Part shown: piece after piece, positions 1-64,000 of the stretch
Position numbering within the stretch: position 1 is the first letter of the stretch
Layout: each line of letters starts with the position of its first letter
Assembly: GCA_016188045.1 (NCBI GenBank)
Contig: JACPIM010000002.1
Span: 169,514 to 233,513 of the forward strand
Reading direction: 5' to 3'
DNA from: Candidatus Woesearchaeota archaeon
GTDB taxonomy: Archaea; Nanobdellota; Nanobdellia; SCGC-AAA011-G17; JACPIM01
Length of the DNA stretch: 64,000 bases
The notes under the pieces: generated by a model
Database searches by the model: none
Told to the model about the DNA's origin: nothing
Seen by the model: the letters and a program-made list of their open reading frames with translations, nothing else
Made by a program: the position numbers and the translations under genes

Positions 1-2022
1 ATAAAAAAAGCAATAAATAATGCAGGGTATAAAGCATTAGAAGAAACAAGTTTGGATAGAGAAAGAGAAGTCAGGGAAGAGGAACTAAGAAAACTTAAGA
101 ATTTGTTTTTAATAGGTTTAATTTTTTCCATTCCCATAGTAATGTTATCATTTCCTGAAGTTTTTAAAATTGATTTTTCTTTAAGGAATTTTGTTTTGTT
201 AATTTTAACAACCCCAGTTCAATTTTATGTTGGAGCAAGATTCTACAGAAGTGCTTGGGGTGCATTGAAAGCCAGAAGTGCAAACATGGATTCTTTAATA
301 GTTGTAGGAACTACAGCTGCTTATATTTATAGTTTATTTGTAACATTTACTACGTCAAATGGTGCAACTTATTTTGATACCGCTTCTGTAATTATAACTT
401 TCATTGTATTAGGCAAGTTTTTAGAATCAAAAGCAAAGGGAAAAACCTCTGAAGCCATTAAAAAACTAATAGGATTGCAAGCTAAAACTGCAACGGTAAT
501 AAGAGACAAAAAAGAGATTAAGATACCGATAGAAGAAGTGCGTGTTAATGACATAGTTATAATAAAGCCAGGTGAAAAAATACCAGTTGACGGCCTTGTT
601 GTTGAAGGTGGCTCTAGTGTTGATGAATCAATGATAACCGGCGAAAGCATTCCTGTTGAAAAAAAGATTAATAGCATAGTTATCGGAGGAACAATAAATA
701 AAAATGGATTATTGAAGTTTAAGGCAACTAAAGTTGGCAAAGATACTACATTAGCGCAGATAATAAAAATGGTTGAAGAAGCCCAGGGAAGCAAGGCCCC
801 AATTCAAAGATTAGCTGATAAAGTATCTAGCATATTTGTTCCTGTTGTTATTGTAATCTCATTATTGACCTTTTTTGTTTGGTTCTTCTTTGGACCGCAA
901 CCAGCATTTACTTTTGCCTTAAGTAATTTTGTTGCTGTTTTGATTATTGCCTGTCCTTGTGCTTTAGGATTGGCCACTCCAACTGCGATTATAGCAGGAA
1001 CTGGCAAAGGAGCAGAGCATGGAATCTTAATAAGGGGCGGTGAAGCCCTGGAAACAGCACATAAAATAACTACCGTTGTATTTGATAAAACAGGTACATT
1101 AACTAAAGGAAAACCAGAAGTTACAGACGTTCTTGATATTGGAAAGGATAAAAATACTTTGAAATATGCAGCAATAGCTGAAAAAGGATCAGAGCACCCA
1201 TTAGGAGATGCAATAATAAACGAAGCCAAGAAAAGAGAAATAAATATTCCAGACGGCACCAGTTTTAAGGCAATTTCTGGAAAAGGTGTTCAAGTTAGAT
1301 ACTTGAGCAAAAACATTTTATTAGGAAATAGAAAACTAATGGAAGATAATGAGATAGATATAAAAAATATCAATGATAAGATAAGCGAGTTAGAAGAGCA
1401 GGGAAAAACAGTAATGATTCTTGCTTTGGATAAAAAACTGTATGGTCTAATAGCCGTCGCTGATACTTTAAAGGAAAACTCAAGAAGTGCAGTTTATAGG
1501 TTGCAAAGAATGAATAAGGAAGTTGTTATGATAACAGGAGATAATAAAAGAACCGCCCATGCTATTGCAAGGCAAGTGGGAATTAGATATGTTCTTGCAG
1601 AAGTATTGCCAGGTGATAAGGCTAATGAAGTTAAAAAACTGCAAAAGCAAGGAAGAATAGTTGCAATGGTAGGCGATGGTATTAATGATGCTCCAGCCCT
1701 GGCACAAGCTGATGTTGGAATTGCTTTAGGTTCTGGAACTGATGTTGCTAAAGAAACAGGAGATATAGTTTTAATTAAAAGTGATTTGATGGATGTTGTT
1801 ACCTCAATAGATTTAAGCAGTTATACTATAAAGAAAATAAGACAGAATTTGTTCTGGGCATTTTTTTATAATTCAGCAGGAATTCCAATAGCTGCCGGAA
1901 TATTATATCCTTTCTTTGGGTTTTTGTTAAATCCAATGATAGCTGCTGCAGCAATGGCCCTAAGTTCTGTTTCTGTAGTAAGTAATTCTTTATTAATGAG
2001 AAGATATAAAGGAATTAGGTAA
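1..2022 (+). CDS. copA: Heavy-metal (Cu+) translocating P-type ATPase, 5' truncated by window edge
   Basis: Open frame continues upstream of the listed ORF (IKKAINNAGYKALEE, end of an HMA domain); CPC motif (IIACPCALGLATP), DKTGTLTKG, GDGINDAPALA motifs. Confidence 0.93.
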   Translation: MKKAINNAGYKALEETSLDREREVREEELRKLKNLFLIGLIFSIPIVMLSFPEVFKIDFSLRNFVLLILTTPVQFYVGARFYRSAWGALKARSANMDSLIVVGTTAAYIYSLFVTFTTSNGATYFDTASVIITFIVLGKFLESKAKGKTSEAIKKLIGLQAKTATVIRDKKEIKIPIEEVRVNDIVIIKPGEKIPVDGLVVEGGSSVDESMITGESIPVEKKINSIVIGGTINKNGLLKFKATKVGKDTTLAQIIKMVEEAQGSKAPIQRLADKVSSIFVPVVIVISLLTFFVWFFFGPQPAFTFALSNFVAVLIIACPCALGLATPTAIIAGTGKGAEHGILIRGGEALETAHKITTVVFDKTGTLTKGKPEVTDVLDIGKDKNTLKYAAIAEKGSEHPLGDAIINEAKKREINIPDGTSFKAISGKGVQVRYLSKNILLGNRKLMEDNEIDIKNINDKISELEEQGKTVMILALDKKLYGLIAVADTLKENSRSAVYRLQRMNKEVVMITGDNKRTAHAIARQVGIRYVLAEVLPGDKANEVKKLQKQGRIVAMVGDGINDAPALAQADVGIALGSGTDVAKETGDIVLIKSDLMDVVTSIDLSSYTIKKIRQNLFWAFFYNSAGIPIAAGILYPFFGFLLNPMIAAAAMALSSVSVVSNSLLMRRYKGIR

Positions 2023-2105
2023 TCGATGATTTGTCAAGTACGCTTTGGTGTATATATTAAAGATTAATAATTTATTTATACTGAAAATATTTGATTTAAA
2101 TCAAC

Positions 2106-2660
2106 TTGTTAATAGACAGATTAAGAGAAAAAATAAACAAAATAGAGAAAGTTAGACAAATTTTTCTTATGTTATCTATAATTCTATCAGTATTACTAAT
2201 ATATTTTTCGTTACAATTTAGAATAAACTTTATTTATATCGCCCTGTATATTTTATTTATAATAATAACATATATGTTAATAAAAGAAACAAGTGAAGTT
2301 TATTCTAAAAAAGAGCAGTTAGATAAAAGAGATATTAAAAGAGAATTCATTAAATTTATTATTATCTATATGATTATAATTGTGTCATACATAATCTTGT
2401 TTTCATTTTTATTCTTTTTAACTGCGAAATTGAATATCGGACAAATTATATCAAATGACGGCATTAAACCAGTTGAAAACTTTAGAGACTTTTTATTCTT
2501 CAGTGGAATCACCTTCGTATCATACGATGCCGGTTTCTTCCCTACCCAACTTATGAAAATCTTTGTATTCATAGAATTGTTCTTATCACAAATTATAATT
2601 TTAGGATTTTTATTTATAATATTTGGACATTTAATGGAAGAAATAAAAGAAAAACTTTAA
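2106..2660 (+). CDS. Hypothetical multi-TM membrane protein
   Basis: 184-aa ORF with several hydrophobic segments; non-ATG start possible. Confidence 0.6.
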   Translation: MLIDRLREKINKIEKVRQIFLMLSIILSVLLIYFSLQFRINFIYIALYILFIIITYMLIKETSEVYSKKEQLDKRDIKREFIKFIIIYMIIIVSYIILFSFLFFLTAKLNIGQIISNDGIKPVENFRDFLFFSGITFVSYDAGFFPTQLMKIFVFIELFLSQIIILGFLFIIFGHLMEEIKEKL

Positions 2661-2663
2661 TAA

Positions 2664-2960
2664 ATGATAGGAGCAGATAATTATAATATGAACAAAAAAG
2701 GCGAGATTATTATTATAAGTGGCATAATAATTGTAGCTATAGCTTTTTTAGGGCTTTATTACATAGAAAATAAACTTATACCACAAAAAGAATTACAGTA
2801 CATAGGAGATACCTCTACAAAGATTGCTTATAATTTAAGAAGCGAAAATTCAGAGTGTAACTTAAATTTGATTAATATAGAAAAAAGAAATATTATCTTC
2901 TTTGAAAATATACAAGAGATTAATTCAGAAGGATATATAGTAGACACAGTATGTTTTTAA
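2664..2960 (+). CDS. Hypothetical single-TM protein
   Basis: 98-aa ORF, N-terminal TM; probable start at internal Met (MNKKGEIIII). Confidence 0.5.
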   Translation: MIGADNYNMNKKGEIIIISGIIIVAIAFLGLYYIENKLIPQKELQYIGDTSTKIAYNLRSENSECNLNLINIEKRNIIFFENIQEINSEGYIVDTVCF

Positions 2961-3073
2961 GTAATTTGAATAATAGCTAAAATAAATACTAAACTTAATA
3001 ATATAACAATGGTAAAAAATAGACCATAATCTATTCTTAAAGAAGGATCTCTTTCAAATTCATTTTTTAACAT
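2957..3073 (-). CDS. Small membrane protein (38 aa), MLKNEFERDPSLRIDYGLFFTIVILLSLVFILAIIQIT
   Basis: Uninterrupted small ORF with one TM; its stop overlaps the stop of the convergent ORF 2664..2960. Confidence 0.35.
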   Translation of the reverse strand: MLKNEFERDPSLRIDYGLFFTIVILLSLVFILAIIQIT

Positions 3074-3176
3074 AGCTAACAATAATACCATCTTGTTACA
3101 TATACCTACTATTTGTATACTTATATATTTTTTTATTTTTTATTATTCATAAACCAAAGATAAAAGTAGGATAAAA

Positions 3177-3344
3177 TCAAATAAAAAAACTGATCATTTC
3201 TTGATCAGAATTTGAAGCTTTATCACTAGCCATAATGATTAAATTATGTTCCCCGGTTCTAAATGATTTTTTCTTATTATAACTATTGCAATTCCTGCAT
3301 AAACTAATCCATCTTGGCCTTGTGCTGTTTAAGTCATAATACAT
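3177..3344 (-). CDS. Small ORF (55 aa), possible surface-domain fragment
   Basis: ATG preceded by GGAGGTTGATTTA; protein MYYDLNSTRPRWISLCRNCNSYNKKKSFRTGEHNLIIMASDKASNSDQEMISFFI; the GEHNLIIMASDKASN segment resembles Ig-like 'GTHTITVKATDKAGN' motifs. Confidence 0.35.
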   Translation of the reverse strand: MYYDLNSTRPRWISLCRNCNSYNKKKSFRTGEHNLIIMASDKASNSDQEMISFFI

Positions 3345-3539
3345 TAAATCAACCTCCTTTTTTATATAATATCATTTATCTATGCTTTAAAAATATAAAA
3401 ACCTATGTTACTACCAATCGCATAGAAAATAGAATTAATTTCAAATTATTTGTATTCTTATACAAAGAACAAATATAAATGGTTAAACTACAAATATTTT
3501 AAAAATAATGCAAAGATGATTTTATTAACAAACAAAATA

Positions 3540-5063
3540 TTATCTTTCAGTTAACACTGTTCTTTCAACTGAAGAAATAGGTCTAAAGCCAGTGTCTCCG
3601 CCAATAACATATATTCTGTTTTTATTATCTCTAACAGATGCGAAATTATTCCTAGCACGCATTAGACTAGAATGTGTGCCCCATGAATTTTCTTCTGGTT
3701 TATAAGCTTGAACTAAATTGCTATATCTACTACCATCCCAACCACCCAAAGCAAGTATATTTCCTTCGCTTTCCATAATACCAGCCCCTATTTGCTGCGC
3801 CCTCATAATTGGAGCAATAAATCTCCAACCCAATTCAGGATTTAATGGATCAAATCTTTCAACAGTATCAGTCCTCATTCTACTAGGATCAATTACGTCA
3901 CCGCTAAAAGTATATATTCTGTTTAGATTATCTTTCCCAACACCATGATAAATTCTAGCCAAATTAAGGTCAGCAACATCTTCCCATGACTCTGTTTCAT
4001 GATTATATCTAATCGCCTTTCTAGTCCATGTAGAATCATCGGCATATCTAGTTACTCCGCCGATTACATAAATTTTACCTTGTGAATTCACAGCCTCAGC
4101 TAAATATCTCGGTTCTGGAAGATCTGCGATATATTGCCATCCATCTTCGGGCTTAGAAGGATCAAATCTTTCAACAGACTGAAGAATACCTTGAAATTCG
4201 TTTCCTCCGCCTATTGCATAAATTCTTCCGCAATCATCGTCAGCATATGCAAAATGCGACCTAGGAACATTAAGGTTAGCGGAAACTATTTCCCAAAGAT
4301 TATTTTTATCATTATATTTTTCAACAAGATCAGTTGGATGAAAAGTATTATCAACACCACCAAAAACATAAATATTATTATCATTTCCTATGGCTGCTCC
4401 TGGCCATGTCCTAGGAATATTTAGGCTTGCAATTTCCTCCCAGATATTTCCTGTTTTAGTATTATTATCAAATTCTCTAGGAATGCAAACAAGGGCTGGT
4501 TCTCCCCTAACATTAATCTCCCACATTGCTGAACTAGAACTTAAACCAGCACCATTTGTGACAGTAAATCTAGGTGTAAAAGTTCCAGGATTTTCATAAG
4601 TATGAGTTCCGGTTATATCATTACCTCTAATTCTAAAATTATCAATATTATCATTAACACCATCATTATCAAAATCAAATGCAAATCCGCTAATTCCACT
4701 CTGTTTATCATATCCACTTCCTAAAAAAGAAACTTTTAAAGGAGCATCTCCGTCTCTTGGATAAGCATAAAACTTAACTTCTGGAGGCGTAGTATCCCTT
4801 TTATTTATCCTATTTCCAAATGCACTCTTTCTTTTTTCACCCTGTTCAATTTCTTGTTCCAAGCTTCTAGTTTGATCTCTAACTATTCCACTTTTTTGTG
4901 AGTTTTCAACCAAATCTTGTGGAGAACATGATAAATTATAAGTACCTAGAATAGAAGCTAGACCACCAATAGCTCCAATAGCCAATTTTCTAAAAAATCC
5001 TAGTTTATGTTGATATTGCACTTTATTATTTTTCAAATTATCCCCATTTATAAATCTTTCCAT
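3540..5063 (-). CDS. Secreted Kelch-repeat protein with N-terminal PKD-like domain
   Basis: Repeated IYVIGG/AIGGG/YVFGG kelch motifs; PKD-like 'APLKVSFLGSGYD...FDFDNDGVND...HTYENPGTFTPRFTVTNGAG'; N-terminal signal-like segment. Confidence 0.8.
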   Translation of the reverse strand: MERFINGDNLKNNKVQYQHKLGFFRKLAIGAIGGLASILGTYNLSCSPQDLVENSQKSGIVRDQTRSLEQEIEQGEKRKSAFGNRINKRDTTPPEVKFYAYPRDGDAPLKVSFLGSGYDKQSGISGFAFDFDNDGVNDNIDNFRIRGNDITGTHTYENPGTFTPRFTVTNGAGLSSSSAMWEINVRGEPALVCIPREFDNNTKTGNIWEEIASLNIPRTWPGAAIGNDNNIYVFGGVDNTFHPTDLVEKYNDKNNLWEIVSANLNVPRSHFAYADDDCGRIYAIGGGNEFQGILQSVERFDPSKPEDGWQYIADLPEPRYLAEAVNSQGKIYVIGGVTRYADDSTWTRKAIRYNHETESWEDVADLNLARIYHGVGKDNLNRIYTFSGDVIDPSRMRTDTVERFDPLNPELGWRFIAPIMRAQQIGAGIMESEGNILALGGWDGSRYSNLVQAYKPEENSWGTHSSLMRARNNFASVRDNKNRIYVIGGDTGFRPISSVERTVLTER

Positions 5064-5105
5064 TTTTACTACTACATGATAATACTAAAATTAAAGAAAA
5101 CTTTT

Positions 5106-5870
5106 CTACAAGTAATAAATTCCAAGAGTTATTAATCCAAGGAATAAGCAGTAATAACCAAAAAGATATATTTTGCTGTTTTTTACAATATACAATAAAA
5201 GTTTCAAAGAAATAAATCCAACAATTACAACAGTTAAAACACCAATTACTAAAGGAAATATCCCATCAATCAAATTAACATTTTTTATCTCTAAACTAGT
5301 TGCTCCTAATATTGCAGGAATGAAAAGTAAAAATGAAAATTTAGCAATTTCTTCATTCTTAACTCCCTGCATCAACCCAGCAGAAATAGTGCTCCCGGAT
5401 CTTGATAATCCAGGCAGTAAAGCTAACACCTGAACTAAACCAATAATAAAACTATTCTTGTAATTTAATTCTTTATCTTTCACTTTAGGATATTTAGATA
5501 AAAATAATAATATAGAAGTAAACAAAAATGAAAATCCAACAACTCTTAAATCATTAAATATTTTTTCAATAAATTCTTTAAGTAAAAACCCAACCAAAGC
5601 AATAGGTATAGTAGCAATTATTATTTTAAATAGTAAATTAATATATTCTTTTTCTTTTCTGAAAACACCAATCACTAATTTTTTAATATCTTCTCTAAAA
5701 ACAATTAAAACAACAAGTAAGCTTCCTAAATGTAATATCAAGTCAAATATCACCGGTTGTTCTATTTTAAACAAATTCTGCAGTAAAACCAGATGTCCAG
5801 AAGAACTTATAGGTAGCCATTCTGTTATTCCCTGCACAATTCCCAATATTATCGCTTCTATTATTCTCAT
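5106..5870 (-). CDS. uppP: Undecaprenyl-diphosphatase (UppP/BacA family)
   Basis: GIVQGITEWLPISSSGHLVL and LLPGLSRSGSTISAGL motifs. Confidence 0.93.
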   Translation of the reverse strand: MRIIEAIILGIVQGITEWLPISSSGHLVLLQNLFKIEQPVIFDLILHLGSLLVVLIVFREDIKKLVIGVFRKEKEYINLLFKIIIATIPIALVGFLLKEFIEKIFNDLRVVGFSFLFTSILLFLSKYPKVKDKELNYKNSFIIGLVQVLALLPGLSRSGSTISAGLMQGVKNEEIAKFSFLLFIPAILGATSLEIKNVNLIDGIFPLVIGVLTVVIVGFISLKLLLYIVKNSKIYLFGYYCLFLGLITLGIYYL

Positions 5871-6997
5871 AAGTATTCAACCTCTGCTTCAAAAGCATCA
5901 GCAGTTGGATATTCCTCCACAATAGCAGGAACCAAGCCTAGTTTTTTTATAACTTCCGTATTCTTTTTTACCAGTTTATCAGATGTTATAAACCTTATTT
6001 TTACCTCATCCAGTAATATATCTTCCTCTTTAAAATTATTCAATAATCTATTATAAAAAACTTTTAATTTCTCTTTCATTTTATTTCTATCTAAATTTTT
6101 TCCATACCCAGGTTTTAATTCAGGTAAATAAATGCACCCTCTTACCAATAATCCATCTTCAGTTATTTTGTCAAATTTTAGTGCCACGTTTTTAGATCTT
6201 AATTGTATTCTTTTTTTAACTTGAACTCCATCTTTTAATTTAGCAGTGCAAAAATGAGCTCTAAGCTTCTTGCCTTTAGCATATTCTAGTAATTTAATAG
6301 CCATAGTAGCGCTTCCTTTAACACCATAGCTGATAATATCCTTAGGCATAAATCCCAGCTCGTTAAGTTTATAATGTCCTATTTGTGTATCAGATAATTC
6401 TAATTCATTTAAATTAAGAAAATCAACTTTGTCATGAATAAAATCAATTAATTCTTTTGTTTTCTCTTGATATCCAGGAACAGAAGGAATCTCAACTCCA
6501 ACATCCCAGTTAAATTCTCTAGCAAGTTTCAAATTCTCCCATATTTTTTCGTCATCTAAATCAGGATGAAATCTTATCTCGTCTAATCCTGCTTCATATA
6601 ATTTTTTCAGTCTTTCATGATTAACAAGTATTAAAGAAGTATAAAGATGTATATGAAATTCTTTTCCAAATTTTTCCTTTAATAATTTGATATACTCACA
6701 GCACCGGTCAACATTACTTAATGGATCTCCTCCTGTTATTCCGGCACCTCTAGCCCCTGTTAATTTAGCTTCTTCCATTAACTCAACAGGATTATCAGGA
6801 TCTTTGATTTTCCATTCATTTGCATACACAACATCTTTTCCAAATTTATGCTCACTAACAGGACAATAGAAACATCTTCTAGGGCATAATCCAGTAATAA
6901 AAAGCACTAGTTTTCTCCCATGAACACATAATTCACATCCTTTTGAAATATTTCCAGTGCAATACGAGTAATATTGTGTTTTAACTACGTTTTCCAT
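5867..6997 (-). CDS. Radical SAM protein
   Basis: CPRRCFYCP (CxxxCxxC) plus upstream CELC; likely start is the internal Met (MENVVKTQYYSYC), not the ORF-track start at 7105. Confidence 0.85.
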   Translation of the reverse strand: MENVVKTQYYSYCTGNISKGCELCVHGRKLVLFITGLCPRRCFYCPVSEHKFGKDVVYANEWKIKDPDNPVELMEEAKLTGARGAGITGGDPLSNVDRCCEYIKLLKEKFGKEFHIHLYTSLILVNHERLKKLYEAGLDEIRFHPDLDDEKIWENLKLAREFNWDVGVEIPSVPGYQEKTKELIDFIHDKVDFLNLNELELSDTQIGHYKLNELGFMPKDIISYGVKGSATMAIKLLEYAKGKKLRAHFCTAKLKDGVQVKKRIQLRSKNVALKFDKITEDGLLVRGCIYLPELKPGYGKNLDRNKMKEKLKVFYNRLLNNFKEEDILLDEVKIRFITSDKLVKKNTEVIKKLGLVPAIVEEYPTADAFEAEVEYL

Positions 6998-7089
6998 TAA
7001 AATAAACTCAAAAAATCTATTTAAATAGGTTTTTGTTATCACTTTTAAAAAAACAAGATTTATTAAGTATAAAATATTACTAATAAAAA

Positions 7090-7245
7090 ATGGATAAGAA
7101 AGCAAAGTTTATGCCTTTCAGTTTGAGAATAATCGGAGCCGTTATAGGTTCAATTGGCTTCTTTCTAGTAGCATATAGAATTACTATTTTAGGTACAGCA
7201 TTAATAGGCATTGGCTCCGTACTTATCGCTGCAGGTGAAGTATAA
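7090..7245 (+). CDS. Small membrane protein (51 aa)
   Basis: ORF MDKKAKFMPFSLRIIGAVIGSIGFFLVAYRITILGTALIGIGSVLIAAGEV; two hydrophobic segments; stop overlaps next start (TAATG). Confidence 0.55.
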   Translation: MDKKAKFMPFSLRIIGAVIGSIGFFLVAYRITILGTALIGIGSVLIAAGEV

Positions 7246-7388
7246 TGCCTGGATTTGAAATTTTCGGAATAATTTTAGTAGCAGTTTCAATAGTTTACTC
7301 TTTCTACAAAAAGAAAGATAATGTTGCTTTAAGTCTTATAATTGTTCTTTTAGTTTTGTTATATCTACTAGGATATCTCAAATCTTAA
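7245..7388 (+). CDS. Small membrane protein (47 aa)
   Basis: ORF MPGFEIFGIILVAVSIVYSFYKKKDNVALSLIIVLLVLLYLLGYLKS overlapping the stop of the preceding ORF. Confidence 0.55.
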   Translation: MPGFEIFGIILVAVSIVYSFYKKKDNVALSLIIVLLVLLYLLGYLKS

Positions 7389-7390
7389 GA

Positions 7391-7978
7391 TTATTTAAAA
7401 ACCTTCCCAGTTTGTTGAGCCCAAAACAACAAATCTAGCTCATCCATAGGTATTTTTACCTTACTAGCAAATTCTTTAAATTTAATTTCTATTTCCAAAT
7501 ATTTTTTCTTAGTCAAGCTTCTTGGAATCTCACTTATGACATTATGTTTATTCAAGTTCTTCAAAATATGCCTGTCTAATATTGCTAAATTTTCATATCC
7601 AATATTTCTTAAAAAATGGCTACTTTCTTTATATCCCAGTCCTTTAATGTTTTTTATCAGCCATTCTCTTAATTCTTCGTTATTTAATTTATTTTTAACT
7701 TTAAGAAATTCATTAAATTTTTCTTTGGATTTTATCAGATATTCTGTCTTATTATTATGAAACCTTATTTTCTTCTTTAAAACTTCTTTAGGATCATAAC
7801 TGGTCTCTAAAAAGTTATTTTTCTTTAATTCTTTTATGCAGTAATCAGCATTAAACGCTTTGCTTTGTGGTGTTAATATGCAAAAACATAATTCATAAAA
7901 CAAATCTTTTCCCTTTACTTCTTTAAACTCTTTTAACCTCTTTTTTATTTCTTCTTTGTATTTCTCGTAGTTTTCCAT
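7391..7978 (-). CDS. ogg: N-glycosylase/DNA lyase (Ogg2-type 8-oxoguanine DNA glycosylase)
   Basis: CILTPQSKAFNAD and HhH GLGYKESSHFLRNIGYENLAILDRHIL. Confidence 0.85.
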   Translation of the reverse strand: MENYEKYKEEIKKRLKEFKEVKGKDLFYELCFCILTPQSKAFNADYCIKELKKNNFLETSYDPKEVLKKKIRFHNNKTEYLIKSKEKFNEFLKVKNKLNNEELREWLIKNIKGLGYKESSHFLRNIGYENLAILDRHILKNLNKHNVISEIPRSLTKKKYLEIEIKFKEFASKVKIPMDELDLLFWAQQTGKVFK

Positions 7979-8596
7979 TCACAGTTTTTTCATAATTTCT
8001 TTAAAAATTTCAATAGGTTTCCCAGAGCCATCTATTTCTATTAACTTCTCTTTATAAAACTCTAATAGTGGCAAGGTTTTCTCTTCATAGCCTCTTAATC
8101 TGGTTCTTATCTGTTCTTCCTCTTTATCGTCCTGTCTTTTTACTAATTTTGAACCGCATTCATCGCAAACTTCATCTTTTTTAGGTTTTTTGTTTATTCC
8201 GTATATTTGATTGCATTTACTGCATATCATTCTTTCAGCTAGCCTTTTAAAAACTATATCTTCAGAAACTTTCAAGTAAATAACTTTATCTATCTCAATT
8301 ATTTTGCTTAAGAAATTGGCCTGTTCAATATTTCTCGGATACCCATCTAAAATAAATCCTATTTTGCAGTCCTTTCTTTCTAATCTTCTTTTAACTATAT
8401 CATTTACTAATTCATTAGGTATCAATAATCCTTTTTTAGTATATTCATTAGCCAGTAATCCTAGTTCTGTTTTGTTATCATATTCTTCCCTTAAAATATC
8501 TCCAGTAGAAATATGTGGTATCTTAAAGCTTTCACTTAATAATTTGGCTTGTGTTCCCTTCCCAGATCCTTGTGCCCCAAGTATTATTACTTTCAT
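7979..8596 (-). CDS. adk: Adenylate kinase with zinc-finger LID
   Basis: GAQGSGKGTQAK P-loop, DGYPRN motif, CSKCNQIY...CDECG. Confidence 0.95.
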   Translation of the reverse strand: MKVIILGAQGSGKGTQAKLLSESFKIPHISTGDILREEYDNKTELGLLANEYTKKGLLIPNELVNDIVKRRLERKDCKIGFILDGYPRNIEQANFLSKIIEIDKVIYLKVSEDIVFKRLAERMICSKCNQIYGINKKPKKDEVCDECGSKLVKRQDDKEEEQIRTRLRGYEEKTLPLLEFYKEKLIEIDGSGKPIEIFKEIMKKL

Positions 8597-8598
8597 AT

Positions 8599-8760
8599 TT
8601 AATCTTTCTTTATAGCTTTTTTAATTTCCTCTAATTTTGAATTATTTGTTTCTAAAACTTCACTTATATAATCTAATGAAGAGTTTATCTCAGATAATGT
8701 ATCTATTAAGGCTTGTTCGAATTCTACTAATTCACCTTCTTTATTTTTAACCTTTACCAC
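8599..8760 (-). CDS. Small protein (53 aa), GTG start, immediately upstream of adk
   Basis: ORF VVKVKNKEGELVEFEQALIDTLSEINSSLDYISEVLETNNSKLEEIKKAIKKD, not in ORF track because <60 aa. Confidence 0.5.
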   Translation of the reverse strand: MVKVKNKEGELVEFEQALIDTLSEINSSLDYISEVLETNNSKLEEIKKAIKKD

Positions 8761-8803
8761 ATAATTAATAAAAAAATATTATTTATAAGCTTTATTAGAA
8801 AAT

Positions 8804-9169
8804 TTACCTAAGGCGAAGAACAGCAACCATCTTGCCAATGGGTTTTTGCATTCCTACAGGATCTTCACATTCAGTTACCTTTGGTCCAATTACTAGAATA
8901 TTATCAAAATTAACTCTTTCTGCGCTCATTCTTTCTACTAAACCTCTTAATTCAGAACCAGTATTTTCCGCAGTATCTTGGTCAAGACATTTTATAACCA
9001 AGGCCTCTCCAACATGCGGTATATTTTGAATATGTTCTCTCCACCTATATGGATTTCCGTGCCTGGTTGGCATAAAGCGCTGCATATAACACATTATAGT
9101 CCCAAGTTGCTCCCTATCTAACTCATCTCTAACCCTATCAATAACAATCACATTATATTGATTAACCAT
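8804..9169 (-). CDS. Conserved hypothetical protein
   Basis: 121-aa ORF. Confidence 0.55.
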   Translation of the reverse strand: MVNQYNVIVIDRVRDELDREQLGTIMCYMQRFMPTRHGNPYRWREHIQNIPHVGEALVIKCLDQDTAENTGSELRGLVERMSAERVNFDNILVIGPKVTECEDPVGMQKPIGKMVAVLRLR

Positions 9170-9238
9170 TTAACTCCCCCAAAAAGCAAGTTACTATTTA
9201 CTTATTAAGCTTTATCAAGCTGAAAAATATAGTTTGTA

Positions 9239-9697
9239 TCATAAAAACAATCTAAAGCTGCTTCTTAATTGTTTTACTCTAACTACTCCATCTCTATTGT
9301 TTCTCTCACCTAAAATCTTAGGCCACTCGCTTTTGCTCCAAGATTTTTCAAAATTAACTAATTCATTATACCCTCTGTTTCTTAATTCTCTCTCAACTAC
9401 CCCACCTTGATGAGGATATCTAAATCTCTTTTCATAAGGGCTGTTAAATCCATGCATATAATGGACAATTTCATGTGCGATTGTTAGTTCTATTACTTCT
9501 TTAGGAACTCTCTCGTCTTTAAACAAAGAATTTACAACTATTTCAGTATCTTTGTTCTTTAATCTTTTAATATGTCCAAATTTATTTTTCCACCTGCCTT
9601 TCCATCTAACTAAAACATTATTTCTCTTTTTAACATCAGAAAACTTTCTATCCCAGACTTCATAAAACAACGTAGCCAACCATTCTTCATCTCTCAT
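9239..9697 (-). CDS. SprT/YgjP-like zinc metallopeptidase family protein
   Basis: ELTIAHEIVHYMHGFNSPYEKRF (HExxH). Confidence 0.65.
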   Translation of the reverse strand: MRDEEWLATLFYEVWDRKFSDVKKRNNVLVRWKGRWKNKFGHIKRLKNKDTEIVVNSLFKDERVPKEVIELTIAHEIVHYMHGFNSPYEKRFRYPHQGGVVERELRNRGYNELVNFEKSWSKSEWPKILGERNNRDGVVRVKQLRSSFRLFL

Positions 9698-9718
9698 AAA
9701 ATTAAAAAATAGGTTTTA

Positions 9719-10117
9719 TTATTTAATACTTACTTTTTTAGAAGTTTTCCTCTTAGGTATCCTAATTTTCAAGACCTTTCCAGAAAGTTTAGCTTCTGTT
9801 TTGTCAACAGCCAGGCCTTTAGGCAATACAATCGACCTGTAATAGCCTAAAGATTTATCAATTTCAGAATAAATATCCTCTTTTTCTTTAATTTTTCTAG
9901 AATTTTCATCCGCTTTTACTACTAGTTTTTCATCATTAACATCTAGAAATATGTTTTTCTTTTTTATCCCAGGAAGTTCAACATTAATAACAACGTTTTT
10001 AGGATTCTGCGTTATATTGCTATAAGGCTTCTTATATCCACCCATTAAGCTATTAACCTTTTTATTTATTCGATCCTGAACTCTCTTCATCTCCTTGAAA
10101 GGATCCCATTCTACCAA
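9719..10117 (-). CDS. Hsp20/alpha-crystallin small heat shock protein
   Basis: Alpha-crystallin domain: VVINVELPGIKKKNIFLDVNDEKLVVKA...YRSIVLPKGLAVDKTEAKLSGKVLKIRIPK. Confidence 0.9.
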   Translation of the reverse strand: MVEWDPFKEMKRVQDRINKKVNSLMGGYKKPYSNITQNPKNVVINVELPGIKKKNIFLDVNDEKLVVKADENSRKIKEKEDIYSEIDKSLGYYRSIVLPKGLAVDKTEAKLSGKVLKIRIPKRKTSKKVSIK

Positions 10118-10170
10118 AAAACACCACCTCTTTTAAATAATTATCCTCTTGTTATTTATAAAATTTTTCA

Positions 10171-10734
10171 TTACAAATGTCTGTCTAATTCCTTCTTATA
10201 CTCGCATAATTCATTATCCTTAAACCATAAACTTATCTCTCTTTCAGATTCTTTAACGCTTCCAGAAGCATGAACTAAATTTCTTACGGGTCTTTTTTTA
10301 AAATCAGCAATGGCATATGATTCTACAGTATAATCTCCCCTTATAGTTCCGGGCAATGCTTGTCTGGGTTCTGTATTTCCAACAAGTTTCCTAATGATCT
10401 CAACAGCATGTAACCCTTCAATCACAATAGCAACAACAGGTCCTTCTCTTAAGAAGCCGACATTCCAGCTTTGTATCATTTTGCCGTATTCCATATGGTC
10501 CTTAAATGGGAATTTCTTATTATTCTTTTCATAAGCATTTTTAGTTTTTTCAAAAACGTTCTTAGCCCATTCTTCATCAACTAAATAATGGTTAGAAGCT
10601 AGTTTCTCATCAGCATGAAGCATTTTCATTCCGACAATCTTCAAGCCAATCTTCTCAAATCTGGATATTATTTCTCCAATTATCCCTCTAGATACAGCAT
10701 CGTGCTTGATTAGAATTAGGCTTTTTTCAATCAT
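10171..10734 (-). CDS. ndk: Nucleoside diphosphate kinase
   Basis: SLILIKHDAVSRGIIGEIISRFE ... GNTEPRQALPGTIRGDY ... VHASGSVKESEREISLWF. Confidence 0.95.
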   Translation of the reverse strand: MIEKSLILIKHDAVSRGIIGEIISRFEKIGLKIVGMKMLHADEKLASNHYLVDEEWAKNVFEKTKNAYEKNNKKFPFKDHMEYGKMIQSWNVGFLREGPVVAIVIEGLHAVEIIRKLVGNTEPRQALPGTIRGDYTVESYAIADFKKRPVRNLVHASGSVKESEREISLWFKDNELCEYKKELDRHL

Positions 10735-10787
10735 TTTTTCTTCCGTTTTTTCCTTTTTCTTTCCAAGATTTCTTTTTTAAAGAAAGC

Positions 10788-10958
10788 TTATTTCTGATAT
10801 ACCTTAGTCCACTTGGTGTGAATTGCTTTTCTTTTTAATTTAACCATATTTTTTCTGCATTTACTAGAACAAAAATTAACAATCTTACCAGATTTAGAAA
10901 CATAGATAATGCCGGTTCCAGGACTTATTCCACTGCCGCAAAAACCGCACTTTGCCAT
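10788..10958 (-). CDS. rpl24e: Ribosomal protein L24e
   Basis: MAKCGFCGSGISPGTGIIYVSKSGKIVNFCSSKCRKNMVKLKRKAIHTKWTKVYQK; directly downstream of S28e; missed by ORF track (<60 aa). Confidence 0.93.
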   Translation of the reverse strand: MAKCGFCGSGISPGTGIIYVSKSGKIVNFCSSKCRKNMVKLKRKAIHTKWTKVYQK

Positions 10959-11243
10959 CTAATTTCTCCTTCCATGACTCAACCTTCTTGCCTCAATTTC
11001 AGTTTCCCTTAACATTAAAATATCTTTTTCTTTTATAGGTCCTTTAACATTTCTTCTCAATATTTTACTTCTATCTCTTCCATCTAAAACCTTAACTCTA
11101 ACTAAAGTTACCTCTCCTCTAGTTCCGGTTCTGCCAACAATTTCTTCAACAACAGCAGGAACAGCATCAGAAATAATAGGTTTTACAACTACTTTTTCAG
11201 GTTTAGTCTCTTCTTTCTTGGGTTTTATGTTTTTCTCAACCAT
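10959..11243 (-). CDS. rps28e: Ribosomal protein S28e
   Basis: [55 protein letters not shown]. Confidence 0.95.
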
Positions 11244-11244
11244 T

Positions 11245-11586
11245 TTACTTTGCTATGTCTTTAATTAAATCTTTAGAATCCCCTTCTTGAATAATAGCTA
11301 CAGCACTAGTACCAACCTGTAACCCAGCAGCAGCTCCCAAATCTTCTTTACTAGGAACAACAACAAAAGGAACTTCTTTTTCTTCACATAAAACAGGCAA
11401 ATGCATAATTACTTCTGGTGGATTAACGTCTTTAGCAACAACAACAAGCTTTGCTACCCCCCTTTCCAAAGCCTTTGTAGCCTCATTAGTACCTTTCTTT
11501 ATCTTGCCCGTATTTCTAGCTACTTCAACTGCCTCATAAGCCTTATCTATTTTTTCTTTAGGAAAATTAGTGTTTAAATCTGCCAT
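11245..11586 (-). CDS. rpl7ae: Ribosomal protein L7Ae
   Basis: [60 protein letters not shown]. Confidence 0.96.
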
Positions 11587-11828
11587 TTTTTAAACCTCCA
11601 AAAATAAGGAATATTCCTTATTACACCCAATTTTTAGGTGTCTTCATTGGTTTATTTACTATCTCATAATATATCTTTAAAAAGGTTTCTATTTTTCTCT
11701 TTTTTTAAACTAATTTTCTTATATTTGCTTGTTTTAGAGATCAACTCATATCCTAAAGTTTAGAATAGATAGATATTATATAATGGCAACTCGACAGATT
11801 TATAAGTGTGTTAATATAACATATTAAT

Positions 11829-11918
11829 ATGGCAAAGAAAGAGGTCGATTGGATAACTATAATAATGCTTATCTTGTTAATAGTTCTTGTAATTTGGTTT
11901 ATTACTAAGGTGATTTGA
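11829..11918 (+). CDS. Small membrane peptide (29 aa)
   Basis: MAKKEVDWITIIMLILLIVLVIWFITKVI, upstream of and close to the 69-aa membrane ORF. Confidence 0.4.
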   Translation: MAKKEVDWITIIMLILLIVLVIWFITKVI

Positions 11919-11922
11919 AAAA

Positions 11923-12132
11923 ATGGAAACATGGCAAAAGGTACTGTATTTGTTGTTAGGATTATTTACGATATACTTAATTATAGAGATACTTCGAAAA
12001 ATTTTTGGTGGAAGTCTAACGACTGATGCGATTGTCATAGGGTTGCTAGTAGCTAATTTGGGATATTCTTTCTATATAAACTCGAAACTATCTGAGCATA
12101 TTGGATGGCACAAAGGCAAGGGAGATCATTAG
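11923..12132 (+). CDS. Small membrane protein
   Basis: 69-aa ORF with two hydrophobic segments. Confidence 0.5.
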   Translation: METWQKVLYLLLGLFTIYLIIEILRKIFGGSLTTDAIVIGLLVANLGYSFYINSKLSEHIGWHKGKGDH

Positions 12133-12151
12133 TAAAGGGTAACAGAGTTTT

Positions 12152-12211
12152 ATTTAATCAGCATTAACCGTCCCTGAATACTTGGAAGGATTGCTCATCA
12201 GAACTGAGTTT
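12152..12211 (-). repeat. Divergent copy of the cassette-junction element (inverted relative to the array), immediately 3' of gltX
   Basis: On minus strand AAACTCAGTTCTGATGAGCAATCCTTCCAAGTATTCAGGGACGGTTAATGCTGATTAAAT; compare 76-bp unit AAACTCAACTCTGATGAGTTGCCTTCACATTCGTTCAGGTCGCTTAACAAGTATTAAT, and CCTTCCAAGTATTCAGG exact at 16717..16733. Confidence 0.6.
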
Positions 12212-12229
12212 CATTTTTATCTTGATCAA

Positions 12230-13873
12230 TTACCTATGCCCAAAAACAAAAACCATTTTATTTTTAGTTTTTTTATCAAGTTTCATAAATCCAATTCTTT
12301 CAGCTTGTATAATTTCATTTAATTTAACTTTCTTCAAATCATGTTCACCATAGCCTTTAACAACAGAATTATCTTCCATTACAACTTCAACATTAATTAA
12401 ATCTTTAGATACCGGCAACCAATGTATTAATTTAGCATTTAACTTATTATCATGTTCATAACTAGTAACTTCTCCATTCTTAAAATTAAACAAGTGCATA
12501 AATCTGTAGTTTTCTCCAAATTTAATCTCATCTTGAACATAAAATTCTTCTTTTACGTTTATTTTTCTGCTCCCTCTTTTTAAAAAGTCAGGATGTAACG
12601 GTATTTTGGCAGTTTTAATTTTGTTCCCCCCTATCATAATTTTTTTAGGATTTAAAATTAAAAAATACCGATTTGTCTTTTTATCAATTATCTTTTTGTT
12701 ATAAGAAGCCAAATTATCCATTGATATGTTCACATCAGATCTGTCTATTCCAATGTCCCTTATGAAATTAATAATAGCTTCTGCCTTAAAACCTCTCCTT
12801 CTTAAGGACATTATTGTTCCTAACCTAACATCATCCCACCCAGTTAATTTTCCTTCTTTAATTAATTCTTTAGCTTCACTGGTGCTTTTTATCCCACCGA
12901 CAAAAAACTTTCCATTATAAATAGTTTCAGGATATTTCCATCCAAAATAATCAAAAATATATTTCTGCCTCTGATCAGAAACTTTCAAATCAACTCCTCT
13001 TAAAATATGAGTTACTTCTAGTTCATGATCATCAATAGCAGAAGCAAAATTCAGTAAAGGCCAGACTTTGGCTTTAACTAAAGGATGTTTTCCTTTTTCA
13101 ATAATCCTGAAAGCAATCCAGTCTCTTACAGCGGGATTGGGATGATCTATATCTGTTTTTATTCTTAAAACAGCCTCACCTTCTTTATATTTGGTAAACA
13201 TCTTCTTCCATTTTTTCATTACTTCATTAGGCTGCTCTTCTCTCTCATCAGAAATTTCGCTTTTCCAGATTTTTTGTCTCATTTCTTCCTGTTTTATTGT
13301 ATCAATATAAGCATATCCTTTTTTTATTAATTCTTCAGCATATTTATAATAAATTTTTAATCTCTTGCTCTGAATAACAACTTTGTTAGGCTTAACTCCT
13401 AGCCAGTCTAAATCTCTTTTTATCCAAGAATAAGCTTCTTTCATAGGAACTTTTATTTTAGGATCAGTGTCATCAAATCTTAAAATATACTTTCCATTAT
13501 ATTTTTTAACTAAAAACCAGTTCCACAATCCAGGCCTGCAATGCCCAAAGCTTAAAGGGCCATTTGGATTAGGTGCAAATCTCATCACAACTTTTCCTTT
13601 TTTGGCATTTTCTAAATCAGGTGTTTTTCTTTCCTGGGTTGATAAGGGTTTACCCTTATCTTTAATGCCACCAAATTTTTTTATTTCATCCCCCTGTTCT
13701 TTAATACTTAATTTATTAACTTCATCAATTACCTTATTGGCTAGTTTTATTACCTCATTTTTATCCTTAACTTTTAAGCTGGAAAAGATTTTTCCTAAAA
13801 CCGCGTTTAAATTGGCTTTTCCATTATATTTTATGGCATTTTCTAAAGCAAATTTCCTGATTTCTTCTTTCAT
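12230..13873 (-). CDS. gltX: Glutamyl-tRNA synthetase (archaeal type)
   Basis: VVMRFAPNPNGPLSFGHCRPGLWNWFLVKKYNGKYILRFDDTDPK; archaeal GluRS beta-barrel C-terminal domain. Confidence 0.95.
   Translation of the reverse strand: MKEEIRKFALENAIKYNGKANLNAVLGKIFSSLKVKDKNEVIKLANKVIDEVNKLSIKEQGDEIKKFGGIKDKGKPLSTQERKTPDLENAKKGKVVMRFAPNPNGPLSFGHCRPGLWNWFLVKKYNGKYILRFDDTDPKIKVPMKEAYSWIKRDLDWLGVKPNKVVIQSKRLKIYYKYAEELIKKGYAYIDTIKQEEMRQKIWKSEISDEREEQPNEVMKKWKKMFTKYKEGEAVLRIKTDIDHPNPAVRDWIAFRIIEKGKHPLVKAKVWPLLNFASAIDDHELEVTHILRGVDLKVSDQRQKYIFDYFGWKYPETIYNGKFFVGGIKSTSEAKELIKEGKLTGWDDVRLGTIMSLRRRGFKAEAIINFIRDIGIDRSDVNISMDNLASYNKKIIDKKTNRYFLILNPKKIMIGGNKIKTAKIPLHPDFLKRGSRKINVKEEFYVQDEIKFGENYRFMHLFNFKNGEVTSYEHDNKLNAKLIHWLPVSKDLINVEVVMEDNSVVKGYGEHDLKKVKLNEIIQAERIGFMKLDKKTKNKMVFVFGHR
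13636..13660 (+). repeat. Dispersed palindromic element copy A (inside gltX)
   Basis: gggttgataagggtttacccttatc; GATAAGGGT/ACCCTTATC inverted repeat; matches 29260..29284 with one mismatch over 24 nt. Confidence 0.6.
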
Positions 13874-13908
13874 AGTGAATATTAAAGAGAATTCTTATAT
13901 AAAGCTTT

Positions 13909-14733
13909 TTACAAACTATCAATAGGGCTTTTTACCTTTATCATGTTTGGAGCAGCAGTATGTAAATATACAAAAGTTGTTTCAGGGCTTTTGTGTCCTA
14001 ATAAAGCTTGAACTTCTGATACAGAACAGCCATTTTCAATCAAATGAGTTGCAAAACTGTGCCTTAAACTATGGCAGCTTATCTTTTTGTCAATTTTGGC
14101 AATTTTTGTTGCTTTCTTTATAATTTGCTGAATGCTTCTGATATTGTATTTTGTTTTTCTATTGCTGTTAAACAAATAGTTGTCTAAGAATAATTTATCA
14201 CATTTAATTAATCCATTTATCTTCTCTTTTAAGCTCTCAGAAATAATAAAGATTCGGTCTTTATTTCCTTTGCCTAGCCTAACAAAACCATAATTTTTCT
14301 TTATATCTAAATCTTTAACTTTCAGATTAATTAATTCAGAAACCCTTAAACCAGCAGAATACATTACTTGAACCATTATCCTATGCTTTTCATTATTAAT
14401 GGCAGTAAATAGTCTCTTGACTTCTTCCTTTGTCAGAACAACAGGCAGGTTTTCAGGAACCTTGGAATATTTTATATTTAATTTCATTCTTTTTCCCAAA
14501 ATCTCTTCAAAAAAGAATTTTAAGGCATTTAAATTAACATTAATTGTATTCCCAGCTTTCTCTTTTTTAGTTAAGTTATTTAAATATTCACGAACATCTG
14601 TTTTGCTTATTTTTCCTAATTCTTTCTTGCATTCTAAAAAGAATCTATCAATGCAATATAGATAGGTTTTAATTGTTTTTTGAGAATATTTTCGCCTTAA
14701 CATTTCTCTTGTTACAGCATAATGAACATCCAT
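13909..14733 (-). CDS. Tyrosine recombinase/integrase (Xer/IntI-like)
   Basis: Catalytic set R (AGLRVSEL), K (GKGNKDR), HSLRHSF, LGHKS, Y (TFVYLHT); C-term VKSPIDSL; no obvious IntI-specific extra helix insert. Confidence 0.93.
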   Translation of the reverse strand: MDVHYAVTREMLRRKYSQKTIKTYLYCIDRFFLECKKELGKISKTDVREYLNNLTKKEKAGNTINVNLNALKFFFEEILGKRMKLNIKYSKVPENLPVVLTKEEVKRLFTAINNEKHRIMVQVMYSAGLRVSELINLKVKDLDIKKNYGFVRLGKGNKDRIFIISESLKEKINGLIKCDKLFLDNYLFNSNRKTKYNIRSIQQIIKKATKIAKIDKKISCHSLRHSFATHLIENGCSVSEVQALLGHKSPETTFVYLHTAAPNMIKVKSPIDSL

Positions 14734-14900
14734 AAAATATAAATAGAAGCCATACTTTTATAGTTTATTATTTTATTATAGGGATAAAACTGTTTAATTT
14801 ATAACTAGAGAGTTAACACAGAAAATTACGAGACACATACTGAAAACAGGGATTATAGGTTATAAAACACCAAGATATTAAGAATTTCGTATATGAACTG

Positions 14901-14976
14901 TTAATCAAAATTTATCTGCGGATAAACTCAACTCTGATGAGTTGCCTTCACATTCGTTCAGGTCGCTTAACAAGTA
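14901..14976 (+). repeat. 76-bp gene-less cassette unit, copy 1
   Basis: TTAATCAAAATTTATCTGCGGATAAACTCAACTCTGATGAGTTGCCTTCACATTCGTTCAGGTCGCTTAACAAGTA, identical to 15945..16020 and 16021..16096. Confidence 0.95.
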
Positions 14977-15001
14977 TTAAGTGAAATTGCCCTACGCCCG
15001 C

Positions 15002-15934
15002 CTATAAGATTCCTTTACCAGAATTGATGAGGATAATTTTATCTTCTTTTCTGAATTTTAGTTTAGGCAACACCCCAAAAACTACTGCACTTGACGGTTC
15101 GATATCAAACTTGTCTTTGTATTGTTTGTAGGCTTCTTTTATTTCTTCCTCATCCAATTTTATTATCCTATGTCCCTCTTTCAAAATTGATTGGATTTTT
15201 GATTTATATGGTGTCCATGGAGTATGAAGTTTGTCTGCAAAACTTTGCCATTTGTCTTTTACTCCTACACCAATCAATTTTGTCTTTAATTTGAATTTCT
15301 TAATCCCATTGTAGAAGCCTACAAATGCTTCGCCACTTCCAACTGGCAGAATTATAAAATTTGGATTTGCTTGTCTTATTTCTTCAACAATTTTCTCATA
15401 TCCTTCATGAAATCCATTTGTCACGTCCCAAATAACTTCTTCATCATTTTGACGAGCAAGTGATACTACCTCTTCTGGCTTTAAGATTTTCTCAGATAAA
15501 TTTGCTTCAATAATTTCCCCATATTTCTTCAATTCGCTCTTAATTGATTTTTTCAATTTCTTATCAACAATATTTACAATTCTTATTTTTGTTCCTTGAG
15601 AAAATCTTCCCAAACTATATCCGGCATTGCCAGAGGTGATTAAAGCTAAAGTATCCACTTGCTCTTCTTTTGCCTTTTTTATGATGATTTCGCTTCTTCT
15701 ATCCTTAAACGTTCCAAATGGATTTTTACTCTCATCTTTAATCAAAATGGCAAATCCAAATTTTTGAGCCAGTTCATCATTCTTGACTAACGGGGTGTTG
15801 CCTGATTTATTCATCATATCTATACTAAAATTATCCTCTTTTAATAAGTTTACTAAATTGGCGGGCTTCGGGCAACTCTCCTCACTCCTTCGGAGTTCGT
15901 CGGCACGTTGCACTCTCGCTAACGCTCGGCTCAC
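15002..15934 (-). CDS. PLP-dependent enzyme, threonine synthase-like (cassette cargo)
   Basis: SGNTPLVKNDELAQKFGFAILIKDESKNPFGTFKDRRSEIIIKKA (PLP lysine), TSGNAGYSLGRF; N-terminal ~25 codons of the ORF are cassette-end DNA, so the true start is probably internal. Confidence 0.8.
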   Translation of the reverse strand: MSRALARVQRADELRRSEESCPKPANLVNLLKEDNFSIDMMNKSGNTPLVKNDELAQKFGFAILIKDESKNPFGTFKDRRSEIIIKKAKEEQVDTLALITSGNAGYSLGRFSQGTKIRIVNIVDKKLKKSIKSELKKYGEIIEANLSEKILKPEEVVSLARQNDEEVIWDVTNGFHEGYEKIVEEIRQANPNFIILPVGSGEAFVGFYNGIKKFKLKTKLIGVGVKDKWQSFADKLHTPWTPYKSKIQSILKEGHRIIKLDEEEIKEAYKQYKDKFDIEPSSAVVFGVLPKLKFRKEDKIILINSGKGIL

Positions 15935-15944
15935 TTAACAAGGG

Positions 15945-16020
15945 TTAATCAAAATTTATCTGCGGATAAACTCAACTCTGATGAGTTGCCTTCACATTCG
16001 TTCAGGTCGCTTAACAAGTA
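15945..16020 (+). repeat. 76-bp gene-less cassette unit, copy 2 (tandem with copy 3)
   Basis: Identical 76-mer. Confidence 0.95.
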
Positions 16021-16096
16021 TTAATCAAAATTTATCTGCGGATAAACTCAACTCTGATGAGTTGCCTTCACATTCGTTCAGGTCGCTTAACAAGTA
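16021..16096 (+). repeat. 76-bp gene-less cassette unit, copy 3
   Basis: Identical 76-mer, direct tandem with copy 2. Confidence 0.95.
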
Positions 16097-16125
16097 TTAT
16101 ATTCAATCGTCGGCACTATTTATTA

Positions 16126-16572
16126 TTAGGGGGTCGTCTCGGGAAAAATTTCTGCTCTCAAATATAATTCTCCAACTAATTTTTCCATATCCTTTTTAAC
16201 AGCAGGAGAAATCCGTGAATGAGCAATAACTATTCTATCAGAATCACTTTCTTCAATCAGATAATTCTTTAATTCATCGAAATAATCTCCACTCAATCTT
16301 AGGTTTGAATTCATTCTTGGAGAAACATCATTTGCATATAGTCTCTTCTTAGTATGCACATTAACCTTTCCAACTAATCCTCTGTCTTCATTGTTTTCAA
16401 CAACAAGAACATCTCTAACTGTTGGTTCATACTTATATCTCCATCTAATAGTATCAACTATATGATATTCTTGTGGACTAATCCCAGTAGGTATCAAAAC
16501 TTGGGCTTGTTCAAACTTAAATCCAAACATTCTATCTAATTCTCCATCTGCCAACAAATATGCATGTCTCAT
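16126..16572 (-). CDS. Hypothetical protein (cassette cargo)
   Basis: 148-aa ORF within module 16097..16749. Confidence 0.6.
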   Translation of the reverse strand: MRHAYLLADGELDRMFGFKFEQAQVLIPTGISPQEYHIVDTIRWRYKYEPTVRDVLVVENNEDRGLVGKVNVHTKKRLYANDVSPRMNSNLRLSGDYFDELKNYLIEESDSDRIVIAHSRISPAVKKDMEKLVGELYLRAEIFPETTP

Positions 16573-16812
16573 ACTATGTGATATAAATGATGTATTTATA
16601 AATGTTTTTCTATGTTACTACCTTATGATCAATAAAATAATCCTCGCCGACCCCCATTTTTAACTCTAGTGCCGACAACTTTGAGTTTTCCTTTCAGGAC
16701 GTTGCACTAAAACTCAACCCTTCCAAGTATTCAGGAGAACCTAACATGATTATGCAAAATTCCAAATGCGCGCTTCCAAACTTTTATAAACATCCGTTAA
16801 ATTTATTTGAAT

Positions 16813-17421
16813 ATGACAAAATTACTTTTAACATCTACGGGGCTTGCAACCCAAAATATCACGGATCAGTTTTTGCAGATAATTAATAAGCCAGTTTCTC
16901 AAATAAAAATTATTTTTATTCCCACCGCATCAAGAAGTGAGGAAGAATTAAAATACGTTGATGAATCTAAAAAAGAACTTCTTGATTTAGGTATTTCTGA
17001 AAATAACATCAAAACTTTGAATTTAGATAGTTCTGTTTTATTTGAGGAAGTTGAAGATTTTGATGTTATTTATGTATGCGGCGGAAACACTTTTTACTTG
17101 TTGAAGAAAGTTAGAGAAACTGGCTTTGACAAAGTAATTATTGAATTTGCAAAAACTGATAAACTTTACTTCGGAGTAAGTGCGGGAAGTATTTTGGTTT
17201 GCCCAAATATTGATATTGCAAGCCCCTTTGACGAAAATGATGTCAATTTAACTGATTTAACTGGATTAAATTTAACTGATGTAATTGTTTCCCCTCACTA
17301 TAAAAATGAAGAAAAGGCAATCATTGATGATTTTAAAAAAAAGTCGCAATACGAAATTGTACCTTTAACTGACGAGCAAGCATTATTAGTTGTTGACGGG
17401 GAAACAAAAATAGTGGAATAG
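16813..17421 (+). CDS. Peptidase S51/peptidase E-like (class I GATase-like) protein, cassette cargo
   Basis: VIYVCGGNTFYLLKKVRETG ... YFGVSAGSILVCPNI (nucleophile-elbow Ser); start at second Met of the ORF. Confidence 0.85.
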   Translation: MTKLLLTSTGLATQNITDQFLQIINKPVSQIKIIFIPTASRSEEELKYVDESKKELLDLGISENNIKTLNLDSSVLFEEVEDFDVIYVCGGNTFYLLKKVRETGFDKVIIEFAKTDKLYFGVSAGSILVCPNIDIASPFDENDVNLTDLTGLNLTDVIVSPHYKNEEKAIIDDFKKKSQYEIVPLTDEQALLVVDGETKIVE

Positions 17422-17506
17422 CGCGCACATTTGGAACTCAAGGGGACGCTGCGCTTTCGCTCCACTCCGTTACGCTCACCCTCGTATAACAAGGATTATG
17501 TCTAAT

Positions 17507-17875
17507 TCAGAATTCGGGCTTGAAAGGATTTTGTATCAATCTTCCTCTATAAACCGAATTACCATTCACACCTGCGCCGCAACCGCAAGTCTTTCTTTTG
17601 TCAACAAAATCCTTTGGATCTAATCCATATTTACGAATTTCATCTTGAAATTCTCGTGGGCAACAATCCTTATTTTCAACTTTTGCTAAACCATATTTAG
17701 GAGCATTATCCTCAAACCAACCATCTCCACCAGTAAACATAATATATGCTTCTGAACCATGACCTTCGCAACTATCAGTTGTTTTGTAACAATGTTTCCA
17801 TAGTTGTCCAACTAATTCTCGTAATTCTTCATCTATTCTCAATCTTTCCATAGTTGCGAGCGTATTTCTTTTCAT
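17507..17875 (-). CDS. Conserved hypothetical Cys-rich protein, cassette cargo
   Basis: CYKTTDSCEGHGSEAYIMFTGGDGWFEDNAPKYGLAKVENKDCCPREF; stop codon lies inside the left inverted arm. Confidence 0.65.
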   Translation of the reverse strand: MKRNTLATMERLRIDEELRELVGQLWKHCYKTTDSCEGHGSEAYIMFTGGDGWFEDNAPKYGLAKVENKDCCPREFQDEIRKYGLDPKDFVDKRKTCGCGAGVNGNSVYRGRLIQNPFKPEF

Positions 17876-18149
17876 ATTACTATTATGTTTACTTTTTAGT
17901 TTTTAAAGTTTTCTATTGTTGCCATTGATAAGTTACAAATAATTGATTGCTCCCGAATTCTGAACTCTCCTCACTCCGTTCGTCACCACGCTGCGCTCTC
18001 CTCCTTTCAGTCGTCGGGAGACATAACAAGTATTAAGTTCAATTTTGCTGACTTAAAATAAAAAACATTGAGGGTGCCACTTGACGATTGTTCTTATATG
18101 TGCACAAACAACCGAAAGTTTTATATATTATGTGCCCTTACAATATTAT

Positions 18150-19088
18150 ATGGCCTACATAGAAACAATAAAACGGAACAAAAAGGAGTATTATTACCTC
18201 ACAAAAAACGTAAGGCTCATCTTAAACAAATGGAAAAAGGTTAGGATTTTCTTAGGGGGTAAAAAACCTTCACAAGAAGAGCTAAAAAAATATGCCAAGG
18301 AGATAGAAGATAAATCAAAACCTTTCTTAAAAGCATCAAATTATGCTTATCTTTCAGAGCGTGATGCAGAAACTTTGCAGGATTTAAAGGAGAGCTACAG
18401 CACATGGCTTAAACAAATCCCAAAAAGTGTTAAAGAAAAGCTGAATGAGGATTTTGTTATACGATTTACGTACCATTCCAATGCAATTGAAGGTAATAGG
18501 TTGACATTAAGGCAGACTGCCCTCATTCTTAAAGATAAAGTAATCCCTTCTGGAGTAAGAGCAGAAGATTATAATGAAGCAATAAACGGAAAAGAATGCT
18601 TAGATTACATAAAATTGTATAAAGGTGAATTAAACACTAAACTGCTTGAAAAAATAAACGGAATTCTTACCAAAAATACTGGAGCAGTATATGGTGGGAG
18701 AATACGCTTTTTTAATGTGCAGATACAAGGCTCAACTCATGTTCCTCCGCCCCATACAGAAGTTAAAAAGCATATGCTAAATTTTTTAAAGTGGTATAGT
18801 GCAAACAAAAATAAATTGCATCCATTTGAGTTGGCGGCCTTGATTCATGCAAAATTAACATGGATACATCCTTTTGAGGATGGGAATGGCAGAACTTCAA
18901 GGACAATTATGAATTTTATATTAATGAAGAAAGGATTCCCTATGTTCTTCATACCTTTTGAGAAAAGAGAAGAGTACTATCAATCATTAGACATTGCTGA
19001 TAAAGGAGAATATAAAGAGTACATCTCTAAAATGCTTCAGTTAATTATAGATCAGATAAGAAGTTACGGGCACAATAAGAAAGAATAA
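18150..19088 (+). CDS. Fic family protein, cassette cargo
   Basis: Fic motif HPFEDGNGRTSR; NAIEGNRLTL; ATG at 18150 follows a BRE/TATA-like CCGAAAGTTTTATATATTA. Confidence 0.92.
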   Translation: MAYIETIKRNKKEYYYLTKNVRLILNKWKKVRIFLGGKKPSQEELKKYAKEIEDKSKPFLKASNYAYLSERDAETLQDLKESYSTWLKQIPKSVKEKLNEDFVIRFTYHSNAIEGNRLTLRQTALILKDKVIPSGVRAEDYNEAINGKECLDYIKLYKGELNTKLLEKINGILTKNTGAVYGGRIRFFNVQIQGSTHVPPPHTEVKKHMLNFLKWYSANKNKLHPFELAALIHAKLTWIHPFEDGNGRTSRTIMNFILMKKGFPMFFIPFEKREEYYQSLDIADKGEYKEYISKMLQLIIDQIRSYGHNKKE

Positions 19089-19401
19089 TTCTTTGAATTG
19101 TGCACATACAATAATACTCACTAACAAACACCCAGATTCTTACTGCTTTTAATGTGAGTGTGCCCATTTATACTTGTCCTTGACGTATCGCTTCGCTAAT
19201 TTGATAGTACGGTGCCCCGAGTAATAACTCTGCGGACAAAGTTTGCCAGAACTCCACTTCGTTCGTAACTGGCGACGCAACTAACAGGAATTTATACGCA
19301 AGGAAATTTGAATTTTTTCTTAGACTATTATAGAGGGATTTTCCTTTTCTGTAATTGAAACAATGTAAACATTTATATTAATTGTTCACTTATATAATAA
19401 T

Positions 19402-19683
19402 ATGAATGATAAAACAATTGCCACGGGTGTAGTGCATGAAGTACCTGAAGATTTACAAAAAGCTTTAATTGCCAATCCTACTGTGCTTGAAAAATGGAAT
19501 AGCCTTACTACTCTTGCACGTAACGAGTGGATTTGCTGGACCACTATTGTTAAAAAATCAGAAACAAGAAAAGAACACATAAATCGTTTACGTGAAGATC
19601 TTCTCAAAGGGAAGAAAAGACCTTGTTGCTGGCCCGGATGTCCTCATCACAGACCAAATGCGAAAAAGTGGTTTAAAAAATAA
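19402..19683 (+). CDS. YdeI/OmpD-associated (OmdA)-like protein, cassette cargo
   Basis: VPEDLQKALIANPTVLEKWNSLTTLARNEWICWTTIVKKSETRKEHINRLREDLLKGKK pattern. Confidence 0.7.
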   Translation: MNDKTIATGVVHEVPEDLQKALIANPTVLEKWNSLTTLARNEWICWTTIVKKSETRKEHINRLREDLLKGKKRPCCWPGCPHHRPNAKKWFKK

Positions 19684-19795
19684 AACCTACAGCAGAAAAT
19701 CCCTTATTTATGATGAAACAATTTAAATTCGACTCACTCCGCTTCGCTCCGAACCACATTGCACTCTCGCTATCGCTCGGGGCATTTAACAGCGA

Positions 19796-19865
19796 TTATG
19801 CAAAATTTATCTGCGGATAAACTCAACTCTGATGAGTTGCCCTTAACAGGGTAGCATAACATGTA
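19796..19865 (+). repeat. 70-bp variant gene-less cassette unit
   Basis: Shares CAAAATTTATCTGCGGATAAACTCAACTCTGATGAGTTGCC with the 76-bp units, then CCCTTAACAGGGTAGCATAACATGTA^TTATGC. Confidence 0.85.
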
Positions 19866-19976
19866 TTATGCAAAATTTTCCAAAAGGAAAACCAAGCCAG
19901 CAAAAATTATCAAATTAAAAATCTTACTTGACAATTCTACCAAATATTTATAAAATTTAATCTCTAAATTACTTTT

Positions 19977-20408
19977 ATGGCAAAACAAATTTTCGTAAAT
20001 CTACCAGTTAAAGACTTAAATAAAACAATAGAATTTTTTACTAAACTTAGTTTTGAGTTTAATCCTAAATTTACAGATGAAAATGCTACGTGCATGATAA
20101 TTGGAGAAAACATATATGCAATGCTTTTGGTTGAGAAGTTTTTTAAGACATTTACTGCGGATAAGGAAATTTCAGATGCAAAAAGAAGCACCGAAGTTCT
20201 TAATGCATTCACTGTTGATAGTAGAGAGGAAGTTGATAATATGATAGATAAAGCTATTGAAGCCGGGGGAAAGGAGTTTAGAAAAGCACAAGATCACGGA
20301 TGGATGTATGGAAGGGCCTTTGAAGACCTTGATGGCCATATCTGGGAAATATTTTATATGGATGAAAGTCAGATGCCACAAAAGATGAAAAATAACGGAG
20401 GTAAATAA
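19977..20408 (+). CDS. VOC/glyoxalase-like family protein
   Basis: IFVNLPVKDLNKTIEFFTKLSFEFNPKFTDENATCMIIGENIYAMLL ... DHGWMYGRAFEDLDGHIWEIFYMDES. Confidence 0.88.
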   Translation: MAKQIFVNLPVKDLNKTIEFFTKLSFEFNPKFTDENATCMIIGENIYAMLLVEKFFKTFTADKEISDAKRSTEVLNAFTVDSREEVDNMIDKAIEAGGKEFRKAQDHGWMYGRAFEDLDGHIWEIFYMDESQMPQKMKNNGGK

Positions 20409-20410
20409 AT

Positions 20411-20725
20411 ATGGTTGGTGAAAAAAATGATTCAAAATATTTAGTTCGAGAAGTATTTATTGCAAAACCAGGACATGCAGGAGAATTTGCACAAATGATG
20501 AAAAAAGAGATGGACAACTGGAAAGGCTTCAAGGGACATGTTTTGCTTGATATGGTGACTAATTATAATAAAATTGTCGTTGAATATGAAATAAGCAGTC
20601 TTGCTGAGTTTGAAAAAATGATGGTTGATTTCAAAAAAACTCAAGCAAAAGTAAAGAGCAAGAGGCCACCAAAATACACCGAATTATACCAAACCGGAAA
20701 ACGCGAAATTTATCGTATTTTGTAA
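20411..20725 (+). CDS. ABM-type (dimeric alpha-beta barrel) domain protein
   Basis: YLVREVFIAKPGHAGEFAQMMKKEMDNWKGFKGHVLLDMVTNYNKIVVEYEISSLAEFEK. Confidence 0.6.
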   Translation: MVGEKNDSKYLVREVFIAKPGHAGEFAQMMKKEMDNWKGFKGHVLLDMVTNYNKIVVEYEISSLAEFEKMMVDFKKTQAKVKSKRPPKYTELYQTGKREIYRIL

Positions 20726-20822
20726 AGAAGATAAAGAAAAAGCAGAGAAGGTTATGGCCCCTTTGTTAAAAATGAAGAAAATCGACATAAAAACTTTAAA
20801 AAAGGATTATAATAAAAAATAG
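20711..20822 (+). pseudogene. 3' remnant of a gene, in another frame relative to the preceding ORF
   Basis: Open frame ...VFCKEDKEKAEKVMAPLLKMKKIDIKTLKKDYNKK* without its own start, overlapping the end of 20411..20725. Confidence 0.4.
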
Positions 20823-20852
20823 TAAATTTTTTAATTCTCTCATATTTTTGTT

Positions 20853-21551
20853 ATGAAAATAAAATTTAATGTTCAACAAAACTTTTATAATCCCCACTTT
20901 GATCAAATATCAAAAATGCCAGAAGGCCAATTAACTTTAGAAGAACAAGTAGACTTTGAAATACCTAAAAGGGAATATGTCGGTATGGCCGATAACACAA
21001 AAGTTAGGGTTATTCCTGTATTTGATCACTTATTCTTGTCAAGAACTTATAGAGAACAAAGAGAAAATCAACAAGTTAAGAGCAACGCAATTAAAGTAAG
21101 TTGGAGATTTAACAAAGAGGGAAGAATTGATTTAGTAGATTACATGCTTTTTTCTGACTATAAACCAGGCCACGTCTTAGTTGTAAATAACTATCAGAGA
21201 ATACATCCTCCTTGGCTATCAGCAGAGGCGATTCATTATCCATTACCAGAAGAAACCTCTCTTTTAAATAGAACTTTTAGAGATCTTCCTTTTGAAAGAA
21301 AATATGAACATCTTCTTAGATATGGACATTCTACAGCAAGGCACGTTATTGAATGCATAAATACAAGCAACATATCAGATTCAACAGATAAATTAAAGCT
21401 AGGCCAAGAAAGCTTATTAGATATAGCAGCAGATCCAACAGCCATTGCAATTCTTAGTAAAGCAGGAGAATTGCTTCCTTTTGTTGAAACAAGACCAGAA
21501 AGAAAAAACAGGCGTTTATTTCACTTAGTCTATGAGATTAATCAAAGATAG
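20853..21551 (+). CDS. Conserved hypothetical protein
   Basis: 232-aa ORF. Confidence 0.6.
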   Translation: MKIKFNVQQNFYNPHFDQISKMPEGQLTLEEQVDFEIPKREYVGMADNTKVRVIPVFDHLFLSRTYREQRENQQVKSNAIKVSWRFNKEGRIDLVDYMLFSDYKPGHVLVVNNYQRIHPPWLSAEAIHYPLPEETSLLNRTFRDLPFERKYEHLLRYGHSTARHVIECINTSNISDSTDKLKLGQESLLDIAADPTAIAILSKAGELLPFVETRPERKNRRLFHLVYEINQR

Positions 21552-21875
21552 TCAAATATTTCTTAATTTTTTATAAACAAGTTCAACCATGTCTCTTGGC
21601 CAGCCAGAATTCAAAGCAGATTCTTTAATAGATTCTAAATCATATCCCATATTTTGAAAATCTTGAAAAAAATAAAGCAAATAATAAAGTTTAACTTCCC
21701 GAGGATTTAACTTTTTTTCATTAGCAATCTCTAATATCTCCCCAAAACCTTTGCCGCTTTCTTTTAACTTCCTGACTAATTTATCAACGCCAACAATATA
21801 GTGTCTGTAAATTATGGCGCCAAGAACAAATAGAAGTATTACAGCTAAATTTGCAATTATTAGTAAATAAACCAT
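21552..21875 (-). CDS. Hypothetical membrane-anchored protein
   Basis: N-terminal TM, 107 aa; C-terminal GWPRDMVELVYKKL resembles the end of 22990..24822 (GWSRKQVRHAFKGI). Confidence 0.6.
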   Translation of the reverse strand: MVYLLIIANLAVILLFVLGAIIYRHYIVGVDKLVRKLKESGKGFGEILEIANEKKLNPREVKLYYLLYFFQDFQNMGYDLESIKESALNSGWPRDMVELVYKKLRNI

Positions 21876-21967
21876 TTTTCACCTGCTTTTATAATACATC
21901 ACACAATTTTATTATTTAAATATTATTATGCAACTCTATAGTAAATAAATCTTTGGCTTAATGAAAA

Positions 21968-22993
21968 TCACGTTTCCTTTTTAATTAAATCAATAAATTT
22001 GCTAAATTCAGTAACAGGAACATTAGAACCACAGGCTTTTTCATGACCACCACCATATCCTTTAACTTGCTTTAAGGTTTTCTCTAGAATATCACGAACT
22101 TTATACTTGCCACTTCTCAAACTCAGTTTCATTTCCCCGCCTCTTTCTCTTCCAACAATAATAAACTTGTTTGGATATTTATACACCAAATAATTACTTA
22201 AATCAGAAGTAAAGCTGTATTTTTTATTAGTATAAGTAAATACAAGCAAATTATCTTTAGATACTTTGCTAACTGCTTTTTTTAATAAGTTATTAAACTC
22301 TTTTCTGATTTTTTCAATGTTTTTAATCAATTTTTTTCCTGCTTCGCTGGTTCCATTTAAAATTTCGTATGGTTCTTTTATTTTTTCTATCAAACTTATG
22401 TTTTTTTTGACATCAGATATTTTTCCCTTTGTAAAAAAAGAAAATATTTGGCATAATTCTCCAATCTTGCTTTTAAATAATAGATCCTCAGGGGTTTTCT
22501 CATCATCAATCAAATCAGGATATTTTATCTTGAATTCATCTAGCCATTCAGGAACTACCCAATCACTTATAGTCCCAATTGCAGCCAACCACAAAGAACC
22601 ACCTACTATTTTGTGGCACCAATAGGTTGTGCTCATTCCATGTCCGTCTTTGTTATACGATAAAGGATTGAAATATTTAACTCCCTCAACATTTTGAACA
22701 GGATGATGATCTATCCATATAATAGGAACATGAACATTTTCAACAAATTCATCAAAAACAATGGGCTTGTCTAAAATAAAAACAATATCTGGATTATATT
22801 CATTAATTCTATTAACAAAAAATTTATCCACATGCGGTCTCGCTTTAACAATAATTCCTTTTCCCTTTCCGCAAAATTGTTTAAATAATAAATAACTGCA
22901 CAATCCATCATTGTCATCATCATAAAGAAAAACAGGATTCTCAGCCTTTTCCAAATAGCTTCTTATTAATTTTAAATCCTCTTCTGGAATCAT
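21968..22993 (-). CDS. DHH-family phosphoesterase (RecJ-like)
   Basis: YDDDNDGLCSYLLFK, IWIDHHPVQ, GGGHEKACGS (DHHA1). Confidence 0.88.
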   Translation of the reverse strand: MIPEEDLKLIRSYLEKAENPVFLYDDDNDGLCSYLLFKQFCGKGKGIIVKARPHVDKFFVNRINEYNPDIVFILDKPIVFDEFVENVHVPIIWIDHHPVQNVEGVKYFNPLSYNKDGHGMSTTYWCHKIVGGSLWLAAIGTISDWVVPEWLDEFKIKYPDLIDDEKTPEDLLFKSKIGELCQIFSFFTKGKISDVKKNISLIEKIKEPYEILNGTSEAGKKLIKNIEKIRKEFNNLLKKAVSKVSKDNLLVFTYTNKKYSFTSDLSNYLVYKYPNKFIIVGRERGGEMKLSLRSGKYKVRDILEKTLKQVKGYGGGHEKACGSNVPVTEFSKFIDLIKKET

Positions 22994-24822
22994 TTTATGC
23001 CCTTAAATGCATGTCTTACTTGTTTTCTGCTCCAGCCACTCTTTAATAAAGCTTTCTTTATTTCCCTCGGCTTGTCCCCGCTTGCCAATCCAGAATTTAT
23101 AAATCCAATTACTGGTTCGAGTCCGGAAGGTGTTTTAACATTGCTTTCTACTTTAGGTTCTATACTAGCGACTTCTTCCTTTTTATTAAATTTATCAAAA
23201 AGACCTTTTTTACTGCTGTCAAAACTAGTTAATTTCATAGAAGCCTTTCTTTTTCTTATATTTCTAGTTCTTATTATAATAATTATTAGAAATAATACAA
23301 TAATACCAAGAACAACATAACCAAGTATTTTATTTTTTAAACTATTAAATAAGTTTATATCTTTTATAGAGAAACTAGTTATCAAATTATTATTTTCTTT
23401 AACGCATTGCTTGTCTTTGCAAATTTCTCCTTCATTACATTTAATATCTCCAGGGCAACTTTCACAATCTTCACCATCATCAGTTTTATTATTTCCGCAT
23501 AAGTTTTCACTAATAGTCAATGTCTTGGTTAGATTGGTGGTTACATTAACATTTTTGCCCTCATTTACAAATACCTGCCATACATCAGAAACTTTCTCAC
23601 TTTCCAATTCAGCCACAACTTCAATTTTATGGGCCCCAATTTCTCCTGCTACATATTCAAACTTTCTTCCGCTTTCATCCTGTTCCTTGTCATCAACAAA
23701 CCATTTTATATTTACTTTGTTCAATATTGTTGTAGTAATACTAAATATCTTTTTCTCGCCTTGTTTAATTTCTATTTTATTTTCTTCAGGTATTTTTTTA
23801 AGTATCTCAAGTAATTTTGTTGATGTTTTATTACTTGTCTCTTCTTCAGTCACTTTTATCAAAACATCTTGATCATCTTTTAATCCACTAGGGTCTTCAA
23901 CAACAAACTTTACAGTATCTTCTCCATTCCCAATTGCCACAAAACCAACTTCTTTTGTTAAATTATTTATAGTAAAATTAACAATATTATCACCAACATT
24001 TTCAATTTTCCATTTCAGACTTCCTTTGGCATCTTCATCATCTTCAACATATGAATTCAAATGTAAAGTCCAACTGTCTCCCGGTTTTTTTATCTGATCA
24101 GGTATTGTTGGATTTATTCTTGGAGCGGTATTTGTAGGTGTTTGATTTCCAGAGCCAGTTGCATTTTTTACAACCGTAAATTTAACAGGATTTGATTGCA
24201 CGCTGTCTTGTCCATCAGTAGCTGTAAAATAAACAGTTTCAACTCCAAACCATCCCGGAGGTTGAGATAAACTTACAACCCCGTTATTAATTGTTATAAC
24301 AATATTGGAATCGCCAGAATGCTGAAAACTTAATGCCTGGGGCTTATTATCATAATCAATAAAATAATTTTTCAAGTTTATAACATTATTCAAAGAATTA
24401 TCCTGGTTCCAGCTTTGATCAGATATGGTTCCATTAAATATTGGTTTAATATTATCAGGAGCACTAAAAGTAAATGTAAAATTATTACTTGCGAATTTCG
24501 TTTCTCCTGGAATACTTGCAAGGCAATTCCACTTAAAAGTGCCAGAACTTATATTTATAACCAAAAAACTGATAATTCCCTCGTTTTGGTTAAAAACCGG
24601 ATCTTTAGTTTGTTGCCAATTTCCAGAAATATCACTATAAAACCGTATAGAATCTATATTCATTCCTCCGGTAGTTACATTGCACTTAAAATTTATATTG
24701 TTAATGTCACTTCTTATTTCTAGGTTGTTTTTAGGTTCTTTTAACTCTACATTTAAAGCTGCTTTTACAAAAAAAGCAAGTAATAAAATTGTTATTAAGT
24801 AAATATACATTGCCCTCTTCAT
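22990..24822 (-). CDS. Secreted/membrane-anchored protein with Ig/cadherin-like repeats
   Basis: Signal peptide; repeated 'PDQIKKPGDSWTLHLNSYVEDDEDAKGSLKW' type domains; TM near C-terminus followed by cytoplasmic tail. Confidence 0.75.
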   Translation of the reverse strand: MKRAMYIYLITILLLAFFVKAALNVELKEPKNNLEIRSDINNINFKCNVTTGGMNIDSIRFYSDISGNWQQTKDPVFNQNEGIISFLVINISSGTFKWNCLASIPGETKFASNNFTFTFSAPDNIKPIFNGTISDQSWNQDNSLNNVINLKNYFIDYDNKPQALSFQHSGDSNIVITINNGVVSLSQPPGWFGVETVYFTATDGQDSVQSNPVKFTVVKNATGSGNQTPTNTAPRINPTIPDQIKKPGDSWTLHLNSYVEDDEDAKGSLKWKIENVGDNIVNFTINNLTKEVGFVAIGNGEDTVKFVVEDPSGLKDDQDVLIKVTEEETSNKTSTKLLEILKKIPEENKIEIKQGEKKIFSITTTILNKVNIKWFVDDKEQDESGRKFEYVAGEIGAHKIEVVAELESEKVSDVWQVFVNEGKNVNVTTNLTKTLTISENLCGNNKTDDGEDCESCPGDIKCNEGEICKDKQCVKENNNLITSFSIKDINLFNSLKNKILGYVVLGIIVLFLIIIIIRTRNIRKRKASMKLTSFDSSKKGLFDKFNKKEEVASIEPKVESNVKTPSGLEPVIGFINSGLASGDKPREIKKALLKSGWSRKQVRHAFKGIK

Positions 24823-25003
24823 TTTATAATGGTAAAAATAACTCTTATTTATATATTTTATTGTAAACCAATATACTCAAATCTGGTAATGATATGGCCC
24901 GTATCACATTAGTAATTAATACTCTGGTTTTAAATTTGTAAAAAACAAAGATATATAAATCAACTTTTAGAGATATTTTAAAGTAAAATAAAGGAACATA
25001 ACG

Positions 25004-26227
25004 ATGAGTTTAAGTATATTAAATTTACAACCAGAGCTAAAAAAAGCATTTGAAGAACTTGGATTTTTAGTATTAACAGATATTCAAAGGAAAACAATAC
25101 CATTGATACTTGAAGGTAAAGATGTTATTGGGCAATCGCAAACAGGTTCAGGAAAAACAGCGGCTTTCGGTTTTCCAATTCTTAATAAATTAACTCAAGG
25201 TAAAGGGATACAGGCACTTATACTAGTACCAACACGAGAGCTATGCGAACAAGTTACAACAGAAATGAAAAGATTCTCAAAGTATAAAAAAATGAATATT
25301 ATTCCAGTTTATGGTGGCGTTTCAATTAATCCACAGATTAGTAGTCTAATTCATGCAGACATTGTAGTAGCAACTCCGGGAAGAATGTTAGATCATATTA
25401 ATAGAAGCACAGTTAAACTAAATAGTGTAAAGATACTTGTTTTAGATGAAGCAGACAAGATGTTTGAGATGGGTTTTGTTGACGATGTAAAAAAAATAAT
25501 TTCTCAAATACCAAGAGAAAGACAAACTTTGTTATTCAGTGCAACAATGTCGCAACAGGTGCATGAAATTGTAGTTCACTATATGAAGAATCCTGAAAAA
25601 ATAAAAGTGCAGTCTTATGTAGACCAGGGAAAGTTAGTACAGCATTTTTATTCTGTGAATGCAAGAGACAAATTTTCATTATTAGTGCATATTTTAAAAC
25701 ATCAAGCTAAGGGGCTCACAATAATTTTTTGTGCAACCAGAAGCAGAGTAGATGTATTAAGTAAAAATCTTTACAGACAAGGAATACAATCACAAAGATT
25801 ACACGGCGGATTATCTCAAAACAGGAGAAAGCAATCTATTGATATGTTTCACAACAATAAAGCAGACATATTGGTTGCTAGCGATGTTGCAGCTCGCGGA
25901 TTAGACATAAAAAATGTAGCTCACATAGTAAACTATGACATACCAAAGACATCTAAAGAGTATATTCATAGAATAGGAAGAACAGCAAGAGCTGGAAAAG
26001 AAGGAAAAGTCATTTCTCTCTTATCAGAGCAAGATCACGACAATTTCAGGAGTGTACAAGCTGACAGGTCATTGATTATAGAACAATTAAAGCTTCCAGA
26101 ATTTCAAAGAGTTCCTTTTTTTGCACAAAGTAGAGAACACCGTTTTGGTCCAAGAAGACCTTTTCATTCAAAAAATAAACAAAGACATAGCCAACATAAA
26201 CAAAAATACAGCAATTATGACCGATAA
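25004..26227 (+). CDS. DEAD-box ATP-dependent RNA helicase
   Basis: SQTGSGKTAAFGFP, VLDEADKMFEMGF, SATMS, HRIGRTARAG. Confidence 0.96.
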   Translation: MSLSILNLQPELKKAFEELGFLVLTDIQRKTIPLILEGKDVIGQSQTGSGKTAAFGFPILNKLTQGKGIQALILVPTRELCEQVTTEMKRFSKYKKMNIIPVYGGVSINPQISSLIHADIVVATPGRMLDHINRSTVKLNSVKILVLDEADKMFEMGFVDDVKKIISQIPRERQTLLFSATMSQQVHEIVVHYMKNPEKIKVQSYVDQGKLVQHFYSVNARDKFSLLVHILKHQAKGLTIIFCATRSRVDVLSKNLYRQGIQSQRLHGGLSQNRRKQSIDMFHNNKADILVASDVAARGLDIKNVAHIVNYDIPKTSKEYIHRIGRTARAGKEGKVISLLSEQDHDNFRSVQADRSLIIEQLKLPEFQRVPFFAQSREHRFGPRRPFHSKNKQRHSQHKQKYSNYDR

Positions 26228-26274
26228 TCAAATAAAACAATATATTTAAAAAATAATACCTTTTCTAATTAGGC

Positions 26275-26529
26275 ATGATAGAAATAACTATTTGGCAAAA
26301 AATAATATTATATGCTTTATTACTAATATCCTTGTTTATTTTCGTGAAAACCTCTCAAATCAAGATTTTCAATAGGCCCTTAATAAGCTTAAGAACCAGA
26401 ATACTTTTAGCTCTATTTTTTCCATTAATTTTGATAGTGGCGTTTTTCTTAGGTTCTTTAATAATTGCAATAGTATTATCTATATTATTTATCTCATTTT
26501 TATTGTCATTTTTATCAAGAAAACTCTAA
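26275..26529 (+). CDS. Small membrane protein
   Basis: 84-aa hydrophobic ORF. Confidence 0.5.
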   Translation: MIEITIWQKIILYALLLISLFIFVKTSQIKIFNRPLISLRTRILLALFFPLILIVAFFLGSLIIAIVLSILFISFLLSFLSRKL

Positions 26530-26587
26530 TTTCAATTTAGGGGCTCTTGCTCTCAGTGCAAACAAAGATATCCCATTGGTTACTTTT

Positions 26588-26983
26588 CTAACGAGCTATT
26601 ATTTTTTTCCAGCCTATTAAAAATAAAACGCCGATAACGAAAGCAATTCCTGAAATCTGCACAGCCCATAATAAATAATACCATTCAAATCCTATTTTAA
26701 GTGAAGTAATCAAGAGCATTGCAATATATAAAATTCCTGCCAAACTAAATGCAATACCTCCAACAATCTCGTGTTTCCAAGAGATTATCACTACAATCAG
26801 CAAAATAAGTGCGGGGAGATTATGCATGAATAATCCTAAAATGGTTCCCCAGAATCCATAACTTTCTTCAAAAACATCTAAAGAAAACATTGCTAAAAAC
26901 AGTATGAATAGTATGGCTAATATTCTGGGCGTCCAAAATATGAATTTATTAACTTTTTCCATTTTATTATTAATAAGTTTCAA
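26588..26983 (-). CDS. Membrane protein of DUF-type four-TM architecture
   Basis: 131-aa ORF with four hydrophobic segments. Confidence 0.65.
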   Translation of the reverse strand: MKLINNKMEKVNKFIFWTPRILAILFILFLAMFSLDVFEESYGFWGTILGLFMHNLPALILLIVVIISWKHEIVGGIAFSLAGILYIAMLLITSLKIGFEWYYLLWAVQISGIAFVIGVLFLIGWKKIIAR

Positions 26984-27011
26984 TACTTTATAGTTTTTCC
27001 TTAGAAAAAGA

Positions 27012-27037
27012 TGGGCCCAGTAGAATCGAACTGGGGA
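27012..27037 (-). other. Degenerate tRNA 3'-end-like fragment
   Basis: Minus strand CCCCAGTTCGATTCTACTGGGCCCA resembles T-arm plus acceptor 3' half but T-stem/loop spacing is wrong and no 5' half is visible. Confidence 0.3.
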
Positions 27038-27089
27038 AGATTAGGTATAAAAAAGCAGATTATTATCTTATAAATTGCATACAAGAAAA

Positions 27090-27875
27090 CTAAGATTCTA
27101 GTATTTCCATATCAATATATTTATCTTCTTCACTATATTCAGGCCCAGGAAAACCAGCAAAAGCCAGATAAGAATAGGCAATTCCATGTCCGTCTAATAT
27201 ATAGTATCCTTTATTTTTCTTAACAACTTCAATATCTTTAGCATCCGCAAGTTTATCATCATAACCAAGATCTTTAGCATCCCCAAAAGCATTTATTTTT
27301 CCATTTTTTTCTAAAATTAAATATCCCTTGTCAGTTAACCCAAGATTAACAACATCCTTATCTTCTAAATCACCATAAAAACTAGCATCTCCAAAAGTTT
27401 CAACTTTTCCATTTTTTCTTAATAAATAATATCCATTACTGCTTAATTCCATATCAACATAATCATTATTTTTTCCTTCACCATATTTTTTAGCATCACC
27501 AAAAGCAAAAACTTTTCCACTTCTATCCAACACATAATATCCAGTATCTTTTAATTCTAAATCAACAGCATCATTAGTTTTAACCTCACCTAAAACTCTA
27601 GCATCACCAAAAGCAAATAAATTACCATATTTATCCAATATTAAATATCCATATTTAGTTAACTCAATATCTCTGGCAACTTTCTCTGTAAATCTTAAGT
27701 CACCTAAGAACGCAGCACTTCCACTTACATATAATCTTCCGTATTCATCTAAGAAATATAATCCTTTATATCCCCTATTTACAGCATTTCCTAAAAAAAT
27801 ATTGCCGTAGCTTGAGAAAGTTATTATACCCAACACTAATAAAACAACAACTAAGGTAAAATAATTATTTTTCAT
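27090..27875 (-). CDS. Secreted protein with ~36-aa 'GYxxLDxxGKVFAFGDAxxxG' repeats
   Basis: Five to six tandem repeats following an N-terminal signal/TM. Confidence 0.75.
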   Translation of the reverse strand: MKNNYFTLVVVLLVLGIITFSSYGNIFLGNAVNRGYKGLYFLDEYGRLYVSGSAAFLGDLRFTEKVARDIELTKYGYLILDKYGNLFAFGDARVLGEVKTNDAVDLELKDTGYYVLDRSGKVFAFGDAKKYGEGKNNDYVDMELSSNGYYLLRKNGKVETFGDASFYGDLEDKDVVNLGLTDKGYLILEKNGKINAFGDAKDLGYDDKLADAKDIEVVKKNKGYYILDGHGIAYSYLAFAGFPGPEYSEEDKYIDMEILES

Positions 27876-27971
27876 CTTCCTCTTTTTATAAATAAAGATT
27901 AAAGTTATTTTTAAATATATCTATTAAAAAGAGAATTTATAAATTAATGCAAGGAATAAACTATTCACAAA

Positions 27972-28523
27972 TCATTCAATACCAAGAGCACTATCGACTC
28001 TATCATCCAACAAGCTTATTGCATTGGTATCGTTAAAATAAGTAAACTCTCCCCTATAGCAAGGGTGGTTTCTTATGTTCCTGGCCGTGGCTTGATTAAA
28101 AGGTTCTGTTTCCTCAGCATAAAACAATAAAAAAAGCTTATTATTTCGATAAGTTGCTTCAAACATTTTCTGAATCTCTGGGGTAACAGTTGTGAGATGA
28201 ACAAGAACCGCCCTTGTTCTGGGAATTGCTTCAGTTAACATAAACCTAATAACATCTTTAAGTTTTCCTCTTCTTCTGAAATCATTATGTGGAGAATATA
28301 TTCTTAATTTCTTTCTATCCTCAACCAAATCTACAATATTATCATATAAGTCATAATGGTCTAATGCGTCTGGTTGGCAAGCTAAAACAACATCATATCT
28401 ATTGCCAGCAATAGTTTCTCCCGATGATAATTTTGTTTTTAATCTAGGAGGAGCAATTAGTAATTTTGGTAGAACTAATTCTTCTGTTCTTTCTTCTACT
28501 TCATCTTCTAATAATATTGGCAT
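27972..28523 (-). CDS. Hypothetical protein
   Basis: 183-aa ORF. Confidence 0.55.
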   Translation of the reverse strand: MPILLEDEVEERTEELVLPKLLIAPPRLKTKLSSGETIAGNRYDVVLACQPDALDHYDLYDNIVDLVEDRKKLRIYSPHNDFRRRGKLKDVIRFMLTEAIPRTRAVLVHLTTVTPEIQKMFEATYRNNKLFLLFYAEETEPFNQATARNIRNHPCYRGEFTYFNDTNAISLLDDRVDSALGIE

Positions 28524-28542
28524 ATTTCCCCAGGATAAAAAT

Positions 28543-29154
28543 TTAAGATGAATGTATGGTTATTCCAATCTTTCTCTGTTTTTTGGCTTTTCTTCTATAA
28601 ACCGCGCTCTTGCTAGGTCTTACTTTTTCAAAACCGCGCCCTTTACCTATTAGCCCTCTAGATCTTCTTCCAGCGCTAGTTTTTCCATGATAAACTCTAT
28701 CTCTATTTTTATTTAATCTCAACCATTCATAACCTTTATAGCTTTTAACAATTTCAGGATCAACCAATATAACTTCAAAGAAATAATGTTTTCCGTCTTT
28801 TCCAAGTTCATATGAGTTTAAAACAGCCATATTTGGAAATTTTTTATTTGCTCTTTCTTCAGCTATGCCTTGATAATTTTTCCACACTATTTTTTTTCTC
28901 CTCATTGCCCTGGGTTTTCTTCCGCCCTTGAATTTTTCTCTTAATCTTCCACCACGAATTAATCTAACTCTTGCAATAACAAATCCTTTTTTAGCCTTGT
29001 AACCTAAATTTCTAGCTCTATCTAATCTTGTAGGTCTTTCAACTCTCACAACAGAATTACTTTTTCTCCATTCAATCATATAATTGCGTAAAATGGGCTT
29101 TAATTCTCCTTCTCTATCTCTCCACAATTCCTGTATATACTTATAAGTTCCCAT
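28543..29154 (-). CDS. rpl15e: Ribosomal protein L15e
   Basis: GTYKYIQELWRDREGELKPILRNYMIEWRKSNSVVRVERPTRLDRARNLGYKAKKGFVIARVRLIRGGRLREKFKGGRKPRAMRR. Confidence 0.96.
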   Translation of the reverse strand: MGTYKYIQELWRDREGELKPILRNYMIEWRKSNSVVRVERPTRLDRARNLGYKAKKGFVIARVRLIRGGRLREKFKGGRKPRAMRRKKIVWKNYQGIAEERANKKFPNMAVLNSYELGKDGKHYFFEVILVDPEIVKSYKGYEWLRLNKNRDRVYHGKTSAGRRSRGLIGKGRGFEKVRPSKSAVYRRKAKKQRKIGITIHSS

Positions 29155-29259
29155 AAACTAATTTTCAAAATATCCATTTATATAGCTTTCTATCAATACT
29201 TTTATATATTATGAAATATTAATGAAATAAATAAGAATCAAATTAAAAAGGAGTAAATT

Positions 29260-29284
29260 GGGTTGATAAGGATTTACCCTTATA
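29260..29284 (+). repeat. Dispersed palindromic element copy B (5' leader of 29314 gene)
   Basis: gggttgataaggatttacccttata. Confidence 0.6.
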
Positions 29285-29313
29285 ACCGGAGGTTCTTATT
29301 AAGAGGTGATATT

Positions 29314-29586
29314 ATGCCAAGTAAAAAATTACATGATTCTGTTCATCACAAATTAAGCCCCAAAGCATTTGCTTTATCTATTGGAATTGTTTTTGCAATT
29401 TGTATATTTATTCTAGCAATAATGGCTTCTTTTGACTGGGGGAATACAATGCTCTTGGAAATCCAATCTGTTTACATTGGTTATAAACCAGGCATTATAG
29501 GAGGTATTATCGGAGCAGTCTGGGCTTTCATAGATGGTTTAATTACAGGTTATTTAATCGCTGTTATATATAACAAATTTTCATAG
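29314..29586 (+). CDS. Holin-like small membrane protein
   Basis: AAGAGGTGATATT leader before ATG; GIIGGIIGAVWAFIDGLITGYLIAVIYN; ORF-track start at 29263 lies inside the palindromic element. Confidence 0.6.
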   Translation: MPSKKLHDSVHHKLSPKAFALSIGIVFAICIFILAIMASFDWGNTMLLEIQSVYIGYKPGIIGGIIGAVWAFIDGLITGYLIAVIYNKFS

Positions 29587-29595
29587 GAGATCCTT

Positions 29596-29976
29596 ATGAC
29601 AACAATAGAAATTTTTGCTTTTATTATAGCAACGCTTGCCTTAATAAAAATAATTGTATTATCAAAAAATCCAGGCACATGGATAAAATTAGTAAAAAAG
29701 ATTTATTCAAATCCACAATTAATGACAATAATCTCTTTAATATTATCTTTAATAGTTCTTTATTATTTATTGTTAGAAATAACAATTGTCCAGATATTTG
29801 CAGTAATGTTATTCATAGCATTATTGGGCACAGTAAGCATCTCAGCATATTCTAAGGAAATGGTGTCTTTAGTTGAGAAATTATCAAAAGATAAAGATAT
29901 TATGAGAAAGTTATGGCCAGCAATACTGATATGGATTATTTTAATATTATGGGTTTTTTACGTTTTACTTTTTTAA
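29596..29976 (+). CDS. Membrane protein
   Basis: 126-aa hydrophobic ORF. Confidence 0.6.
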   Translation: MTTIEIFAFIIATLALIKIIVLSKNPGTWIKLVKKIYSNPQLMTIISLILSLIVLYYLLLEITIVQIFAVMLFIALLGTVSISAYSKEMVSLVEKLSKDKDIMRKLWPAILIWIILILWVFYVLLF

Positions 29977-30086
29977 TCTAATTTATTCAACAAAGGTATG
30001 ATATAAATAGGTTGTTATTCAGGTAAAAATAAGTATCTTTTTTTACACTATAAACCTATATAAATATATCTTAATTTATTTTTTGT

Positions 30087-30308
30087 ATGGATAAGTTTCC
30101 TAAAGTCGGAGTTGGTGTAATTTTTAAAGAAAAAGAAAAGCATTACATTACTATCTATGTAATCGCAGATTATCGTTCTGGTAAAGTTAAAGTTAAAGAA
30201 CCAGATAGGATGATTGAATGGAACTGGTTTTCTTGGGATAACCTGCCAAAACCCTTATTCAAACCAATTGAAAATTTACTCAAGCAAAATTTTAATCCTT
30301 TTATTTAA
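30087..30308 (+). pseudogene. Internally deleted NUDIX (MutT-like) hydrolase
   Basis: MDKFPKVGVGVI directly joined to KEKEKHYITIYVIADYRSGKVKVKEPDRMIEWNWFSWDNLPKPLFKPIENLLKQ; the NUDIX box GX5EX7REUXEEXGU is absent. Confidence 0.7.
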
Positions 30309-30386
30309 CAATTTAAAAAAGCTATTACTTTTTATTACTCCTAGTAGTCAATCAATTTTATATAGTACAAGAAAGAATTATATCTT

Positions 30387-30629
30387 ATGTCAAAAGATAA
30401 ACAAGAAAGAGAACCAGATTTTGATGGACGTATGTATGGATTGCTTTTAGTAATGAAAAAAATAGCAGATGAAATGAAAGATCCAAATTATAAAAGATTT
30501 GAACTTAAATCATTTCCAAATATCTTAGAGCTAACAGTAACATACGGAACAATATCACAGGATACCATTGATTTTAATGTTTATAGATATGAATTTCGTA
30601 ATGATGAATGGCATGAAAGACCGCACTAA
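30387..30629 (+). CDS. Hypothetical protein
   Basis: 80-aa ORF. Confidence 0.45.
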   Translation: MSKDKQEREPDFDGRMYGLLLVMKKIADEMKDPNYKRFELKSFPNILELTVTYGTISQDTIDFNVYRYEFRNDEWHERPH

Positions 30630-30644
30630 TACTATTTAACTAAA

Positions 30645-31781
30645 TTATCTAACAAAATTCTGCACAATACTCAATCCAGCTAAAATAAAAAAACTAAGTT
30701 TTATGCTTAATACGCTATTTAACCCTAAAAATAATATCACCAATAACAAACTTAACCTTCCTAAGGTATAAGCAATTTCCCTAAAAATTAGAAAACCGCC
30801 AATATCAGTTTTATTAGCTTGATCAAAACTTAAAGCACTAGTTGATATCTCAACAGCATTAACAGTTACTCCGCCCAATAAACTAATTCCTGTAATTTGT
30901 ATAAAATCTCTGACAAATATTCTAAAAAAAGTAACTATCCCGTCAATCATAGCACTTACTTTAGAAAAGCTTATCTTGTTCATACTATTGATATAGCCAG
31001 CAATTAACCAAGTTGCGATAGAACTGACTAAAGTCGCACCAGCACTTATAATTCCAAGAGAAAAATATCCTCTTAAGATTAAAAAAATAAATATCGGCCA
31101 AAAAATACCTAAAACAATGCCCCTCATTCCCTGCAAGTAATACAAAAAGAAATTTTCAAAATTTTTTTTGTTTATCACGTCTGATATGGTAAAGTCATGC
31201 CCCAAAACAATATCTTTACTCATCAGCAAAGGCACAACGCTGAATATTAACAATATAATAACTAGTCCAAATAATAAATAGAAATTTAATAAGCTTAATA
31301 AATATCCGCCAATAAAAGGTCCAACAATTCCAATTAAAGAAGCAACAATAAACCAATATTTAACTTGATCTATTCTATGTTTTCTGTCGCTGTATTTTGC
31401 AAAATCTGCAGAATAAGCATACCAAAACAACCCTTCTGCCAACCCAGCAATAAAACCCAGTAAGTAAACTGAAATCTTATAGTTTAGTAAATTATAAAGT
31501 AAAAAATAAAATATTATGTAAAAAGGAACACTTAACATAATTACATGCCTTAATCCAAATCTGCTGCATAATTTTGCAGAAATAGGGTAAGCAAACGCCA
31601 ATGTTAAAAAAAGTATAATATAATAAATTAATAATTGGTTAAAACTAATTCCTATTTCTTTCAACAAAAATATTGGTGTAAAAAGCCCTATCAAAGATAC
31701 AGCAAAAGTCCTTAAGAAAATTGAAATATAAATTTCATTCAACTCTCTTTTTAATGCAAAATGTAATAACTTGTGGTGCAT
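30645..31781 (-). CDS. MFS-type transporter
   Basis: About 12 TM segments, GLRHVIMLSVPFY and GFIAGLAEGLFWYAYSADFAKYSDRKHR loops. Confidence 0.8.
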   Translation of the reverse strand: MHHKLLHFALKRELNEIYISIFLRTFAVSLIGLFTPIFLLKEIGISFNQLLIYYIILFLTLAFAYPISAKLCSRFGLRHVIMLSVPFYIIFYFLLYNLLNYKISVYLLGFIAGLAEGLFWYAYSADFAKYSDRKHRIDQVKYWFIVASLIGIVGPFIGGYLLSLLNFYLLFGLVIILLIFSVVPLLMSKDIVLGHDFTISDVINKKNFENFFLYYLQGMRGIVLGIFWPIFIFLILRGYFSLGIISAGATLVSSIATWLIAGYINSMNKISFSKVSAMIDGIVTFFRIFVRDFIQITGISLLGGVTVNAVEISTSALSFDQANKTDIGGFLIFREIAYTLGRLSLLLVILFLGLNSVLSIKLSFFILAGLSIVQNFVR

Positions 31782-31920
31782 ATAAGAAGATTTAATGGTA
31801 TCTAATATTTAAAAATATTCTTTTTTATCACAGAAATCTTTTTAAACTAAAGATTCTACTCAAAAGTAACTAAATAAGCTTTTCTTTGGAAAAGAAAACC
31901 TTGGAAAAGAAAGAATTAAG

Positions 31921-32139
31921 GTGGTTATGATGAAAGGAATACTACAAATTTTAATCGGAATCGTTATAATAATCGCGTTAGTATGGCTAACCTTCTTTGG
32001 AAATATGGTTGGCTGGGACTCAGTCAGTAGTTATATTTGGAGTTCAGTCTTAACTGTTTTAGTAGGTGGCCTAGCCTGGTTATTGCTTTTAATTGGAATT
32101 GCTTTAGTCGTTGTTGGCTTTTCAGAATTAAAAGAGTAA
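31921..32139 (+). CDS. Small membrane protein
   Basis: 72-aa two-TM ORF. Confidence 0.5.
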   Translation: MVMMKGILQILIGIVIIIALVWLTFFGNMVGWDSVSSYIWSSVLTVLVGGLAWLLLLIGIALVVVGFSELKE

Positions 32140-32159
32140 ACCTAGGAGGAATTAAAACT

Positions 32160-32396
32160 ATGGATTTAGGGATATTAGCTGATCAATTGTATTCTATAAT
32201 GACCAAAGTAGTAACTTCTTTTAGATATTATCTTACAAAGCAGAAAGCGGATAATATGCCAAGATTAGAAGAAACTCCAGCCGAAGTTTATGCTAGATTA
32301 TGTCGTGAGGGGGCTTTGATTCATGGTTATGGAAGAGAACCCCAGCATTCTCTGTATTTAATGCGCTTTGTTCATTCTCCTAATGGTAAAGAGTAA
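32160..32396 (+). CDS. Hypothetical protein
   Basis: ATG preceded by AGGAGGA; ORF-track start at 32037 overlaps upstream gene. Confidence 0.5.
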   Translation: MDLGILADQLYSIMTKVVTSFRYYLTKQKADNMPRLEETPAEVYARLCREGALIHGYGREPQHSLYLMRFVHSPNGKE

Positions 32397-32452
32397 TTCT
32401 CTCTTTATTTTTTATTATAAGAAGCTAAAAAAGAATCTTAATAAATGAAAAT

Positions 32453-32908
32453 ATGGAAACTGCAAAAGAAAGTTTGGGATTATTTGATAAAGCCTATCTT
32501 AAGGCATTGAATTTTGTATTAGATTACGGAGGATTCGCAGCTTCATTTATATCTGGAGTGGGTTATGAGATACAAAATAGTTCTTTGTTTGCCAGTGGTG
32601 CAGTTACATCAATGGCTTCCCCAGTAATAGATAACCTATTTATTTCAGGCAAAGCCGCAAATACTTTTAGGTCTTCTAGTAATAGAGAAATAGCAGATTA
32701 TGCTCTAGATCAATATACAAATGGGCAGTTAGTAAGAAATATTTTTGCCTTGTTTGTTCCTCAACAGGCTATAAATACCTATAATGAACCGACATCAACA
32801 AATATATTAGCAACAGCGGGCCTTGTTGGATTAACTGTTCTAAGCCACATATTTAGCAGAACTTCAAAAAAGAAACTTACAGAGATTGTTGAATATGAAA
32901 GAGAGTAA
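32453..32908 (+). CDS. Hypothetical membrane protein
   Basis: 151-aa ORF. Confidence 0.5.
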   Translation: METAKESLGLFDKAYLKALNFVLDYGGFAASFISGVGYEIQNSSLFASGAVTSMASPVIDNLFISGKAANTFRSSSNREIADYALDQYTNGQLVRNIFALFVPQQAINTYNEPTSTNILATAGLVGLTVLSHIFSRTSKKKLTEIVEYERE

Positions 32909-32909
32909 A

Positions 32910-34151
32910 TTAAAAATCAAATATTTTTTTCTGTTTAATCACATCTAGTAATATACTATGTTCTAGTGTTTTACTAATATCCAACTTAAATTTATCAAAT
33001 ATCTGTTTCCTAAAAAATTCAATAGCTTTATTTTTATCATTAAATTCTAAAGGTTTATTCAACAAAGTTTTTCTCATTGCTTCACGAACAACAAACACGC
33101 CTAAGCCCAACCAATAATCTGGAGTTTCAATTCTAACAATCAAGCAACTTCCTTGTCTTTTAATTTTATTTAAATATTCCAACATTGCCAGTCTAGTAGC
33201 ATAAAATCCACCGGCAGTTTGCTCAGCATATCTTGTTCTTCCTCTAAAAGGTTCAAAATCCGTTGATATATTTATATTTGAAGTAGGATTCCAAAAACTT
33301 CCAGGCAAGTAAGTTTCAAATAGTTCATAATTATAAATTTCAGGCAAAAACAAGACAAAATAATGATTTCCCAAGTAATGTCCATAAAAAAATAAATAAT
33401 TATTTAATAAAGAAAATTGTTTAACTTGTTTTAATAATTCATTACCCAACATAGAATCAACACTAGTTATGCTCCATCTAGTCGGAACTAAAACCCTTCT
33501 TTTTTCTTGACCCATTATTCCGATACTTAACAGTTTGCTTAATGCGTTTTCATCAAACCCATGTTTACTTAAGTAATTAATCCCCTCAATAGCTTTCATA
33601 TCAGCATCAAAATAAACTTTATCAACATGAGAAGAAACTTTAGGATTGCTGGCAACTCTTAATTTTTCAACTCTTCCTCTTGGACCCATTGGCAAAGTGG
33701 TATCATCAATATTTATTCTTAATTTTATTTTTTTCTTTAATTTCACTTCCACATCCACAGGTTTAATGCTCATTCCAATTTCTCTGGCTAAATTCAAAAA
33801 CCGATTATCATTTGTTCTAACAGCTTTAACATCAGTTCTAAATCTGGAATTAATCAAGCTGCTTCTGAATTCCATTATCTGATAAATATCTAAATTATTT
33901 TCAGCCCAATATTTTTGATTATCATACAAAGAAATGTCTTCCTTTTTTTCAGGAGGAGCCAAAACACCAACATTTACTTGTGGGTATGGCAAAGCAGAAC
34001 CAATAAAAATTGAAGGTGGAGAATTAGAAAAAAATTCATCTTTGAATATTTCTTTAACTTTAAATTGAGTTATCTTATTGGCAAAATCAGGTCTCGCAAG
34101 CAAGTTCTTTTTTAAATTAGAATTATAAATTACCTCGGGAATTTTAACCAT
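32910..34151 (-). CDS. Nre family DNA repair protein
   Basis: PSIFIGSALPYPQVNVGVLAPP, FRTDVKAV, VPTRWSITSVDSMLGNELL; C-terminal PIP-like QKKIFDF. Confidence 0.9.
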   Translation of the reverse strand: MVKIPEVIYNSNLKKNLLARPDFANKITQFKVKEIFKDEFFSNSPPSIFIGSALPYPQVNVGVLAPPEKKEDISLYDNQKYWAENNLDIYQIMEFRSSLINSRFRTDVKAVRTNDNRFLNLAREIGMSIKPVDVEVKLKKKIKLRINIDDTTLPMGPRGRVEKLRVASNPKVSSHVDKVYFDADMKAIEGINYLSKHGFDENALSKLLSIGIMGQEKRRVLVPTRWSITSVDSMLGNELLKQVKQFSLLNNYLFFYGHYLGNHYFVLFLPEIYNYELFETYLPGSFWNPTSNINISTDFEPFRGRTRYAEQTAGGFYATRLAMLEYLNKIKRQGSCLIVRIETPDYWLGLGVFVVREAMRKTLLNKPLEFNDKNKAIEFFRKQIFDKFKLDISKTLEHSILLDVIKQKKIFDF

Positions 34152-34196
34152 TTATATTATTAAGATATTAAACTATTTAATATTATATTTATTGCA

Positions 34197-34709
34197 CTAT
34201 AATGTTTTTTCACCCGGCTTCCATTCAATAGGACATAAACCACCAGTTTGTAAAGCTTTCAAAACCCTATAAGTTTCTTCAACGCTTCTTCCAACATTCA
34301 TATCACTAATAACACTATATCTCAAAACACTATTAGGATCAATAATAAAAGTTCCTCTAAGGGCCTCACCTGTTTCTTCGACCAATACATCATAATATCT
34401 GCTTAATTTATGGTTTGTATCTGCTAAAACTGGGAATTTAACTTCTTTTAAATCTCTTTCAAACCAAGTTTTATGACTGTGACTAGAATCAGTACTAGCC
34501 GCAATTATTTTACAATTAGCATCATTAAATTCTTTAGCTCTTCTGGCAAAACCATTTATTTCAGTAGGACAAACAAAAGTAAAATCTCTGGGATAAAAAA
34601 ATAATACTAACCATTTCCCTTTGTAATCACTTAAATCAATTTTCTTCATTTCTCCGTTTTCATATCCTTCTAATAAAAAGTTCTCAACTTTTTCCCCTAT
34701 TTTTACCAT
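34197..34709 (-). CDS. Peroxiredoxin (AhpC/TSA family)
   Basis: FYPRDFTFVCPTEINGFARRAKEFNDANCKIIAASTDSSHSHKTW; C-terminal GGLCPIEWKPG. Confidence 0.95.
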   Translation of the reverse strand: MVKIGEKVENFLLEGYENGEMKKIDLSDYKGKWLVLFFYPRDFTFVCPTEINGFARRAKEFNDANCKIIAASTDSSHSHKTWFERDLKEVKFPVLADTNHKLSRYYDVLVEETGEALRGTFIIDPNSVLRYSVISDMNVGRSVEETYRVLKALQTGGLCPIEWKPGEKTL

Positions 34710-34759
34710 TTTTAACCACAATAAACCACGTAAATAAATTATATATAAACTCTTCGGAT

Positions 34760-36250
34760 TTATAATGCCCCTCTTGCATAAGCAATGTTAATTCTTGCTC
34801 TTTCAAAAGCACTTCCAACATACAATTCCGATCTTCCTTGTAATATTTGTTGTTTATTTTCTGGAAGCGAACCATAAAGAGTTCTAAACTCTTCATCTTC
34901 CAAGGCAACTTCTAATAATCGCCTGCCGTCTTTTAATGCTCTCTTTGACATTTCTTTAACAAAATCATGTCCCAAGCCATATTTTGAATGAACCCAACCA
35001 GGCTCACCTCTCAATATTGAAGTCATTGCTTCACTCGGCCTGTTTCTTACAGCTTTCAGATTTTCAGCCATTCTATCTTGATTGACAGAAAGATGGGGCA
35101 AACATTTATCATTTAACCTAGAAAAAGCCTCATACACTTGAGCCATCATTGCCTGTGGTTGATATCTTGCCTGAACAGAGCCCCTTAAATCTCTCTGTAA
35201 ATCAGAACTAATCAGCTCATACAATATCCTCATTCCGGATTCGACAACAACTGCTTTTCCTTTTATATTTTCATATTGAACCGGATTATCTTTGGCAGCA
35301 TCTGCGCTGCTTCCACCAAGTCTTTCAGCATTATCCCTAGAAGTTATTTCTCTAATTGCAGAAGAATATAAAATTCTTATATCATTCGCAAAATCAGCAA
35401 GAACATGCATCAAAGTAGTTAACCCATGACCTACATCTGCAAGTCTTTCTTTTTGAACTATTTGGGTAGAAGTATAATCTGGTTCTAAACCAAGTTTTTC
35501 TAAAACTCTCCTCTCAAATTCAATTGACTTCCCATCTCCAACAACCATTTCTATTCCAGCACCAGTTCCAGTAATACCAGATATTTTCCCCCTTAAATCT
35601 CCAAAAAATTGATTACATCTTTTTGTTCTTTCAGCAAGTCTCGCAGCATATAATGCGAGAGTTGTTCCAAAAGGAACAGGACTAGTATCTTGAAGATGGG
35701 TTCTTCCTGTTTGCAAATAAGGCATTACAGCAAACGTCCTTTCATCATCTTCTATAAATCTCTCTGCTAAATTAACTAAAGCAGTTATAGATTTAACAAC
35801 CTCGGGTCTAATAACTTCCCTCCAAGCATCCTTAAATAATTTAGCTCTTGCAGTATCTAAAACATCATAAGAAGTTGTTCCAGGATGCAATAATGCCTTG
35901 ACTCTTTCTGGCATATGTCTTCCAAGTTCTTCTAGAAGTGCTAGTTGATCATGTCTAGTTACTTTATCTTCTAAAAGAGCAGCATTTAAAGAATCTGCCT
36001 TTTCAACAGCACTATCAAAATCTTTTAAATCTTGTTCTGTTGCCTGGCCAAATTCAATTCTTGTTTGAAGCAGAGTTCTTTGAATTAAGGCACAAGTTTC
36101 CCATTCTGCATCAGAAGATAAATAATCTAACACATCTCTTGAGCTTTCTTCATATTTTCCATCATCAGGAGATATAGTTCTCATTGAAAATCTTTTTCTT
36201 GCTAATTCTTCAGAATCTAATTTAGAAACCAAATCAAGATCTGTTGCCAT
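34760..36250 (-). CDS. purB: Adenylosuccinate lyase
   Basis: TSYDVLDTARAKLFKDAW, GRTHLQDTSPVPFGTTLALYAARLAE; fumarase/aspartase superfamily. Confidence 0.85.
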   Translation of the reverse strand: MATDLDLVSKLDSEELARKRFSMRTISPDDGKYEESSRDVLDYLSSDAEWETCALIQRTLLQTRIEFGQATEQDLKDFDSAVEKADSLNAALLEDKVTRHDQLALLEELGRHMPERVKALLHPGTTSYDVLDTARAKLFKDAWREVIRPEVVKSITALVNLAERFIEDDERTFAVMPYLQTGRTHLQDTSPVPFGTTLALYAARLAERTKRCNQFFGDLRGKISGITGTGAGIEMVVGDGKSIEFERRVLEKLGLEPDYTSTQIVQKERLADVGHGLTTLMHVLADFANDIRILYSSAIREITSRDNAERLGGSSADAAKDNPVQYENIKGKAVVVESGMRILYELISSDLQRDLRGSVQARYQPQAMMAQVYEAFSRLNDKCLPHLSVNQDRMAENLKAVRNRPSEAMTSILRGEPGWVHSKYGLGHDFVKEMSKRALKDGRRLLEVALEDEEFRTLYGSLPENKQQILQGRSELYVGSAFERARINIAYARGAL

Positions 36251-36251
36251 T

Positions 36252-37097
36252 TTATCCTCTATTTATTATAAAAGGTTTAGGTTTTTCTCCAACTTCATGC
36301 CTTAATGCAGTTACAACTCCTACCCTAAAATCTTCCCCAGGAGATAAGTATTGGGGACCAAGTTTTGGACCCAAAGCAGCATACAAATTTCCAGTTATCT
36401 CTTCAATTGATTTTTCTTCAATCTCAATATCTAGGGGTTCTCCTCTAAAACTAGGGATAACTACTCCTTGCTGAACATTTTGTCCAGTATACGTTGAAAT
36501 AAATTTGCCAAAACCAGGAGCCAACTCAAAACTAAAAACCTGTCTTTCTAATTTGCCAAGAGTTCTTTTAAAAATAGCAATTGCCGCTTCTTGTGGAGTA
36601 ATTACTCCAGAAATTCTAGGGGTATAATTAGGATTGTCTGGCTCATAACTTGTTAAATCTATATCATCTACAATAAAAGGACTAGCACAAAATTCAGCAA
36701 ATAAGTCAGTGATATTGCTAAGAAACCCATCATCCAGTTCTTTTAATAAATCAAAAAGGTGGTCTGTTTGTGCTCCATTACTAACAACGAACATATCCTT
36801 ATATCCTCTATGCACCCTAATTGCACTATACACAAGTAAACTAGGATTTCCACCCCTTTCTCTAATCTCTTGTTTTGCTTTTTCTGTTAATGGTTTTTCA
36901 GGATCTACGGATGTTTTCAAATTAGTTGGAAAAGTTTTCACTGTTCCATTTTTTAGGTCAACAAACTTTCTTTCTCTGCTTGAAGGACTTCTTCCCGTTA
37001 CAAAATAAGATGCGAAATCTCTTTCATCTTGAGTCCTGCCTAAAATAAATCCTCTTCCTAAATATTCTTGTTGAGCAATCCAATCTAAGTTTATCAT
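36252..37097 (-). CDS. purO: IMP cyclohydrolase (archaeal PurO-like)
   Basis: GRGFILGRTQDERDFASYFVTGRSPSSRERKF, YSAIRVHRGYKDMFVVSNGAQTD, YTPRISGVI; in purine cluster. Confidence 0.8.
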   Translation of the reverse strand: MINLDWIAQQEYLGRGFILGRTQDERDFASYFVTGRSPSSRERKFVDLKNGTVKTFPTNLKTSVDPEKPLTEKAKQEIRERGGNPSLLVYSAIRVHRGYKDMFVVSNGAQTDHLFDLLKELDDGFLSNITDLFAEFCASPFIVDDIDLTSYEPDNPNYTPRISGVITPQEAAIAIFKRTLGKLERQVFSFELAPGFGKFISTYTGQNVQQGVVIPSFRGEPLDIEIEEKSIEEITGNLYAALGPKLGPQYLSPGEDFRVGVVTALRHEVGEKPKPFIINRG

Positions 37098-37108
37098 TTT
37101 TTCTTGTC

Positions 37109-38230
37109 TTATGCCACCAACTGTTCAATAATAGCTTCAATACCAAATACCACCCTCTGATGTCTTGGCCTAGTATCTGGTTCAAATCTTTGTCTTAATA
37201 AATGTTGAATTCCCTCAATATACCTAACAGCAATTTTTATGCGCTGATCCTCTGTATACCCTTTGTCTCCCTCTGAAAATCCGCGAGCAAATTCTTTTGA
37301 GTAAGAAACCGGGTTTATTTCTTTTATTTCACCAGCAGAAAATCTTTTCATTTGTTCATTGTAATCATCCAATAACCAGAATCTAGAGGAATCCATTGTC
37401 CATATCTCATCTTGAGCAACTATCTCTCCTCTTCTATTAATACCGTGCTCTGTTTTTGTATCAACTGCAATTAAACCACGATCTTTTAAAAATTGAGAAA
37501 CCATACCAAATGCAAATAAAGAAGCATTTCTTATTTGGATATATTCTTGTAATGAACAAACTTTTCTTCTAAACAATTCATCAGGAGATACAGATTCATC
37601 GTGATCCTCTGACTTTGTTGATGGAGTATCCATTACATAAGGCAGCGGGCCATTAGTAAAAAGATTATTAGGCAAAATATGACCACAAAATTCTCTTTCA
37701 CCTTTCATATAGTGTTGATATAAAGATGTAGATGTAGAACTTTTAGCCATAAACGCTCTAAGAACATTTTCAAAAGGTATTTGTTTTAAATTTTCTGCTG
37801 CGATCACAACAGAATTATTCCCTAATCCTGCTACTTCAAATTGAGAAGTACCTATCGCTGTTGCAAGCATCCTTCTCATATAATCATGATTTGCAGCAAG
37901 TACTTGATCTTTAAAAGGAATATATCCCCTGTTGATATCATGAGTTGATATTCTATCAGTTCTTACCATAATCCTCAAAGGCGATCCGTCGGCTACATTC
38001 AATGGTGGATTTTCAAATTCAACTACTCTTCCTGTTTTCTTATCAAAATATGAACCTTTACCACCAAAGATAGAATCAGAAACCTTGCCTGGCCTTACAA
38101 CATATTCTTTTAATCTTGGGATTTCACCAGAGTCTAAAATTTCCTGCGTAGATACAACCGGACCTTCATTTTTAACATAATCCTCAACTAACTTCCTTGC
38201 TTCAGCACTATTTAAAAATGTACTTCCCAC
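37109..38230 (-). CDS. purC: Phosphoribosylaminoimidazole-succinocarboxamide synthase
   Basis: VRPGKVSDSIF, RTDRISTHDINRGYIPFKDQVLAA, VDTKTEHGINRRGEIVAQDEIWTMDSSRFW. Confidence 0.9.
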   Translation of the reverse strand: MGSTFLNSAEARKLVEDYVKNEGPVVSTQEILDSGEIPRLKEYVVRPGKVSDSIFGGKGSYFDKKTGRVVEFENPPLNVADGSPLRIMVRTDRISTHDINRGYIPFKDQVLAANHDYMRRMLATAIGTSQFEVAGLGNNSVVIAAENLKQIPFENVLRAFMAKSSTSTSLYQHYMKGEREFCGHILPNNLFTNGPLPYVMDTPSTKSEDHDESVSPDELFRRKVCSLQEYIQIRNASLFAFGMVSQFLKDRGLIAVDTKTEHGINRRGEIVAQDEIWTMDSSRFWLLDDYNEQMKRFSAGEIKEINPVSYSKEFARGFSEGDKGYTEDQRIKIAVRYIEGIQHLLRQRFEPDTRPRHQRVVFGIEAIIEQLVA

Positions 38231-38808
38231 TATTTTACTCCTCCGGCCATAGCTTCAAGATCGGCTTTTTCAAGAGATCTTACTTTTTCAGAATTTCTTC
38301 TATCTAACATTTCTCTAACTCCAGAATTTTCACGAGTATACATCTGAGCTATAAATTTTCCAACATTTTCAGGTCTAGCAATATAAGCATTAGAACTACC
38401 AGGTGGATTGTTAAGGCAGCTTTCATTATGTCTCCCATCTATAGCATCAGGCGGACAACTTATAACGGGAAATAGTGCATTATATGATAGAGACCCAGAT
38501 AACCCATCTGTTCCACTAGCAACTGCCACAGCAACAACTAAATTTCTATCACTATTGTATTGTAAAATTAGCCCAACAAGTTTAGCCGGCTGTTTATGGG
38601 CAGAACAAATTCTTACGCTGTAAGGTATTTCATAAGTATCTAAAGAATCTGTAATTTTTTTAACATGTTCTTTATCACTCCCAGAACCAGCCATTATAAG
38701 AACATAACCAATATTAGAACCGCTTTCTTTTTTACTAGCTAATGCACCAGTTTCTACACAAGACCCACCGAACATACAATAAAGATAAAACAAATGATTT
38801 AAAAGCAT
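38230..38808 (-). CDS. purE: N5-carboxyaminoimidazole ribonucleotide mutase (PurE)
   Basis: LIMAGSGSDKEHVKKITDSLDTYEIPYSVRICSAHKQP; SLSYNALFPVISCPP. Confidence 0.88.
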   Translation of the reverse strand: MLLNHLFYLYCMFGGSCVETGALASKKESGSNIGYVLIMAGSGSDKEHVKKITDSLDTYEIPYSVRICSAHKQPAKLVGLILQYNSDRNLVVAVAVASGTDGLSGSLSYNALFPVISCPPDAIDGRHNESCLNNPPGSSNAYIARPENVGKFIAQMYTRENSGVREMLDRRNSEKVRSLEKADLEAMAGGVK

Positions 38809-38912
38809 TTATTTAATTAAATATTTGTTTTACAACTATAACTTCTAAAAACAACTTTCTTATAATAATTCTTACAGAAAATCTTTTAAATATTAAAAAA
38901 CTAACCTTAATC

Positions 38913-39479
38913 ATGCCTATATTTACTTTAATAGAAATATTTTATTTGATAGTCTTAGTTGGATCAATAGGCTATATTTTTTCCGGCTTTATAAAAGATC
39001 CAGCATCAAGATATCTTTCAGGTTTTAATTGGAGAGATTTCAGATTTGCTTTATTAGTTGCAGCCCCAGGAATAATACTCCACGAATTATTGCATAAATT
39101 TGTAGCAATATTTTTTGGTTTAGTAGCAAATTTCTATATTTTTTGGTCAGGTTTAGGAATAGCTGTTTTTTTAAAATTAATTTCTTCGCCATTTTTAATT
39201 ATCGCTCCAGGTTATGTTTATATAACAGGAGATTCAACTCCTTTGCAATCAGCCGTAATATCATTTGCAGGACCATTTGCAAATTTACTGTTATGGTTTA
39301 TTGCTTATCTAATTTTAAATAATGCAAAAAATTTATCAAGACAGAAAGCAATTTTTCTTTATTTAACCAAGAAAATTAATTTAACTTTATTTATATTCAA
39401 TATGATCCCAATACCACCACTAGATGGGTTTAATTTTATTTATAGTCTGTTTACTTACGTTTCTTCTTTTTCATCTTAA
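38913..39479 (+). CDS. M50-like membrane zinc metalloprotease
   Basis: IILHELLHKFVAIFFG (HExxH in TM) and NMIPIPPLDGFN. Confidence 0.85.
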   Translation: MPIFTLIEIFYLIVLVGSIGYIFSGFIKDPASRYLSGFNWRDFRFALLVAAPGIILHELLHKFVAIFFGLVANFYIFWSGLGIAVFLKLISSPFLIIAPGYVYITGDSTPLQSAVISFAGPFANLLLWFIAYLILNNAKNLSRQKAIFLYLTKKINLTLFIFNMIPIPPLDGFNFIYSLFTYVSSFSS

Positions 39480-40092
39480 TTTTCTTTTTCAATTTATTAA
39501 TCTTTTTCACTTTCTTTTTTTTCACAATCCTGGTAAGTTTTCTTTCTTTTACAAGTTTGATTTCCATGGCTTGTAATAAATGAATTTCCTCATTTAGCCT
39601 ATTAATCAATTTCTCCATATTCTGTCTTGTTTTTACATTATTTTCATTTACTAAATGCTGATCGCATTCTGGACATCTAAACGAATATTCCATTGCGGTT
39701 TCATGATTGGCTCTAACATGTTTATCAGGGCATATGAAATATACTCCGGATTCTTCATTAGCTAACTTATTCTTTATTTTGTTTAACATATCTGTCTTCA
39801 GTTTAATAGACAAGTTCCTTAATTCTAGCATATTTAATGTCCAATAATAAACATACCATCCCTTTTTCTTATCCTTTTTTCTAGTAAAATAAACTAAATT
39901 GTAATTATTTAGCCTGTAAAGCATATTTCTAACATGATTTACAGTAATATTTAATTTCTCAGCAATTTTAAATTCAGAGACATTAGACTTATTTTTAATC
40001 AATTCGACTAAGGGCACAATATCATTGCCGGCAATTTCTTCAACAATTTCATTGAGAATTTTATCTATTTTTCCAGTATCTTCATTAGCCAT
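39451..40092 (-). CDS. tfe: Transcription factor E (TFE alpha), with Lys-rich C-terminal tail
   Basis: FKIAEKLNITVNHVRNMLYRLNNYNLVYFTRKKDKKKGWYVYYW; zinc ribbon YFICPDKHVR...FRCPECDQHL; tail KINKLKKKIKMKKKKRK. Confidence 0.9.
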   Translation of the reverse strand: MANEDTGKIDKILNEIVEEIAGNDIVPLVELIKNKSNVSEFKIAEKLNITVNHVRNMLYRLNNYNLVYFTRKKDKKKGWYVYYWTLNMLELRNLSIKLKTDMLNKIKNKLANEESGVYFICPDKHVRANHETAMEYSFRCPECDQHLVNENNVKTRQNMEKLINRLNEEIHLLQAMEIKLVKERKLTRIVKKKKVKKINKLKKKIKMKKKKRK

Positions 40093-40127
40093 ATAACAGA
40101 AAGGATTAATAGAATATATAAATTTAC

Positions 40128-40667
40128 TTATCTGTTTTTAACATAAAAACCATAAACTAAACCAAAAAATAACCCACCCAAATGAGCAAAACTGCCTATA
40201 TTGCTTAATGGATCTAGTGCTCTTATAGTATCTTGAATAGCCCATATAATACCAGCCAACCACATAGGAATAGGCATAAAATTCATCCAAATAGTCATTT
40301 TAGGTCTTAATACAGTTAATGTTCCTAAAACACCAAAAATAGCTCCAGAAGCCCCTAAAGAAGAATTATAAAAAATTATACCGGGTATATTAGCAAAAAT
40401 TCCACCAATGAAAAATAAAAATAAAAACTTTTTACTTCCAATAAGGTTTTCTAATATGCTGCCAAACAAAGCCAAGGCAAATCCATTCAACATTAAATGA
40501 GCTAAACTTCCATGTAAAAATATGCTTGTTATTAAAGTCCATGGTTTTGAAAAGACTTCAGAACTATTTAAGACAAATAATTCTGTAAAATTTTTAAAAA
40601 TTAATTGGATTATAAAGATTAAAACTAAAATTACTGTTATTTTTAACGCATAATACCTATTTTTCAT
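40128..40667 (-). CDS. Rhomboid family intramembrane serine protease
   Basis: SIFLHGSLAHLMLNGFALALFG, SLGASGAIFGVLG, FAHLGGLFFGLVYG. Confidence 0.93.
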   Translation of the reverse strand: MKNRYYALKITVILVLIFIIQLIFKNFTELFVLNSSEVFSKPWTLITSIFLHGSLAHLMLNGFALALFGSILENLIGSKKFLFLFFIGGIFANIPGIIFYNSSLGASGAIFGVLGTLTVLRPKMTIWMNFMPIPMWLAGIIWAIQDTIRALDPLSNIGSFAHLGGLFFGLVYGFYVKNR

Positions 40668-40755
40668 TAAAAAATATAAAAAAAGAGAAGCTTATAAAGC
40701 TTCATATTAAAATAATCTATTTTTCCTTTTCCGCAAGCGCTTTTCCTAAAGGAGC

Positions 40756-41499
40756 TCATTTCAACTCAAAAACAACACTAACACTGGCTCTAGTTTCAAG
40801 TTCTTGTGGATTTATCTGCGGCGCTGCAGCAATTTCTGCCTTGGCTTCCATTGCCATACCACCTTCAAAAAATCTATACGGTTGGTAATAATAGTCTTGT
40901 GCATTTACTGAAACTATCTTCCCAAGTTTTACACCTAATCCACTGGCAGTAGCTTCTGCTTTTTCTCTAGCATCTTTAGAAGCTTTTTCCAAAGCATCTT
41001 TCTTGGCAGTGGCTTCTCTCTCGTTTGATAATCCAAACTGTATACTATCAACTCTATTCACTCCAGATTCAACTCCAACATCAATTATTTTTCCGAGTAA
41101 ACTAAAGTCATCAGTTTTTACTTTTATAGTATTCGTTGTTTTATATCCTTTTAATCTTTGTTTTCCACCACTCCAATCGTAATCCGGATAAATATTGTAA
41201 TTTATTGTTTCAATATCACTATCTCTAATCCCAATTATCTTTAAAGAACTCATTACTCTATCACTAATAATGCTATTTTCAGTTTTACTCTCATCAGCAG
41301 TGTCTTTCAAAGTTTCAACTGTAAGATAAACAGAAGACTCATCAGGCATTACTTTTGTCTCTGAATTTCCTGTAGCACTTATAGTATTCCTTTCATCAGG
41401 AACAACACTGCTTGGTCCAGTAAAAGGTTTAAATGCTAAAACCAAAACAGCAATAACCAATCCAATTACAGCTATTACAGCTATTACATTGCTATTCAT
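40756..41499 (-). CDS. SIMPL (DUF541) domain protein
   Basis: ISATGNSETKVMPDESSVYLTVETLKDTADESKTEN; GYKTTNTIKVKTDDFSLLGKIIDVGVESGVNRVDSIQFGLS. Confidence 0.9.
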   Translation of the reverse strand: MNSNVIAVIAVIGLVIAVLVLAFKPFTGPSSVVPDERNTISATGNSETKVMPDESSVYLTVETLKDTADESKTENSIISDRVMSSLKIIGIRDSDIETINYNIYPDYDWSGGKQRLKGYKTTNTIKVKTDDFSLLGKIIDVGVESGVNRVDSIQFGLSNEREATAKKDALEKASKDAREKAEATASGLGVKLGKIVSVNAQDYYYQPYRFFEGGMAMEAKAEIAAAPQINPQELETRASVSVVFELK

Positions 41500-42107
41500 T
41501 TTTTTAACCTCCAATTAACTATTAAATATATTAAAATAGAAAATGTAACACCAAGTAAAAACCACAAAGCAACATTTGGCAAGTTAATTTTTGAAATAAT
41601 TTCCTGCATTGCTTGAGGAGCCACTTCAGGAGCTACTTTCATCATAGCTCCGGCACTAGTAGATTCAACTACCTGTTCATTAACATTATTCACAACAGTA
41701 CTGCTAACAACAGCAAAAGGTTTGTAGAAATAATTTATCAATCCAGCAGCACCAATTCCTAATATTAACATAATAAAAACATCTTTTAATTTTTCTTTTA
41801 AAATTGAACTTTTTTTTGTTGAAATTATAATGTGTTTATTTGCTAACTTATAAATATCCATCTGCCTTCCTTTAGGGCTCCACCTAAATTCTTTGCTCTC
41901 CACTAATCCATTTTCAATTAGATTTTTCATATTATAATCAACCGTACTTATAGGAACATTCAAGTCTTTGCTGATTTCAGAAGCAGTAGCTTCATTTTTT
42001 TCAGATAAGTAATCCAATATTTTTCTAGCAGTGTCATTGCTAATAACCTCAGCTAATTTCTTAGCTTTCTCTTCTTCCAATGAAACCATAATAAACTTAT
42101 CTGCCAT
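41496..42107 (-). CDS. ArsR-like HTH domain protein with C-terminal TMs
   Basis: NDTARKILDYLSEKNEATASEISKDLNVPISTVDYNMKNLIENGLVES; hydrophobic C-terminus. Confidence 0.8.
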   Translation of the reverse strand: MADKFIMVSLEEEKAKKLAEVISNDTARKILDYLSEKNEATASEISKDLNVPISTVDYNMKNLIENGLVESKEFRWSPKGRQMDIYKLANKHIIISTKKSSILKEKLKDVFIMLILGIGAAGLINYFYKPFAVVSSTVVNNVNEQVVESTSAGAMMKVAPEVAPQAMQEIISKINLPNVALWFLLGVTFSILIYLIVNWRLKK

Positions 42108-42167
42108 ATAAAAATCTAAGAAAAAACAACTATATAAATATTATCTTAACTTCAAATCTAACTGAAG

Positions 42168-42575
42168 TTATAAACCATATTGTGCTCTAGCTTCTTCATA
42201 AACACGAACAATATCAGGATCTCCATATTCCCCTATTGCCTTCCTTATTTCTACATCAGTAAAATACTGTCTCCTCCATTCCCTTCTTATTGCTATTCCT
42301 TCTCCATTACACAAATGTTTACCTATTTTTTCTAGATAAGTAATATCTGGGAACTGGCCACCAGTATTCTCAATCTGAGGATCAAATAATACTCTTCCTT
42401 TTTCATCAATACCACCAACTGATTGATTTACTGCTATTCTGTAAACTCCACCAACATCATTAACTAAAGCCTCAAGCAAGTAATATCTTCCGTTACTTCT
42501 ATCACGAGTACCCTTCTTTTCTGGCCACAATCTTGAAAACGTAACCGTTTCCTTATTCATTTTTGTTCTCCTCAT
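42168..42575 (-). CDS. Hypothetical protein
   Basis: 135-aa ORF. Confidence 0.5.
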   Translation of the reverse strand: MRRTKMNKETVTFSRLWPEKKGTRDRSNGRYYLLEALVNDVGGVYRIAVNQSVGGIDEKGRVLFDPQIENTGGQFPDITYLEKIGKHLCNGEGIAIRREWRRQYFTDVEIRKAIGEYGDPDIVRVYEEARAQYGL

Positions 42576-42777
42576 CTAGTAATCTTTCTAAATAAGACAC
42601 CAATCATATAGTGAATGATGTCAAAGCCCTTTAAGCTAAGACCACTAGAACTAAAGCTACCACTAACAAAATCTTTATTATGGGATTATTAGCGGTTTTC
42701 ATACCATAAACTACGTTTTAAGTATTTTTAAACTTTTTGAAAAGGTTTTTAAATTAAAATAAACCACTAAATAATAT

Positions 42778-42908
42778 GGGCCTGTAGCTCAGCTTGGAAA
42801 TAAGGATTGCATCCTTATCAACCTGCAAACTTATTAAGCAAATAGAGCACCAGCCTTCTAATTCAGGAGGCAAGCTGGGGGTCGTCGGTTCAAATCCGAT
42901 CGGGCCCG
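42778..42908 (+). tRNA. tRNA-Arg(TCT) with two introns (D-loop 42798..42841; anticodon loop 42861..42872)
   Basis: Acceptor GGGCCTG/CGGGCCC, D-stem GCTC/GAGC, anticodon stem CCAGC/GCTGG with loop CTTCTA-A, T-arm GTCGG-TTCAAAT-CCGAT; both introns form bulge-helix-bulge. Confidence 0.9.
42798..42826 (-). repeat. Dispersed palindromic element copy C (within tRNA D-loop intron)
   Basis: Minus strand GCAGGTTGATAAGGATGCAATCCTTATTT; compare GGGTTGATAAGGATTTACCCTTAT at 29260. Confidence 0.45.
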
Positions 42909-43020
42909 TTTTTACACTTTTCAAATTAAAACAGTTTTAATCTAAAGTGAGCAATATCTTAATTAAAATATATTTCACAAATTAATAATAGTTATAAAAG
43001 ACTTAATTTACTGAAAATTA

Positions 43021-44532
43021 ATGATTCAAGAAATAGCTTCTGGTTTATCAGCAGAGGAATTATTTGAAAGAGGAATCGGGCTGTCTTATTCAGATTTTAC
43101 AACTCTCAATACTAACTTTGCTAATACAGATAGGAAGGATATTTCTTTAGAAACCGAATTAGGTAAAGGAATAAAACTACAAACCCCCATAATTGCCTCT
43201 CCAATGGATACGGTAACTAGTGATAAACTTTGTATTGCTTTGGCTTTACAAGGAGGTATAGGGGCAATACATTATAATCATAAAGGAGAAGATGGAAAAC
43301 CAAGTATAGATATGCAAGTTAAGGAAATTGTTAGAGTTAAAAGATTTCAGAATGGATTTATCGAGAACCCAGTTACTATATCACCAGATATGACAATTGC
43401 ACAGGCAATTGAAGTTGGAGAAAAAAATAGAATAGGTGATTGGGTTATCAGGACTTTTCCTGTAACTGCTGATGGTAATACCAACGGAAGGTTAGTAGGC
43501 CTACTAAGAAAATATGATTATTTCAGAGGATCAAGAACAGATCTAAAAGTAAGAGACAGAATGATATTTTTGGAAAAGTTAGTTGTAGCAGAGTATCCAG
43601 TTACTCTAGATAGAGCAAAAGAGATTTTATGGGAGAACCATATATCATCACTACCAATAGTTGATGGTGTTTGTAATCTTAAATATCTAGTGACAAGAAG
43701 AGATATTGAAAAAAGTGAACAATATCCTCTAGCTACAAAGGATGCTAATAACAGGTTAAGAGTTATTTTTGCAGTTGATACACGGCCAGATGCACATGAA
43801 AGATTAGATCTTGGATTTGCTGCTGGTGCAGATGGAGTTATAGTTGATACTTCACAAGGTTTCACCAAATATGCAAGAGATATGATAAGATATATAAAAA
43901 ATAAATTTCCAGACAAATTATTAATAGGAGGAAATATATCCACAAGAGAGGCAGCAAAGTTTCTGGCTGAAGAGGGAATTGACGCATACCGCAATGGTCA
44001 AGGTTCTGGATCAATATGTACAACAGCTGGAGCAATTGGTATTGCTCGTTCACCAGCAACAGCAGTTTATGAATGTTCAAAATTATTAGTTGATACAAAT
44101 GTTAGAACCATAGCAGACGGCGGATTAAGAGAAGTAGGAGATATTTTTAAAGCAATTGCGATTGGCGCACATTGTGCAATGCTTGGAAATTTACTTGCTG
44201 GGACAGAAGAAAGTCCGGGAGAAGTTATAATAGATCGTGAAACAGGACTACCAACCAAAGTTTATAGGGGAATGGGGTCTGCTGAAGCCAATGTTGGTTC
44301 TTGTAGAGGTTATACGCGACTTCCAGAAGGAATACTAGCAAGGGTAAAATATAGGGGCAGTATTCATATGTGGGTTCCATTAATCCGTGATGGGTTAATT
44401 CATGCCCTCGAAGTACAAGATTGTGGGAACATAGCTGAACTTCATAGAAAAATGTATGCAGGAGAACTAAGGTTTGATAAAGAAAATCAACAGTCACACG
44501 ATGAAAGAAAAAGGAGTAATTTATTTTTATAA
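43021..44532 (+). CDS. guaB: IMP dehydrogenase
   Basis: TPIIASPMDTVTSDKLCIALALQGGIGAIHYN, CBS domains, GQGSGSICTTAG active-site Cys loop, ADGGLREVGDIFKAIAIGA. Confidence 0.96.
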   Translation: MIQEIASGLSAEELFERGIGLSYSDFTTLNTNFANTDRKDISLETELGKGIKLQTPIIASPMDTVTSDKLCIALALQGGIGAIHYNHKGEDGKPSIDMQVKEIVRVKRFQNGFIENPVTISPDMTIAQAIEVGEKNRIGDWVIRTFPVTADGNTNGRLVGLLRKYDYFRGSRTDLKVRDRMIFLEKLVVAEYPVTLDRAKEILWENHISSLPIVDGVCNLKYLVTRRDIEKSEQYPLATKDANNRLRVIFAVDTRPDAHERLDLGFAAGADGVIVDTSQGFTKYARDMIRYIKNKFPDKLLIGGNISTREAAKFLAEEGIDAYRNGQGSGSICTTAGAIGIARSPATAVYECSKLLVDTNVRTIADGGLREVGDIFKAIAIGAHCAMLGNLLAGTEESPGEVIIDRETGLPTKVYRGMGSAEANVGSCRGYTRLPEGILARVKYRGSIHMWVPLIRDGLIHALEVQDCGNIAELHRKMYAGELRFDKENQQSHDERKRSNLFL

Positions 44533-44535
44533 ATA

Positions 44536-45966
44536 ATGTCTCTAGATAAATTATTAGATAATATAAGAATTTTAGCAGTTGTCTGTAATCAATTTGGAGA
44601 TTCAGGAAAAGGAAAGTTTGTAGACTATTTTTCATCAAATTGGGCAAATGTTGTAGCAAGAGGTACTGGCGGAAATAATGCAGGCCACACAATAATAGTC
44701 AATGGAAGGGAAAAAGTATTCCACTTGCTACCAGTAGGTGTTGCTTATGATTCTAGTGGTGTAATTAGCATACTAGGAAATGGAATGGTTTTAGATGTTA
44801 AAGTTTTAGCTGAAGAGTTAGATGAATTAGATAATGAAGGAGCAACGTATAATCACCTCAGAATAAGCGAGGATGCAACTGTAATAATGCCTTGGCATAT
44901 TGCAATTGATCAAGCAAAAAATCAATCACAAAAAGATGGTGGAATCGGTTCAACAGGAAGAGGAATAGGTCCAGCATATGCAGATAAAGTTGCCAGAAAA
45001 GCAGTAAAAATAAGGGATTTATTTAATACTGACACTTTAGTTAAAAAAGTTTTAAAGTTGTCAGAGATTTATCCAGATCAAAATATAAACGCAAAGGATT
45101 TAGTTGAATACATTCTGCCATTTGTACCTAGAATAAAACCATTTGTTAGAGATACAGTAACTGAAATGCATCAGTTCGTAAGGGAAGGTAAAAAGATATT
45201 ATTAGAGGGAGCACAAGGATTATTACTAAGCATAGAACACGGCGTAGATCCTTATGTAACTTCATCAGACTGTTCTTTAAATGGAACTGCTTCTGGTGTA
45301 GGATTGCCAGCAAATGCAGTTGACCTCTCAATAGGATTAATAAAATTCCCATTTATGACGCGAGTAGGTGGCGGACCATTTCCAACAGAAATTGGAGGAT
45401 TAAGATCTGAAAAACATTGTGGTGAGGGATTTACTAAAAAAGATGAATTAGAAAGGTTTGGAATAAAATATGAAATACAAGATGGTAAAATCAAGTATAA
45501 TCCAAAAGATGAAAAAATACTGCAAATGATGAATTCACAAGACACCTTCATAAAAGGTATAGGAATAAGGCTTGCAGCCGGAGAATATGGAGCTACTACT
45601 GGGCGCCCAAGAAGAGTAGGATGTACAGATGCGGTTGCAGCAAGATATGCCGTAGGCATTAATGGACCAATAATGGCGCTAACCAAAGTTGATTGTATGT
45701 CAGGAGCAGATAGTTTTAATATCTGTTATGATTACCAAATTGATGCTCAAAGAGATTTGCGATTCAAGAGAGATGCAGCTTATTTAAGAAAAATTACTCC
45801 TCAATATCAAATATATGGCGGATATGGCAAAATTAATTCAGCTGGAATATTTAAGGATTTACCTGCAAGATTAATGGATGCTATAAGGGATTTTGAAATA
45901 TTCACAAGTGGCAAGGTAGTTGTTGTTTCTACTGGGCCAGAGAAAGAACAAACAATAGTAAGATAA
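44536..45966 (+). CDS. purA: Adenylosuccinate synthetase
   Basis: NQFGDSGKGKFVDYFSSNWANVVARGTGGNNAGHTI; STGRGIGPAYADKVARKAVKIRDL; EGAQGLLLSIEHGVDPYVTSSDC. Confidence 0.96.
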   Translation: MSLDKLLDNIRILAVVCNQFGDSGKGKFVDYFSSNWANVVARGTGGNNAGHTIIVNGREKVFHLLPVGVAYDSSGVISILGNGMVLDVKVLAEELDELDNEGATYNHLRISEDATVIMPWHIAIDQAKNQSQKDGGIGSTGRGIGPAYADKVARKAVKIRDLFNTDTLVKKVLKLSEIYPDQNINAKDLVEYILPFVPRIKPFVRDTVTEMHQFVREGKKILLEGAQGLLLSIEHGVDPYVTSSDCSLNGTASGVGLPANAVDLSIGLIKFPFMTRVGGGPFPTEIGGLRSEKHCGEGFTKKDELERFGIKYEIQDGKIKYNPKDEKILQMMNSQDTFIKGIGIRLAAGEYGATTGRPRRVGCTDAVAARYAVGINGPIMALTKVDCMSGADSFNICYDYQIDAQRDLRFKRDAAYLRKITPQYQIYGGYGKINSAGIFKDLPARLMDAIRDFEIFTSGKVVVVSTGPEKEQTIVR

Positions 45967-46013
45967 TTCTAAAAGAGTAAAAATTAGAATATTCTAAGTT
46001 TTTTATTTTCTTT

Positions 46014-46087
46014 AGGATAGTAGTCTAGCTTGGTAAGATTCACACCCAAGTACATGCAAATCCAGGTTCAAATCTTAGCAACCCAAG
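46014..46087 (+). other. Degenerate tRNA-like sequence
   Basis: GGATAGTAGTCTAGCTTGGTAAGATTCACACCCAAGTACATGCAAATCCAGGTTCAAATCTTAGCAACCCA: D-arm and T-loop resemblance, but acceptor and anticodon stems do not pair. Confidence 0.35.
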
Positions 46088-46091
46088 TTAG

Positions 46092-48911
46092 TTAGTACCT
46101 CCTAGGTTTTATTAACACAAAATAAACAATTAAGAATAATATTATATCAACTATTATAAAAGATACCAAAATAGTTGCACCAGTACTAATTTTTTTATTA
46201 TCATTAGAAAATAGATTATTAAATCCACCATCCTCTGTTTTAATAAAAAGGTTATCAATTAATTCACCATAACAGTTTCTTTCTTCGCTTGGTTTATTAT
46301 TAATAGCCACGCATTTACTTTCATCAGTACATATTCTTATCTGTTTGCCATTAATGCATTCTCCAAATTTGCCACAAGACCAATTTTCTTTACAGATAAT
46401 TTGCTCTATTATTTTAGTATCCTTAAACAGGCTAGAAGATCCACCGCCATCACCATTACTTACAGATCCTTCCACTACAAGATATTCAGAAAACCCTTTA
46501 ACTTCTACAATTAATATTTTTCCTGCTTGATCATAACTTATTAGTTTACAATCTAGTTCATTACATAATACGCCATCTTTTTTTATTTTTGGATCTTTAA
46601 AGTTTATATTATAAAAAGTTATTAAAGCGGGCTTATTAAAGCCAGAATAATCTTCACTATATATTATAACCTTCTTATCTTTTATTTCAACTAAATTATC
46701 AATATTCAAGGAAACAAAGCACCCACTTTCATTAATATTTACCAAATCTAGTTTTTCTTTAAATTTTATCTCAGCTATTTTTTCTTTAAATATTCTAAAA
46801 TTAATAATCTCTCTATAATCGCTACCATTAAAATCAATGTTAAGTATAGAACTTCTAGGCCTTAAATTATTCAGTTCATCAAAACTAATGTCTTGTTTTT
46901 TTTCTTCACAAAAGTCAATTCCGATAGGGCAGTTTTTAATATCATGTTCATATAATCCATCATCATCTTTATCTTCGCATCCAGAACCAATTGTAGAACA
47001 GCTTAAATCTGTATAATTAATACTATATCTACATCCAATTCTAGTGCATACATCAATAGTACATTTATCTCTATCATCACAACTAGAATTATCAAAAAGA
47101 AACACATTCTGGTTATTAACACATAAACTAGTTACACAACTAGGCAGATCATTATACTCATAGCAACTTAAAGCACTAGTGCTTGTGCTTGTAGATGAAG
47201 TTGTTGTAGATGTAATACTTATTTGTCTTGTACTAGAGCTGGTTGTTGAACTAGTAGAAGTAGTAGTTGCATAACTTCCGGAGTTAAACTCAAAAGGACC
47301 AATATCAGGAGCTAGGCCATACCATTCCCTACAGCCAGAAGAATCTGGCCCTGGATTTGAGCAGTGATATCCTGGAATTATTGTTCCTGCATCAATAAAT
47401 ACACTAGTAGATTTTAATCCAAATATAGACTGCATAGTTGCAACAGCATAATTATATGCGTCTTCTGCATCTACAAAACATTGAGAAGACTGGCAATTAG
47501 GATAATTTAATGGCTCTAAAACATCTGGTGTTCTATCTCCATCACTATCAATATCCAATAGGCCAAGATTATTAAATTGCGTTGTATAATCAACGTCTGC
47601 CCCGGTTAAAGTGTTAGGATTCAACGCTTCGCTTTGAAAAATCCCATCTTCAACATAATTATAGTCAGAAATTCCTGGAATTAAAGCATTATATCCTAAA
47701 TCTTTTATGTTATTATTAAAAAATGCACTATTTTTTACATATGTAGCCTGATTTCCGCTTAATTGACCTCCTGAAAATCCATCATCTGTTCTCATTACCA
47801 GATTATGATATATCCTAGCGCCATTACCATCAAAAACATTTGCTATTAAGCCCGTACTAGTTCCTGTTCCACCAAACCCTATAAAAATAATATTTCCATA
47901 AGCATAATCGTTATTATTGGTTTGTGTTCCTGTAGGCTTGAATTTTAATCCGTATCCGTTAGCTCCCGCAGAGCCTTGGTAATTTGCAAGATAGAGTATA
48001 TTATCTCTGAACACATTATACCCCGGACCATTCTCATTTGTGTTTAGGTTCCCATCCTGGTTATGGTGATTTACATTTCCATATACTGTGGTATCAATAG
48101 CTCCATTGGCAATAGGCATTCCATGAGCAGAATTCTGGTCATTCAAACAGCCAATATAATCTTCCTCAGTACAGTCTATACCAATATGGTGCACATGATT
48201 ATATCTAATGATTGTATTTACTGAGTCAGTAGCATAATTTGAAGAATGGCGCAATTCTATCCCTATTGATAAATGATGAACATGATTATATTCAATTATT
48301 GCATTTTCATTTGGTCCTGCAAGAGATATTCCTTTTGTTAAATGGATATTGTTGGTTATTAACTCTGTATAACCACTTTGATAAACATGATTTTTTCTAA
48401 GTATTAAACCTCTTGTACCAGTTGCCTTTATTCCTGGTTGTGAGGAATCTGTATCTTTGACTGTAAAGCCTTCTACTGTAATATAGTGTCCTTGATTTGC
48501 TATAATGTCTGCAAGACCTATTCCAATTCCATAAGAACCTTGGAATTGTCCATCAATTATGGGTATTTCTCCAGGATAATTTTTAAAAGTAATCCTATCT
48601 GTTGCTGTTCCACTTCTTCTTATAACTAAATTTGTCAGATAAGTTCCCCCTCTAACATAAACTAAATCTCCAGGAATAATAACATTAGCCGCTTTTTGCA
48701 GGGTAGTATAAGCCTGTGTTCCTAGACCATTAATACAGCCACCTCCCCTTGGTAGACTGGGTTCATAATGTTTACCATTTGAATTCAAACAGTCAGCAGT
48801 TAATGTGTTATCAACATATAATATTCTATTTTCCCTAGCATAAATAGTATTACTAAAGCCACCAATAGCAAGACCAATCAAAATTATACAAAAGATAATC
48901 GCCTTTTTCAT
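46092..48911 (-). CDS. Secreted right-handed beta-helix (parallel beta-helix) surface protein with Ser/Thr-rich linker and C-terminal TM
   Basis: YTTLQKAANVIIPGDLVYVRGGTYL, repeated NxHVHHxxxGI segments; TTTSTSSTTSSSTRQISITSTTTSSTSTSTS; C-terminal hydrophobic anchor. Confidence 0.85.
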   Translation of the reverse strand: MKKAIIFCIILIGLAIGGFSNTIYARENRILYVDNTLTADCLNSNGKHYEPSLPRGGGCINGLGTQAYTTLQKAANVIIPGDLVYVRGGTYLTNLVIRRSGTATDRITFKNYPGEIPIIDGQFQGSYGIGIGLADIIANQGHYITVEGFTVKDTDSSQPGIKATGTRGLILRKNHVYQSGYTELITNNIHLTKGISLAGPNENAIIEYNHVHHLSIGIELRHSSNYATDSVNTIIRYNHVHHIGIDCTEEDYIGCLNDQNSAHGMPIANGAIDTTVYGNVNHHNQDGNLNTNENGPGYNVFRDNILYLANYQGSAGANGYGLKFKPTGTQTNNNDYAYGNIIFIGFGGTGTSTGLIANVFDGNGARIYHNLVMRTDDGFSGGQLSGNQATYVKNSAFFNNNIKDLGYNALIPGISDYNYVEDGIFQSEALNPNTLTGADVDYTTQFNNLGLLDIDSDGDRTPDVLEPLNYPNCQSSQCFVDAEDAYNYAVATMQSIFGLKSTSVFIDAGTIIPGYHCSNPGPDSSGCREWYGLAPDIGPFEFNSGSYATTTSTSSTTSSSTRQISITSTTTSSTSTSTSALSCYEYNDLPSCVTSLCVNNQNVFLFDNSSCDDRDKCTIDVCTRIGCRYSINYTDLSCSTIGSGCEDKDDDGLYEHDIKNCPIGIDFCEEKKQDISFDELNNLRPRSSILNIDFNGSDYREIINFRIFKEKIAEIKFKEKLDLVNINESGCFVSLNIDNLVEIKDKKVIIYSEDYSGFNKPALITFYNINFKDPKIKKDGVLCNELDCKLISYDQAGKILIVEVKGFSEYLVVEGSVSNGDGGGSSSLFKDTKIIEQIICKENWSCGKFGECINGKQIRICTDESKCVAINNKPSEERNCYGELIDNLFIKTEDGGFNNLFSNDNKKISTGATILVSFIIVDIILFLIVYFVLIKPRRY

Positions 48912-49018
48912 ATTACAAAAAAATGCTTAAACCCACATTAATTAACCTTTGCTTTAATTATAATCACTATTAATAGTTACGAAATCTATATAAATAAAAC
49001 ATAATCCTTCAGTATTAA

Positions 49019-49153
49019 GCGTCGGTGCCCAAGCGGTTAAGGGGACCGATATATAAAAATAGTCCAACCTGCAGCCTTTGGGTAGTTAGCGGTTATTCAT
49101 TAAGCAAAGAATTAATGAACCATAAATTCCCAGGTTCGAATCCTGGCCGACGC
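49019..49153 (+). tRNA. Intron-containing tRNA, isotype unresolved (D-arm of class II Ser/Leu style)
   Basis: Acceptor GCGTCGG/CCGACGC, D-arm CCCAAGCGGTTAAGGG, T-arm CCAGG-TTCGAAT-CCTGG all intact; about 86 nt between G26 and the T-stem. Confidence 0.75.
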
Positions 49154-49164
49154 TTTACTTTAAA

Positions 49165-49986
49165 ATGGGACATTGGGCTAAAAGTTTATTTGGAAAAGAA
49201 CACTTTGAAAGCACCGGTTTAGTTATTGCAGGAACAAATCCACAAGAATTTGAAAAAAGAATTCTTAATCTATTTGATAAAGTTATATCCAGCAAGGATA
49301 ATGTATATCATGGACATTTAGTTGAAAAAGATGGAAAACAATACCCAGTGGTATTCAATGTATATGGCGCCCCCGCCATGTTAGATGTTTTAACTGAAAT
49401 GCATGATGGCGGTTGTAGAACTGTTTTATTTATAGGTTATGCTTATGGAGGATATAAACAAAATTTAGAAGTGGGTTCAATAGTTATTCCGAATATGGTA
49501 TATCATTTTGATGGTATATACAGCACACTTGATCCACAAAGATTATTAGCTACACCAGATAAAAAATTAACTGCCCTAGTAAAGGAATTCTTTAACAAGC
49601 AGGGAATAGAATATCACGTCGGCTCAAACATATCGGTTCCAGCAGTAACTTTTCAACTACCACACGCAAATAAAAGATATAAGAGAATCAAACCACTAAC
49701 AGTTGAAATGGAATTGGCATCATGTTTATCAAGATCAAGAGATATTGGTGTAAGAGCAACGGGTATTTTGATAATAAGTGATAATAAATCTTCAAGTATA
49801 GGAGATGAAACAAAGAGAGAGCTAAGACATAATGCAAAAACAAGAATACTAACGTCCTTAATTGAAAATATTAAATTATTCAACTTACCAGCACCAAAAC
49901 CAAAAAAAGAATTTAGCATTGATGAGCATCTTGCTTCTATTATTGAGGATCCACAAGACATAACAAACGTTTATAGAAAAAAATAA
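49165..49986 (+). CDS. PNP/UDP-type nucleoside phosphorylase family protein
   Basis: HDGGCRTVLFIGYAYGGYKQNLEVGSIVIPNMVYHFDG; TVEMELASCLSRSRDIGVRATGILIISDN. Confidence 0.85.
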   Translation: MGHWAKSLFGKEHFESTGLVIAGTNPQEFEKRILNLFDKVISSKDNVYHGHLVEKDGKQYPVVFNVYGAPAMLDVLTEMHDGGCRTVLFIGYAYGGYKQNLEVGSIVIPNMVYHFDGIYSTLDPQRLLATPDKKLTALVKEFFNKQGIEYHVGSNISVPAVTFQLPHANKRYKRIKPLTVEMELASCLSRSRDIGVRATGILIISDNKSSSIGDETKRELRHNAKTRILTSLIENIKLFNLPAPKPKKEFSIDEHLASIIEDPQDITNVYRKK

Positions 49987-50074
49987 TTCATTAAATATCT
50001 AGTTAAAGAAGTAAATAAAAAATTAAATAGAACAAAACAAAAAGTAAATAAACGTGAGTTTAATCTAAAAAACA

Positions 50075-50629
50075 ATGAAAACTTTAGAATATGAATCAAG
50101 AATAGAGGATAAAGTTAAGCAGGTTTATGTAATAGTAACAACTTTAAGAGAAGAAGAATACAGAAGACTACAGCAAGATCGTAAACAACTGGAAGAAATT
50201 TTATTTAATTTAAACAAACGATTAAATGATAATAACCTAGAAGCTATAACAACAAAGGATTATCAAGTTCATTTCATTTCCTATGAAACATTAAGAAAAT
50301 TACCAAAAATAGGTTATGATTCACCAGATTTAATACCTCCATTACCAGAGATAATAAAGGTTCCAGATGGTTCTTTAGGTTACGGAATGGACCGATATGG
50401 TAGTGGCTGGGTAGTAAAAGGAATGTTTATTCCTTCATTAAACAGAATCTATCTTTTGGAATCTTCAGGAGAAGATGTTCTTAATCATGAACTAGCCCAC
50501 TGGTATAGATATTGGACAGGAGCTAGCCAAGGTCTCACTCGAGCACAAGAAGAAGCCGGAGCAGAAAGAGATAAAATAAAAGCAAGAAATAAATTTGAAG
50601 AAGTAATAGCAAGAGCAGAATTGAATTAA
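50075..50629 (+). CDS. Hypothetical protein with HExxH (HELAH) motif
   Basis: GEDVLNHELAHWYRYWTGAS. Confidence 0.6.
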   Translation: MKTLEYESRIEDKVKQVYVIVTTLREEEYRRLQQDRKQLEEILFNLNKRLNDNNLEAITTKDYQVHFISYETLRKLPKIGYDSPDLIPPLPEIIKVPDGSLGYGMDRYGSGWVVKGMFIPSLNRIYLLESSGEDVLNHELAHWYRYWTGASQGLTRAQEEAGAERDKIKARNKFEEVIARAELN

Positions 50630-50874
50630 AGTATTGTTCTATCTATAAATAAATATCCGTTTCTTCTTAAAACATCCATAACTCTATCTTTTTCTTCCAT
50701 CATTATTGTGCTTGCTCCATTTGACTCACCAAACCTATATCCTCTAGAAACGAATACACCATCCATACCAACAAACGTTAATCTATATTCAAAAGAATAA
50801 GCTCTATCAACTCTAATTTCTATAGGGTTTAATTCTTTTGCTTTATCAGTTGGAAAATGATCTTCTATTGCCAT
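50626..50874 (-). CDS. Hypothetical protein
   Basis: 82-aa ORF. Confidence 0.45.
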   Translation of the reverse strand: MAIEDHFPTDKAKELNPIEIRVDRAYSFEYRLTFVGMDGVFVSRGYRFGESNGASTIMMEEKDRVMDVLRRNGYLFIDRTIL

Positions 50875-50887
50875 TTAAAATTAAAAT

Positions 50888-51313
50888 TTATTTAACTACA
50901 CCGACAAGATCTCTTTTTGCTAATTCCTCACCAAAAACCACTCCCAAATCCAAATCATCATCTATACTTTTTGGCGGATTCGTAGCAACAGTTCTAAGTT
51001 CTTTTCCACCGCCAGACTTCTTTTTAGGAATCAAGGCAGTTCCATCTACAATCATGAAATATTGAATTCGCGGCACAGTGGATAGATAAGCGTTTATTGA
51101 TAAATTCCTTATTAATTTAACAACAACTTCTGCTTTAGTAGGGATTGTCTCTTTAAATCGTGTTAATTCGGTGGCTAATTGATATCCAAAATTATCAGTA
51201 TTAGTAACGCCACAAAATTGGCCATGAACTCCTATCATCTCATAATCACTTAGATTTGCTCCTCTGCTTTCAACATAATCTCTTGGATATACAGTTAGTA
51301 ATTCAATTGACAT
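50888..51313 (-). CDS. Hypothetical protein
   Basis: 141-aa ORF. Confidence 0.5.
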   Translation of the reverse strand: MSIELLTVYPRDYVESRGANLSDYEMIGVHGQFCGVTNTDNFGYQLATELTRFKETIPTKAEVVVKLIRNLSINAYLSTVPRIQYFMIVDGTALIPKKKSGGGKELRTVATNPPKSIDDDLDLGVVFGEELAKRDLVGVVK

Positions 51314-51397
51314 TTTTTATCCCCCAATAATTTATGAAATTATAAAAAAAGAAAGAAAGTTTATCTTCTTTCCGAGGTTTCTTTCTAAGAAAAGCTA

Positions 51398-53416
51398 TTA
51401 TAACTTAACCTTCTCTATTTTGCCTGGTGGTGGCATCATCATGTTGTCTCTCTTTCTTTTACCAGATGAAAAAATCATCTTAATAAAGAATATTGCAATT
51501 ATTACTAAGACAATATCACCAATCACAAACAATACCGTACTTCCTGAAATTCCCTCAAATACTGTAAATCCAGTAATTCCAGTAGTATCTTTTTTGACAC
51601 CAGTTGCAGCAACAGTGAAGCTATCGCTTTCAACTATAGTTCCTTTATTGTCTTTTACTATTAAATTACCACTATAGCTTCCAGCTTCCAATCCTTCTTT
51701 ACCAACAAAAGTAAATTGAATTGGTTTGCTTTCTCCTTCTCTTAATGAAATTATTTGTGGGTTTACTAAATTTGCCCAACTTGCACTTCCTTCAACAGTA
51801 TACACTACACTTTCTTCTAAGTCATTAGTTAAAATTGCTCTAACATCAAAAGTATTAGTAGTGGTCTCAGTTGCTGATTGCACATTTAAAACATCAATAG
51901 GTTCAGTTACAACGGATTGTTCACCTTCAATTACAGTTACTTCTCCAAAACCAGTATTAGTTGCATCACCATCATCAAATGTTACAGTTGCCTCTATTGA
52001 ATATGTTTTTATCTTGGCGTCATTTGGTACTTTTAGATTTGAGAATCTAACAATTTGTTCATTATCATCACTTTCACCATCTTCTAAATCAAAAGGTTGT
52101 GGTGAAGTCTCACTTATGCCTAATTCAGGAATATTTATTTTTACTGTAACTCCATCTTCATCAGATTCACCAACATTTAATGCTTTAACTGAAACATCAA
52201 AACTTTCTCCTTGTCTTACAGTTGTTGTTGGTTGTACTTGTACACCATTCTTAGGTATGATAACATCATGCTTTTCTCTTTGTATATCAACACTTACTTG
52301 ACTTTCAGCACAATGTTCATCCTCATTCCCATCTTCAAAACCCTTTACAAATAATATGAATTCGTCATCTGCTGTGATATCCTCAGGAACTTCCAGGCTT
52401 AAATCAAAGTCTTTATCATCGCCCTCATCAATGTCTTCAGGATCACTTTCAACTTCTTCTACTTTGTCATCTTCATCAACATCATATAAGAATGCCTTTA
52501 CAACTATGTCCTTTATGTTTTTGTCAAAATCATTTCCTACATTGACTTGTATATCAATAGTTTCGCCAGGAGCAAATTCATCTCCGCTGTCTGGTTGATC
52601 TATGTCTATGCTAAAGTCACCTATAACACCATCTTTACAAAGTTCAGGATGTATTTTTATCTCTAATTTAAATGATTTCTGTATGCTTCCGCTAATTACT
52701 TTTAGAATACCATCGTAAGTATCAATATCGATATTAGCAGGCACATTAGCATTTATAACCACGCCTTTAGTCTCTCCTGGAGCCACAGTAAATGTGCTAG
52801 GAAAAGATAATGTTATAGTTCTCTTGGTATCACTTAAATCTAATCCGCCAATATCATAGCTAGTAGTTTGGTCAAAAGTTAAAACAGAACTGCCAGTATT
52901 TCTAACTGAAAAAGTTCCACTCACACTAGAATCTTCCTGGCCGCTTATAACTAAAGGAGTAGTCTCTGTAAATGTTAAAATCTCAAAATTTTGTTGTGGT
53001 TGTATAGTAACCAAAACATCAAAATTCTTGCTGTTTACACCATCACCAATACTAAAAGTACCCTTGTAAGTATCAGCATTTAATCCAGTAGGTATAATTA
53101 ATGAAATAGCAACATTCTGTTGTTGACCATTATTTAATGTAAAACTTGTTGGATTTACATTAATTTGGCTTAATAAAATCTTATGTAAATTAGTAGGATT
53201 TTGTCCTATAAGGTCAACTTTTGATATAACTAAATTAGTTAAAGTTGTTCCGCCATTATTAGTAAACTGAACAGTTACAGCTTTGTTTTCTCCAGGCAAC
53301 CCTATAATTGTGGCTGGTGATGGAGAAATAGTTAAACCTGATAAATCTGCAGCGCTTACTAATGTTAATCCTAAAAATAACACTGTAAATAAGCTAATTA
53401 TGAATTTTTTACTCAT
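51398..53416 (-). CDS. Secreted membrane-anchored protein with repeated CARDB/Ig-like domains
   Basis: Signal peptide MSKKFIISLFTVLFLGLTLVSA; start refined to 53416; repeated 'VTVKINIPELGISE...' domains; C-terminal TM and basic tail. Confidence 0.85.
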   Translation of the reverse strand: MSKKFIISLFTVLFLGLTLVSAADLSGLTISPSPATIIGLPGENKAVTVQFTNNGGTTLTNLVISKVDLIGQNPTNLHKILLSQINVNPTSFTLNNGQQQNVAISLIIPTGLNADTYKGTFSIGDGVNSKNFDVLVTIQPQQNFEILTFTETTPLVISGQEDSSVSGTFSVRNTGSSVLTFDQTTSYDIGGLDLSDTKRTITLSFPSTFTVAPGETKGVVINANVPANIDIDTYDGILKVISGSIQKSFKLEIKIHPELCKDGVIGDFSIDIDQPDSGDEFAPGETIDIQVNVGNDFDKNIKDIVVKAFLYDVDEDDKVEEVESDPEDIDEGDDKDFDLSLEVPEDITADDEFILFVKGFEDGNEDEHCAESQVSVDIQREKHDVIIPKNGVQVQPTTTVRQGESFDVSVKALNVGESDEDGVTVKINIPELGISETSPQPFDLEDGESDDNEQIVRFSNLKVPNDAKIKTYSIEATVTFDDGDATNTGFGEVTVIEGEQSVVTEPIDVLNVQSATETTTNTFDVRAILTNDLEESVVYTVEGSASWANLVNPQIISLREGESKPIQFTFVGKEGLEAGSYSGNLIVKDNKGTIVESDSFTVAATGVKKDTTGITGFTVFEGISGSTVLFVIGDIVLVIIAIFFIKMIFSSGKRKRDNMMMPPPGKIEKVKL

Positions 53417-53524
53417 ATTAAACCCCCCAAAGATCGATATTTGTTTAAAACTCAACTATGTAACCACTATTTAAAGGTTACGGTATATATATTGTATTAT
53501 ATTCATTACGCTTAGTAGTTAATC

Positions 53525-53836
53525 TTATTCTATTTCTCTCATTAATTTAGGCAAATCTATTAGTTTTAATATTTCGTCATCTGGAAAGAGAGATAATTCA
53601 GGTCTATGTTCTCTTAATAACCAGCTTAATCTAGGATTAACCCACCTTGTATCTTCTTCACCAGTAACACGTGTTAGGGTGAATGCATACGCTCTGTTTT
53701 CTCTAGTGCCAATTTCAGCATGTTCTATTCCAGAGCAACTCCTAGAAAGCCTGATATAAATTACCCCATGATTAGTTTTACATTCATATTCCCTCAAATC
53801 ACTTTCAGATACTGTAGATAACCATAAATTTTCCAT
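53525..53836 (-). CDS. Hypothetical protein
   Basis: 103-aa ORF. Confidence 0.45.
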   Translation of the reverse strand: MENLWLSTVSESDLREYECKTNHGVIYIRLSRSCSGIEHAEIGTRENRAYAFTLTRVTGEEDTRWVNPRLSWLLREHRPELSLFPDDEILKLIDLPKLMREIE

Positions 53837-53837
53837 C

Positions 53838-56800
53838 TTACAACCTACTTATAAAATAGATGACAATTATTAAAATTAGAATATTTAATATTATTAAAGT
53901 AATTCCAAATAATCCAAGACCTTCTTTTACAGGTTCTTTAACTTTTAATAAAACATCTTTAGATCCAAGAATCTGCCCGTTGCTCAGTACTTTTACATTT
54001 ATTATATAATCTCCGGCCTTAGCGTCATCTTTTACTCTAGATTCTAAATTTACTATTCTTCTTTCACTTTTACTCAATATAATATTCTTAGATTTAAAAT
54101 CAATAGCATCATTACCCAAGTTTAGGCTAAACTCATTAAAGTTATTTCCCTTATTTTCAATTAAAACAGGTATGACTAATCTTTCACCATTTTTCCTTGT
54201 GATTATTGAATCAACATTAACATCAGTCTTTCCTAGTTCAATTATTATAGGTTTTATTTCTTCTCCTCTGCATCCATCAATAATTATTTCATTATTCTCA
54301 ATTGTGCTCTTATCACCATAAAAAGCACCAACCTCTAAGGTATACTTGCCATCTTTAATGTTTTTAGGAACATTAATGTTTATTTCTTTGGTAATTTCAT
54401 GTTCATCTTCATTGAAATCATCTAATGTAAATACCTCAGATCTAGTTAACAAATTAGTATTTAATATTCTGGCTTGCAAATAAACTTCTTCATCTTTTTT
54501 GCCGACATTATTTAATTCTGCCTTTATTCTTAAATTCCTGTCACACCCTATTGCTTCAGGACTAATGCTTAGCTCATCAAATACAACTTTGTCTTTTTCT
54601 CTTTCGATATCTATATCAATTGAATCTTCAGCACATTGATTTTCTTCATTTCCAGATTCAAATGCCTTTACAAACAATATAAAATCATTATCTTCATCAA
54701 TTTCCCCATCAGGTATCTCTAATTCTAATTCAATATTCTCATCGTCATCATCATTAAGGTCAAACTTGTCGCTTTTTACTTTTTCAATTCTTTCATCATC
54801 ACTAACATCATACAAAGTAGCCTCAACTTTAACATCATCAATATCATCATTTCCATTATTCTCTACATTAACTTTTAGATTTATAATATCAATAGGTGAA
54901 AATTCATCATTGCTATCAGGATCCTCAATGCTTATATCCAAATCTCCTTTAGTTCCGTTAACACATTTGTTTAACTTAGTGAAATTTCCATCATCCTCAG
55001 GAGGTTTCACCATACATTGTATGCTGCAGCACATATTAGTATCATTTGCATTTAATAATTGGCCATTGCAAATTTCATTAGTACTACATATATCACCGCC
55101 TAAACTATTACAGCTTTGTCCTTGTGGCGGTGGTGGTATTATAGTATCAGTAACATGCAATATCCATTCTCTTTCTACACTAAATTCAGCATCACGTATA
55201 TCAACTTTTATTGTATAATTATTAACTATTCCTTGTCCAGCAAAATTGAAAACTTCTCCGCTTAAAGCAAAATTATTATCAACAAACCATTGAACGCTTA
55301 CCGGATCATTATCAACATCTCTCCACGATATGAAGAAAGTCTGTGCTTCATTTTTATTTATTGTAACTTCATTGCCGCTAGGATGAGCAGTTACAATTTC
55401 TGGTTTATCATTTACATTAGTCACAGTTATTTTAAATTCTTGTTCATCAAAACCATCATCATTATCATGAACTACTACAGTGCAAAAAGCATCTCCAAAG
55501 AAATTGCTAGCTGGAGTTAAAAATAATTTCCAATTATCTTCTATTTTTTTAACATGACAATCAACTTGATTTGTATTTTCATCAAGTATTACAAATCTAT
55601 CTATAGCTCCATCAGAATCACTGGCAGTTAAAGTAGCAACCTCTTGCCTGCCAGAATCTTCAACTATAGTGAAATTAGCAACATTATCAAGCACGGGATT
55701 AATGTTCATATTATTTACAGTAACATTTACATTTTGTTCATCCCACAAGAATCCATCTGTTACCCTAACCAGTATTGTATAAACCCCAGCATCATCAAAA
55801 TCAGTTTGCCATTCACCAAAAACATCAAACGGATTAGTATATAAAAATAATAAGGTATCATTATCAACATCTGTTGCAATGGCATTTATTTTAATCAATT
55901 CTCCTTCATTAGCAACGATGTTGTTTATTTGATTTAAAACAGGAGCATCCTGTATAGTATTCACGATTAGATTAAAATCATTGCTTTTTACAGTTCCTCC
56001 ATGATTATCATTAGCAGCTATCCTCAATCTATCATTTCCAAACCAGTTATTATTAGGTATAATCTTGGCTATGTTTCCATTAAATTCGACTCTTACATTT
56101 TCATTTAACTCAGCACTATAGCTTAAAACATCATTATCCGCATCAGAGAAATACAAACTTAAGTCCATAGTCTTGTTTGTATCCTCATCAAAATTTTGAT
56201 CTCCTATAGTTCCGGTAAATAATGGATTCCTGTTTTTATTCAAAACAGTAACTTTGACATTTGTTTTACTAGTTAATATTCCATCACTAACACTAATTTC
56301 AAAATTATAAACTCCAGCATCATTAAACGTTGTTAGCCAGACAAATCTATTTCCACTAGGAGCAAATTTAGGGCTGTTTATGGCATAAGTTAAAGTATCA
56401 TTATCAGCATCACTAGCTATAACCGTTATAGTCACAGTTTCAGTTTCATTAACAATTATGTCATTAATGGGTGCAATTACAGGAGCATCATTTTCATCAA
56501 CAGTAAAACTTCTGTTATTTAAGGCAAAAGCATTATTTGTTCCGTCAGAGCATTTAACATTCCATATGTAGCTTCCGTCATTAATATTAAATACGTTCAC
56601 ATTTTTTTCACTGCCATTATTAACTTCAAATTCTGGTCCTAGTATTTTAAACTCTCCAGTTTCAGCATCAGTATAAAATCCACAGGTTAAACTGTTATCC
56701 ATGTCATCAGTAACTTTAAATCTAAATGTTATTTCATCATTATCGCTAAAGTAGTTATCAATAGGACTTAATAAAGTAATAATCGGAGCGATTAAATCAG

Positions 56801-57968
56801 GATCAAAAATATCATTAACAGTTAATATTACCTGATTTGAATTAGCTGATAATTCGCCATCACTAGCAGTAAATCTAACTGTTTCTTGCCCAAACCAATT
56901 ATGGTTAGGAATTAAAGTTACAATTCCCAGAGCATTCTGTACTTGTACGTTGGCAGAATTTATACTATGGCTTAAATCATCCCCATCAGGATCATGGAAA
57001 TAAGGATTTAAGTCTATAGTCTTGTTTGTGTCTTCATTCCAAGTTAAATTCTGAATGTTATTTCCAACAAAATAAGGAGCATCATTAACACAATTTTGAT
57101 CTATATCATCATCTAATATTTCAGTTATCCCAGGATGTATGTTTGCATCGTTATCATTGCAGTCTACATCAAAATTATATCCATCTCCATCATTATCAAC
57201 TAGATCTCTTCCATCACAATCTTGATCTATTCCATCATAAGGTATTTCATCTGCTCCTGGATGTATAAAAGCATCATTATCATTACAATCTTGATCAGCA
57301 TAATATCCATCTCTATCATTATCACTTCCTCTTAAGGCCCACAAGAGAGATCTGCTAAATATTAATTCAGAATTAGCAGTCCAATATCCAGTATCTGTAA
57401 TACCATAAAATAATAATCTGTTTTGTGAAATGGAATTATCATTTAATCTTTTGCCTTTATCAATAACACCAACTATAATATACTGTCTTGAATTATCAGT
57501 ACTAACTAAATTAGTTAATCCATAGGATCTATCAGGTAATAAAGGAAGCCTAGAATAATATTTGTTTGTAGGATATATGTTAAAAGGGCTACTGATATCT
57601 CTTGTTATATCATGAACTGTTTTTATTCTTGCAGTTTTCCTAGTATTTTCATTTCTTGAATAATCTGCAATTTTAAATTCTTCAACATATCTTCCGTTCA
57701 TTACAATTGAATTATGTTGATTTACAGGTATGCTATTGACATTAGTAAAAACACTATTTCCAACCAAAATTATTTTGAAAGTAGAAAAATCCGTGCTTGT
57801 TATTTCATTGTCATTAATAATGTCATAACTTAACCCCAAATTATTTATAACATTAGTCACTTTATTGCTTATATCGGCATCATTAACTACATAAGCTACA
57901 TCACTAGCATAAACTATATTTAAGCTTAATAAAAATACAAATAAGTAAATAATATTTTTTAGTTTCAT
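53838..57968 (-). CDS. Giant surface protein with MopE-like Ca-binding motifs and cadherin-like repeats
   Basis: [38 protein letters not shown]; repeated '[24 protein letters not shown]' and '[23 protein letters not shown]' units; C-terminal TM. Confidence 0.9.
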
Positions 57969-58609
57969 TTTTTAATTAAAAAGATAAATCCCACTACTGC
58001 TCCTATTATTGCAATTAAAATTAAGATCAAAATAACCCAGCCCCAACTAAAATTAGATTCTTTCTTAATGCCAGATCCACCGCCAATCTTAAAACTTACA
58101 TTTCCTTTATCCGTGTTATCTGTTTCGTTGTCATTATTCTCCGTTGTTTTGTTAATATCTTCACTATTTTGATCGTCATTAGTATCTTCTTCATTATCTT
58201 CACCAAGTATTGTAAGCTTAGAAGCCAACACTATTCCGTTTCCTTCATTAGGTTTAAAGTAAACATTTATTTTTCCAGAACGTTCATAATTGTCTTTTAA
58301 TATTATTTTAAATTTCGCTCTTTTTTCTTGTTTTGCTTCTAGTGGAAATTCTTCATCTATCAATTGGATGATCTCTTTAATCTCATTACCAACTGCTAAA
58401 GTTACATTAATTCTAAAATCATTTTTATTAATAACAATAAGTTCCCTATCAATAACGACTTGTTTTCCATCTTCAACATTCTGTCTGGGAATAACAGTTA
58501 CCCCATTACCAATGGCACCAGTAACTCCTACAGCATAGACTAAACTACTAATAATTACTAACGCAATAAATAATATCAAAAGCTTAATTGCTTTATATTT
58601 CACAACCAT
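57965..58609 (-). CDS. Secreted/membrane-anchored protein, partner of the giant surface protein
   Basis: Signal peptide, Asn/Asp-rich linker, C-terminal TM; start overlaps 53838..57968 ORF by 4 nt arrangement. Confidence 0.7.
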
Positions 58610-58750
58610 ACCCCCCGAGTTGTTTTTATATAGTGGTATCAATATTATTACCACTTTAGGTTAGCAACTAACTAGAATTGATATATAAATATTATTAGAT
58701 TAAAAACTAGATATTATAAAATATATAATAAAAAAGAAAAAATAAAGATT

Positions 58751-59659
58751 TTAGTTAGATGGATCTGCAACCGCGCGAATCATTTCTGCATATGATACTC
58801 TTGTTCCATCAGAACGAAGTCCACTTGCATGCACAGAGAAAAGTCCGGTGTTAATGTTTGTGTCAGGTCTCAATATCAAGACAGTTTCTAGTGATTGTGG
58901 ATTTACTAACACGCCAGGTTCATCATACATATCAATATCACTGTTGAATGTTTTTCCAGCAGTTATAACAGTCCAATAGTTTCTTGTACCTGAACGAATT
59001 CTGTGGTTCTCCAAACTTGATGAATCAACTTCAGTTAAGTCTGAGATTTCTTCATGCCTAAATCTTCCATTATCTTCAAAAACTTTGAAAGCTCTTAGAT
59101 ATAACCCTTCATCTCTATCTTGCACATTCTCTTGTGGCGGCAAATCCATTGCTCTTGGTAAATTACGGGCGTATTCAATTAGTCTTGATAAATTATCTGG
59201 CATTGAAGTTGCTGGTTGTGTTGGAATCTCTGTTGGTCTAGGTGTTGCATATTGAGGCGGAGTTGGACTTGGTATTTCATAAGGTTTTGTAGGTGTTGCA
59301 GGTGTTGTGGGATGAGGAGTATGATGTATCGGTGGTATAGGCGTCTTCGTGGGTGTTTTATCAGGTGTTGGTCTAGGTGGTTCTGGTGTTCTTGTTAAAC
59401 TATCTTCTAAATCATTAATATCTTCACCTTGGGCTCGTTGCGTTGCATATAGATTAGTGATATCATTCTCTGCTTCATCTAATCTTGGCGTCAGGTTGCA
59501 TAACAACCCCCATTGAAGACCTTCATTACAAGCTAATGCGCCGGGCCAAACTTTTTCTTCTCTTGGTTTATTATCTTTTTCAGCTTTTATATCGACTGCC
59601 CCCAAAGCCAAAATTGAAAAAATACCAGTACCAATAACGTATCTTGAACTTCTTCTCAT
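58751..59659 (-). CDS. Secreted protein with coiled-coil and Pro/Thr-rich stalk
   Basis: RLDEAENDITNLYATQRAQGEDINDLEDSL then PTPDKTPTKTPIPPIHHTPHPTTPATPTKP. Confidence 0.7.
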   Translation of the reverse strand: MRRSSRYVIGTGIFSILALGAVDIKAEKDNKPREEKVWPGALACNEGLQWGLLCNLTPRLDEAENDITNLYATQRAQGEDINDLEDSLTRTPEPPRPTPDKTPTKTPIPPIHHTPHPTTPATPTKPYEIPSPTPPQYATPRPTEIPTQPATSMPDNLSRLIEYARNLPRAMDLPPQENVQDRDEGLYLRAFKVFEDNGRFRHEEISDLTEVDSSSLENHRIRSGTRNYWTVITAGKTFNSDIDMYDEPGVLVNPQSLETVLILRPDTNINTGLFSVHASGLRSDGTRVSYAEMIRAVADPSN

Positions 59660-59705
59660 TTTTTCCTCCTTAAATCTAATATAATCTTTATTTAATCTTT
59701 AATTA

Positions 59706-59846
59706 TTCACTATTATCCGTTCTACTTAAACATCCAGGATCAGCTGGAAAATCAACATATCCATCCCTATCATTATCAATAGTGTCAGAACATTGCGGAT
59801 AATTAAATGGAAGTTCTGAATTATCTGTTCTGCTAGTACAACCAGG
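59706..59846. repeat. 141-bp near-exact direct repeat, copy 1
   Basis: Same sequence at 60029..60169 (offset 323 bp). Confidence 0.9.
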
Positions 59847-62800
59847 TCAGCAGGATAATCTATTAAACCATCACCATCATTATCATAACCATCATTACAT
59901 TGTGGATAATTAAATGGTAGTTCAGAATCATCAAAATCATTACTGCAGCCTAAATCTGCAGGATAATCAATAAAACCATCATTATCGTCATCTAGTCCAT
60001 TATTACATTGATGATAGTTGAAAGGAATTTCACTATTATCCGTTCTACTTAAACATCCAGGATCAGCTGGAAAATCAACATATCCATCCCTATCATTATC
60101 AATAGTGTCAGAACATTGCGGATAATTAAATGGAAGTTCTGAATTATCTGTTCTGCTAGTACAACCAGGCATTGTCAATCCCGTCATTACATTGGGTTCT
60201 TAGTAGAGTAGTTGAACTTGAAGTTGAAGAAGTTGAAGTTGTTGTAGTTATTGGTCTTGTAGTACTAGAACTAGTTGATGAAGTAGACGTAGTAGTTGTA
60301 GGCGGTCTCGTACTAGAACTAGTAGAAGAACTTGATGTTGTTGTAGTTATTGGTCTTGTAGTAGATGAGCTACTTGACGATGTTGATGTACTGGTAGTTA
60401 TAGGTCGTGTAGTTGAACTTGAAGTTGAACTTGTAGAAGTACTGGTTGTCACGACGGGAGCCAATGTCGTTGAACTAGTACTAGAACTGCTTGTTGTTGT
60501 AGTCACAGGTCTAGTTGTGCTTGAACTAGTTGAACTGGTTGAAGTTGTTGTAGTTATTGGTCTTGTAGTTGAACTTGAAGTTGAAGAAGTTGAAGTTGTT
60601 GTAGTTATGCCAATACAAGTTAAACCATTCCATTCACTCCCCGTAGGGCAACAATAATCAGGACCATTAGGATCTTGATCACAGTATAAACCAGTTTGGC
60701 AGTTAGCATTACAATCACAATCTGCTTCACCTTCTCCTAATAGATCTATACAAATGCCAGGATATACATCGCAACTTTGTCCAGTTAGGCATTGTGAAGT
60801 ATCACCACAACTACTGCAAATAGGTATAGTAGTTGAACTTGAAGTTGAAGATGTTGAAGTACTAGTAGTAACTGGTCTTGTACTAGAGCTTGTTGAAGTA
60901 CTTGATGTAGTTGTTGTTACAGGCCTAGTAGTTGATGAACTAGTTGAAGATGTTGAAGTACTGGTAGTTGCAGAAACTAATGTTGTTGAACTGGTGCTAG
61001 AGCTTGTAGATGTGCTAGAAGTAGAACTGCTAGATGTTGAACTTGTCGAGCTACTTGATGTACTTGAAGTGGAACTTGTAGAAGTACTAGATGAACTACT
61101 GGAGGTGCTGGTTGTAGCAACAACAATAGTTGTTGAAGTGCTGCTTGTACTGGTACTTGTGGTTGTTGTAAAAGAACTAGAGCTAGACGAGCTACTAGTT
61201 GTAGTAGTAGTTGTTACAGTACATCCATTATCTGTAACACCATCACAATCATTATCTAATCCATCAAAACATATTTCAGTTACAGGATCTATATTACCAA
61301 CACAAAAACCCCAAGTTCCATCTATATTACAAGTTTGAGTTCCTAATTCACAAGCTCCTTCATCTGTTACACCACAACTTCTTGTTTGCCCAGAAGTACA
61401 TTCTCCACCAATAACCTGAATTATCCTATTTACTTTGTTATTTTCAGGAATTTCATCAAAATTGATTAATGCTTCCACACTTAAATTATATATGCCAGGA
61501 GATAAGCTGAAATTAACTGTTTTTGTCTTAAGAGAACTATCTCCAGCAGCAAGATTTTCTTTAGGATTATGCTCAAATTCAGAAATTAAAGTATTAACTA
61601 TATTCCTGACTTCTCCATCAAAAGTAACATTTTCAAAAAAATCACCATTATTTTCAACATCAACTACAACTTTATATTTTAATCCAGAAATTAACATTGC
61701 AGGATTTTCTAAAATATCCGTTCCATTCTCTAATTCTAATCTTACACCATTCACACTATTGCTCAAACTAGTGTCAAAACCAACATCATGAACAGGAGGC
61801 AAACACTGTCCATTACTGCAACCAAATTGGCAGTTCTGAACTAATCTTTGTCCGATATTAGAAGTACAGCTTGAGTTTAAAGTATCTGGTTCTAAACAAC
61901 CAAAACTTAAATGATTAACATAAACATCATCCCCAACACAGAAAAACTCGCCAGTATCCCTATCAACACCGCAATCAGAACTAACTCTGCATATTGGTAT
62001 TAAATTTACACATCTTGCAAAGAAATGTCCTGGGAATTCACATTTATCTACAGTAGCAGAATTACTATCATCACAATCACTATCTTCATTACATTCTACG
62101 CAAATTCCAGCATTAATGCACGCATTTTCACATTCATTCCTTTTAGTTGGTTCAGAAGTTAATGCACAGTATGAATTTGTGGCTCCAGGATTTACACAAC
62201 TATAATCTAGGAAATTTTGTAAAATATCATTATTGCTGCAATACAAGCTACCAATAAACATATTCACTCCACAATCTAAATTATTATTGCAAGCAATATT
62301 GCCATGGAAACAAAATGAATCTATAGTTCCAGGATTAATACAAGTATCTTGAGTATTCGGATTTTGATCAAAACAATCTTCATCTCTTTCGCATGTGAAA
62401 TCAAGGCAAATTCCTTCTACACATGCATCAGAACAGCTTTCAATTGTTTTTAATGTTTGTTCGCTAGTGCAGCTAGAACTAACACTTCCAGGATTTAAGC
62501 AAGTATAATTAACAAAATTTTTTACAACATTATTGCCACTGCAACTTTCTACTCCAATAAAACCATCAACACCGCAATCACTCTCACTCAAACATTCAAT
62601 GTTCTCATATACACATCTAGAATCAACAGTTCCAGGATTTACACAATTATCTTTTGTATGAGAGTTATTATCATCACAATCATCATCACTATTACAAATT
62701 ATATTTACACAATCGCCATTTGAACAAATATTGCTTCCGCAATCTTCTCTAGTTATATTAGTAAATACAGTATCACATTCAGCATTATCTGCTCCAGGAT

Positions 62801-63692
62801 TTAAGCAAGTATAATCAGCAAAAGTTTGAACAACATCATTATTGCTACAAAATTCTCCATCAATAAAACCATCAATCCCACAATCACTATCAAAAACACA
62901 GGTTGCATTTTCATTTCTGCAAAAAGATTCGGGTGTTCCAGGATTAATGCATCTATCTGTTGTTCCAGGATCATTATCATCACAATCATTATCACTATCA
63001 CATCTAATTTCACCTATAGCATCCCTAACATAATCAACACAACCTTTAAACAAATTTCTTGCATCATTTGTCCAGTATCTTGTTTGTGTTATTCCAAAGA
63101 AACATATTCTTCCATCAGCTCTTCTTCCATTTAGCAATTCCCCACCCGTATCCATGTTCTGAATTACACCTTCTCTTAAATCACCTATGTTTGTAATGGC
63201 AACATTTGTAAAATCTTGTGCTTTATAAGTTTCAATAAGGTAATACATGGGTAAACCTACACCATTATTACCACAACAAGAAGTATATGCTTCTTTAATA
63301 CCATCACCAAGAATTAATATTTCTAAAGGAGCATTTGCAGCAACCAATGAAACTTCTTTACTTAGCCCCCAATCATCAACGTGGAAACTGTTAGCAACAA
63401 TACTTGGCATATCACCAACAGGGATATATTGAAAATTTTTTAGTTTATTATCATCATCAGCAACAAATAAAATATCATATTTTGAGAAGTCGGTTTTTCT
63501 AACATTATCGTCATTTATTAAAGTAATATTGTAATTTCCACCTTCAAATCCTCGATTAAAAACATCTAAAAATTCTCTGTTTGGATTTCTTGGAACTTTT
63601 AGAACATAAGCAACCTCTAATGTTCTTGCTTCAACAACAAGAGCAAACAATAATATGAAAATAAATATTATTAAAGCAAATTTCCTTTTCAT
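59726..63692 (-). CDS. Very large Cys-rich surface protein with Ser/Thr-rich linkers and 'C.DGIDNDGDGxIDYPADxGC' repeats; reading frame broken near 60170 and 59847
   Basis: ORFs 60156..63692 and 59726..60187 carry consecutive parts of the same repeat series in different frames. Confidence 0.7.
60029..60169. repeat. 141-bp near-exact direct repeat, copy 2
   Basis: Same sequence at 59706..59846. Confidence 0.9.
60195..61220. repeat. Low-complexity Ser/Thr-codon repeat region within surface protein gene
   Basis: Tandem minus-strand TTTSSTSTSSSTRP-type coding units. Confidence 0.85.
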
Positions 63693-63941
63693 AAAATCCC
63701 CCTGTTATCTCGCAAGAATGGTATAATACCTTATTTAAATATTATTTAGATTAAAATTATATTTTGTAGAACAGAAAAAATAGAAAATTTTTTTACTACC
63801 AGTCAGATTAAAAAATAAAAAACTATAAATTTACAATCAAAATTAAAGATTAAAGCATATTAAACAAAATTTTTCTTTAAAATCATTCCTGTTCGTAGTA
63901 ACGAAAGATTAATAAAATACCACCAGATGGTTACTACAAAA

Positions 63942-64000
63942 ATGTTTAAAACAAAACTTTGGGTAACACTTACTTTAACCTTATTGCCTGTATTTTTTAT
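63942..64000 (+). CDS. Start of a secreted/membrane protein, truncated by window end
   Basis: ATG then MFKTKLWVTLTLTLLPVFF signal-like peptide. Confidence 0.5.
   Translation, partial: MFKTKLWVTLTLTLLPVFF

Follow-up and report, generated by a model that had tools for sequence, protein, structure and literature searches.

Adjoining a tyrosine recombinase gene of Candidatus Woesearchaeota archaeon (GCA_016188045.1) is a tandem array that very probably constitutes a gene-cassette capture platform, integron-like in its working and distinguished by another class of recombinase and a differently folded cassette site. The window, referring to the whole stretch of DNA analysed, comprises 64,000 nt of contig JACPIM010000002.1 (169,514-233,513, forward). 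A preliminary description had placed in it a minus-strand recombinase gene, a leader and ten modules carrying one gene or none with unrelated functions, and all of these are present (Table 1). Six of the ten modules hold a single gene, in mixed orientation, and four are empty; Pfam confirmed a PALP enzyme, a peptidase S51, a Fic and an OmdA protein among the cassette genes, with no significant match for two of the six. The parts of the platform, their conserved order and the paired cassette ends are evident at the level of sequence, and the whole is read as an integron-like platform of a new class without I2, whose recombination we infer.

Table 1. Recombinase gene, attI-like site and cassettes in the window (^, crossover)
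Feature	Coordinates	Strand
Tyrosine recombinase, 274 aa, IntI/XerA-like without the IntI-specific (I2) insertion	13909..14733	-
Leader, 167 bp, recombinase start codon to first cassette	14734..14900	n/a
attI-like site TTTCGTATATGAACTG^TTA, crossover 14900/14901	14885..14903	+
Cassette 1, empty, 76 bp: start, TGC-closed arm hairpin, variable part	14901..14976	+
Cassette 1 end: L' CGCTTAAC, spacer AAGTA	14901..14976	+
Cassette 2, 968 bp: PLP-dependent enzyme gene (minus strand)	14977..15944	+
Cassette 2 ends: core TTAAGTGA / TCACTTAA, arm TTGCCCTACGCCCGCC at nt 11, spacer AAGGG	14977..15944	
Cassette 3, empty, 76 bp, sequence identical to cassette 1	15945..16020	+
Cassette 4, empty, 76 bp, sequence identical to cassette 1	16021..16096	+
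Cassette 5, 653 bp: 148-aa gene, function unknown (minus strand); arm TCGTCGGCACTA	16097..16749	+
Cassette 6, 746 bp: peptidase S51 gene (plus strand); arm TTCCAAATGCGCGC	16750..17495	+
Cassette 7, 537 bp: 122-aa gene (minus strand)	17496..18032	+
Cassette 7 ends: core TTATGTCT / AGACATAA, arm TTCAGAATTCGGG	17496..18032	
Cassette 8, 1259 bp: Fic-domain gene (plus strand); end pairing degenerate	18033..19291	+
Cassette 9, 504 bp: OmdA/YdeI-like gene (plus strand); end pairing degenerate	19292..19795	+
Cassette 10, empty, 70 bp: core TTATGC / GCATAA, arm TTTATC	19796..19865	+
Array end, last start: probable start remnant of one more cassette, TTATGCAAAATTTTCC...GGAAAACC	19866..19895	+

The recombinase matches Pfam Phage_integrase and scores 222 bits with the NCBIfam model recomb_XerA_Arch (cut-off 220), while the integron integrase model TIGR02249 gives 207, below its cut-off of 265. 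The IntI-specific domain around patch III (I2) is missing: the spacing from GKG to HxLRH is 60-69 aa (one 80) in the recombinase clade vs 103-115 in IntI, alignment to the PDB structure of IntI4 leaves out IntI4 residues 197-237, and the extra helix is absent from the predicted structure. Lacking the insertion, the recombinase is not an IntI; the integron reading of the preliminary description is supported for layout, attI-like site and tandem cassettes, with corrections for the recombinase and the cassette site. The presumed catalytic tyrosine, Y256, occupies an invariant column. According to established work IntI requires the I2 helix to capture cassettes (PMC7790495), which speaks against the platform reading. 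A viral scan returned no locus more than 40% identical to the recombinase, and its IntI-like matches carry the insertion.

Ahead of the first cassette, a site of the TTTCGTATATGAACTG^TTA type is kept across the clade, and most related loci have it in the same position. Integrons have an attI beside the integrase gene, and by its sequence this site would qualify. The predicted crossover has the form x^TTA, with the consensus TTAKKY (cf. integron G^TTRRRY); most attI-like sites and several arrays have G at x, others A.

The short junction box by which the modules had been delimited is, by itself, hardly above chance in AT-rich DNA (TTAAC-N5-TTA, 15 seen in the window vs 9.0 expected) and was rejected as a cassette signal; a similar junction at 6621, considered as a second site, falls within a gene and is probably fortuitous. 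Significance comes from additional pairing between start and end, since in a clean cassette the start pairs twice with the cassette's own end. The first 8 nt pair as a terminal core with the 8 nt ahead of the cassette's own 3' crossover, and a second, longer arm from nucleotide 11 forms a stem that flanks the gene, beside an A.C mismatch (bottom strand: G.T) whose A at position 10 and opposing C are invariant across 43 distinct cassettes. In a set of cassettes partly selected for pairing, the cores of own start and own end matched at 4.45 of 5 informative positions, compared with 1.87 for the ends of other cassettes and 2.18 for the start of the next cassette, and none of 5000 partner shuffles approached the own-end score. 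The bottom strand folded better in 45 of 51 cassettes. The preliminary description had taken the junctions for the L'-spacer-R' half of an attC; the canonical pairing R''-L''...L'-R' is not present, as L''/R'' matches in the 43 cassettes were not above shuffled sequence (mean length of the longest L'' match, 3.3 nt), and each end pairs with the start of its own cassette.

An initial, looser detector of cassettes produced many false matches in AT-rich DNA, so a strict rule with fixed arm position and exact core was adopted. In the window it is passed by cassettes 2 and 7, the remaining ones being weaker or degenerate, with poor pairing in cassettes 8 and 9. The curated cassette list contains one entry with a misplaced start (L045 273-722), by which the conclusions are unaffected. 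About 20 different spacers occur among the 43 cassettes, empty-cassette copies of one sequence keep their own spacer in different contexts, and all spacers of one array read ATCG.

In the proposed mechanism, the recombinase would excise cassettes as circles and insert them at the attI-like site that adjoins its gene, presumably crossing over at spacer^TTA. Once circular, a cassette would have its end (L' plus spacer) joined to its start, giving a palindromic core with an 8-nt half-site on each side of a 4-6 nt spacer, and the gene-flanking arms would close a second stem around the variable hairpin. The varying spacers, together with the spacer kept by empty copies, point to a single crossover point. 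One strand may be exchanged at the R' side and then resolved by replication, with the invariant A.C (top) or G.T (bottom) position favouring the bottom strand; we lean, with limited confidence, towards this single-strand step.

A tentative but serious alternative, competing with the single-strand step only and not with the platform reading, is full double-strand Xer exchange at the palindromic 8-spacer-8 core, in which heteroduplex spacers are repaired later and the gene-flanking arms serve expression or cassette genesis, not strand choice. The circular core would match a double-strand Xer/attI site in its 8-6-8 geometry, I2, the source of single-strand ability in IntI (PMC7790495), is missing from the recombinase, and an array with ATCG spacers throughout would leave both strands exchangeable. 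However, spacers vary widely in other arrays, and the bottom-strand bias and the invariant G.T suggest a role for folded single strands.

The platform is not confined to the window. In a sample of 371 genomes from the phylum, all apparently MAGs, about 71 carry the recombinase clade, with Woesearchaeota, Pacearchaeota, Nanoarchaeota and Aenigmatarchaeota among the named relatives. The intI-attI-cassette layout of the preliminary description recurs at many clade loci as recombinase, attI-like site and tandem cassettes with differing genes, and recombinases 44-64% identical adjoin arrays of like design carrying different genes. On the array sides of related loci the strict rule found 36 matches vs 2.2 expected from shuffles and 3 on the opposite strand; with two consensus triplets added, 31 vs 0. 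Derived from a first locus set and tried on 14 further loci, the rule recovered 19 cassettes at 7 of the 14, every one on the expected side and strand; the opposite strand and the remainder of the loci gave 0 strict matches. It found none at 20 housekeeping Xer loci (398 kb) and none at 60 loci of other recombinases, IntI among them (890 kb). Shuffles yielded 0 for the special sets, 0 for the 60 other loci and 0.1 for the Xer loci. At about half of the related loci with an array side of more than 1 kb no strict cassette was found, and many contigs stop 180-450 nt beyond the recombinase on the array side.

Similar ends enclose different genes across ten genera, ends near-identical to those of cassette 7 surround other genes in two other genomes, and in one relative nine clean cassettes stand in tandem, their cargo including TA, methyltransferase and peptidase genes. 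Genes in cassettes are found on both strands (28 plus, 30 minus), thus no single Pc is evident. A second genome carries, within its array region, a relative 91% identical to the Fic gene of the window; the recombinases of the two genomes are only 46% identical, and an OmdA relative comes after the Fic gene in both. Ends and genes are in this way common to arrays of distant genomes; neither a recombination event nor a circular cassette nor a rearrangement between strains was seen. Conserved gene order in relatives had been named beforehand as evidence against an integron; gene order is not shared. An empty site was sought by synteny with a same-family genome at gltX and none was found, gltX being the sole shared gene.

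The cassettes could instead be small non-autonomous transposon-like elements with terminal inverted repeats. A Xer-type recombinase would move them, their head-to-tail nesting would reflect chance or target preference, and there would be no true attI platform. Clean cassettes do possess 8-nt terminal and longer subterminal inverted repeats, empty elements occur and the spacers look like coupling sequences, but this explanation is very unlikely, given that arrays begin at one conserved site adjoining the recombinase, orientation is uniform, without strict matches on the opposite strand or elsewhere in the loci, and the tandem arrangement is perfect, with shared cut points.

Canonical integrons (IntI, attI, attC; class 1, Vibrio superintegrons) resemble the platform in the recombinase gene pointing away from the array with attI adjacent, in tandem cassettes with one gene or none, the crossover x^TT and the spacer on the upstream cassette, in the better folding of the bottom strand and in diverse cargo including TA systems. 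The window-type system differs in its recombinase without I2, in cassette sites that replace L''/R'' with own-start pairing and gene-flanking arms from nucleotide 11, and in cassette genes on both strands. The archaeal integrons of Ghaly et al. 2022 (PMC9668308) likewise come from archaeal MAGs, including Nanoarchaeota, and form cassette arrays; their IntIs are reported with the IntI-specific domain, their attCs were found by the canonical model, their cassettes lie mostly in one orientation, and the parts of that report consulted do not mention the window recombinase clade. A literature search, with most subscription journals and preprints outside its coverage, found no paper on this clade with cassettes.

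Also very unlikely is a canonical integron remnant, a CALIN whose attC sites are genuine and whose IntI lies elsewhere, the adjacent Xer-like gene being incidental. The x^TTA crossover, the L'-spacer-R' order and the GC-rich variable parts are attC-like, and CALINs in Nanoarchaeota are reported by Ghaly et al. (PMC9668308); nevertheless, L'' matches remain at shuffled level, the window genome holds a single recombinase of such type, and the cassettes are tied specifically to the clade, with its conserved attI-like site.

The clade is monophyletic (100/100) and apart from archaeal Xer, and many of its genomes carry a housekeeping Xer as well, so judged by the phylogeny the recombinase is not an orthologue of the archaeal chromosomal Xer. 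A place in a housekeeping XerA clade without cassette association was the other ground against an integron named beforehand, and it does not apply. That a housekeeping XerA for chromosome dimer resolution lies beside a repetitive region by coincidence is scarcely credible, for although the recomb_XerA_Arch score just exceeds its cut-off and no other Xer match was found in the window genome, this recombinase belongs to a clade of its own, associated with cassettes at the further loci and not at the housekeeping Xer loci. Archaeal XerA/dif shares with the platform the closest curated HMM, equal length and a likely 8-6-8 double-strand core; the clade is separate, additional to the housekeeping Xer in many genomes and tied to cassette arrays. 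p-dif modules (Acinetobacter plasmids, XerC/D) likewise place gene modules between Xer-type core sites. They have inversely oriented dif sites and use the housekeeping XerC/D, whereas the window array has directly oriented sites, an attI-like site and a dedicated recombinase.

The best tree groups the clade with archaeal Xer (95/79), while the AU test did not reject a grouping with IntI (p 0.31) and a larger quick tree scored that grouping slightly better (p 0.57). An origin independent of IntI was therefore not accepted as proven, and either IntI or archaeal Xer would be the sister. The platform probably represents a second integron class, derived from archaeal Xer independently of IntI and having a fold-dependent cassette site of its own, or, if the clade is sister to IntI, a surviving form from before I2.

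The I2 helix is held to have made integrons possible (PMC7790495). A widespread I2-less cassette platform would show a second route to an integron-like device, or its precursor, and would open the origin of integrons to direct test. A recombinase without the part thought essential for integrons, together with cassette ends that fold differently, suggests that evolution reached a gene-collecting device by a second path. Integron searches demanding the IntI domain would overlook such platforms. The empty cassettes and the near-identical ends around unrelated genes bear on how cassettes are made. DPANN archaea, with their very small genomes, would have a dedicated means of collecting genes.

The minus-strand tyrosine recombinase, the leader and the ten modules claimed in the preliminary description were all recovered by ORF and sequence analysis, and the contig is archaeal, since genes that we take from their ORFs to be gltX and those of ribosomal proteins L7Ae and S28e are located no more than 3 kb away. 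Six of the ten modules carry cargo, namely a PALP enzyme, a peptidase S51, a Fic protein, an OmdA-like protein and two unknowns of 148 and 122 aa; the other four are empty, three of them being 76-bp copies of one sequence. Similar GAGTGTGCC...TTGTCC sequences occur on both flanks of the Fic gene, whose likeness to L268, a locus in a related genome, ends before the cassette ends are reached.

Features of the recombinase-cassette locus in window coordinates (^, putative crossover)
Feature	Position	Strand	Basis
Tyrosine recombinase, 274 aa	13909-14733	minus	ORF and profile matches
Leader, 167 bp	between recombinase start codon and first module (14901)
attI-like site, TTTCGTATATGAACTG^TTA	14885-14903
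Ten module starts	14901, 14977, 15945, 16021, 16097, 16750, 17496, 18033, 19292, 19796
Cassette with shared ends	17496-18032
Fic gene	18069-19218

The two ends of every module were joined and folded, and one anatomy recurred, in which cassette nucleotides 1-8 (TTA plus five) pair with the 8 bases preceding the C of AAC at the cassette's own end, and a second stem begins at nucleotide 11 with its partner just downstream of the gene, followed by a variable hairpin region, L' and a spacer of 4-6 nt (33-127 nt from second-arm end to cassette end, L' and spacer included). Positions 9-11 read AAT in 95, 100 and 98% of 43 distinct clean cassettes, opposite A-C-T (98, 100 and 95%), so that the invariant A at position 10 faces C, which leaves the top strand mismatched there and gives the bottom strand a G.T pair; the bottom strand folded better in 45 of 51 cassettes (mean advantage 1.6 kcal/mol). 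Own start and own end matched far above shuffled partners and also above the next cassette's start, as circular units would need, in a comparison whose cassettes were partly chosen for pairing. Cleaner evidence came from a rule fixed on the first locus set (start TT[AG]N5[AC]AT, exact 8-nt core, an arm at nucleotide 11 that scores 9 or more and is followed by ACT or ACG) and applied to 14 further loci, each with >1 kb of array side. In total, 19 cassettes turned up at 7/14 loci, each with the expected side and strand, and none elsewhere in these loci or in their shuffles. Neither the 20 housekeeping Xer loci (398 kb) nor the 60 loci with other recombinases, IntI among them (890 kb), yielded a cassette; the hypergeometric probability of 7/14 versus 0/20 is ~6e-4 by our own arithmetic.

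The nearest recombinases within the order (50-64% identity) adjoin arrays of the same kind, and a scan of named genomes placed the clade in Woesearchaeota, Pacearchaeota, Nanoarchaeota and Aenigmatarchaeota MAGs. Clade matches, defined by E values of 1e-103 or better and separated by a gap from housekeeping Xer at ~1e-94 and weaker, occurred in ~71 of 371 sampled genomes of the phylum. One Woesearchaeota genome holds nine clean cassettes in tandem, with a nucleotide-kinase-like protein, an LD-carboxypeptidase, two methyltransferases (92% identical), a ParE-family toxin and a PIN/ribbon-helix-helix pair as cargo. Such cassettes also occur at L214, L215 and L216, in genomes lacking a recombinase-clade match (G074, G050 and G030), and are perhaps orphan arrays or reflect incomplete assemblies. 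In the L271 array (G182), short units of 100-150 bp lie between cassettes, apparently with TTAAG replacing the TTAAC half-sites. No Xer match besides the window recombinase was found in the window's genome, many relatives carrying both; either a second was missed by the assembly or one protein serves both roles.

A TTYCRYATATANANTG^TTA-type site, its consensus drawn by eye, recurs where most arrays begin, typically 100-260 bases upstream of the recombinase start codon. In many relatives the contig breaks 180-450 bases beyond the recombinase gene start, as expected of an array that is repetitive or variable within the population. Repeats of TGTCCAGTG, none of them in the window, lie between recombinase start and attI-like site in many relatives (the L256, L258, L262, L069, L063 and L269-L271 leaders), and may serve as an operator or as accessory sites for the recombinase.

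Several likenesses between genomes are signs of cassette transfer, short of proof of recombination. One window cassette, L070 and L034 (three genomes) share ends that are near-identical over 24 bp of the start and about 90 bp of the end, around unrelated genes, as if cargo had been swapped within a retained frame, which bears on cassette genesis. The window Fic gene is 91% identical to an array-region gene of a genome with a recombinase of only 46% identity, an OmdA relative (65%) being next after it in both genomes. For a nitrilase cassette gene, too, another genome carries a 92% relative. One variable-region sequence recurs in ten genera with different arms.

Beyond the platform anatomy and recombinase association, which are seen in the sequences, cassettes would be excised as circles and inserted at the attI-like site. 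The lack of I2 and the palindromic core of 8-6-8 geometry fit a double-strand reaction, but the variable spacers kept by the upstream cassette point to one crossover point and hence to single-strand exchange, which is slightly preferred.

By sequence and predicted structure, the nearest relatives of the recombinase are IntI4 of Vibrio and archaeal XerA. The IntI-specific insertion I2, described as required for cassette capture and found nowhere else (PMC7790495), is absent from the clade by motif spacing, with 60-69 residues between two catalytic motifs (80 in one member) versus 103-115 in IntI, and the predicted structure model has no extra helix at the I2 position. Archaeal integrons are already on record, with IntI-type recombinases and canonical attC (PMC9668308); the present recombinase differs in lacking the insertion. 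A cassette platform without I2 was not described in the literature searched, most subscription journals and preprints being outside its coverage. In its layout and proposed working the platform is integron-like, in line with the preliminary description, but two defining membership tests, those for I2 and for canonical attC pairing, gave negative results. Trees recovered the clade as monophyletic, and the best tree groups it with archaeal Xer, but grouping with IntI is statistically not rejected, so that the clade may reflect either convergence or a pre-I2 relic.

Follow-up and report, generated by a model that had tools for sequence, protein, structure and literature searches.

A dispersed palindromic repeat within a predicted D-loop intron of a woesearchaeal tRNA-Arg(UCU) gene

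Structure of the interrupted gene

The window analyzed here is a 64,000-nt stretch of DNA from the source genome (G000), and all coordinates are positions in this window unless a contig is named. Positions 42778-42908 of the plus strand hold a tRNA-Arg(UCU) gene with two introns. Exon 1 (42778-42797) comprises the 5' strand of the acceptor stem, U8, A9, the 5' strand of the D-stem and the D-loop up to G19. The first intron, which is of the BHB type and 44 nt long, follows in the D-loop between G19 and A20 (42798-42841). Exon 2 (42842-42860) supplies the remainder of the D arm, position 26, the 5' strand of the anticodon stem and the loop with anticodon TCT and A37. The second intron, ATTCAGGAGGCA, spans 12 nt (42861-42872) at the canonical position 37/38 and is followed by exon 3 (42873-42908), which carries A38, the 3' strand of the anticodon stem, the variable loop, the T arm, the 3' strand of the acceptor stem and G73. 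Removal of both introns yields a 75-nt mature tRNA in which the stems of 7, 4, 5 and 5 bp are paired and the consensus bases are present.

Both splice sites consist of a complete 4-bp central helix and 3-nt bulges. At the D-loop site, the exon strand GCTT (42792-42795) pairs with the intron strand AAGC (42836-42839), the bulges are GG|A and AA|A, and an inner helix is formed by AATAAG (42799-42804) and CTTATT (42830-42835). The edges of this intron may shift by one A with no change to the mature tRNA, and the BHB favors the placement at 42798-42841. At the anticodon site, CTTC pairs with GAGG and the bulges are TA|A and CA|A. The D-loop intron contains the core of a palindromic repeat, ATAAGGATTGCATCCTTATCAAC (42800-42822, plus strand), recognized by pattern matches and stem covariation, in which an 8-bp hairpin (ATAAGG...CCTTAT) is followed by CAACC, the first four bases of which form a CAAC tag.

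The intron positions are recovered by an independent scan in which each tRNA arm may be interrupted at any point by a single intron of 8-130 nt and the arm left after its removal is scored. Applied to 300 bases around the gene, the scan gives GCTCAGCTTGGATAGAGC as the best D arm, with 44 nt removed, and CCAGCCTTCTAAGCTGG as the best anticodon arm, with 12 nt removed; these are exactly the two proposed insertions, and the score of the assembled tRNA is in line with those of well-formed tRNAs in G000. Of mononucleotide shuffles of the D-loop intron, a fraction of 5e-5 form a 4/4 central helix with at least six inner pairs, and a fraction of 1.5e-4 reach the same total score. For the anticodon intron, 0.7% of shuffles reach an equal total score and 6% form a 4/4 central helix by itself; its BHB alone is therefore the weaker evidence, but the 37/38 position and the restored arm support the intron. 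Under unconstrained minimum free energy (MFE) folding, the precursor does not adopt the BHB fold, although a structure that contains the central helices of both BHBs is only ~2 kcal/mol less stable than the minimum. MFE folding was dropped as a weak criterion because the same program misfolds the mature tRNA as well.

The initial annotation had warned that a gene of this kind is easily missed, and standard tools bear this out: neither ARAGORN nor Rfam at its curated gathering threshold reports any tRNA in the whole window. At relaxed thresholds Rfam matches only the 3' part of the tRNA-Arg(UCU) gene. A minus-strand match to Rfam HPnc0260, below the gathering score and antisense to the 3' half of the tRNA, was taken as spurious. 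The neighboring IMPDH protein was also searched against the genome contigs to find relatives and gave no matches.

Orthologs and the sister tRNA-Arg(CCT) gene

The predicted 75-nt mature tRNA served as the query in a search of 61 genomes from the same order. Among the loci fetched, 17 contain a complete 75-nt tRNA-Arg(TCT) that has no intron and needs no gaps in the alignment; in three of these, a single stem position is unpaired. The best intron-free ortholog (G043; L033/L163) is identical at 68 of 75 positions, and its first 30 nt match without a difference across the D-loop insertion point. The tRNA-Arg(TCT) of G001, a member of the same family, has an intact D-loop and, as read by eye, a different intron of ~18 nt in the 5' strand of the anticodon stem (L162), from which it follows that the introns of this tRNA turn over between genera.

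The sister gene for tRNA-Arg(CCT) in G000 (contig C9, ~113.9-114.1 kb, L101) contains three introns, of which one is the same D-loop intron, one measures 12 nt and lies at 37/38, and one interrupts the T-loop at 59/60. In the central helix of the D-loop BHB, the sister gene has ACTT/AAGT in place of the GCTT/AAGC of tRNA-Arg(UCU), a two-sided compensatory change between exon and intron. The two introns proposed in the initial annotation therefore stand: the pairings of each are present and each is recovered by the independent scan, to which are added the compensatory change for the 44-nt intron and the canonical position for the 12-nt intron. The identity and anticodon proposed there are likewise confirmed, by the bases found in the window, all of which lie where they had been placed, and by the intron-free orthologs.

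That annotation had also named, as a circumstance that would count against it, a second intact tRNA-Arg(UCU) gene with this copy silent. No other intact tRNA-Arg(UCU) gene was met in searches of the G000 assembly, which is 92.6% complete. AGA accounts for 376 of 525 arginine codons in the long ORFs of the window and is the main arginine codon, so the gene should be needed and its loss is unlikely. The explanation that best fits the whole, and one that is considered probable on the strength of these sequence comparisons, is that this is a working gene for tRNA-Arg(UCU) with a transcript that would be spliced at two BHB introns.

Interrupted tRNA genes across the genome and family

The G000 assembly (1.02 Mb, 24 contigs) returns only 14 tRNA matches at an E-value of 0.001 or better. 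The same search gives 17 and 12 matches in two members of the family and 18 to 41 in the other 22 relatives. About 22 different tRNAs are resolved in the fetched G000 loci, and only two of them (Trp and Ala-GGC) are predicted to lack an insertion; low-scoring solutions of the intron finder, the details of which are unreliable (L017, L021, L023, L112, L119 and L141), are left out of the intron counts. Predicted introns in the other resolved tRNAs lie at 37/38, near 25-26, in the D-loop, at 53/54 and in the T-loop at 59/60. Some of these other introns have 3/4 central helices. Those at 37/38 are often 12-16 nt long, and such introns occur in several other G000 tRNAs and are ordinary in the family; the initial annotation had called the short second intron unusual, a description that does not hold here. 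The unusual feature is the dispersed repeat inside the D-loop intron, which had gone unnoticed.

Several further loci were observed in the course of this survey. Another interrupted tRNA gene is probably present in the window at ~49020-49155 (plus strand; Rfam match 49090-49149), with GCGTCGGTGCCCAAGCGG at its 5' side and CCTGGCCGACGCT at its 3' side. A weak tRNA-like match of 13.9 bits downstream of purA (46014-46086, plus strand) has a poorly paired T arm and is possibly a tRNA remnant. Contig C24 of G000 carries the same heavily interrupted tRNA gene twice (L020, ~14.9 kb; L021, ~3.5 kb), and a palindromic repeat (L118) abuts one of the two copies.

Distribution of the palindromic repeat

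In G000, the pattern ATAAGN{3,22}CTTATCAAC is matched 28 times and the reversed control not at all. Elsewhere it is found 5 times in G001, 10 times in G002, 10 times in G023, 6 times in G035 and 0-2 times in other relatives. One of the 28 matches in G000 (L117) has no real hairpin. The inner stem of the repeat shows 14 two-sided changes with 99.2% of cells paired, compared with 38-51% in controls with a slid partner. Only this inner stem counts as independent evidence, because the search pattern itself fixes five outer pairs and the CAAC tag.

Within tRNA genes, the repeat core recurs in the T-loop intron of tRNA-Arg(CCT), and a variant form is found in the T-loop introns of tRNA-Ser(TGA) and tRNA-Lys(TTT). 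Outside tRNA genes, copies lie in the RNase P RNA gene, in ORFs, at gene ends and in spacers. One copy in the window, ATAAGGGTAAACCCTTATCAAC (13638-13659, minus strand), is in frame in an ORF (12230-13873, minus strand) that encodes glutamyl-tRNA synthetase (GluRS), as identified by a match to 3aii; it encodes KDKGKPLSTQ in the N-terminal part of the protein. Another window copy, ATAAGGGTAAATCCTTATCAAC (29262-29283, minus strand), is intergenic. Copies inside ORFs are found at L095 (two copies), L105 and L114, with L095 and L114 as two ORFs other than that of GluRS. The copy in RNase P RNA is located on the minus strand of G000 contig C14, within a match to the archaeal form of this RNA (L116:1182-1592; RF00373, 110 bits). 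There, the repeat comes right after a GAGGAAAGTCC segment and is followed by a second CTTATCAAC motif.

Other aspects of repeat organization were observed as well. In G000 repeat clusters such as L110, L115 and L119, a second CTTATCAAC-like motif often follows within ~15-30 nt after the hairpin, and the tRNA introns keep this layout of hairpin and second motif. It is possible that the unit has three parts and that its 5' ATAAG can pair with either CTTATCAAC-like copy. In G023 and G035, which belong to another family, the repeats lie in spacers, some of them abutting tRNA genes. Copies directly 5' of tRNA genes and in the opposite orientation are seen at L104 (G000), at L153, L154 and L157 (G023) and at L159 (G035), an arrangement that may reflect either a target preference or a role in 5' end processing.

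One intron body at two tRNA positions

A segment of 38 nt, AAATAAGGATTGCATCCTTATCAACCTGCAAACTTATT, is identical between the D-loop intron in the window and a T-loop intron (L141) in G002, a genome of a different genus. An exact match to a 23-nt repeat pattern identifies G002 as Candidatus Woesearchaeota archaeon NC_groundwater_568 (JACPNF01), which places the family in the Woesearchaeota. The G002 tRNA that contains the shared intron was read by eye as Ser-GCT. Directly after the shared 38 nt, the D-loop intron continues with AAGCAA and the T-loop intron with TGAAAG. AAGC pairs with the D-loop exon strand GCTT and TGAA pairs with the T-loop exon strand TTCA, and other T-loop introns carry CGAA where the exon reads TTCG. 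The intron body is therefore common to the two sites, and the 3' end that forms the BHB is fitted to each site. Since the repeat consensus does not include the 4-6 nt that complete each BHB, a ready-made intron is not accounted for by insertion alone. It is possible that the end is fitted by selection after insertion or by a copying step at insertion.

The splicing endonuclease

A profile search identifies one PF01974 protein each in G000, G001 and G002. The G000 protein is ~175 aa long and matches the endA family, and the Y, H and K of the usual catalytic motifs are visible in its sequence. A stretch of 152 residues aligns without gaps to the M. jannaschii enzyme (1a79). No second endonuclease subunit, extra domain or lineage-specific loop was found in G000 (92.6% complete), G001 or G002; a very divergent subunit, or one encoded in the missing ~7% of G000, is possible. 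Reviews link diversified introns to endonucleases that possess a further subunit or an extra loop (PMC12397907, PMC4033280), and the broad-specificity enzymes are (alpha-beta)2 with CSL or epsilon2 with ASL (PMC12397907). With their complete 4-bp helices and 3-nt bulges, the two introns in the window need not require a relaxed enzyme.

Discussion

The proposed sequence of events begins with a short palindromic repeat that would move at the DNA level and has become dispersed over the genomes of the family. The D-loop intron of tRNA-Arg(UCU) consists largely of this repeat, the insertion of which would have created the intron rather than entered an existing one. Copies in tRNA genes would persist as introns because the bases immediately downstream of the repeat are complementary to the four exon bases that precede the insertion site, which allows a BHB to form. 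The splicing endonuclease would then cut both introns of the transcript at the two bulges, and the exons would be joined by an ordinary archaeal tRNA ligase, assumed to be of the RtcB type. In its broader form, in which a mobile repeat seeded or spread tRNA introns that are removed by an alpha-type splicing endonuclease, this account is judged probable from the sequences compared. The narrower form is put forward tentatively: that a selfish mobile palindrome creates tRNA introns in D- and T-loops, with a 3' edge that complements the local exon, and that a simple alpha-type endonuclease removes them.

The order of events assumed in the narrower form is the point at which the palindrome could instead be a passenger, inserted into a D-loop intron that already existed. 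D-loop introns free of the palindrome occur in G002 tRNAs (L161, L144) and mark the D-loop as a recurrent intron site in the family; as palindrome-free D-loop or stem introns are present in both G002 and G001, the repeat may have entered older introns. However, the tRNA-Arg(UCU) intron and the related T-loop introns are almost wholly derived from the repeat, with little of an older intron left, and the passenger role is regarded as somewhat unlikely.

How the repeat would move is a separate matter, and a REP-type element mobilized by a Y1 (IS200/RAYT) transposase would be compatible with the favored explanation. Read on the other strand, the repeat presents GTTG and then the hairpin, which is the architecture of a tetranucleotide plus hairpin, and single PF01797 genes are present in three genomes that carry the repeat (G002, G023 and G035). 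PF01797 is absent, however, from G001 and from G000, which has the most copies, and the fetched flanks of the Y1 genes in G002, G023 and G035 contain no repeat; no transposase for the repeat was identified by the PF01797 search. Mobilization of this type is considered unlikely. The elements resemble bacterial REPs and REPINs with RAYT (PMC2817692, PMC3733652) in being palindromes of 20-40 nt with a conserved tetranucleotide tag that occur singly or in clusters. They differ in that G000 has no Y1 gene, in that copies number in the tens rather than the hundreds, and in that copies lie inside tRNA and other genes.

A further alternative is that the intron moved from tRNA to tRNA as an intron, and that the copies found outside tRNA genes escaped later or are pieces of introns that were reverse-integrated. 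There is precedent for such movement in the Thermoproteales, where a 2010 study described introns of closely similar sequence that occupy various positions in various tRNAs (summarized in PMC4033280 and PMC4090602) and where the mechanism of transposition is unknown (PMC4090602). The near-identical introns at the same D-loop position of tRNA-Arg(UCU) and tRNA-Arg(CCT), and the introns that different tRNAs of G000 and G002 share between the D-loop and the T-loop, would fit this course of events. Against it, the copies outside tRNA genes share with the introns only the palindrome and a few following bases, are more diverse in sequence subfamily (GAAAC/GTTTC, GAACC/GGTTC) than the introns, and lie in spacers of another family (G023, G035). 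Unlike the Thermoproteales case, the shared sequence here is also present in RNase P RNA, coding genes and spacers, which points to a DNA repeat and not to a lineage of introns only. Transposition of the intron as such is held to be unlikely. That the tRNA-Arg(UCU) gene is a pseudogene broken by the repeat is very improbable: copies in RNase P RNA and coding genes do show that the element lands in functional genes, but here the consensus positions and stems are all intact once the introns are removed, the sister gene preserves the BHB pairing through a compensatory change, searches of the 92.6%-complete assembly met no other gene for this tRNA, AGA is the dominant arginine codon, and most resolved tRNA genes of G000 are interrupted likewise.

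Outside the archaea, Rickettsia palindromic elements are small palindromes that occur in frame in protein genes and in RNA genes; they are likened to the present repeat by description, with the difference that the tRNA copies here appear to be spliced out. Among archaea, BHB introns at non-canonical tRNA positions are known from the Thermoproteales, ARMAN and Nanoarchaeum (PMC4090602, PMC4033280), and the positions already listed include 20/21 and 59/60 (PMC4090602). The gene in the window resembles these in having two introns in one tRNA, one of them at 37/38, and in its 4-bp helices with two 3-nt bulges. It differs in belonging to a woesearchaeal family, in a D-loop intron that holds a repeat also present outside tRNA genes, and in that only a short alpha-type endonuclease was found. 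No paper on BHB tRNA introns in Woesearchaeota, or on a dispersed palindromic repeat as a tRNA intron, was found in the literature searched, which was thin in subscription journals. Non-canonical, multiple and transposing tRNA introns are known in archaea; the repeat as the body of a tRNA intron appears to be the new part.

These results bear on annotation as well as on biology. With no tRNA reported in the window by standard tools and only 14 over threshold in the genome, the tRNA sets of genomes of this kind will look falsely incomplete. In this DPANN family, introns interrupt the majority of the resolved tRNA genes and frequently lie at non-canonical positions, and only a short alpha-type endonuclease was found; the combination of such an enzyme with many introns sits uneasily with the view that an added loop accompanies intron diversification (PMC12397907). 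The repeat suggests a route by which new archaeal tRNA introns arise. Since the same repeat is found free in the genome and as an intron body, at two positions and in two genera, with only the BHB-forming end altered, intron gain by a dispersed DNA repeat becomes directly testable.
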